33,866 bases of DNA from an uncultured bacterium. Lineage in GTDB: Bacteria; Acidobacteriota; Thermoanaerobaculia; Multivoradales; J023. The position numbers and the translations under genes were made by a program. Shown one piece after another: positions 1-33,866 of this stretch. The stretch lies in the NCBI GenBank assembly GCA_937948815.1, contig CALFAM010000344.1:1-33866 (forward strand), in the 5' to 3' direction. Under the pieces are notes generated by a model that made no database searches, had not been told where the DNA came from, and saw only the letters and a list, made by a program, of their open reading frames with translations. How positions within the stretch are numbered: position 1 is the stretch's first letter; each line of letters begins with the position of its first letter.

Positions 1-1953
1 CACGTAGGGCGTGCGGCCGGAGAACACACCGAGGCCACCACGAAGCTGGTTGCGACCATCGCTGTTGATGTCCCAGTTGAAGCCGATGCGCGGCGAAATG
101 ACCTCGTTACCGTCCGGCACGTCATCGGTACGGAAGCCGAAAGCGAGCGACTGCGGGTTGAAGGTCGGGTCATCCGGGAAGAACGGTGCATCGATGCGGA
201 GACCGAAGTTGAGCGTCAGGTTCGGCCGTGCGGCCCACTGGTCACCAGCGTAGACACCGAGCTGGTTGACCTCGAACTGAGCCGAGCGCCGGGGATCGTT
301 CGGATCGGCCGAGAAGCTGTAGTTGAACTCGTCGGCGATGCCGGTGAGGTACTGGTCGACACCACCGCGGAAGCGGTAGGACCCGAAGTTCTCACGGATG
401 AACAGGTTGTCGAACTCGAAGAGCTCGTTGTGGGTTCCGAAGGTGATCGTGTGATCGCCACGGATCATCGTGAAGTCGTTGTTGATCTCCAGGATGTCCT
501 GGTCGAGGGCGTTGGCAGTCGAGAACCGCTCGGTTCCGAACTCGAGATCGATGACACCGGGGCCCACGTTGTCGATGCGCACGTACGGGAAAGGGTTGGC
601 ACCCGTGCGGCTGTCTTCGATCGACTGAAAGCTCAGGCGCAGCTCGTTGAAGCTGTTGGAGCCGAAGACGCTGTTGAGCTGGCCGACGGTCGAGTTGGTC
701 TCGCTGAAGAAGTCGTAGCCGTGGCTCGCGAAGTCCCAGTTGAACGCGTTGGGGAAGAGGATGTCGTTGTCGGCATCCACGTAGTTGTGACGCGCCGTCA
801 ACTGGTGGCTCTCGTTGAGATTGAAGTCAAAGCGGAGGAAGATCTTGTCCGAGTTGGTTTCGCGCGATGATTCGCCGAATCCGCCCGGGTCGAAGCCGTA
901 GGTGGCGATCGTGAAGTCACGAACGGTGGTCGCGGCATCGAGGGCATCGAGAGTCTGCCCCGAGGAACCGTCGAGCGAGAAGCCCGTCGGGGTGTCTCGC
1001 TCGGCCACGTCGTAGTTGATGAAGAAGAAGGCCTTGTCTTTCGCGATCGGGCCGCCGAAGGAGATGCCGTACTGCGTGTCGGAGAACTCGCCGAAGGGAA
1101 CATCATCTCCGTCTGAGTCGTCGCGGTCACCGACCAGACCGTCGTCACGATCGAAGTAGTAGGCGGAGCCGGCCCAGCTGTTGGTACCGCTCTTGGTGAT
1201 GGCGTTGACACCACCGCCCGAGAATCCGCCTTGGCGCACATCGTAGGGCGCGACCAGGATCTGCAGGGTCTCGATTGCATCGATGCTGACCGGCTGCGTG
1301 CCTGCTTGACCGCCCGGAGTTCCGCTATCTGCGAGACCGAAGAGATCGTTGTTGACGGCGCCGTCGATCTGAATGTTGTTGTAGCGGTTGTTGCGACCCG
1401 CGATGCTCAGGGAGCTCGCTTCATCGTTGTCATTGGTGGCGGCAGCGAAAGGGTTCGTGCGCGCCAGGGAGACAATGTCGCGGTTGATGTTGGGCAGGTT
1501 CTGGACCAATTCCTCCGAGACGTTCGAGGTCGAGCCTGTCCGGTTCGGATTGATCAGCGGCGACGCTTCGGCCACGACGACGACGGTCTCCGAGATCTCC
1601 GCGAGCTGGAGACCGAAGTCGACTTCGGTGTCGCCGCCGAGGCGAACCATGACACCAGTCTGCTCGGTGGTCTGGAAACCCGCCATGGTCGTGGTCAGGC
1701 TATAGGGGCCACCGACGCGCACATTGAGAATTCTGAATCGGCCGTCGTTGCCGGAAAGCGTGGTGTAGCGGGTGCCGGTGGGCGTGTGAAGCGCGACCAC
1801 TTCAGCGCCCGGCAGCGCCGTGTCACCATCTTCATCGGTCACCAGGCCACTCAGCGAGCCGGTGGTTGCCTGCCCGAAGGTTGCGGGGGCCAACACCAGA
1901 AGGGCAGCGAGCCCAAGCGCCAAGCAGCGCATGTTCATGGGAAGAGAAGACAT
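1..1953 (-). CDS. TonB-dependent receptor, Oar-like, 5' part (runs off left edge)
   Basis: An open frame of 651 codons has no stop before the window edge, so the C-terminal part of the barrel is missing. A signal peptide covers about residues 1-28 (hydrophobic run LALGLAALLVLAPATFG). A carboxypeptidase-regulatory-like beta domain follows at about 33-118, then the segment ETVVVVAE (122-129) and a plug domain at about 140-250 containing SIAGRNNRYNNIQIDGA and GGFSGGGVNAITKSGTN. The rest consists of alternating aromatic beta strands typical of an outer-membrane barrel. The order CarboxypepD_reg, plug, barrel is that of Oar-like receptors, which are usually about 1000 residues or longer. Start ATG at 1953 is chosen because GGAGGT lies 5 bases upstream; ATGs at 1938 and 1932 are alternatives without such a site. 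The product would act in the outer membrane in TonB-energised uptake or protein export; the substrate cannot be read from sequence. Confidence 0.93.
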   Translation of the reverse strand, partial: MSSLPMNMRCLALGLAALLVLAPATFGQATTGSLSGLVTDEDGDTALPGAEVVALHTPTGTRYTTLSGNDGRFRILNVRVGGPYSLTTTMAGFQTTEQTGVMVRLGGDTEVDFGLQLAEISETVVVVAEASPLINPNRTGSTSNVSEELVQNLPNINRDIVSLARTNPFAAATNDNDEASSLSIAGRNNRYNNIQIDGAVNNDLFGLADSGTPGGQAGTQPVSIDAIETLQILVAPYDVRQGGFSGGGVNAITKSGTNSWAGSAYYFDRDDGLVGDRDDSDGDDVPFGEFSDTQYGISFGGPIAKDKAFFFINYDVAERDTPTGFSLDGSSGQTLDALDAATTVRDFTIATYGFDPGGFGESSRETNSDKIFLRFDFNLNESHQLTARHNYVDADNDILFPNAFNWDFASHGYDFFSETNSTVGQLNSVFGSNSFNELRLSFQSIEDSRTGANPFPYVRIDNVGPGVIDLEFGTERFSTANALDQDILEINNDFTMIRGDHTITFGTHNELFEFDNLFIRENFGSYRFRGGVDQYLTGIADEFNYSFSADPNDPRRSAQFEVNQLGVYAGDQWAARPNLTLNFGLRIDAPFFPDDPTFNPQSLAFGFRTDDVPDGNEVISPRIGFNWDINSDGRNQLRGGLGVFSGRTPYV

Positions 1954-2003
1954 CTCGTACCTCCGTAGCGGTGCTCGCTGTCTTGAGGCGAACACCGGTT
2001 TAG

Positions 2004-2020
2004 CGTGCATGCAATGCACG
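2004..2020. repeat. Perfect inverted repeat in the receptor leader
   Basis: CGTGCAT, GCA, ATGCACG: 7-base arms with a 3-base centre, about 50 bases upstream of the receptor start codon. It shares the GTGCA/TGCAC core with the dyad at 2255-2272. It could be a second operator or an mRNA hairpin. Confidence 0.45.
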
Positions 2021-2254
2021 TCTCGTCGTCCTGCGCACCAGCCACTCCTCATCGGCTGTGCCACTGCGAGCCTCGTGCCACTCTCCACGGCCACTCTGAT
2101 CGAGCTCTCGACGGGTCATCTTTCTGTACGGGGAACGCTATCGAACGTTCCGGTGGCCGGCCCACTGACCTCGGTCCGCAGTGCCTGCCTCCGTCCAATC
2201 CTTCGGTGCTCGATCGACCTCGTGGAACGGTCTGATTCGTGCTCGATGCGTAAG

Positions 2255-2272
2255 TGCACAATATCTTGTGCA
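2255..2272. promoter_or_regulatory. Perfect inverted repeat, candidate operator
   Basis: TGCACAA, four bases TATC, TTGTGCA: a perfect 7-base dyad with the geometry of a dimeric regulator site. It lies about 300 bases upstream of the receptor start and just downstream of the candidate promoter. No regulator that would bind it is identifiable in the window. Confidence 0.45.
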
Positions 2273-2292
2273 TCTGTGCGCTGACGCCACCA

Positions 2293-2320
2293 AGTCTAGC
2301 ATTCTTCCGGTTGAATCCAA
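2293..2320 (-). promoter_or_regulatory. Candidate sigma-70-like promoter for the TonB-dependent receptor
   Basis: On the minus strand TTGGAT (2320-2315) and TAGACT (2298-2293) are separated by 16 bases. Each matches the -35/-10 consensus at 4 of 6 positions. A transcript would start near 2286, just before the dyad at 2255-2272. This is only a pattern match; housekeeping promoters of this organism are unknown. Confidence 0.3.
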
Positions 2321-2429
2321 GGTTGTCGTCTCGACGCGCTGATTCATCAATTCTAAGGCCGAGACAAGCCAAGAATGCAGCGTCGGCAGACGGTATCACC
2401 GGTCCCTCACACCCTTCATGAAGATCGGG

Positions 2430-4436
2430 TCAACCATCTGGCGAACCTGCGGGGAGATTGACATGGAACGCCGTGCCCCGGCCTTCTTCGGTCTCGAATT
2501 CGACCGTCCCCGCCATGGCTTCGACCAGTTGACGTGCGATCGCCAGGCCGAGACCGGAACCCCCCGTCGGGCGTGCGGTCGAGGCGTCGGCTTGGGTGAA
2601 TCGCTCGAAGATCTGATCCTGAAATGCCTGGGGAATCCCGGGCCCTTGGTCGCGAACGGTCAGGATGACCCGTTCATCGGCTCCGCGTGCCGAGAGCTCG
2701 ACCGCGGCGCCCGGGGGGGAGAACTTGATGGCATTGGAGATCAAGTTCAGAAGCACCTGTACGAGTCGGCGCCGATCCGCGATCGCACGCAGACCCTGGG
2801 GGCATTGTGCCTCGATGCGGACGTCGTGCTCGTGGGCAACAGCGCGCATTCCGGTCGCGGTCTCGTCGAGTAGCGGCTCAATGGCGACCGGCATCGACTC
2901 GAGCGACATCCGACCGACCGAAAGGCGTTGGAGATCGAGGAGATCGTTGACCAACTGCAAGAGTCGGTGACTGTTGCGGTGCGCCACGGTCGTCAGCTCG
3001 TGGAGGCGCTCAGGGTCTTCGCGCAGCGCCGGTTGGGCAATCAGCCCGAGTGCGGCGACGATCGACGTGAGTGGTGTGCGCAGCTCATGGCTCACCGTCG
3101 AGATGAAGTCTTGCTTCATTTGCTCGACCCGGCGCCGTTCGCTGATGTCTTCGCAGCAGGTGACCGAGGCCAGGAGATTGCCAGCGTCGTCGCGGACGTT
3201 GTCGGAAACCAGTCGCGCGGGGAATGTGGCGCCGTCGCGGGTACGTGACATCTGCTCACGGACCCATGGACGTCCGGTGGGCGGCGTGGCAGTGGAGGCT
3301 CCGGCAGGCTCGCCATCCGGCGCCAGAAGCTGGTACCGCGTGCCGATCAAATCGCTCGTGCTGTAGCCATGCATCGACGCGCCTGCCGGGTTGACGTAGA
3401 GCAGCGTTCCGTCCGGCTCGGTAATGACAACGCCAATCGACATCCGCTCGACCGCGCGCTCGAGCATCAGCAGGCGCCGCTCCGCGCGCCGGCGCTTCGC
3501 CTCTTCGAGGATGCGCTCACGGTCGACCCGCACCAGCTCTTCGGTCTGGCGGCTGAGCTCTCGGCGCGTGGTCTCGAATTCGCGGTGGGTGATCGACACG
3601 GAGCGCACCCGTGACAGCAGGTTGAGGGCGAGCGCGCCGGCGATTCCGCCGTAGGCGATCAAACGCAGGAGGTGGCTCACCATGCTGTGCCCTTCGAAAG
3701 CGGGCGAGCCGCCGAAAGCCGCGTCGATCTGAGACAGGACGTGCGGCACGGTCGAAAGCATCAGCGCGCGTCCGAGCGCGGTGCGCCGTACGCGGACCAA
3801 GTGAGGCAGGACCACCAGACCTGCCATGGCGAAGAGAACCAGGGCCAGGAGGTCCCACGGGTGGGGGGCAATGGCGCCGTAGGCGCTCATCGGCGGCAGC
3901 GGGGCGCCGACGAGGGCCGCGATGCCAGCGGCTGCGGCCACGGCGCCGATCGAGCCCAGCGCGCGGGTGAGGAATCGCGTCGTACGCGCCCGGCTGATCC
4001 ACATACCGCCGAGCATCAAGGCCGCCGCGAGGTAAGTCCGCGAAAGGGTCCAGATCGCGATTGCCGGACCGGCGGGCGATGCGGTTGCCAGGCCCTGGCG
4101 TGCCAGTGCGACCGCGGCCAGCGCGTCGAGCACAGCGGCACCAGCCATCGACACGGCGATCAGGGCAGCTTCCTTGTTGTCTTGGGTCGAACTGGCGCTG
4201 ACCACCAGGATCAGCGCGGCAAAGACGCATCCCAAGGCCACCCATGCGGCGGTCCAGGAGGTGGCAGCCTTCAGGAGGTCGATCAGGGCGCCGTCGGCGA
4301 ATGCGCCGAACGAGAGGTCCGTGCCGGTTGCGGCGAGCCCGCCCAGCCAGACGATCGCCGACAAGGCAACGACGGTGCTGGCCAGGGCGACCTGAATGCG
4401 GCCCGCGAGTGCGGAGCTGAAGAGATTCTCGGGCAA
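2430..4436 (-). CDS. Membrane sensor histidine kinase with PAS domain
   Basis: The 668-residue product begins with about seven hydrophobic segments (roughly 13-33, 58-80, 95-113, 127-147, 160-178, 195-213, 258-275), resembling a MASE-type membrane sensor. A charged, probably coiled-coil linker (280-325) leads to a PAS domain (about 326-435) and the HisKA helix with phosphoacceptor His450 in FISTVSHELRTPLTSI. The HATPase domain carries N-box Asn568 (NLISNAIKFSP), G1 DQGPGIP (596-602) and G2 GGSGLGLAI (625-633). All kinase residues needed for activity are present. The start is TTG, 6 bases after the stop of the receiver gene and in the same frame, with no clear Shine-Dalgarno site, so the start is the weakest part of the call. 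It would autophosphorylate at the inner membrane and pass phosphate to the neighbouring receiver and/or the divergent OmpR-type regulator. The signal is unknown. Confidence 0.92.
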   Translation of the reverse strand: MPENLFSSALAGRIQVALASTVVALSAIVWLGGLAATGTDLSFGAFADGALIDLLKAATSWTAAWVALGCVFAALILVVSASSTQDNKEAALIAVSMAGAAVLDALAAVALARQGLATASPAGPAIAIWTLSRTYLAAALMLGGMWISRARTTRFLTRALGSIGAVAAAAGIAALVGAPLPPMSAYGAIAPHPWDLLALVLFAMAGLVVLPHLVRVRRTALGRALMLSTVPHVLSQIDAAFGGSPAFEGHSMVSHLLRLIAYGGIAGALALNLLSRVRSVSITHREFETTRRELSRQTEELVRVDRERILEEAKRRRAERRLLMLERAVERMSIGVVITEPDGTLLYVNPAGASMHGYSTSDLIGTRYQLLAPDGEPAGASTATPPTGRPWVREQMSRTRDGATFPARLVSDNVRDDAGNLLASVTCCEDISERRRVEQMKQDFISTVSHELRTPLTSIVAALGLIAQPALREDPERLHELTTVAHRNSHRLLQLVNDLLDLQRLSVGRMSLESMPVAIEPLLDETATGMRAVAHEHDVRIEAQCPQGLRAIADRRRLVQVLLNLISNAIKFSPPGAAVELSARGADERVILTVRDQGPGIPQAFQDQIFERFTQADASTARPTGGSGLGLAIARQLVEAMAGTVEFETEEGRGTAFHVNLPAGSPDG

Positions 4437-4442
4437 GGGTTG

Positions 4443-4850
4443 TTAGGGTTCGTTCGAGGTTCGGGTCGAGACCCGACGCCAGATCGCCTCGACCTGAGCG
4501 CACAGCTGTGCCGGGTCGAAGGGCTTGACGATGACGTCTGCGACGCCCAACTCGCGGTATCCACTCACCTCGTCGGGCTGGGCGCGGGCGGTCATGAAGA
4601 CGACCGGCTTGTCGGCGAACCCAGGGACCTTGCGCAGCGCCTCGAGGGTCGTCGGGCCGTCCATCCCAGGCATCATGACGTCGAGCAGAATCAGGTCGGG
4701 GTCGATGTTCGGGGCCCGTTCGAGCGCTTCGGCACCCGATCCGCAGACGTCGAGCTCGAAGCCGCCGAGCGACCGCAGCACGATGCCGGCGACCGTCTGG
4801 ATGTCGTGATCGTCCTCGACGAGAAGAATGCGTTCGAGAGTTTCCTTCAT
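4443..4850 (-). CDS. Stand-alone response regulator receiver (CheY-like)
   Basis: The 135-residue protein is a single receiver domain with no output domain. Asp13-Asp14 form the acidic pocket (LLVEDDHDI), Asp57 is the phosphoacceptor in LLDVMMPGMDG, Thr87 lies in the MTA motif and Lys109 in KPF. It is the first gene of a two-gene minus-strand unit with the kinase, whose start follows its TAA by 6 bases. Single receivers act as phosphate shuttles or work by protein contact, so it may feed a phosphorelay or modulate the kinase. Start ATG at 4850 fits the fold; the upstream ribosome site is weak. Confidence 0.93.
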   Translation of the reverse strand: MKETLERILLVEDDHDIQTVAGIVLRSLGGFELDVCGSGAEALERAPNIDPDLILLDVMMPGMDGPTTLEALRKVPGFADKPVVFMTARAQPDEVSGYRELGVADVIVKPFDPAQLCAQVEAIWRRVSTRTSNEP

Positions 4851-4922
4851 GAGAGCCTACGACAGGTTCGAGCGATGGGAAGAAGGCTGAAGTATACTTT
4901 CCGCGAACCAGGATCCCGAGCA
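4851..4922. promoter_or_regulatory. Divergent promoter region between two regulator genes
   Basis: This 72-base gap separates the receiver-kinase pair (minus) from the OmpR-type gene (plus). It holds the perfect palindrome AAGTATACTT at 4890-4899. It provides a -10-like TATACT on the plus strand (4893-4898), about 25 bases before the OmpR-type start, and the same hexamer on the minus strand. No good -35 hexamer is visible on either side, so activator-dependent promoters are possible. Confidence 0.4.
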
Positions 4923-5651
4923 ATGTCACTTCCTTTTTCCCAGCAGACCGATCAGCACACCGTGCACGCTGTGCTCGTGGTGGACGACGACCCCGATATT
5001 CGGGAAGTCGTGCGTCTCGCGCTGGACGCGGAAGGCTTCGATGTCGCGCTGGCAGAGTCGGGAGACGCGGCCCTGGCATGGATCGAATCGAATGGGCTTC
5101 CGCACCTGGTGATCATCGATATCCGCATGCCCGGCATGGATGGGCTGGAGCTCGGCCGGCGCATCCTGCGCGCCAGCGACGTTCCGCTGATCATGCTGAC
5201 CGCGGTCGACGACGAGCGGACGATCCTCGAAGCGCTGGAGCATCTGGCGGAGGACTACCTGATCAAGCCCTTCAAGCCGCGTGAGCTCGCGGTTCGGGTC
5301 AAGCGGGTGCTCCGGCGGATGAGCGACTTCACGTACGCACGTGCACCGATCGTCGAGATCGATGAGTACCTCAGCCTGGATCTCGTGGGGCGGAAGGCAC
5401 TCGTCGGTGGCGAGTCGGTGCCGCTCACGCCTACCGAGACCAAGCTCCTGCACATCTTGATTCGCAGCGCTCCCCGGACCGTGACGGTCGACTTCCTCCT
5501 GCGCCGGCTGTGGCCGCTGGAGGAAGTCTACGAAGACACCCTGCGTGTCCACATGCACCGCCTGCGACGAAAGATCGAGCCCAAGCCCACCAAGCCCCGA
5601 TACCTGGTGACCCAGCGAGGGGTGGGCTACAGTTTCGCAGCAGCGCCTTGA
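4923..5651 (+). CDS. OmpR/PhoB-family response regulator
   Basis: The 242-residue protein has a receiver domain (about 15-130) with acidic residues Asp21-Asp23, phosphoacceptor Asp66 in IIDIRMPGMDG, Thr93 and Lys115. A C-terminal winged-helix DNA-binding domain spans about 145-240. The recognition helix is near DTLRVHMHRLRRKIE (205-219) and the wing ends in TQRGVGYSF. The open frame extends far upstream, but that part is antisense to the kinase. ATG 4923 is chosen because it begins just before the receiver fold and has AGGA at 4910-4913. It is divergent from the kinase-receiver pair and is the obvious DNA-binding partner of that kinase. Its targets are unknown. Confidence 0.92.
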   Translation: MSLPFSQQTDQHTVHAVLVVDDDPDIREVVRLALDAEGFDVALAESGDAALAWIESNGLPHLVIIDIRMPGMDGLELGRRILRASDVPLIMLTAVDDERTILEALEHLAEDYLIKPFKPRELAVRVKRVLRRMSDFTYARAPIVEIDEYLSLDLVGRKALVGGESVPLTPTETKLLHILIRSAPRTVTVDFLLRRLWPLEEVYEDTLRVHMHRLRRKIEPKPTKPRYLVTQRGVGYSFAAAP

Positions 5652-5653
5652 GA

Positions 5654-5672
5654 AGCGCCGCTCCGCGGCGCT
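5654..5672 (+). terminator. GC-rich hairpin after the OmpR-type gene
   Basis: AGCGCCGC, TCC, GCGGCGCT: a perfect 8-base stem with a 3-base loop, 2 bases after the stop codon. It is not followed by a run of T, so it is either a weak or factor-assisted terminator or an mRNA 3' stabiliser before argG. Confidence 0.4.
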
Positions 5673-5711
5673 GACAGTCCCCCACTAACCTCGACCGAAG
5701 TGAGCACCACT

Positions 5712-6917
5712 ATGCGTGTTGTCTTGGCCTATTCAGGCGGTCTCGATACATCCGTCATCCTGCGTTGGATCCAGGAAACCTACGACGCCGAAGTCGTGGC
5801 CTACACGGCTGACGTCGGGCAAGGCGCCGACGAGTTGGAGAAGGCCCGTGCTGCCGCTGCCACCACTGGCGCGAGCGAGTTCGTGTGTGACGATCTGCAA
5901 GAGGAATTCGTGCGCGAGTGCGTCTTCCCGGCGCTGGCTGCCAACGCGGTCTACGAGCACTACTACCTGATGGGTACGGCACTGGCGCGACCGGTCATCG
6001 CCCGTGGGCTGGTGCGTTGCGCCGAGCGCGTGGACGCCGGAGCAATCGCCCATGGCGCGACTGGGAAGGGCAACGACCAGATCCGTTTCGAGCTCGCTGC
6101 CTATGCGCTGGCGCCCAATCTTCGGATCATCGCGCCCTGGCGTGAGTGGGACATGAAGGGCCGCTCCGATCTGATTGCCTACGCCAAGGCGCGCGACATC
6201 AGTCTGGCGGCAGCACCCAAGCCTGAGTATTCGATGGATGCCAACTTGATGCACATCTCGTACGAAGGAGGTGTACTGGAAGATCCATGGGCTGGACCGC
6301 CGGCCGACATGTTCCGGATGACCGTCGACCCCGAGTCGGCGCCCGACACGCCGCAGTGGGTGACGATCCGCTTCGAGCGCGGCGTGCCGGTGGCGGTCGA
6401 TGGCGAAATGCTCGATCCGGTGCCACTGGTCGAGCGCCTGAATGCGCTCGGCGGCCGGCACGGCATTGGCCGGGTCGACATCGTCGAGAACCGCTTTCTC
6501 GGCATGAAGAGTCGAGGCGTCTACGAGACCCCCGGGGTCACCTTGCTCCTGCACGCGCACCGCGCTGTCGAATCCCTGACCCTCGATCGCGAGGTTCAGC
6601 ACCTGCGTGACGAGCTGATCCCGCGCTACGCCGAGATGGTCTACAACGGTCTTTGGTTCAGCCCCGAACGCGAAGCCCTCCAGTCGTTCATGGACAAGGT
6701 GCAGGAGCGGGTGAATGGGGAAGCGCGGCTCAAGCTCTACAAGGGAAGCGCGACGATCGAAGGGCGTCGTTCGTTGACCCACACGCTCTACGACGAGAAG
6801 ACCGCGACCTTCGAAGCCGACGATGTCTACGACCAGTCCGATGCCACGGGCTTCATCCGGCTGCAGGCCCTACGCCTTCGTAGCTTCGGTGCCAAACGCA
6901 TCTCGGAAGGCGAATAG
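5712..6917 (+). CDS. argG: Argininosuccinate synthase
   Basis: Joins citrulline and aspartate with ATP to make argininosuccinate, the penultimate step of arginine synthesis, in the cytosol. The 401-residue product has the usual family length. The N-terminal ATP-binding loop AYSGGLDTS is at 6-14, [15 protein letters not shown] at 113-127, and [13 protein letters not shown] follows near 143. ATG 5712 gives the typical beginning [10 protein letters not shown] and has a weak purine-rich site (AAGTGAG) upstream; a GTG at 5700 in the same frame would add four residues. argH follows after 33 bases, so the two are very likely cotranscribed. No promoter is evident in the 60 bases upstream. Confidence 0.97.
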
Positions 6918-6950
6918 TCGGACTGCCAACTGGCGCACAGGAGGCCCCAG

Positions 6951-8327
6951 ATGAGCTTGTTGCGTGGACGGTTCGGACAGCAGACCAAGGTCGACATGGA
7001 GCGGTTCGGCTCGTCGATCGACGTCGACCTGGTCATGCTCGACGAGGATATCGACGGCTCGCTGGCGCACGCGGCGATGCTCGGTGAAACGGGCGTACTC
7101 TCGCCTGCCGACGCCGAAGTCATTGCCGAGGGACTGGAGTCCGTGCGTGCGGAGCTGCATGCTGGCTCCTTTGTCCCGCGCGACGCCGACGAGGACATTC
7201 ACATGGCGGTGGAACGGCGACTGACCGAGCTGGTCGGCGACGTCGGCAAGAAGCTGCATACGGCGCGGTCGCGCAATGACCAGGTGGCGACCGATGTGCG
7301 TCTGTGGCTGTTGCGCCAGGTGCCGCGTTTGGAGGCTGCCCTTGCGGCCTTGGTCGATGCATTGCTCGAGCGCATCGATCGCGACGGCGAGACGCTCATG
7401 CCAGGCTATACCCACCTGCAGCGCGGACAGCCGATCCTGCTCGGTCACCAGCTCCTCGCCCATGCCTGGCCCTTGACACGGGATCGTGGCCGGTTGCGCG
7501 ACGCGCGCCGACGCTTCGATCGCTGTCCGCTCGGGGCCTGCGCCATGGCCGGCACCGCGCATCCGATCGATCGCCACCGCACCGCCGATCAGCTCGGCTT
7601 TTCGGCGCCGGTCGAGAATGCCATGGACGCGGTGGCTGCGCGTGATCACGCGCAGGAGGTCGTGGCAGCCTGCGCGATCGTCATGGTCCACCTCTCGCGG
7701 ATGGCTGAAGAGCTGATCGTCTGGTCGTCGTCCGAGTTCGATTTCGTGCGCCTCGACGAAGGCTATGCCACCGGTTCGAGCATCATGCCGCAAAAGCGCA
7801 ATCCCGACGCTGCCGAGCTGGTGCGCGGCAAGAGCGGGCGGGTCGTTGGCGCGCTCAACAGCTTGCTGGTGATGGTCAAGGGGCTGCCCCTCGCCTACAA
7901 CCGTGATCTCCAGGAAGACCGCGCGGCCTTGTTCGACGCGGTGACCACCACGTTCGACAGCGTGTCGATCATGGCTGGTGTGTGGCAAGGACTGGCCGTG
8001 CGCAAGGACCGATTCGAGCAAGCGTTGGTGGGCGACCCCAGCCTGGCAACCGAGCTCGCCGATCATCTGGCCAGCAGAGGTGTGCCCTTCCGGGAAGCCC
8101 ACGAAGCCATCGGTGGCCTGGTGCGTTGGTGCGACGAAACAGGGCGGTCTCTCGATCAGCTCGACCGCGAGACCGCCGCGAGCTTTCATCCGACCCTGGC
8201 CGACGCGCCGCTCGAGACCTTGCTCGATCCCCGCGCCGCTACCGCGCGCCGAACGTCTTTCGGAGGCACCGCCTGGTCCGAGGTCCAGCGGCAGGTCGCG
8301 TTGCTGCGGGCGGACGCTGCGGATTGA
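6951..8327 (+). CDS. argH: Argininosuccinate lyase
   Basis: Splits argininosuccinate into arginine and fumarate, the last step of arginine synthesis. The 458-residue product belongs to the fumarase/aspartase superfamily. It has the substrate segment TARSRNDQVATDVRL (104-118), the His of GYTHLQRGQP (152-161) and the catalytic-serine signature GSSIMPQKRNP (275-285). AGGAGG stands 7 bases before ATG 6951. One conserved loop is slightly altered: family members usually read like LPLGSGALAGT, whereas this one has PLGACAMAGT (193-202). The main catalytic residues remain, so it is probably active. It directly follows argG and converges on the next gene, leaving only 19 bases between stops. Confidence 0.96.
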   Translation: MSLLRGRFGQQTKVDMERFGSSIDVDLVMLDEDIDGSLAHAAMLGETGVLSPADAEVIAEGLESVRAELHAGSFVPRDADEDIHMAVERRLTELVGDVGKKLHTARSRNDQVATDVRLWLLRQVPRLEAALAALVDALLERIDRDGETLMPGYTHLQRGQPILLGHQLLAHAWPLTRDRGRLRDARRRFDRCPLGACAMAGTAHPIDRHRTADQLGFSAPVENAMDAVAARDHAQEVVAACAIVMVHLSRMAEELIVWSSSEFDFVRLDEGYATGSSIMPQKRNPDAAELVRGKSGRVVGALNSLLVMVKGLPLAYNRDLQEDRAALFDAVTTTFDSVSIMAGVWQGLAVRKDRFEQALVGDPSLATELADHLASRGVPFREAHEAIGGLVRWCDETGRSLDQLDRETAASFHPTLADAPLETLLDPRAATARRTSFGGTAWSEVQRQVALLRADAAD

Positions 8328-8346
8328 TGCAGCTGTCGGCTGACGG

Positions 8347-9516
8347 TCAGGGCTTGCGCAAGCCGAGCTGCTGGAGCACGTGGTGCTTCCGGCGACGGTG
8401 CCAGGGCCAGCTGGCGGGTGTCTCGCTGGCGACGACGCCGGGATGCGCCCAGACGCGTCGTGGAATGGTGCGCCAGCCCGCTCGGCTCGGACGCCCGGAA
8501 AGCAAGCGCGCCAGAACCACGGCGGCCGTCGAGATGGTGTCGAGCCCACCGCGCGCTGCCCGCGCGGCGACGAATCGTTCGGGGCCGCGAAGCTGGCCGC
8601 CGAGGGTGACCGCGAGGCTGTGAAGGCGATCACGCGGCCAGAGTGTGTGGGCAGCGAGCGTGGCCATGACCACCGGTAGTGCGAGCCCGAAGTGATCCGC
8701 CCGCTGCGCGAGCTGAGACACCTCGAACGAGTCGTCGGCTGCTGCGATGCGCGCCAGGTCGAGGAGCCCGATCATAGGCCTCGGGGGCGGGATCAGAAGA
8801 TGGTGAATGGCGGCCAGCAAATAAGCGTCGGCTGGCGTCGGACGAAGCTCGAAGAGACCGGGGACCGGACGCGCATCTTCGACGATCGAATCCGAGAGGG
8901 TGGCCGGAGTCATGCCCCAAAGTCGAAAGTGGACTTCGAGCAATGGACGCCCCGGGCGATTGGCCGGCCAAGCATAGCCCTCGTCGGCCCGATAGCGCTC
9001 GACCAGCGGGTCTTCGCTGAGGCTGAGCCAGCCGCTTGCTTCGAGGGCCGCGCGCGCGGCCGTGAATTGGTCGGTGAGGACGAGAACGTCGAGGTCCGAG
9101 GTCGGGCGTTCTTCCGGGGCTGCATAGTAGCGGTCCGCCACATCACAGCCTTTGAACGGCAGCCAGCGGACGCCGGCCTCGTCCAAGGCTGCGCTGACCT
9201 CGGCACGGGCCGCTTCCAGCCGCATCCAATGCACGGCCGCCGACGTTTGGCGTTGCTGCCACGGTTCGGGAATCGGCAGGGCGCGTGTGCGCAGCGCCCG
9301 TGTGAGACCGGGGACGGCCCGGTGGCGATCGAGCAGTGTGAGCGGCATCGAGACCGTGGTCACGAGCGAGTCGAGATCGCCCGCGAGGCCACGTGCGATC
9401 AATCGAACAGCATCCGCAAGATGAAACGGTCGTGAGTCGGTCATCGGGCCGGGCAGCGAATAGGCGTCGAAGGACTCGATGTCGAATCGGGTAAGACAGG
9501 CCTCTGGGAAGCGCAC
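8347..9516 (-). CDS. Nucleotidyltransferase-family protein (PF14907-like)
   Basis: The 389-residue protein has a nucleotidyltransferase-like core: LPFKGCDVADRYY (119-131) followed by RPTSDLDVLV (137-146), where Asp141 and Asp143 form the metal-binding DxD pair. This pattern, a Lys-Gly ahead of an R-x-x-D-x-D strand, is that of the uncharacterised NTP_transf_5 family, often found near polysaccharide or peptide-modification genes. The substrate is unknown. The chosen start is GTG 9516 with AGGA about 10 bases upstream; ATG 9444 (MTDSRPF) is a plausible later start without a good site. The C-terminal tail is rich in Arg, His and Trp. It stands alone on its strand between argH and the glycosidase gene. 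Confidence 0.75.
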   Translation of the reverse strand: MRFPEACLTRFDIESFDAYSLPGPMTDSRPFHLADAVRLIARGLAGDLDSLVTTVSMPLTLLDRHRAVPGLTRALRTRALPIPEPWQQRQTSAAVHWMRLEAARAEVSAALDEAGVRWLPFKGCDVADRYYAAPEERPTSDLDVLVLTDQFTAARAALEASGWLSLSEDPLVERYRADEGYAWPANRPGRPLLEVHFRLWGMTPATLSDSIVEDARPVPGLFELRPTPADAYLLAAIHHLLIPPPRPMIGLLDLARIAAADDSFEVSQLAQRADHFGLALPVVMATLAAHTLWPRDRLHSLAVTLGGQLRGPERFVAARAARGGLDTISTAAVVLARLLSGRPSRAGWRTIPRRVWAHPGVVASETPASWPWHRRRKHHVLQQLGLRKP

Positions 9517-9710
9517 GCTGTTCGCGTCCTGAAGCCTTGCAACGCTACCACGGGTGTGGGCGGCGGCGTGGCGACGCGTGCCGCGCTTGAACTCCTCGAT
9601 CGAGCGGTGCCGGTGCCGCCCTGGCGGTGTTTCGACCCGGCGCGCGGTTCCGAATCGGCGACCGGATGTGAGACGCTGCCGGAAACGCGAATCTTCGGAG
9701 GATGATGATC
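9517..9710. other. Divergent intergenic region
   Basis: Lies between the nucleotidyltransferase gene (minus) and the glycosidase gene (plus), so it must hold promoters for both, but no convincing -10/-35 pair is visible. GGAGG at 9697-9701 is the ribosome site of the glycosidase gene. Confidence 0.5.
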
Positions 9711-11546
9711 GTGGCCAAGATCAGTTGGACGATGAGATGGCTCGCAATCCTCTTGGCGGGGATGCTCGGCGCGGGAGCACTCGAAGCCGTGGCACTCGAG
9801 CCGTTGGATATCGAGATCGAAGGTGAGCTCGGCACCTTCGAAGCCGAGTGGAAGCTCGAGGGAGATGGCGCTCTCCGTACCTTGCGGATCGCGTTAGTCG
9901 CGCCGGAAGCAGCACCGCCGCCGCGCATCCAGGTCACGTGGCGCGTGCCGTCGATCGACGTCGCGGGCTACTGGCACCCCGCCATCGCGATCGACAAGGC
10001 CAACTACTACCGCAACCGCGTGGAGTCGCGCGCTGCCCGAAATGCGCCCGTGGTGGCCTTGTTGAGTGCCGCAGACCGCAACCGTATGACAGTGGCCGTA
10101 TCGGATGCTCTGCGCAAGGTTTCCGTCGGTTCGTACGTCAAGGAAGAAGATGCGCATTTTCATTTCTATGTCGAGCTATTCGCGGAGCCCGAGCCAGCTC
10201 TCGAACGCTATGAAGTGTCGGTGCGCATCGATGGGCGGGACATTCGCTACGAACAGGCCCTCGCCGACGTTGCGGCGTGGTGGGCACGGCAGGACGGATA
10301 CCTGCCGGCTCCGGTGCCGGCCGCGGCCCGAGAACCGATGGTTTCGACCTGGTACAGCTTCCATCAGAACCTCGATCGTGACGAGCTCATGGCGGAGCTC
10401 CGGCTGGCCAAGCCGCTGGGCTACGAGGCCGTGATCGTGGACGACGGCTGGCAGACTCTCGACGGCAACCGGGGCTATGCGTACACCGGAGACTGGAAAC
10501 CAGAGCGGCTCACCGACATGCGGGCCCTGGTCGACGAAGTCCATGCCCTCGGCATGAAGTTTCTGCTGTGGTACTCGCTACCGTTCGTCGGCGAAAAAGC
10601 CGAGAGCTTTGCCCGCTTCGAGGGCAAATACCTTCGTTACTGGGAAAGTCAGGGGACCTATGTGCTCGACCCCCGGTATCCCGAGGTACGCGAAGCCTTG
10701 ATCGAGACGTATGAGAAGGCTCTGGTGGACTGGGATCTCGACGGCTTCAAGCTCGACTTCATCGACCGCTTCATGCCCACCGAGGACACCGAGCTGACCG
10801 CAGCGGACGGCCGAGACTATGCGTCGGTCGATGAGGCCGTCGATCGTCTGATGACCGACATCATGGCGCGCCTACGTCGACTCCGTCCCGCTGTCATGAT
10901 CGAGTTTCGGCAGCGCTACATCGGTCCGCTGATGCGCAAGTACGGCAACATGTTCCGCGCGGTCGACTGTCCGAACAACGCGGTCGCCAACCGCGTCGAG
11001 ACGACCGACTTGCGGCTCCTCTCGGGCACGACCGCGGTGCATTCGGACATGCTCATGTGGCATCCGGACGAGCCCGTTGAACAGGCAGCACAGCAGATGC
11101 TCAATGTGCTCTTCAGCGTGCCGCAACTCTCCGTCAAGCTCGCCCAGGTTCCTGAAGATCACCGCGCTATGGTGGCCTTCTGGACGGGCTACTGGCGGGC
11201 CAATCGTGAGGTTTTGCTCGACGGCACCTTCCGGGCGACCCGGCCGGCCGCGCTCTATCCCATCCTGCGGGCCGAAGCGGCGGACAAGACAATCGTCGGT
11301 CTCTACGAGCCCATGGTGATCGATATCGATCGCGACACGGCCTTCGATGTGGTGAACGCAACGCCGTCGGACGCCATCGTGCTCCGGATCGCTGCGGACC
11401 TTGGCCATCGGATCGTGCGGGTGCGCGATACAGCTGGCAAGCTGGTGACGGAGGAGAAGGTCGATCTGCGTGCAGGCTTGCGAGAAGTCGCGGTGCCGCC
11501 ATCCGGGTTGGTCGAGGTGTCGTCGGCTACGGCCGCCAGGCGTTGA
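9711..11546 (+). CDS. Secreted alpha-galactosidase-like glycoside hydrolase (GH36/clan D type)
   Basis: About 611 residues with an N-terminal signal peptide (MRWLAILLAGMLGAGALEAVA). In numbering from the first ATG at 9702, a beta-rich domain covers about 33-185. A (beta/alpha)8 catalytic domain follows, with VSTWYSFHQN (215-223), VIVDDGWQ (244-251), KFLLWYSLPF (286-295) and nucleophile Asp352 in DGFKLDFIDRF. The probable acid/base Asp422 is in RAVDCPNN. These are hallmarks of GH36/clan D alpha-galactosidases. A C-terminal beta domain ends the protein. GGAGG at 9697-9701 abuts ATG 9702 but sits 9 bases before GTG 9711, so GTG 9711 is preferred; ATGs at 9702 and 9705 are in frame. It would act on alpha-linked galactosides or related glycans outside the cytoplasm. 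The exact sugar is uncertain because clan D specificity drifts. Confidence 0.85.
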   Translation: MAKISWTMRWLAILLAGMLGAGALEAVALEPLDIEIEGELGTFEAEWKLEGDGALRTLRIALVAPEAAPPPRIQVTWRVPSIDVAGYWHPAIAIDKANYYRNRVESRAARNAPVVALLSAADRNRMTVAVSDALRKVSVGSYVKEEDAHFHFYVELFAEPEPALERYEVSVRIDGRDIRYEQALADVAAWWARQDGYLPAPVPAAAREPMVSTWYSFHQNLDRDELMAELRLAKPLGYEAVIVDDGWQTLDGNRGYAYTGDWKPERLTDMRALVDEVHALGMKFLLWYSLPFVGEKAESFARFEGKYLRYWESQGTYVLDPRYPEVREALIETYEKALVDWDLDGFKLDFIDRFMPTEDTELTAADGRDYASVDEAVDRLMTDIMARLRRLRPAVMIEFRQRYIGPLMRKYGNMFRAVDCPNNAVANRVETTDLRLLSGTTAVHSDMLMWHPDEPVEQAAQQMLNVLFSVPQLSVKLAQVPEDHRAMVAFWTGYWRANREVLLDGTFRATRPAALYPILRAEAADKTIVGLYEPMVIDIDRDTAFDVVNATPSDAIVLRIAADLGHRIVRVRDTAGKLVTEEKVDLRAGLREVAVPPSGLVEVSSATAARR

Positions 11547-11703
11547 GCAGGCGTGATGTGAACGGTGCCGTGCGGCGCCGGGAGGCCTGGCTTTCCCAAG
11601 CGCCCAGTTCGTGACAATTGAAGGTGACCATCGTGGTACTTTTCGCAAAAGCAGTACTGAGTAGCACGATCGGGGCGCGTGTCTCGTCCCGAGGGAGCCG
11701 AAC

Positions 11704-12381
11704 ATGAAACGACGTTCATTGTGGTATGCCGTCCTGGGCTTGGCTGCGGTCATGCTGTGGGGCTTGACGTTGATCCCGGCGGTCGGCGCGCAAGAAGCGC
11801 GTGCCGTCAGCGAAGCGCCCGACGAATTCGAGGAGATCGAGCGTCGGCCGGGCGAGGGCGAGCGCTGCATCGTCTGCCGCACGCGAGCGAATGGGGATGA
11901 GGTGGTCGAGATTCGATACAAAGGCCGCACATTCCATGTCAAGTCCATGATGTTCGAGGAGTTCGCGCAATCGCCGGATGTGTTCTTTCGCGACTTGCAA
12001 GCGCGCGGTGCCCTCTTCGACGAGCGCGCCATGGAAAAGCAGCGCTATTCCACGCTGTGGCTTTGGTTCGGTGTCTACGTGCTGCTCGGTCTGGTGTGTG
12101 CAGCGGTGTGCGGCGCGCTGGCGGTCGGCAGAGGGTTAGCTCCCATTCCATGGTTCTTCGCCGGTTTGGCCGGCAACGTCGCCGCCCTCTTCGTGCTTTT
12201 CGTGACCGGCAAACGCTCTCCAGATGCGCCGACATCTTCGAGGCTGACCAAGATTCCGACTACCCATGCGCCGGTTGCCTGCGGTCAGTGTTCCGCAGCC
12301 AACCATCCTTCCGCCACGGCTTGTTCGGGCTGTGGAGAGACGCTTCGTCCCGCCTATGAGGCTGAAGCTGTCCGCGCCTGA
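11704..12381 (+). CDS. Small membrane protein with signal peptide, CxxC and C-terminal zinc ribbon
   Basis: The 225-residue protein is not a family I can name. An N-terminal hydrophobic segment ending VGAQ (residues 9-30) looks like a signal peptide. A short exported domain carries GERCIVCR (Cys55, Cys58) and YKGRTFHVKSMMFEEF, reminiscent of small metal-binding YHS/TRASH-type folds. Two transmembrane helices follow (about 117-139 and 148-168). The tail has two Cys pairs, CGQC (193-196) and CSGC (207-210), forming a zinc-ribbon pattern. GAGGGAG at 11690-11696 is a good ribosome site for ATG 11704. The redox fusion gene follows after 44 bases, suggesting one transcript and a role in metal or redox handling; that is inference. 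The 157 bases upstream show no clear promoter. Confidence 0.75.
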   Translation: MKRRSLWYAVLGLAAVMLWGLTLIPAVGAQEARAVSEAPDEFEEIERRPGEGERCIVCRTRANGDEVVEIRYKGRTFHVKSMMFEEFAQSPDVFFRDLQARGALFDERAMEKQRYSTLWLWFGVYVLLGLVCAAVCGALAVGRGLAPIPWFFAGLAGNVAALFVLFVTGKRSPDAPTSSRLTKIPTTHAPVACGQCSAANHPSATACSGCGETLRPAYEAEAVRA

Positions 12382-12425
12382 TTCGTCCCGTTCGAAGTGA
12401 CCGCCCTCAAGCTGGAGAGAAGTTC

Positions 12426-14753
12426 GTGCCGAAGATTCGCGAGGCGTTCGCCAAAGTCCTAGCCAGCGGCAGCCCTGCCGATCACCGTCGACCGGAGATC
12501 GGTAAGAACAACGAGTCCAACGTCAAAGGGCTCTACATCATCGGAGACCTGGCCGGTGCGCCGGTCATCAAGCTCGCCATGGCGCAAGGCGTGGAAGTCG
12601 TCGAGCACATTGTCGGCCTTCCAGACATGGCCAAGCGCTCGGACGATCCCGAGATGCTCGATGTTCTGATCGTCGGTGCGGGCGCCGCTGGGCTCAACGC
12701 CGCGCTTGCCGCGCAGGACAAGGGGCTGCGGCATGTCGTGCTCGAGAAAGAGGCGATCGCCAATACGATCGAAAACTTCCCCGAGGGCAAATGGGTCTAC
12801 TCGGAGCCGGACAGTCTGCCCGCCAAGGGCAAGCTGTGGCTCGATGGTGCCCGCAAGGAAGATCTGGTTGCGCGATGGCGCCAGATCGTGGCGGACAACG
12901 AGCTCGATGTGCGGGTGGAAGAACCGCTCCAAAGCCTCGAACGCCAGGCCGATGGAACCTTCACCGCCACCAGCTCCAAGGGTGCGTACCGCACGCGCAA
13001 GGTGATCTTGGCCACCGGGCAGCGTGGTAACCCCCGCAAGCTCGGGGTAGACGGCGAGACGCTCGAGCAGGTCTATCACCGGCTCTACTCGCCGAAGAAG
13101 TACAAGAACGAATCGATTGTCGTGGTCGGTGGCGGCAACAGCGCAGTCGAAGCAGCGCTGACGCTGTCGGAGCAGAACAAGGTATTGCTCGCCTACCGCG
13201 GCGGTGAGTTTGCTCGGGTCTTCAAGGACAACCGGGCACAGCTCGACCAGGCTGTCCGCGACGGCCGTATCGAGGTGTCATTCAACACGAACATTGCTCG
13301 TTTCGAGCCGGGGACGGCACATCTGCTGATCGATCGCGGTGGGCACCAGGAAGAGCGTGCTCACCCCATGGATCACGCTTTCGTCTTGATCGGTGCAGAG
13401 CTGCCGGTGGCCTTCCTACGCAAGCTCGGAATCGAGATGGAGAACGACTGGCGCGGTGGCCCTCTGTGGTCGATCGTGTTGACCGCGGCCACTTTCGGCG
13501 GCATGTGGTTGTTCGGGGCCGGCAAGGGCGGCACCGCACCGTGGGGCGCGCCACCCTGGGAGGGGCTGACAGCGTCCTTGGGAAGCGCCGCGATCTGGGT
13601 AGGTGGGCTGATCACACTGCTCGCTGGCGGTGGCCTGATCGTGCGCGGGCTCAAGGCACGGGATCGATGGTCGTGGCTCGGCCTCTCCTTCTTCGTTTGG
13701 TATTCGATCTATGGCATCAAGGTCGGTGCGGGAGAGGAGTTCTGGCCATACAAAGGCTGGGGCTACACCACCCTCTCGCTCGCCGGGCGATCATGGGCCT
13801 TCTGGTACACCGTTGCCTATACCGCCCTGATGACGATTTTCGGTGTCGAGGCGCTCAAGCGCTGGGGGCTCGATCGTCGTGATCGTTTCCAGATTCTGCG
13901 CTACACGAGCCTGCTGTCGTTTCAATGGCTGTTCTTCTTCATCATCCCCGAGTTCCTCTTCCAGTGGGCTGTGAAGTACCAGTGGGTAGGCGAGACCCTG
14001 GCAACCAATCCCCAATTCGCTGATCAGGCCTGGCGTTCGTACGGCTTGATCTATGCGTGGCCGCTGTTCTTCTACACCTGGCTCTATGACCCGCACCAGA
14101 TCTGGGTCGTGTGGGGCGTCTTGCTCACCTTTGGGCTGATTCCTGTGCTCGTTCTGTTCCACGGCAAGCGCTATTGCTCGTGGATCTGTGGCTGTGGAGG
14201 TTTGGCAGAGACCTTTGGCGACCGCTGGCGTCACCTGGCACCGAAAGGCAAGCTGTCCATCAAGCTCGAGCAGATGGGAATGGTCGTCTTGATCCTGGCC
14301 GGAGCGATCACCGTCATCCTTCTCGGCCGCGATACCTGGGGTCTGATGAAGACCGCGGACTGGGGCATCTACGGCTACCGCATCATCGTCGACGTCTGGC
14401 TGGTCGGAATCCTGCCGGTGACGGTCTACCCATTCATGGGTGGCAAGGTGTGGTGTCGGTTCTGGTGCCCGTTGGCCAAGATGATGCAGGTCCAGTCCAA
14501 GATCTTCTCCAAGCTCGGCTGGTCCCGCTTCCACATCGTGGCCAATGACAAGTGCATCGGCTGCAACGAGTGCTCACGCAACTGCCAGGTCGGCATCGAC
14601 GTCATGCAATACGCCTTGAAGCAAGAAGTGCTCGACAACGAGACCTCCTCCTGCATCGGCTGCGGCGTCTGCGTCACCGTCTGCCCCATGGATACCCTCT
14701 CCTTCGACAACAAGCCCGAAAAGAAGAAGAACCTTCTTCCGATCGTTCAGTAG
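12426..14753 (+). CDS. Flavoprotein-polyferredoxin membrane fusion (TrxR-like + NapH/NosR-like + 2x 4Fe-4S)
   Basis: The 775-residue protein has three parts. First, a pyridine-nucleotide/FAD module resembling thioredoxin reductase or YpdA: FAD motif VGAGAAG (83-89), VILATGQRGNP (193-203), NAD(P)H motif VVVGGGNSAVE (232-242). It has no cysteine and thus no redox-active CxxC. Residues 33-64 (VKGLYIIGDLAG onward) match the segment that normally ends such enzymes but here precede the first Rossmann motif. Second, about eight membrane helices (347-672) with Cys584, 588, 590 and Cys677, 681 (CRFWCP), like NapH/NosR membrane ferredoxins. Third, two 4Fe-4S motifs, Cys710/713/716/720 and Cys743/746/749/753. 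Start GTG 12426 has GGAGAGAAG upstream. The likely role is electron transfer between NAD(P)H/FAD and a membrane or periplasmic acceptor; the direction and partner are unknown. Confidence 0.85.
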   Translation: MPKIREAFAKVLASGSPADHRRPEIGKNNESNVKGLYIIGDLAGAPVIKLAMAQGVEVVEHIVGLPDMAKRSDDPEMLDVLIVGAGAAGLNAALAAQDKGLRHVVLEKEAIANTIENFPEGKWVYSEPDSLPAKGKLWLDGARKEDLVARWRQIVADNELDVRVEEPLQSLERQADGTFTATSSKGAYRTRKVILATGQRGNPRKLGVDGETLEQVYHRLYSPKKYKNESIVVVGGGNSAVEAALTLSEQNKVLLAYRGGEFARVFKDNRAQLDQAVRDGRIEVSFNTNIARFEPGTAHLLIDRGGHQEERAHPMDHAFVLIGAELPVAFLRKLGIEMENDWRGGPLWSIVLTAATFGGMWLFGAGKGGTAPWGAPPWEGLTASLGSAAIWVGGLITLLAGGGLIVRGLKARDRWSWLGLSFFVWYSIYGIKVGAGEEFWPYKGWGYTTLSLAGRSWAFWYTVAYTALMTIFGVEALKRWGLDRRDRFQILRYTSLLSFQWLFFFIIPEFLFQWAVKYQWVGETLATNPQFADQAWRSYGLIYAWPLFFYTWLYDPHQIWVVWGVLLTFGLIPVLVLFHGKRYCSWICGCGGLAETFGDRWRHLAPKGKLSIKLEQMGMVVLILAGAITVILLGRDTWGLMKTADWGIYGYRIIVDVWLVGILPVTVYPFMGGKVWCRFWCPLAKMMQVQSKIFSKLGWSRFHIVANDKCIGCNECSRNCQVGIDVMQYALKQEVLDNETSSCIGCGVCVTVCPMDTLSFDNKPEKKKNLLPIVQ

Positions 14754-14770
14754 CGTCTCGACGCGGGGCG

Positions 14771-14790
14771 GGCGCTCCGTCCCGGGCGCC
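14771..14790 (+). terminator. GC-rich hairpin after the redox fusion gene
   Basis: Arms GGCGC/GCGCC and CCG/CGG form an 8-base stem with one bulged T and a TCC loop, 17 bases after the stop. There is no following T run, so it may be a factor-assisted terminator or 3' end stabiliser. Confidence 0.35.
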
Positions 14791-14956
14791 AGCTCACCGC
14801 ACCACTCTGAACGGCCACGACGCGTTCCAGCGCGCGTGCGTCCGCCTTTCCCTGGTTGGACCGCGCGGCTTAGCCCGACCCCGCGAACGCGGAGCTCGAA
14901 CATTCTGTGATGCACATGTCAGATTGAACGGGGTCGTCGCATAGACCTTCTCGAAG

Positions 14957-14994
14957 CCTGCTGGCAATCGTGCCTCCACGGAGGGTGGAGCAGG
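14957..14994 (+). repeat. Inverted repeats in the leader of the hydrolase gene
   Basis: CTCCAC (14974-14979), GGAGG, GTGGAG (14985-14990) form a 6-base stem. An overlapping alternative pairs CCTGCT (14957-14962) with AGCAGG (14989-14994). The loop displays GGAGG. It lies about 90 bases before the start codon, too far to block initiation directly. Confidence 0.3.
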
Positions 14995-15079
14995 ATGCGT
15001 GTGATGCGCGCTGGCAGGAAATCGTGTGTTTGTCGTCGTTCACGCTCGAACGCTGATGACTGAACGAGGAGAAGATCCG

Positions 15080-16642
15080 ATGACCCGATTCCATTTCCTT
15101 CCCGTCGCCTTGCTTTGTTTGCTGACATTTCTGCTCGTCCCGGCGGCAGAAGCCGCGCCGACGTTTCCGACCAACTGTGGGATCTATCCCAACGACTGCG
15201 CGGGTGTCGCGCTCGCTTCGCGTTACGCCACGCGTGGGCTGAGCGACAATCCACGCCTTTTCAATGCGGCGATTCATCCGCCCGAGGTGCAGATGTTCCG
15301 GGTGACCATGGACCTGAACGCCTATCCGAATGCCGTGTGCAATGACGGCTCTCCGGCGGTGTTCTACTTCGCGCCGGCGCCGATCAACTCGATGAACGCG
15401 GACAAGTGGGTGGTTCAGCTCGAGGGCGGCGGCGGCTGTCTCGATGCGGTCGACGAAGCCGGCCTTCATCAAGATTGCATGGACCGGTGGACCGGCCGCG
15501 GCCCGGACTTGCTCGACTTTCCGCGCAAGATGTCGACCGATCTCGATCGCAACGGTGTCACCGACCTGGCCTTTCTGCCCTTCGAAGGGCGAATCCCCGG
15601 CCTGTTGGGCGTCAATACGGTGGTGACGGATCCGACCCAGAATGGCGGCGGCGATGCCTGGAATCGCATCTTCATCAACTACTGCTCGTCCGACCTTTGG
15701 CAAGGGCAAAGTGGCTCCGTCATGCTGGATGGCGGTGAGTGGACCAGCCCGGCGGGGTTCGCGGTTCCGTACGAGCCTCTCGATTCCGCCTTCTTCAACG
15801 GCCATCTCGTGCTCGACAGCGTGCTCGATGCGGTTTCTGCAGGCGTCTGGAGCGACGATCAGGAGCACCGAATCCGTCTCGACGCGGCACCAGAGAAGCT
15901 CTTGTTGGTCGGTGAGTCGGCCGGTGGTGGCGGCGTGAATGCCAACCTCGACTTCGTGGCTGGCAAAGCCGGATGGGGCGCCGATCTGGCCGGGAACGAT
16001 CGCGGCATCACCCTGGGTGTTTCGGGCGCTACGACCCGGCCGCCGCTCGCCTACGATGATTCGACGATCGCCTGGTACACCGGGCCGGTGACCGTCCAGG
16101 AGTGGGACTTCGGCCTCGTGCCACCGGCGCTGGTCGACGTCGACCTCGATGGCAACGGCGTGATCGATACCGATGCGCAGGAATCGGGCGCGCCGCTGCG
16201 ACGCCCGCTCTATGAAAATGTGATCAATGCTTTCGTCGACCAGTCATGCCTGGCGGCCAACACCGATCCGCTGGCGGCCGATCCGGGTCAGCGCCACTGG
16301 CTGTGCTACCGCAGCGCGCCGCTCTATGAAGATGGGCACATCACCACGCCGATTCTGGTGAAGCAGGATCTCGGAGACCCCCTCGTGAGTGCTGGCATCC
16401 CCGCATTCCCGGACGGCATCCGCACCACGATGGGGAGCCTGCCGGGGAACTTCGCCTACTTTGGCCCGCACTGCAACCATCACGAAACCCTTTCGCATGG
16501 TCAGCGATTCAAGCGTGATCGCGTGATCGACGCGGCGGGACGCGTGGTTTCGTACCACACGGCAATCGCAGAGTTCGTGGCGGGTGCCTATGTGTCGATT
16601 TATTTCGAGCCGGGCGTGACCACCCGGAACTGCGCCCCGTAG
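15080..16642 (+). CDS. Secreted pectinacetylesterase/Notum-like hydrolase
   Basis: The 520-residue protein has a signal peptide (residues 1-26, LLCLLTFLLVPAAEA). Motifs typical of the PAE/Notum alpha/beta-hydrolase family are present in order: KWVVQLEGGGGC (109-120), IFINYCSSDLWQG (197-209) and nucleophile Ser280 in LLVGESAGGGGVNAN. An acidic residue candidate lies at Asp430-Asp433 (KQDLGDP) and the catalytic-His candidates are in CNHHE (His467/468). Two Asp/Asn-rich stretches, DLDRNGVTD (154-162) and DVDLDGNGVID (353-363), look like calcium-binding loops. Many paired cysteines fit an exported, disulfide-bonded protein. Start ATG 15080 is preferred over the longer frame from 15026 because GAGGAGAAG precedes it and the signal peptide begins there. 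It probably removes acyl esters from a polysaccharide or glycoconjugate; the substrate is not known. Confidence 0.85.
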   Translation: MTRFHFLPVALLCLLTFLLVPAAEAAPTFPTNCGIYPNDCAGVALASRYATRGLSDNPRLFNAAIHPPEVQMFRVTMDLNAYPNAVCNDGSPAVFYFAPAPINSMNADKWVVQLEGGGGCLDAVDEAGLHQDCMDRWTGRGPDLLDFPRKMSTDLDRNGVTDLAFLPFEGRIPGLLGVNTVVTDPTQNGGGDAWNRIFINYCSSDLWQGQSGSVMLDGGEWTSPAGFAVPYEPLDSAFFNGHLVLDSVLDAVSAGVWSDDQEHRIRLDAAPEKLLLVGESAGGGGVNANLDFVAGKAGWGADLAGNDRGITLGVSGATTRPPLAYDDSTIAWYTGPVTVQEWDFGLVPPALVDVDLDGNGVIDTDAQESGAPLRRPLYENVINAFVDQSCLAANTDPLAADPGQRHWLCYRSAPLYEDGHITTPILVKQDLGDPLVSAGIPAFPDGIRTTMGSLPGNFAYFGPHCNHHETLSHGQRFKRDRVIDAAGRVVSYHTAIAEFVAGAYVSIYFEPGVTTRNCAP

Positions 16643-16651
16643 CCCAGTCGC

Positions 16652-17788
16652 TCAGCGGTCGACGAGGAACGCGTCGATTGCTCGCGCGATCCGGACGCCG
16701 GCCCGGCCATCCCACAGGTCGGGTCGGCGTCCTGCCTTGTACTGGCCGGCGAGAATGGCATCGACATGCAGGAGCAGCGCGTCCTCGATGCCGTCGCCGC
16801 CCACCGGACCGATCAAGGCGTTGGTGCCTTCGTCGATGGTGATCGGTCGTTCGGTGTTGGCGCGCAGGGTGAGGCAAGGGACGCCGAGCACGGTGGTCTC
16901 TTCCTGAATGCCGCCGGAATCCGTGATCACGACGCCGGCAGTTGCTTGGAGCGAAAGGAATTCTCGGTAGCCGAAGGGCTCGGAGACGTGAACGCCGGAG
17001 GCTTCGGCTAGCTTCGACCACATGCCGTGACGTTCCAACCGCTGCCGGGTTCGGGGATGCGTCGGCAGGATGACCGGCAACTTGCCAGCGACCGCCGTGA
17101 CCAGGTCGACCAACGCGGCCAGGGCCTTTCCGTCGTCGACGTTGGCGGGCCGGTGAACGGTCCAGAGCGCGTAGCTTCCGGCATCGAATCCCATCTTGCG
17201 TGCCTGCTCGCAGGCTCGCGCTTCGGCAAGCTGGCGCTCGAGGGCGTCGATCATCACGTTGCCAACCAGCGCGATGGTGTGCGCGGGGCGTCCTTCCTGG
17301 CGTAGGTTGACCACGCCGCTCGGCTCGCTGACCAGCAGCAACTCGCAAATCGCGTCGGTGAGGACGCGATTGATTTCTTCGGGCATTGTGCGGTCGAAGC
17401 TGCGCAGACCCGCTTCGACGTGAATCGCAGGAATCCCCAGCTTCACCGAGGCCAGTGCACAAGCGACGGTCGAGTTGACGTCCCCCACCACGACGGTGGC
17501 AGCCGGACGCGGCTCGGCCTCGAGGAGCCAGGCTTCGAACCGTTCGAGCACGCGCGCCGTCTGGGCGCCGTGGCTGCCCGAGCCGACATCGAGATGGACG
17601 TCCGGAGTGGGCAGGCCGAGTTGGTCGAAGAAGCTGCCGCTCATCGCCTGGTCGTAGTGCTGGCCGGTGTGGATCAGCACGGGGCGTAGCGACGATGCGA
17701 TTTCGGCGAGGCCGGCGAGCACGGATGCCATCTTCGGAAAGTTCGGGCGCGCGCCGACCACGCAGGCGACAGTTTGCTGTTCGGGCAT
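16652..17788 (-). CDS. wecB: UDP-N-acetylglucosamine 2-epimerase (non-hydrolysing)
   Basis: Interconverts UDP-GlcNAc and UDP-ManNAc, supplying a precursor for capsule or O-antigen sugars. The 378-residue length is normal. Family motifs: VVGARPNFPKM (10-20), IHTGQHYDQAMS (39-50), VVGDVNSTVACALA, IHVEAGLRSFDRTMPEEINR, WTVHRPANVD and ITDSGGIQEE. The open frame continues upstream to 18013, but that part lies inside the methyltransferase gene in another frame; ATG 17788 starts the fold. It is the last gene of the minus-strand polysaccharide operon, 65 bases after the methyltransferase gene, and ends 9 bases from the convergent hydrolase gene. No dehydrogenase (wecC-like) is in the window. Confidence 0.94.
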   Translation of the reverse strand: MPEQQTVACVVGARPNFPKMASVLAGLAEIASSLRPVLIHTGQHYDQAMSGSFFDQLGLPTPDVHLDVGSGSHGAQTARVLERFEAWLLEAEPRPAATVVVGDVNSTVACALASVKLGIPAIHVEAGLRSFDRTMPEEINRVLTDAICELLLVSEPSGVVNLRQEGRPAHTIALVGNVMIDALERQLAEARACEQARKMGFDAGSYALWTVHRPANVDDGKALAALVDLVTAVAGKLPVILPTHPRTRQRLERHGMWSKLAEASGVHVSEPFGYREFLSLQATAGVVITDSGGIQEETTVLGVPCLTLRANTERPITIDEGTNALIGPVGGDGIEDALLLHVDAILAGQYKAGRRPDLWDGRAGVRIARAIDAFLVDR

Positions 17789-17853
17789 GTGCTGGATGCT
17801 ACCGCGTCGGTGTCGGCACCGCTTGCGCGCTTCTCGGGACACGTTTGCCCGTG

Positions 17854-18591
17854 CTAGATGGAGGGATGCCCGTCGTGGGGGCGGATGACGGCGATGTCGT
17901 GGGTGGCGAAGAGCGTCAGACGGTCGAGCAGGCCGGCGACGGCGCGTAGACGTGGCACCAGGAGGCGCGCGAGGGGCGGTGCGAGGGTGGTGCGACGGAC
18001 CATGATCTCGCAACGGGGAAACAACCCGTGAAGCTCCCGCCGACGCACACCGCGAACCTGACGGTTTCGTGGGTTGTCGACCCGAAAGTCGTACCAGAGA
18101 ATCGCGCCGTCAGCGCGAACCACACGCATCATCTCAGCGGCGATTGCCGTGCGCAGCGCGGGATCGAGAATCGATGTCATCACGGTCGACTGCAAGACCA
18201 GGTCGAAGCAACCGTCCGTCCAGGGAAGCCGCGAGGCGTCGGCGGTGATTGCCGCCGCATCCGGGGTAGACGCTCGTGCCTGGCGTAGGCGGCCGAGGTC
18301 GAGATCGATCCCCGTGAGGTCGTTCGGCCGGATCCCGAGTTGGGCGAAGTGCGCAAGCCAGCGTCCGCTGCCGCAGCCGACTTCGAGCAGCCGTTTGCCT
18401 GCCAGCGGCGCGAGCCCAGCGACCTCCAGGACCTGGTCGAGTGCGTGATTTTGGCTGTCGTGCAGGAACCGGTGGGCCGGGTTCGCCAGGCTGTAGCGGT
18501 CCGCGGGGACGTCCTGCTGACGTCGAGCGTATTCGGCCCGAACGCGTGCAAGCTCGCGCTGACGAACGGACTCGAGGCTCTCGCGCGTCAT
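17854..18591 (-). CDS. Class I SAM-dependent methyltransferase
   Basis: The 245-residue protein has the SAM-binding motif LLEVGCGSGRWL (68-79), the acidic strand-2 motif LTGIDLDLGRL, and the motif ITADASRLPW that ends strand 3. It belongs to the Methyltransf_11-like group. Its start overlaps the stop of the SGNH gene by ATGA (18588-18591), which indicates translational coupling. Within a polysaccharide operon it may O-methylate a sugar or the chain end. The basic C-terminal region (RNRQVRGVRRRELHGLF) could bind an anionic glycan or the membrane; this is inference. The acceptor cannot be told from sequence. Confidence 0.88.
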   Translation of the reverse strand: MTRESLESVRQRELARVRAEYARRQQDVPADRYSLANPAHRFLHDSQNHALDQVLEVAGLAPLAGKRLLEVGCGSGRWLAHFAQLGIRPNDLTGIDLDLGRLRQARASTPDAAAITADASRLPWTDGCFDLVLQSTVMTSILDPALRTAIAAEMMRVVRADGAILWYDFRVDNPRNRQVRGVRRRELHGLFPRCEIMVRRTTLAPPLARLLVPRLRAVAGLLDRLTLFATHDIAVIRPHDGHPSI

Positions 18592-19868
18592 TCGGTGTCA
18601 CTGCCGGAAGCTCCTGGCAGCGTCGTTCGCGCGGAAGCTTCGCTTTGCGGCAGGAGCGTGCTGACAGGCGTCTGCAGTTGCTCGCGAACCCAGGGCAGGA
18701 TCGTCTCGGCCACCACCCGATGACCGGCAGGTGCCAGGTGCGTGTCGACGTTGCCGTAGAGCGCCGGCCGCTGCCCGGCCTCGATGGCCGCGCGATGGGC
18801 CTGGCGCAGGCTCGGCAGCGTGTCGATCCAGGTCAGACCTGCTGCGTCCAGGGTGGGGCCGAGCAGCTCCGAGGGCAGGGCGAGATCGTAGTCCTCGGGC
18901 GCGAGCCCCGAGGACGCGGCGTAGCGTGCACCGATGGCCGTGTCGACCTGGTAGATCCCGGGCAGCAGCACCACCAGCATGGGCAGGCCCTTCTCCGTGG
19001 TCAGGGATTGGATGTCGGTCAAGACTTCGGCGGTCAGTCCCCAAGGGGGCGAGCCGTCGGCCGTGATGCCGTTGCGTGCGCGAATGAGCGTGGCCGGAAA
19101 GTGGTGGGCTGACAGGCCGACGCGCATGAGCAAGAACTTTGCGCGGTTCTTGAGCAGGGTGAACAGGTGTGAACGACGCTCGAGGGCATTGTTGATTGGA
19201 TAGGCGATGGCATCGACCAGCTCGCGCTTGGAAAGCGCGCGCGGCAGACGCAGGCGTCGCGGCGCGGCGACCTGGTTGGGGTGGTAGGTGTCATATCGCT
19301 GGTAAACGCGATCGTTGCCGACAAAGAGGAATACGATCACCGCGTCGTAGGCGGCCGAAGCGCCGCGTCCGAGCTCGACCCTGGCGAGCTCGCTGCGTGC
19401 TTCGAGCAGGTATTGCTCCGGGCCCCAGCCGCCGACGCCGGTGTTGATCACGTCGACCGGGCGGCCCATCTCCGTGCGAAGCAGTGCCATGAGCTGAGCC
19501 GTGGTGGTGTCCTCGTAGCCGACCTGGATGGCTTCCAGGAAGGAATCGCCGAGGGCGAGCACCCGAAGGGGCTGCTTGGTGTCGCGCGGGCCTGGCGGAG
19601 TGTGCTCGCTGATTCGGTGTCCACGGTCATCGGTTCGCCAGCGCACGTCACCTTCGCCCACGTTGATCGTGGTGTCGGCGTCGGGAGCATGGCGCCACCC
19701 GAAGATCTCGGCCGGCTGCCAGATGTCGGGCCGGAGCGTGATGAGCTGCTGGGGGACGAGCAGTCGAACGCCCAGCTCGAGGACCAACAGTGTGAACGCC
19801 GTGGAGCACGTGGCCAGCGCCAAGCCGTGGAAGATGCGTCCCGGAAAGATTTTGGGTAGGCGTTTCAT
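18588..19868 (-). CDS. Membrane-anchored SGNH/GDSL hydrolase-like protein
   Basis: The 426-residue protein has one N-terminal hydrophobic segment (about 14-38), then an SGNH fold: block I LALGDSF with Ser109, block II glycine in NTGVGGWG (142-149), block III FVGNDRVY with Asn185, and the C-terminal pair in DTHLAPAGH. All four block residues are visible, so activity is plausible. Single-helix anchored SGNH proteins in polysaccharide loci, such as AlgJ/AlgX-type proteins, often add or remove acetyl groups outside the membrane. Start ATG 19868 has GAGAAA just upstream and lies 13 bases after the stop of the GT4 gene. The downstream methyltransferase is coupled by ATGA. Confidence 0.86.
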   Translation of the reverse strand: MKRLPKIFPGRIFHGLALATCSTAFTLLVLELGVRLLVPQQLITLRPDIWQPAEIFGWRHAPDADTTINVGEGDVRWRTDDRGHRISEHTPPGPRDTKQPLRVLALGDSFLEAIQVGYEDTTTAQLMALLRTEMGRPVDVINTGVGGWGPEQYLLEARSELARVELGRGASAAYDAVIVFLFVGNDRVYQRYDTYHPNQVAAPRRLRLPRALSKRELVDAIAYPINNALERRSHLFTLLKNRAKFLLMRVGLSAHHFPATLIRARNGITADGSPPWGLTAEVLTDIQSLTTEKGLPMLVVLLPGIYQVDTAIGARYAASSGLAPEDYDLALPSELLGPTLDAAGLTWIDTLPSLRQAHRAAIEAGQRPALYGNVDTHLAPAGHRVVAETILPWVREQLQTPVSTLLPQSEASARTTLPGASGSDTE

Positions 19869-19881
19869 GTGGTTTCTCGGA

Positions 19882-21147
19882 TCATCCTACCGGCGCGGCC
19901 GATCCGTCCTCGGTCGGCGCTGCGACGAGTTGGCGTAGCAGGCCATCGAGCTCGGCGGCCACGGCAGCCCGGCTGTAGCGCGATTCGGCTTCCTGCCGGC
20001 CGGCAAGGCCGAGTCGCTGGCGGAGGGAGTGGTCTGTGGCCAGGCGTGTCCAGGCGTCGGTCAGAGCGTCCGCGCGTCCGGGTTCCACGGTGATCCCACA
20101 GGGAGCCCGGCCCACACGCTTGGCGGCCTCGCCCCCCGCGACCAACAAGATCGGCAGGCTCGCGGCCATGGCCTCGTAGATCTTGCTCGGCACGGCGCCG
20201 CGCAGGGTACGGCCCAGGCTGACCAGGGCGACATCGGCACAGGCGAGCAAGGCGGGCACGCGTTCCCGCGGCTGGGCGGGAATCAGCATGACGCGGTCGA
20301 TGCGCTCGGAATCGATGCGGGCGGCGAGATGATCCCGCATGGGGCCATCGCCGACCAGGACCAGGCGCCCGGGGACGTCCGCGGGCAGGGCGCGCACGGC
20401 GTCGAGCACCTCGTCGAGGCCCTGGGCGAGCCCGAGCAGGCCCGCGAAGAGGAAGATCGGGCCCGGCGCATTGCCGACCAACGCGCGGGCTTCGTCGTCC
20501 GCATGCTCGGGTCCAAAGCGACTCGGCTCGACACCATTGGTGATGACCCGTGTCATGTCCTTGGGTGTCACCAGCTCGGGAATGCGATCGGCGATGTCAG
20601 CGACGATTTCCTCGGACTGGCCGGTGACGGCATCACTGCGCCGATAGAGCCATTGCTCCAGCCCGCCGGCGAGGCGTGCTGGCAGACCGCGGGGGCTGAG
20701 CACACCCATCTCGACCGCCGAGCGAGGCCACAGATCGCTGATGTTGAAGACCCATGGGCAGCGGAAGCGACGCGCCAGGATCAGGCCGGCGAGCCCGGCG
20801 AACAAGGGTGGTGATTCGCACAGGATCACATCCGGGCGCGCGCACCGCATGCCATGAGCCGTGGCGGAAGCCGTGAAGGACAGGTAGGACGCCAGGCGAC
20901 GCACGAAACCTCGGTTCGACGGGTAGACCGGTACCCGTAGGGTCGCCATCCCGGCGATGGTCTCGCGTCGGGTGCGGAAGCGCGGATAGCCCGGAAAAAT
21001 GGCACCGGTCGGATAGTTGGGCAGCGCCGTCAGCACCTCGACCTGCCAGCCCAGCTCCAGCAGGCGAGCGCCGAGCTCGGAGAGGCGCGCCTGGGGGGCG
21101 CCCATCTCGGGCGGGAAGTAGGGCGTGACGATCAGCAGCTTGGCCAT
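19882..21147 (-). CDS. WbuB-like family 4 glycosyltransferase
   Basis: The 421-residue protein is a GT-B enzyme. The N-terminal part begins LLIVTPYFPPEMGAPQARL, typical of WbuB-like GT4 proteins. The C-terminal nucleotide-sugar domain has VITNGVEPSRF, LFAGLLGLAQGLDEVLDAV, LVGDGP and AVPSKIYEAMAASLPIL. Family relatives transfer amino-sugars such as N-acetylfucosamine onto lipid-linked intermediates, but the donor here is not determined. Only 6 bases separate it from the CapK-like gene upstream, and 13 bases from the SGNH gene downstream, so all are cotranscribed. It would act at the cytoplasmic face of the inner membrane. Confidence 0.9.
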   Translation of the reverse strand: MAKLLIVTPYFPPEMGAPQARLSELGARLLELGWQVEVLTALPNYPTGAIFPGYPRFRTRRETIAGMATLRVPVYPSNRGFVRRLASYLSFTASATAHGMRCARPDVILCESPPLFAGLAGLILARRFRCPWVFNISDLWPRSAVEMGVLSPRGLPARLAGGLEQWLYRRSDAVTGQSEEIVADIADRIPELVTPKDMTRVITNGVEPSRFGPEHADDEARALVGNAPGPIFLFAGLLGLAQGLDEVLDAVRALPADVPGRLVLVGDGPMRDHLAARIDSERIDRVMLIPAQPRERVPALLACADVALVSLGRTLRGAVPSKIYEAMAASLPILLVAGGEAAKRVGRAPCGITVEPGRADALTDAWTRLATDHSLRQRLGLAGRQEAESRYSRAAVAAELDGLLRQLVAAPTEDGSAAPVG

Positions 21148-21153
21148 AGTCGA

Positions 21154-22620
21154 TCAGTCTTCGCGCGCAGGCTCGGTCTCGTGCGCGGACCCGGCTCGGC
21201 GTGTGGGGCGGGTGAGCTTGGAGATGACGGCTTGGAACTTGCCGGCCGCGGTGCGCGGAATGCGGTCGACGGTTTCCACTTCGACCGTAACACCGTGGCC
21301 GAGGCGCTGACGGATGCGCTCCTCGATCTCGGTCACCGTGTGGGCGCCGAAACGGTGTCGCTCCGCCGTGCTTCCGCTGTCGGTGGCCGCTGGCGTTTGG
21401 TTGGGAACGACGCGGACACGAATCTGCTCGAGCGACTCCTGGATCACCTGTCCTTCCTCGACAGCGGGGAGGTCGACGAAGACCCCGTGGAAGCGCACCA
21501 TCTGGCGTCCGTCGGGACCGATCACCACATCTTCGACCCGCCCGGCAACTTCCTTCAGGACGGGCAGGGCGCGACCGCACGAGCAAGGCGAAGCGCCCCA
21601 GGAGGCCACGTCGCCGAGCCGGAAGCGCACCAGCGGTTGATGGTCGCGCAAGACGCCTGTGGCGACCACCTCGCCAGGCTCGCCTGGTTCGCAGGGCGTG
21701 CCGTCCGGTCGCAGGATCTCGAGGATGCCGGCGTCCGGACTGACGTGCAGGGATCCCTGTTCACACTCGCTGGCGAAGATGGCGTTCTCGACGGTCGAGT
21801 ATTCCTCGAAGACCGGGCAGCCGTAGGCATCGATCATCACTGCGCGCATGGGCGCGGTGAGCTTCTCACTCGTGGTGACGACCGCGCGGAGTGGTGGTGG
21901 CGCGATTCCGCGATCCCGCATGGCCTTGGCCAGCAAGTAGAGCGACACGGCGTAGCCGGTCAGCCAGCGAACACCGTGCTGATGGAGCGCCCGAACGTAT
22001 TGTTCCGCGGTCTCTGGGCTCAGGTGGAAGGCCGAGAAGTAGACCTGCCGCTCGGCGCGGTTGAAGCGATGGAACGGGCCCTTGCTCGCCGGGTCGGGCT
22101 CGACCATTCGGCCGGAAAATGTCGCCCTTGGATCCTCGAACGAGACGCCCGCCCAGCCGGCCGAGCGTGACTCACGCAGCGCGAGAGAGCTCCGCAGCTC
22201 GTCGCGCGTCCAGATCGAAGCGATCGGTGTGCCGGTGGAGCCGCTGGTATGAAACACCAGCTCGGGCGCCCGACGGTCGTCCCGGACAAAGGCCCGCGGG
22301 TCGCGCCGAAGCGGCGCCTTGCCGAGCAGGGGGATCTCGCGGAGGCGGCCGGCAGCAGCAGCCTGCTTTTCTGCAGCGGTCCAGGTCTCGCGATAGGCGG
22401 GAACGTTCTGGGCTGCATGGTTCAAAAAGGCGCGCAACCGCTGCTGGGTCCAGTCGCGCCAGGCCTCGGTACCGAAGGCCTCGCGTGCCTGCCAGCCAGC
22501 GAGATGTTGCCGGTATCCCGGCCCAAATCGCAGCCAGTGCCAGTAGACGCCGTAGGCGCTGACCGCCAGGTTCTGGCCGAAGACCGGCAGTCGCGCGTAA
22601 ATCCTCTCGAGCTTGCTCAT
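21154..22620 (-). CDS. CapK-like phenylacetate-CoA ligase family adenylate-forming enzyme
   Basis: The 488-residue protein has the ATP-binding loop FHTSGSTGTP (123-132), EEYSTVENAIFASE, and the C-terminal RFRLGDVASW and GRVEDVVIGPDGR of the PaaK/CapK family. CSCGRALP in the C-terminal half is a short Cys pair common in this family. In capsule and exopolysaccharide loci such proteins are thought to activate a carboxylic acid for attachment to the glycan or an amino-sugar, but the true substrate is unknown for most. Its ATG overlaps the stop of the upstream glycosyltransferase by ATGA (22617-22620). The final residues 470-488 are charged and variable. Confidence 0.88.
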   Translation of the reverse strand: MSKLERIYARLPVFGQNLAVSAYGVYWHWLRFGPGYRQHLAGWQAREAFGTEAWRDWTQQRLRAFLNHAAQNVPAYRETWTAAEKQAAAAGRLREIPLLGKAPLRRDPRAFVRDDRRAPELVFHTSGSTGTPIASIWTRDELRSSLALRESRSAGWAGVSFEDPRATFSGRMVEPDPASKGPFHRFNRAERQVYFSAFHLSPETAEQYVRALHQHGVRWLTGYAVSLYLLAKAMRDRGIAPPPLRAVVTTSEKLTAPMRAVMIDAYGCPVFEEYSTVENAIFASECEQGSLHVSPDAGILEILRPDGTPCEPGEPGEVVATGVLRDHQPLVRFRLGDVASWGASPCSCGRALPVLKEVAGRVEDVVIGPDGRQMVRFHGVFVDLPAVEEGQVIQESLEQIRVRVVPNQTPAATDSGSTAERHRFGAHTVTEIEERIRQRLGHGVTVEVETVDRIPRTAAGKFQAVISKLTRPTRRAGSAHETEPARED

Positions 22621-23789
22621 GGCGCCGAGCCCTGACGCGGTGTTTCCACGTCGCGCACCCGATCGAACGCGGCGTCCCAGGCCTTGGCCACGGTCGGCCA
22701 GGCACTCTCTTCGGCCAGGCGGCGGCCGCCGCGCGACAGGCGGCGGGTCAGGTCGGGATCGCGTGCCAGCCGCTCGATGGCTGCTGCCATGGCCTGCGCG
22801 TCACCGGAGGGCACCAGCAGGGCTGTGGCTTCGTCACGCAGCAGGTAGGGAATGCCTCCCACCTCGGTTGCCACCACGGGAAGGCCGAACGCCGCTGCTT
22901 CGACCACGCTGACCGGCATGTTGTCGACCTTGTTGGTGTTGAGAAAGACGTCGTGCTGTTCGAATTCTCGCTCCTTGGCCGCACGGTCCAAGAAGCCCGC
23001 AAAGCGCACGATCTCGTCCAGACCCAGCGCCTTCGCGCGGTCCTTGGTTTGGGCCAGCAAGCCTGCGTCCTGGCCGGCCATGGTCAGCGTCGCCCCCGGA
23101 AAACGCTCGCGCACGAGGGCGAGGGCTTCGAGCGCGAGCTCGGGGCAGTAGATGTCGTGGAAGGTCCGCATCCACAGGAGGCGCGGTGCCCCCGGATCGC
23201 GTAGCTTCTCGCGCAACGCGAACGGATAGCGCTCCAGGCGCACGATGTTGGGAATCACTTCGACCGGGGGGCCCCAGCTCGGAAGCTGGGCGGCGAGGTA
23301 GCGCGAGGGTGCGATGAGGAGGTCCGCCCGCCGCATGACCCGGGCGATCCAGCGCGGATGGCGGGCGGCAAAGGTCGGCAGGTTGCCGCCGCGCAAGCAG
23401 TAGATCAACGGTTGGCCGAGACGGCGCGCGATCCAGCTCGTCAGATCCGCGGCAGCAAAGCCACGGCCGCTGAATACCATCACCACGGTCACGTCGATGG
23501 TGTGGCGCTGCGTCACGAGGGTGCGCACCATGTCGAGCGCACGTCGGATGGGATTCAGCTCGCTGGACGTCAGGTGCACCTGCTGGCCGCGTGCCTGCAG
23601 GAGCTCGGCCAAGATCTCACCTTGGCTGACCACCCATCCCGGGTGTCGCCCCAGCATCGGTCCCGCCAGGCAGACAGCGGGCCGCGTTGCGGAGCTGACG
23701 TCCGAGGCGGAGTGGGTGCCCAGGGCGGGGCTGGCGTCCACTTCGGGCGTCAAGCGATCCGTGGGGGGCCTGTGATGGGGCGCGTTCAC
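22617..23789 (-). CDS. Family 4 glycosyltransferase (GT-B)
   Basis: The 390-residue protein has a low-complexity polar N-terminus of about 37 residues. The GT-B fold follows: CLAGPMLGRHPGWVVSQGEI, IAPSRYLAAQLPSWGPPVEV, VIPNIVRLERYPF and the nucleotide-binding C-terminal half with NTNKVDNMPVSVVEAAAFG and VVATEVGGIPYLL. Start GTG 23789 is chosen because it overlaps the preceding stop as GTGA (23786-23789), matching other junctions in this operon; the longer open frame reaching 24002 lies within the upstream gene. Donor and acceptor sugars are unknown. Confidence 0.87.
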   Translation of the reverse strand: MNAPHHRPPTDRLTPEVDASPALGTHSASDVSSATRPAVCLAGPMLGRHPGWVVSQGEILAELLQARGQQVHLTSSELNPIRRALDMVRTLVTQRHTIDVTVVMVFSGRGFAAADLTSWIARRLGQPLIYCLRGGNLPTFAARHPRWIARVMRRADLLIAPSRYLAAQLPSWGPPVEVIPNIVRLERYPFALREKLRDPGAPRLLWMRTFHDIYCPELALEALALVRERFPGATLTMAGQDAGLLAQTKDRAKALGLDEIVRFAGFLDRAAKEREFEQHDVFLNTNKVDNMPVSVVEAAAFGLPVVATEVGGIPYLLRDEATALLVPSGDAQAMAAAIERLARDPDLTRRLSRGGRRLAEESAWPTVAKAWDAAFDRVRDVETPRQGSAP

Positions 23790-24973
23790 GTCGTGACCAC
23801 GGCAGCCAGGTGCCGGTAGCGGCTGGTGATGCGTTCGACGATTGAGTGCGCCGCGTAGTGGGCGTGGACTCGCCTGCGCAGCGTCTCCCCCAGCTGTCTG
23901 TGCTCCGGCGCGACGGCGCGGAGCATCGCACGCGCCAGGGCGGCCGAGTCGCCGGGCGCAACCAGGAGGCCGGCGTTTCCTTGGTCGAGAACTTCGCCGC
24001 ACTGGCCCACCTCGGTGGCGATGGTGGGCAAGCCAGCAACACCGTACTCGAGCAACACGAGGGGGAATCCCTCCGAGCGGGAGGCGAGAACTGCGGCGTC
24101 CGATGCGCGCAGCAGCGCGGGCACATCGTCTCGATGGCCGAGCACAGAGACGTGTTGCTCGAGCCCGGCGGCGCGGATGCTGCGTGCGAGGTCCGCCCGG
24201 GCCTCGGGGGTGCCATCGCCGACCTGCAGGAGATGCAGGCGTTCATCTTCGAGCCGTGCCAGGCGCATGGCCTCGATCAGGTTCGGGAGGTCCTTCTCCG
24301 GCCGTAGGTTGGCGACCGAGATCAGGCGCTTGCCAGCCTCGCCCGGCAGATCCAGGTCGACCTGAGCCCGAGCCTCGTCGGTGCCGAGTGGCAAGGACTC
24401 CGGTGTCCCGGGGTTGGGTGTGATGAAGTTGGGCAGGTACTCGACCCGATCCGCCGGCACGCCGAGGCTGTCCTGGCACCAGGCTGCCAGGGCCTCGGTC
24501 ACCGTGAAGACATGGCGGACGTGCCGGGCCGCACGTCGCAGTGCGCGCCCGGGTTCCGATTTCGTGGCCCAGGCGCCGCTGTGAAGGTGCCAGACGACGC
24601 CGGCCCGACGGTTGCCGACGGTCGCCACGAGCGCGGCATGCACAGCGTGGCCATGGGCGTGGACGACGCGGACGTCCTGCCGGCGAATCCATCGTCCGAG
24701 GCGCCAGAAGGCGAGCAGGTCGTAGCGGTAGCGGCGACCGAGGTTCAGCGTTTCGACGTCCTCGGCCAGGCCAGAGGCCAGCGGGCCGGTCGCGCGCGTC
24801 GTGCACAGGTGCGGGGCGAAGTGATTGCGCGGCAAGAGGTTGGCAAGATCCCGGGCGAAGCGTTCGAGCCCGCCCACGGCCAGCGTGTCGACGAGCTGCA
24901 CGATCCCGATCGGTGCGGCTTCGCGCGTGGCGCCGGCGGTCATGAAGTGATTGGTCTCATCAGGACAGTGCAC
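23786..24973 (-). CDS. Family 4 glycosyltransferase (GT-B)
   Basis: The 395-residue protein carries the N-terminal signature QLVDTLAVGGLERFARDLA, VHAHGHAVHAALVA, VEYLPNFITPNPG and ISVANLRPEKDLPNLIEAM. The GT4 motif SRSEGFPLVLLEYGVAGLP supplies the two glutamates spaced eight apart. Start GTG 24973 lies immediately after the TGA of the upstream GT2 gene (TGAGTG) but has no clear ribosome site; ATG 24943 (MTAGATRE) is an alternative. It is coupled downstream by GTGA. It probably adds one sugar of the repeat unit at the inner membrane; specificity is unknown. Confidence 0.9.
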   Translation of the reverse strand: MHCPDETNHFMTAGATREAAPIGIVQLVDTLAVGGLERFARDLANLLPRNHFAPHLCTTRATGPLASGLAEDVETLNLGRRYRYDLLAFWRLGRWIRRQDVRVVHAHGHAVHAALVATVGNRRAGVVWHLHSGAWATKSEPGRALRRAARHVRHVFTVTEALAAWCQDSLGVPADRVEYLPNFITPNPGTPESLPLGTDEARAQVDLDLPGEAGKRLISVANLRPEKDLPNLIEAMRLARLEDERLHLLQVGDGTPEARADLARSIRAAGLEQHVSVLGHRDDVPALLRASDAAVLASRSEGFPLVLLEYGVAGLPTIATEVGQCGEVLDQGNAGLLVAPGDSAALARAMLRAVAPEHRQLGETLRRRVHAHYAAHSIVERITSRYRHLAAVVTT

Positions 24974-26857
24974 TCAGGAAGATGCGCGCGGCGCGGTGTC
25001 GACCGGCTCGTGAGGGTCGACTCGGAGATCGGGTTTGCCACCAGGCGGGTTGCTGCCTCTCTGCGGGGCACGTGAACCCTCACCGTTCCACTGAACACTC
25101 GTTCGGTGCGCGAGCTTGTCCGTCCAGTAGACGCTCGCCCGCCACCGCTTTCGCAGCAAGGGGACGCTGCGCAGCCATCGCCACGATCGTGTCGATCGCA
25201 GGTGGGCGAGGACGAAGAAGAGCAGGAATCCCTGACGCATCGTCGGCGTCTGGTGCAGGCGCCGCGACAGCAGCACGGTCGGCGACGGCTTGGGCGACTC
25301 GGCGCCCTCGGCGGGCCACGGATGGGGGTGGGGGGCACGAAAGCCGCCCCGTGGCGCGTGTAGGTGGAGGACGGGTAGGGCGGGGTCGTAGACGACGTAA
25401 AACCCATATCGGCGCAGGCGCATGCCGTAGTCGAAATCCTCGCCATAGCCGCCATCCAGGCGCCGGTCGAAGCCGCCCACGGTGTCGCACGCAGCGCGCG
25501 AGAGCAGGGCCACCCCTGCGAAGCGCGGCCATAGGCGTGGCAGGGTGCCCGCATTCGATACTGCGGGGTCCTGGTTCGGGAGATGGACCCGCGGGTTGAC
25601 AGCGTGGGCATCGTAGGCGCCGGCCGTCGCGCGCATGCCGGCGATCAGATCCGGCCCGAAACGAACGTCGTCGTCGAGCAAGAGCACCCAGTCACAGTCG
25701 GCCCGGGTGCGCGAAAGACCGAGGTTCCGGGCGCGGCATGCGCCGGTCCAGGCAACCGTCAGCCGCTCGATCTCGAATGGGCGCTCTCCTGCCGGCTCGA
25801 CCGCGAGCTCGGGACGCTGGTCTTGCGCTTCGGCAAGGGATGCTGTCGGTGCCGGGCATTGGTCGACGATCACCACCCGGCGTGGCGGCTCGGTCTGGGC
25901 AGCGAGGTCGTCGAGCACGTCCTCCAGTAGGCGTGGTCGGCCGAGGGTCGGAATGACCACCTCGACCGCCGCGGCTCCGGCCGCCGAGGCTGACACGGCG
26001 GCGCTCCTGGCGATACCCGGGAGGCTCGCCTGGGGTTCTGGTCGGAGGCTCGAGAGGGTCGGATGATCGATCTTCCGTGGTGCCGGTGCCCTCAGACCTC
26101 GCAGGGCTGCCATCAAGGGCAAGCGCTTTTCGAAACAGAGATTGGCGAGCAGCCAGACGAGAACCCAGCGTCGGTCGAGGTAGCGTCGTAGCAGGATCGG
26201 GACATCGCCCGCGACCAAGCCCGAGGGTTGGGCCGCGGGCGGACCGTCCGCCTGGGCCTCCGCCGTCGAAGGGTGGCCGGCGCTATTCCGGCCAGATTGC
26301 GGTACCTGGACACGCATTCGTGGCTCGGCCAGCGGAAAGACGCCATGGGCCATGCCGCGCAAGGCGATGTCGGTCAGCGCGGCTTCCAGCCCAAGCTCGG
26401 GATCGAATCCCAGTGCCAACAGCACGCTGGCGCGGACCAAGCCGGCGCGTGGCGACACCAGGCAGGTGGCACGAGGCCGATCGCTGCGCGTAGGCAGCAG
26501 ATAGGGCGCCTCGTACTCGACCCAGCCGAGACTGGCAAGGGTTGGTGATGCGGGGTCGACATCCCCCAGATGCAGCAGCTCGAGCGGGTGTCGCCGGAGC
26601 GCGGGCCAGGTCGCCGGTCGGGTTGCATCAGGCTCGAAGCTGACATCGAGCCAGGCGATTTCGTGGTTGGGATGGGTGGCGGCCAACGTTGCCAGTGCGA
26701 CCGCGGCGTTCCCGTCGGACAACGGCATCTCATTGTCATTCGGCGCCGGTTTCACACGATTCCGACCCGAGCGCACCAGCTGTGTCTGCCAAAGGCCAAC
26801 GGCGCGCTCACCGTCGATCTGCAAGGCCCAGAGACTCGCCTGATCCAAGCTAGACAC
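24974..26857 (-). CDS. Family 2 glycosyltransferase with extra N-terminal GT-A-like domain
   Basis: The 627-residue protein is about twice the size of a simple GT2. The catalytic GT2 domain lies at about 297-500: VEVVIPTLGRPRLLEDVL, VLLLDDDVRFGPD with the metal-binding DDD at 395-397, and GGYGEDFDYGMRLRRYGF. Residues 50-185 form a second region whose end (ASVLLALGFDPELGL then EAALTDIALRGMAHGVF) parallels the end of a GT2 domain but lacks the DDD metal site, suggesting a degenerate GT-A copy. A hydrophobic stretch (RRWVLVWLLANLCF, about 229-242) joins the halves. GTG 26857 is chosen over GTG 26887 because GAGGAG lies 7 bases before it. It overlaps the upstream gene by 8 bases. Confidence 0.85.
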   Translation of the reverse strand: MSSLDQASLWALQIDGERAVGLWQTQLVRSGRNRVKPAPNDNEMPLSDGNAAVALATLAATHPNHEIAWLDVSFEPDATRPATWPALRRHPLELLHLGDVDPASPTLASLGWVEYEAPYLLPTRSDRPRATCLVSPRAGLVRASVLLALGFDPELGLEAALTDIALRGMAHGVFPLAEPRMRVQVPQSGRNSAGHPSTAEAQADGPPAAQPSGLVAGDVPILLRRYLDRRWVLVWLLANLCFEKRLPLMAALRGLRAPAPRKIDHPTLSSLRPEPQASLPGIARSAAVSASAAGAAAVEVVIPTLGRPRLLEDVLDDLAAQTEPPRRVVIVDQCPAPTASLAEAQDQRPELAVEPAGERPFEIERLTVAWTGACRARNLGLSRTRADCDWVLLLDDDVRFGPDLIAGMRATAGAYDAHAVNPRVHLPNQDPAVSNAGTLPRLWPRFAGVALLSRAACDTVGGFDRRLDGGYGEDFDYGMRLRRYGFYVVYDPALPVLHLHAPRGGFRAPHPHPWPAEGAESPKPSPTVLLSRRLHQTPTMRQGFLLFFVLAHLRSTRSWRWLRSVPLLRKRWRASVYWTDKLAHRTSVQWNGEGSRAPQRGSNPPGGKPDLRVDPHEPVDTAPRASS

Positions 26858-27929
26858 GGGACGGCTCCTCAAGAGGCGACTCCTCACGTGGCGGCGGATG
26901 CATCAGAACCTCGGCGCCACCTGCCAGGCGTCCCAAGGTCTCGAGTAGCGCATGGCCACGGCGTGGCCCCCGAATGGCCTCACCCAACCGGCAGCCAGCG
27001 AGCAAGAAGGTGGTCGACCACCAGCGTGCGCGATCTGGCCAGGACGGCTGCGGCCACCGCGTCCGCCAGACCCGCCAGCCGTTGCGCGTCACCATACGCC
27101 CATAGTGCCAAGGACGTGGCCTGCCGAGAGGCTCGTGCAAGTGGGCGACGCGTGCCTGGGTGCACAGAAAGAGCGGGCCGCGATGACGAACCCGCAGGCA
27201 GAAGTCGAGATCCTCATAGAGACCGTAGCCCTCGAAGTAGCGTGAGAAGGATGCCTGGTCGAAAAGTGAGCGTCGCCAGGTGGATGCCCCACCCATGATG
27301 AACTCCACCGGATGATCTTGGCCATCCGGGGGGAGGTAGCCGAGCGAGCGGCCATGGCCGGACGGCGGCATCCAGCCTGGTGGCAGCGGGCTGGCGAGCC
27401 CGAGCCGGGTGCGAAGCCGCCACCGAAGCCCCTCCGGTCGGCTCCATGGACCTTGGCGATACAGCCCTCCCGATGTCCCTCCCGGGACCGCAAGTACCGT
27501 ATCCTCGCCCCTCGGCTCGATATCGTCCGAAGTGTGCTGCCAGGTGGTTTCGGTGAGAAAGCCGCCGACACCGATGGCGTCGGGGTGGGCCGAGAAGCAG
27601 GCGAGGATCGCTTCGAAGTAGCGAGGCTCGGGTACGGTGTCGTCATCGAGAAACGCGATCATGGTCGCCGTTGTTTCGGCGATGCCGACGTTGCGCTGGC
27701 GAGTCAAACCGCGTTCCTCGGCCGTGGCCCGTCGGTAGCGCACCGCGGACGCGTCGGCGTGGAGAAAAGGCGCCACCGCCTCCTCCGAGTCCTGGTCCGG
27801 GGAGCCATCGACGATCAAAACCTCGTCCGGTACCCGCGTCTGGCTGCCAACCGCCTCGAGCAGTCGAACCAGCGCCTGGGGCCGTCGATAGGTGCAGATC
27901 ACCAGCGCGAGGGTGTCGGGGGCGTGCAA
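26850..27929 (-). CDS. Family 2 glycosyltransferase
   Basis: The 359-residue protein is a GT-A enzyme: LALVICTYRRPQALVRLLEAV at the N-terminus, EVLIVDGSPD, RNVGIAE, the metal-binding MIAFLDDDTVPEP, FIMGGASTWRRSLFD and GLYEDLDFCLRVRHRGP. A C-terminal basic, Trp-rich stretch (HYGRMVTRNGWRVWRTRW) may sit at the membrane. The best start is TTG 27929, 12 bases after the stop of the ligase gene. It has no strong ribosome site, so the first residues are uncertain. Donor and acceptor are unknown. Confidence 0.89.
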   Translation of the reverse strand: MHAPDTLALVICTYRRPQALVRLLEAVGSQTRVPDEVLIVDGSPDQDSEEAVAPFLHADASAVRYRRATAEERGLTRQRNVGIAETTATMIAFLDDDTVPEPRYFEAILACFSAHPDAIGVGGFLTETTWQHTSDDIEPRGEDTVLAVPGGTSGGLYRQGPWSRPEGLRWRLRTRLGLASPLPPGWMPPSGHGRSLGYLPPDGQDHPVEFIMGGASTWRRSLFDQASFSRYFEGYGLYEDLDFCLRVRHRGPLFLCTQARVAHLHEPLGRPRPWHYGRMVTRNGWRVWRTRWPQPSWPDRARWWSTTFLLAGCRLGEAIRGPRRGHALLETLGRLAGGAEVLMHPPPREESPLEEPSRV

Positions 27930-27941
27930 GGCGAGCTCGGA

Positions 27942-29447
27942 TCAACCACGGACCGCCGGATTCGGCGCCGAATCCGACAACCGTGGCGGCTGCAAGGTCT
28001 GGTGTGGAGCGGCCGTAGCGGTCAGCGCTGGTGGCGCCATGTGTGCCCCGGGATGGAGCGGCTGCCGCATACGTTGGGCCTTCGGCGGACGTTGCCAGCG
28101 CACGAGGGCGAGCCCGAACAGGAACGAGATGGCCGCGATGCGCATGGCAGCATGGGACATTTCGAGCATCGACCATCCCGCCAGAGTCGCCACCCATGCC
28201 TTGGTCAGCATGGTCGGAGCGCGCACGTAGGCCGTCAACGCGAGCAGACCGAGGCCGAAGAGTGCGGCCATGCCGAAGATTCCATGCTCGGCGAGCATGC
28301 GGGTGTACTCGGTATGGGCGGCAATATCGTGGCTGAACGCTGCACGCCGATGTTCTTTGGCCATCCCGGGCCCGACCCCGAAGAGCGGATTGTCTCGAAA
28401 GAGCTGCCACTCGTGCGCTGCGATCTCGCGCCGCAGTGAGGGGTCGAGATCGCCGTAGCGCTTGCTCAAGGTGCCACCCGTGAATGCATCGAGACGCGGC
28501 AGAATGAGCTGGGTGCCGAGGGCGCCGATGGCCAGCAGCCCGAGCAGCAGGGTCATCCGTGCTTTGCGATGATGCAGGAAGTGCACGCCGAGCACCCCTG
28601 TGCAGATCACGGCGTTGAGCACGCCGCCGCGCGAGAAGGTGAGCACGGCCTGAACGATCAGCTGCAGCGAGAGCGCGAGGTAGATCCAACGCCACAAGCC
28701 GCCTCGGGTTTGCAGCGCGAGGAAGAAGCAGATGAAGGCGCCGAGGCCGAGGGCGGCCGAGACCTGGTTGGGCCCGAACCCACCGCTGGTGACGAAGTTC
28801 GAGCCTTCACTGAAGTGAATCTGGTCGGCATCGAGAACGGCCCGCCCGACCACCGCGGCCATACCCACGAGCGGTGCCGCGATCGCGACCAGCACGCCAC
28901 GAAGGTCGATGGTCGAGCTCAGGCAGCCCGAGATGACGAAGGCGGCGACCGCCAGCGCGAAGGGGCCCGAGAGGTTGAAGCTGATCTGTCGCCGTGCTTC
29001 GTTTCCCGCCCCCACGGTCTGGATGGTCATCAGGATCGAAGGGAGCAGCAGGATGAAGTAGAGGGCGGCGAGCTGAGAAGGACGGCGCCATCCCGGGAGT
29101 CTGGGAATGGCCGCGAGCAGCAAGAGCGCGCTGCCGTATTTCCCGAATTCGTAGACGATGGCACCGCCGCTCATCCGCCATAGAACTTCTGCGCCGGCCA
29201 GATAGCCAGCCGCCAAAATGGTCCGATGGGCAGTTCGTCTCGAGGCGCTCCAGTGCAGCCCGATGGCCAGCACGGCCAGGGCGTGGGCGGTAGCCACCAA
29301 GGGCATGACCCGGATCGCCAGGCTCAGGGGTGCATGGGCGAAAATGAACGCCAGCTCCTGAAGCTCCCTCGACCGCCGGCGCACCATGGGGCGCGGCATG
29401 ACGACTGGGCGGTGAGGGAGGCGGGCTGGAGCCGTGATGGTGTTCAT
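27942..29447 (-). CDS. O-antigen ligase/polymerase family membrane protein (Wzy_C-like)
   Basis: The 501-residue protein has about ten to twelve membrane helices. The Wzy_C/WaaL-type core includes VLTFSRGGVLNAVICTG, a long periplasmic loop with DNPLFGVGPGMAKEH, and AHTEYTRMLAEHGIFGMAA; the Arg of FSRGG and the His of AHTEY are family hallmarks. The cytoplasmic N-terminus is basic and the C-terminal 50 residues are Pro/Ala-rich. Such proteins either polymerise repeat units or attach finished chains to a lipid or protein. The sequence does not separate these roles. No strong ribosome site precedes ATG 29447. The 226-base gap upstream, which contains a tandem repeat, is the longest break in the operon. 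Confidence 0.9.
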   Translation of the reverse strand: MNTITAPARLPHRPVVMPRPMVRRRSRELQELAFIFAHAPLSLAIRVMPLVATAHALAVLAIGLHWSASRRTAHRTILAAGYLAGAEVLWRMSGGAIVYEFGKYGSALLLLAAIPRLPGWRRPSQLAALYFILLLPSILMTIQTVGAGNEARRQISFNLSGPFALAVAAFVISGCLSSTIDLRGVLVAIAAPLVGMAAVVGRAVLDADQIHFSEGSNFVTSGGFGPNQVSAALGLGAFICFFLALQTRGGLWRWIYLALSLQLIVQAVLTFSRGGVLNAVICTGVLGVHFLHHRKARMTLLLGLLAIGALGTQLILPRLDAFTGGTLSKRYGDLDPSLRREIAAHEWQLFRDNPLFGVGPGMAKEHRRAAFSHDIAAHTEYTRMLAEHGIFGMAALFGLGLLALTAYVRAPTMLTKAWVATLAGWSMLEMSHAAMRIAAISFLFGLALVRWQRPPKAQRMRQPLHPGAHMAPPALTATAAPHQTLQPPRLSDSAPNPAVRG

Positions 29448-29581
29448 CGCAACGAGGGGGGGGCGACGCCGATCCGCTGTGCCTGTGTCAGGTTGGTGAC
29501 CATCGTCGTGCAGAGAGTCATGGTAGCGCAGCCGGCCGGCGCCACGCGAGCCTCACGGGCCGTGCTTGGACCGTGACGTAT

Positions 29582-29686
29582 TCTCGCGGCCCATTGTCTC
29601 AGCGCCCGCTATCTCAGGGCTCGTTGTCTCAGGGCCCGCCATCTCGCCCCGCGTCGTCTCAGCCCGCGTCGTCTCAGCCCGAGGTG
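29582..29686. repeat. 15-bp tandem repeat array, seven units
   Basis: TCTCA or TCTCG recurs at 29582, 29597, 29612, 29627, 29642, 29657 and 29672, an exact 15-base period. The intervening ten bases are GC-rich and vary; units 5-6 are closest (TCTCRSCCCGCGTCG). The array straddles the stop of the upstream GT4 gene: the TGA at 29676-29674 is part of the last unit. Because 15 is a multiple of three, the other TCTCA units repeat the same TGA in the same frame. It fills about half of the 226-base gap before the ligase-family gene. Confidence 0.9.
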
Positions 29687-30909
29687 CTGGGCGGCCTTCG
29701 CTTGCTGTTCTGGTCCCCAAAGGCCTCACGCGGAACCTGCCAGGCCTCAGCGAGCAAGTCGCCGAGAGCGGTTCGCAGGTGGCTGAGGGTGTAGCGCTGG
29801 CCCCACGCGGCCGCTGCCAGGCGCTGTGCACGGAAGGCGTCGGGGCGGGTGGCCAGAGCGCCGAGGTGCTTGGCCAGCGCCTCATCGTCCCCGGGTTCCA
29901 TGACCACGCCGCGGTCTTCGAGGATGGTCGGCACCAGGCCACGGTTCGATCCCAAGCAGAGCAGCCCGAAGGCCATGGCTTCGGTGATGGCCTTGGGCCA
30001 ACCCTCGGTTTCGGACACCAGGACGAGGGCATCATGGCGGGCATAGGCCTCGAGCACGTCCTCGAAGTCGACGCCGCCGGCGAAGTGCACCTGCGCAGCC
30101 ACGTCCTGCTCGCTGGCCAGGGCTTCGAGGCTCGAACGCTCGGGGCCGTCGCCGAGAATGGTGGCCTCGGCCGCGATGCCACGCGCCTTCAAGGTCGCGA
30201 GCGCGCGGATCAGGGCGTCGACGTTCTTGGCGGCGCTCAGCCGGCCAACGAAGAGTACCCGCAACGGCCCGGGGACCCGCGCGTGCTCGATGGTCGTCCG
30301 CGCGCGGGTGACGTGCGCGTCGTCCAGGACGGAGGTAAAGAAAGGTGTGACCTTGGCCGGCTGCTTGGGCCAGTCTCCGTAGACCGTGACCGGTCCCCGC
30401 CACCAGGGCGAGCGCAACAAGGCGCGCTGCAGGCGAAACGACCAGGCTTCGCCCGGATACGTACCCCACTGGCCTGCGTATTTGGCGACCAGGCGACGGC
30501 AGAAGAGCGGCGCGAGGACGACACCGAGCAGCCCGAGATTGCCGGGACAGCGGACGTGGACCGCGCCGGCGCCGCGCAGCGCCCGGCTGAGATCACGCAC
30601 AAGGCGAGGCAGCATGACGAGCTGGCGAGCCTTGGCACCGAGGGAATCGCCTCCCGATGCCTGCTGTGGCAGAAGGTGGACGTTCTTGCGGTCGATGGCT
30701 GCGGAGTCACCGGGTGGCGGGCCGGCCTTGGTGGGCGCGGCGATCAGCAGGCGCGGAAAGAGATCGGCCCACACTTCGAGCTCACGCGCGTAGGGCGCGT
30801 AGGCCCACAGGCGCCCGCGCCAGTCATGGTGTGCGACGTGCGAGACGACCACCAAGTCGCCGAGCGTGCGACTCACGGCGCGGTCCGGTCCGCTGCGCTT
30901 GGCACGCAT
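29674..30909 (-). CDS. Family 4 glycosyltransferase (GT-B)
   Basis: The 411-residue protein is a GT-B enzyme with LVVVSHVAHHDWRGRLWAY near the N-terminus, VHVRCPGNLGLLGVVLA, LRVLFVGRLSAAKNVDALI, ILGDGPERSSLEALA and the GT4 donor-binding motif SETEGWPKAITEAMAFG. Start ATG 30909 lies 19 bases after the stop of the upstream gene; the frame stays open to 31014 but that part overlaps the neighbour and lacks a start with a ribosome site. Its stop codon lies in the last unit of the 15-bp repeat array, so its C-terminus may vary between strains. Confidence 0.89.
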   Translation of the reverse strand: MRAKRSGPDRAVSRTLGDLVVVSHVAHHDWRGRLWAYAPYARELEVWADLFPRLLIAAPTKAGPPPGDSAAIDRKNVHLLPQQASGGDSLGAKARQLVMLPRLVRDLSRALRGAGAVHVRCPGNLGLLGVVLAPLFCRRLVAKYAGQWGTYPGEAWSFRLQRALLRSPWWRGPVTVYGDWPKQPAKVTPFFTSVLDDAHVTRARTTIEHARVPGPLRVLFVGRLSAAKNVDALIRALATLKARGIAAEATILGDGPERSSLEALASEQDVAAQVHFAGGVDFEDVLEAYARHDALVLVSETEGWPKAITEAMAFGLLCLGSNRGLVPTILEDRGVVMEPGDDEALAKHLGALATRPDAFRAQRLAAAAWGQRYTLSHLRTALGDLLAEAWQVPREAFGDQNSKRRPPSTSG

Positions 30910-30928
30910 CGATGGGCCAGGGTGATGC

Positions 30929-32302
30929 TCATGGCCATGCGGCTCCGACGAGCCCAATCGGCTCGGCTGAATCTTGTGCCTGGGTCCGAGACATGGCTTC
31001 GACGAGCACGGCAAGGTCGTCGATCTGACGTGCCGCCGAAAAGCGCCTCAGCAGGTTCTCGCTCGGCGCGTGCGCGGACAGTGTCCCGGCCTGCCAGGCG
31101 GCATAGATGGCGTCGAGATTGGCGTGGATTTGCTCACGGTCGTCGCGGGGCGAGACCCAGCCACAATGGTGATCACGGAGCATGTCCGAGACCGTCCCGG
31201 AATCGGTACCCACGACCCAAATCGGCTTGCGGAAGGCGAGATAGGAGGTGCTCTTCGACTGCAAGAGCGGTGCGTCGGCATCTGCCTTGAGATCGAGCAG
31301 CACGTCTTGGGTGGCGAGCTCGCGATCGAGCTCCGGCCCTCCGCGCCCGGCGGTTTGCTCCAACGCGACGGGCAGGCTGTCGAGAAAGGCCCGGGTGTGG
31401 GGGGTGCTGATCGAGAGATGGAAGGTGAAGTGCAGGGCGCGCGCGGCGTCTCGATTGGCCTCGCACCAGGCGTTCACGGCTGCCGAGAAGGCGTCACTGA
31501 TCCGGGTCTTGTTCAGTGTCCCGGCAAATGCGATGCGCAGTCGCTCGGGGTCACCGGGCTCGGTCGCCACGCTGGGCTCGGCCGGTCGCGCGATGTGCGG
31601 GAGGATCGCGGCGGGCAACGTCTCGATCGTCGGAAACGCAGCGATCTCGAGATCGCGCAGGGCCCGGCACGGGAAGGTCAACGCATCGACGTGCCGGAGC
31701 GCGCGGACCAGGGCCTGCCGGGTCTTGCGGTCGGTCGCGGGGTGACTCGCGTAGAGCCCGGGCCACACATCGGCCGGCAGTGGATCATTGATGTTGACCA
31801 GCCAGCGGAACGAACGCTCGCGACGAACACGGGCAACGGCGGCGATGCTCGCATAGGGCAACGCGCGGGACCACACCAAAGCATCCGGATGGCGATCGAG
31901 AACCTGCTCGAGGCGTCGGCTCGCGGCATGTTGCCAGGCGTTCAGCTTGAGTCCCCAGCCCGTCGCCTGCCACGCGACTCGGTTGACGATCCGCTCGAGG
32001 ATGCCCTGCTGCCCCTCGTGTCGTCGCCGGGCTGACAGGGCTGCTGCCAGCCGCGTGATCGCGGGCGCGAGCGGGTCCCGCGCACCGGCAGGCCCGAGTG
32101 CGTGCATGGTGCAGCGTGCCGCGGGGAACGGGGCCTCTGATGTTGCCCATGGTTGGCCGCCGGAAATGACCGTGACCCCGGCCGGCCAGCGCTCGGCCAG
32201 GGCGCGCACCAACACCGCGTTGACCTGAGCCTCCGGGCCTCCAGGGCCCGGGGCCATCGCGTAGGCGACAACGACGAGATGTGGGAGCCGGTCCGTTGTC
32301 AT
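30929..32302 (-). CDS. GT-B glycosyltransferase-like protein
   Basis: The 457-residue protein starts LVVVAYAMAPGPGGPEAQVN, has WLVNINDPLPADVW in the middle and a C-terminal donor-domain pattern IAFAGTLNKTRISDAFSAAV, LLDLKADADAPLLQSKSTS and WVVGTDSGTVSDMLR. This fits a divergent GT-B (GT4-like) glycosyltransferase, but the usual E-x7-E motif is replaced by the SKSTSYLAF segment, so the family assignment is less firm than for its neighbours. Start ATG 32302 overlaps the upstream stop as ATGA (32299-32302), so it is translationally coupled. Confidence 0.78.
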   Translation of the reverse strand: MTTDRLPHLVVVAYAMAPGPGGPEAQVNAVLVRALAERWPAGVTVISGGQPWATSEAPFPAARCTMHALGPAGARDPLAPAITRLAAALSARRRHEGQQGILERIVNRVAWQATGWGLKLNAWQHAASRRLEQVLDRHPDALVWSRALPYASIAAVARVRRERSFRWLVNINDPLPADVWPGLYASHPATDRKTRQALVRALRHVDALTFPCRALRDLEIAAFPTIETLPAAILPHIARPAEPSVATEPGDPERLRIAFAGTLNKTRISDAFSAAVNAWCEANRDAARALHFTFHLSISTPHTRAFLDSLPVALEQTAGRGGPELDRELATQDVLLDLKADADAPLLQSKSTSYLAFRKPIWVVGTDSGTVSDMLRDHHCGWVSPRDDREQIHANLDAIYAAWQAGTLSAHAPSENLLRRFSAARQIDDLAVLVEAMSRTQAQDSAEPIGLVGAAWP

Positions 32303-33483
32303 GCGCTACGGCCTCCGGCGAGACGAGCCGACCTGCCTCGGTGGGCCAGGGAGCCGAGCCATTCGGCGGTGGTTCGCGCGACCTGATCAGCGGCGAATCG
32401 CTCGGTCACCGCGCGCCGCGCCGCGTGGCCCATCTCCGCTGCGCGCGCGGGGTCCGCCAGCAGGGAGCTGATCGCCGCCGCCAGCGCCGCGCGATTGCCG
32501 GCCGGGACCAGGATGCCGTCCACCCCGGAGGTGACGATCTCCGGCGCCCAGCCGATGTCATAGGCCACGACGGGACGCGCGCAGGCCATCGCTTCGATCC
32601 ACGAGAGGGGAAGCGCTTCGGCGTACGAGGGGAAGGCGCAAACCATGGCGCGGCCGATCTGGCTCGGAACGTCGTCGTAGGCGACGGGGCCGCGGAAAGA
32701 CACGCGGTCGTGCGCATGTGAGGCCAGTGCCTCCTGGCACAGGTGCCAGGTCGAGGCAGCACCGGTCCGCGTGTCCGTGGTGTCACGGCCGATCAGCTCG
32801 AGGCGGGCGCCAGGCACGGCGTCGACCACCTGTCCGAAGGCGTCGCAGAGATCGAGGACGCCCTTCTTGCGGACCAGTGTTCCGAGATAGAGGACCTGGC
32901 CGGCCTCCGCATGCTCGGGGGGGATGGGCCGAAAGCGCTGCATGTCGACGCCGTTCGGAATCACCTCGACCGGCTTGCCCAGGCCGAAGAGCTGGCTCGT
33001 CCGGTCGCCGGTGAAGCGGCTCACCGCCACCACGCTATCGGCTTGGCGCAAGGCCCTACGCTCGGCCCAGCGAACCGACGGGCGGACCGACTCAGCCAGA
33101 AGGTCGCCGAAATACGTGGCCGAGCCATTGCAGCGGATGCCGATCGGGCACGCCCAACGAATGCCTGCCGAGGGACCGCACCAGTCGTGCGCTTCGATGG
33201 CGACGAGGTCTTCTTCGTGCACCAGCCGGGCAACCTCACGGGCCACACGTCGACGGTTGAGCAACCAGCCGAGGCGGGGTACCCGCGTCTCTCCGAGAAA
33301 GCGGACCGCGACACCGTGGTCGTCGAACGATCGCAAGGCGCCCCAGCCGAGCACCGTGACCCGGTGCCCCTGCTGCACCAGGGCGCGTGCCACATTGCGG
33401 ACGTTGGTGCCGATCCCGCCGAAGCGCATCGGCGGGTACTCGGTGGTCAAGAAACCGAGGTGCATGGCCTTCGTGTCGTTCAC
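32299..33483 (-). CDS. Family 4 glycosyltransferase (GT-B)
   Basis: About 394 residues. N-terminal MHLGFLTTEYPPMRFGGIG carries the glycine loop of GT4 enzymes, followed by AIEAHDWCGPSAGI, VVAVSRFTGDRT, EVIPNGVDMQRFRP, LYLGTLVRKKGVLDL and PSYAEALPLSWIEAMACA with the two spaced glutamates. GTG 33483 overlaps the upstream stop as GTGA (33480-33483), the junction style seen elsewhere here. ATG 33465, with GAAGG just upstream, is an equally possible start six codons later. The donor sugar is unknown. Confidence 0.9.
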   Translation of the reverse strand: MNDTKAMHLGFLTTEYPPMRFGGIGTNVRNVARALVQQGHRVTVLGWGALRSFDDHGVAVRFLGETRVPRLGWLLNRRRVAREVARLVHEEDLVAIEAHDWCGPSAGIRWACPIGIRCNGSATYFGDLLAESVRPSVRWAERRALRQADSVVAVSRFTGDRTSQLFGLGKPVEVIPNGVDMQRFRPIPPEHAEAGQVLYLGTLVRKKGVLDLCDAFGQVVDAVPGARLELIGRDTTDTRTGAASTWHLCQEALASHAHDRVSFRGPVAYDDVPSQIGRAMVCAFPSYAEALPLSWIEAMACARPVVAYDIGWAPEIVTSGVDGILVPAGNRAALAAAISSLLADPARAAEMGHAARRAVTERFAADQVARTTAEWLGSLAHRGRSARLAGGRSA

Positions 33484-33866
33484 ACCCAGCGACCCAAGTC
33501 GAGGAGTCGGCGGATACGATCGCGAATGCGTCGTGACGGGGGCGGCAGGGCCGCAGCCTGTTGCAGCAGCCGATCGCGTGCCGGCTCGGTGTGCTTCCAG
33601 ACGTCGGCGACGAGCGTCTCGCGTAAGGCGCGCACCTGCTCTGTGAGTGCGGGCCAGGCCGCGCGGAACGCTGGCCACAGGTGAACGAGGTCTTCCGGTT
33701 TGTCCTCGTCGACCCGCCAGCGTGCTAGATCGTGCTCCGCCAGGAAGCGGCAGACCTTCGGTTTGCTCGAGACCACGAGTGCCGGGCGCCCCATCTGAAG
33801 CGCGAATAGCAGGCCGTGGAACCGGCCCGTGATCACGGCTGAGGCCTGCTGAGCCGGTGCCAGGGA
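33480..33866 (-). CDS. Polysaccharide pyruvyl transferase family protein, C-terminal part (runs off right edge)
   Basis: The last 128 codons of a gene whose start lies beyond the window. SAVITGRFHGLLFALQMGRPA followed by KPKVCRFL matches the C-terminal core of the polysaccharide pyruvyl transferase family, whose conserved SGRFH-type motif lies in the phosphoenolpyruvate/acceptor-binding domain. Members add pyruvate ketals to sugars of exopolysaccharides, giving negative charge. The end of the protein is basic (PPPSRRIRDRIRRLLDLGRW), perhaps a membrane-binding helix. Its TGA overlaps the GTG of the next gene. Confidence 0.8.
   Translation of the reverse strand, partial: SLAPAQQASAVITGRFHGLLFALQMGRPALVVSSKPKVCRFLAEHDLARWRVDEDKPEDLVHLWPAFRAAWPALTEQVRALRETLVADVWKHTEPARDRLLQQAAALPPPSRRIRDRIRRLLDLGRWV

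Follow-up and report, generated by a model that had tools for sequence, protein, structure and literature searches.

A circularly permuted thioredoxin reductase-type flavoprotein fused to a NapH-like membrane iron-sulphur module, a predicted NAD(P)H dehydrogenase

Results and discussion

The window, a stretch of 33,866 nucleotides from an uncultured bacterium of the Acidobacteriota, carries a gene for a protein in which a thioredoxin reductase (TrxR)-type flavin module is followed by a NapH-like membrane part (Table 1). Sequence comparisons confirm that the segment expected to close the FAD site precedes the first Rossmann motif, and the order of the module is therefore circularly permuted. 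The protein is probably a membrane-bound dehydrogenase of NAD(P)H, most likely NADPH, that would serve as an FAD/Fe-S conduit, probably to quinone. Neither a permuted TrxR-type flavoprotein nor this fusion is described in the literature searched, which left out preprints and most subscription journals, and the available part of a survey of NapH-like systems (PMC8238504) mentions no such fusion.

Table 1. Positions in the window of the fusion gene, its parts and its conserved upstream neighbour
Feature	Position	Strand	Basis or remark
Conserved upstream partner	11704..12381	+	signal/membrane protein: CxxC, two helices, four-Cys zinc-ribbon tail
Fusion-protein gene, complete	12426..14753	+	GTG start, 775 aa; orthologues begin at the equivalent residue
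Moved FAD-closing segment, residues 21-64 (RRP..NESNVKGLYIIGDLAGAPVIKLAMAQG.. helix)	12486..12617	+	homology, invariant glycines, AlphaFold
Variable linker, residues 65-76, old C-terminus to old N-terminus	12618..12653	+	entropy
FAD domain, N-terminal part (VGAGAAG), residues 77-225	12654..13100	+	Pyr_redox_3 1.1e-40, TIGR04018 1.8e-48
NAD(P)H domain, residues 226-316 (GGGNSAVEAA; YR258..R264)	13101..13373	+	family matches, alignment
Return strand and helix to FAD domain, residues 317-345; new C-terminal break after	13374..13460	+	
Eight predicted membrane helices, residues 346-671	13461..14438	+	family-averaged hydropathy and AlphaFold helices
CSWICGC (C584, C588, C590) after helix 6	14175..14195	+	conserved column block in alignment
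CRFWC(P) (C677, C681) after helix 8	14454..14468	+	alignment
Two [4Fe-4S] ferredoxin motifs (C710-720, C743-753)	14541..14696	+	Fer4_21 7.6e-10; napH_ TIGR02163 1.4e-13 over 574-761

The displaced FAD-closing segment

In the TrxR/YpdA fold the C-terminus supplies a strand, followed by a GD turn and a helix, that close the FAD site, and the domains of Bdr/YpdA and TrxR follow the order FADn - NAD(P) - FADc. This order is not kept in the window protein. As the preliminary description had read it, the FAD-like segment VKGLYIIGDLAG (residues 33-44) comes before the GxGxxG of the first Rossmann motif (84-89), and the membrane helices that it placed near residue 347 are predicted from about residue 346. 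Its reading that the chain goes into membrane helices after the NAD(P)H domain is corrected here: a piece of the FAD domain (about 317-345) is still found where the fold normally has it, and only the last strand-loop-helix has moved. Searches of Pfam and NCBIfam assign a Pyr_redox_3/YpdA-like module to residues 79-349 and a NapH-like two-cluster tail to residues 574-768.

Several comparisons identify the moved segment. In normal-order relatives (e.g. L027, L028 and L030) the counterpart of residues 11-66 is the C-terminal FAD segment, with 44-50% identity; the best match is 50% over 56 aa (E ~5e-12 in a database of five sequences, ~1e-9 when every ORF of the loci collected by that point was searched). 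Rotation of the query raises the BLAST score against normal-order relatives from 168 to 201 bits and lengthens the matches to TIGR04018 (YpdA) and TIGR01292 (TrxR), which then reach model positions 290/316 and 279/300, respectively. The gain is small against the PDB, where the local alignments of the best hits end before the moved segment. Among 87 aligned sequences the segment is about as conserved as the core (entropy 1.69 and 1.76 bits; 3.07 for the linker between them), with G40 and G44 invariant and position 41 always D or E (87/87 in each case).

A frameshift hiding a normal N-terminal domain upstream had been raised as an objection. It is excluded, because more than 50 full-length orthologues in many phyla begin at the same place and with the same segment. 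In a sample of 150 classified homologues, biased towards the query, 121 are permuted, 24 are normal and five are undecided.

The AlphaFold model of the full chain has a pTM of 0.79 and that of residues 1-345 a pTM of 0.83 (mean pLDDT 89; blocks 21-40 and 51-70 above 90). Residues 21-64 are mostly above 90, the loop at about 41-50 is near 72, and the segment forms a strand (36-39) and a helix (48-63). Packing of residues 33-64 on the FAD fold, as proposed in the preliminary description, is supported by the pairing of strand 36-39 with the core. Its partners must lie there, because the rest of residues 1-75 has only two isolated bridge residues; these contacts are read from DSSP and model confidence rather than from coordinates. 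Confidence is lower in the membrane half, with a pLDDT of about 40-60 in the ferredoxin tail. By Foldseek, which is bound to chain order and thus blind to the moved segment, the core fold is closest to bacillithiol disulfide reductase (Bdr) and TrxR-like ferredoxin/flavodoxin NADP+ reductases. Residues 346-725, which cover most of the membrane part and end before the second cluster motif, gave no PDB match up to E 0.1.

The N-terminal segment could also be the remnant of a truncated tandem flavoprotein, with an FAD site that is not completed or is completed in a neighbouring subunit. Duplication followed by truncation is a common route to permutation, and a single-chain model is blind to swapping between subunits. 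However, the segment is conserved like the core, with its invariant glycines, and in the model its strand pairs with core strands, which makes a remnant very improbable. We favour a site completed within the same chain.

Relationship to known flavoproteins and membrane iron-sulphur proteins

Both in sequence and in fold, the core is best matched by Bdr/YpdA (TIGR04018; PDB 7a76, 7a7b and 7apr), although the curated cut-off of TIGR04018 (339.9 bits) is not reached (165.0 bits in native order, 169.4 rotated). Bdr/YpdA is linear and soluble, whereas the window protein has its FADc segment at residues 21-64 and is predicted to be membrane-bound. Bdr/YpdA carries a cysteine in the first Rossmann loop. 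The corresponding residue is Ala88 in the window protein and A, S or G in 87/87 aligned sequences. Thioredoxin reductase has a redox-active CxxC in its flavin module; here all 13 cysteines lie at residue 584 or beyond, leaving the flavin module free of them. The preliminary description was right that the flavin part lacks cysteine, and its view that the protein is no classical disulfide reductase is supported. TrxR-like ferredoxin/flavodoxin NADP+ reductases (PDB 6gar and 3ab1) likewise have a TrxR-fold FAD/NADPH module and trade electrons with one-electron carriers (PMC10294844), but they have the normal order and a separate soluble ferredoxin or flavodoxin, whereas the window protein carries its Fe-S partner within its own chain, in the membrane.

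With NapH, NosR and RdhC (TIGR02163, PF12801) the window protein shares cysteine motifs placed after membrane helices. It also has two C-terminal [4Fe-4S] motifs (Fer4 family matches at 705-757), like NapH and NosR (PMC5928378, PMC8238504). Of the CxxxC(P) motifs named earlier, the second is a CX3CP (CRFWCP, 677-681) and the first a CX3CG (CSWIC-G-C, 584-588); NapH/NosR-type proteins have two CX3CP. The match to the NapH/MauN model TIGR02163 (50.9 bits over residues 574-761) misses its cut-off of 213 bits. Unlike the window protein, NapH, NosR and RdhC lack a cytoplasmic NAD(P)H flavoprotein, and the periplasmic FMN domain of NosR and RdhC is absent here. Similar in their working are MsrQ-like and NQR/RNF-like NAD(P)H-linked electron-transfer proteins (PMC8238504), in which a cytoplasmic NAD(P)H-oxidising domain is joined to a transmembrane electron path; their domains, a haem or NqrB membrane part and a PF00175 NAD domain, are unrelated to those of the window protein.

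Distribution and origin of the permuted architectures

A scan of genome contigs for relatives yielded 59 loci. Most of the full-length orthologues are 56-76% identical, and they fall under more than a dozen phylum-level names, taken from MAG records that can be wrong (Acidobacteriota, Planctomycetota, Calditrichota, KSB1, Dadabacteria, Ignavibacteria, Latescibacterota, Kapaibacterium, Gammaproteobacteria, Verrucomicrobia, Eisenbacteria, Spirochaetia, Gemmatimonadetes and others). Cultured carriers are Pseudoalteromonas sp. Bsw20308 (WP_007378779), where the match includes the membrane part, and Emticicia oligotrophica, where only the flavin module is matched. The Emticicia protein (WP_015031197, L157:5641-6963) is annotated merely as NAD(P)-binding protein, and its gene belongs to a run that includes ccsA and two genes of the cytochrome c3 family.

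Three permuted layouts were found. The flavin module leads into the membrane/NapH part in the window protein and in the divergent subfamilies B2 and B3, which are about 30-40% identical and include a paralogue in the window's own genome (C343). A second layout of about 450 aa has the order TM-ferredoxin-flavin module (e.g. L016), and a third joins the module to multihaem cytochromes, as FHA-cytochrome-ferredoxin-flavin (L126) or ferredoxin-flavin-cytochrome (L124) chains. For instance, L126:2872-6165 and L127:775-4098 encode single chains of ~1100 aa with FHA, a multihaem cytochrome region, ferredoxin and the permuted flavin module, and a 1588-aa ORF (L124:348-5111, minus strand) continues from ferredoxin and the permuted module into several regions of cytochrome c7/c3 type. 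Two irregular genes were also seen: a full gene is followed downstream by a 149-aa piece of another copy of the membrane/ferredoxin part (L076:9262-9708), and a gene in a record named Nitrospirae is apparently split into two ORFs of 216 and 111 aa (L092:5938-6832). The normal-order relatives continue from FADn-NAD-FADc into two cNMP domains and ferredoxin motifs (L027, L028, L030).

The core tree splits, with support 100, ordinary YpdA-like proteins from all permuted proteins and normal-order cNMP fusions taken together. It is compatible with a single origin of the permutation: a tree forcing all permuted proteins together fits slightly better, and a single origin is not rejected (p-AU 0.56). 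In our reading of the alignments, the Fe-S partner seems to be attached at the same loop of the broken chain in the two main permuted layouts. Because permutation leaves the new termini of the chain at a single loop, the iron-sulphur module is attached at that point.

Proposed electron path and genomic context

In the proposed mechanism a hydride from NAD(P)H would reduce FAD in the cytoplasmic flavin module, whose site would be completed by the strand-loop-helix moved from the usual end of the fold to its start. FAD would then release electrons singly to the pair of C-terminal [4Fe-4S] clusters, which would lie on this same side of the membrane; the eight predicted helices bring both ends of the membrane part to one side. 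From the clusters electrons would enter the NapH-like membrane part and most likely reach quinone, the acceptor proposed for NapH (PMC5928378, PMC8238504), or possibly another acceptor that the conserved membrane protein encoded upstream would handle. We infer cofactor binding, electron direction, NADPH preference and acceptor in this scheme. It counts against a conduit that the window protein has no haem or periplasmic FMN domain to explain electrons crossing the membrane. R258 and R264 are conserved in 81/87 and 77/87 aligned sequences, respectively, which fits a preference for NADPH and is weak evidence for it.

The gene neighbourhoods of relatives seem to point the same way. The order pgl-gnd-partner-fusion occurs at L161/L079, and partner-fusion-DUF547-polyphosphate glucokinase-tkt-gnd-zwf at L069. 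Divergent from a distant B3 relative lies gnd-zwf-opcA-like-pgl (L168; the opcA match is below its cut-off). Genes for tkt and of transaldolase/PGI type stand near the fusion gene of other relatives (L081, L089, L170), and PGI-type genes lie upstream in a group of Acidobacteriota (L046-L048, L052, L064, L087). PGI and transketolase themselves make no NADPH. Altogether, about 15 pentose-phosphate genes occur in about a dozen of 55 loci, some of them from closely related genomes, and loci within a lineage do not count as independent; our own estimate from gene density, rather than from a drawn control, predicts ~0.5-1 such gene for the ~520 kb of flanking DNA. The window locus has no pentose-phosphate gene (zwf, gnd, pgl, tkt or pgi) beside the fusion, and zwf was not found in the window's own genome (82% complete) nor in several order mates, indicating that NADPH supply by this pathway is not obligatory. 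The architecture and these neighbours of relatives together suggest the one-chain NAD(P)H-FAD-FeS-membrane conduit proposed in the preliminary description.

Other neighbours were also recorded. A DUF547-like gene occurs near membrane- and ferredoxin-type permuted flavoproteins (L069, L071, L072, L076, L077, L078, L093, L100, L113). In the window the flanks hold a melibiase-like gene (9702-11546, plus strand) and a pectinacetylesterase-like gene (15026-16642, plus strand), followed by a run of UDP-GlcNAc 2-epimerase-like, methyltransferase-like and glycosyltransferase-like genes (16652-21147, minus strand), assigned by reading alone.

Electrons might instead flow in reverse, from quinol or a periplasmic cytochrome through the clusters and FAD to reduce NAD(P)+. 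In sister architectures the module is found in one chain with multihaem cytochromes (L124, L126, L127), and the gene of the Emticicia relative adjoins two cytochrome c3 genes. However, this direction is uphill in energy from quinol unless a coupling device exists, and genes beside several membrane-type relatives encode NADPH-producing enzymes; we regard it as unlikely and retain NAD(P)H as the probable donor.

The upstream partner bears on the acceptor. It lies directly upstream of the fusion gene in nearly all close (B1) loci (59 in total, a few of them repeat copies of one locus) and was absent beside the distant subfamilies in the loci examined. Its CxxC is largely invariant, with the second cysteine present in 46 of 50 sequences, and in some relatives extra cysteines are reminiscent of a YHS-type metal site. 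CcoG is a related membrane Fe-S protein. The same fold could pass electrons to a metal ion, as a CcoG-like cupric or ferric reductase with the CxxC/zinc-ribbon partner handling the metal. Such a reading draws on CcoG, a cupric reductase (PMC8456105), and on the cysteines of the partner. Nevertheless, a Pfam search of the partner found only weak zinc ribbons and no other metal-site family, the distant subfamilies do without it in the loci examined, and no copper or iron genes are among the most frequent neighbour families. A metal acceptor thus appears improbable, and quinone remains the preferred one.

Conclusions

A very common flavoprotein fold occurs in naturally permuted form across many phyla, undescribed in the literature searched. 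The permutation has a possible structural reason, as the new termini at one loop are the attachment site of the Fe-S modules. The family suggests a direct, testable route from NADPH to the membrane. Tentatively, it may represent a widespread undescribed respiratory enzyme that channels NADPH straight into the membrane electron pool, with the oxidative pentose-phosphate pathway as the NADPH source in many hosts. Such an enzyme would be built on a permuted TrxR-type flavoprotein that arose a single time and afterwards gained ferredoxins, multihaem cytochromes and NapH-like membrane modules as fusion partners at the new break.
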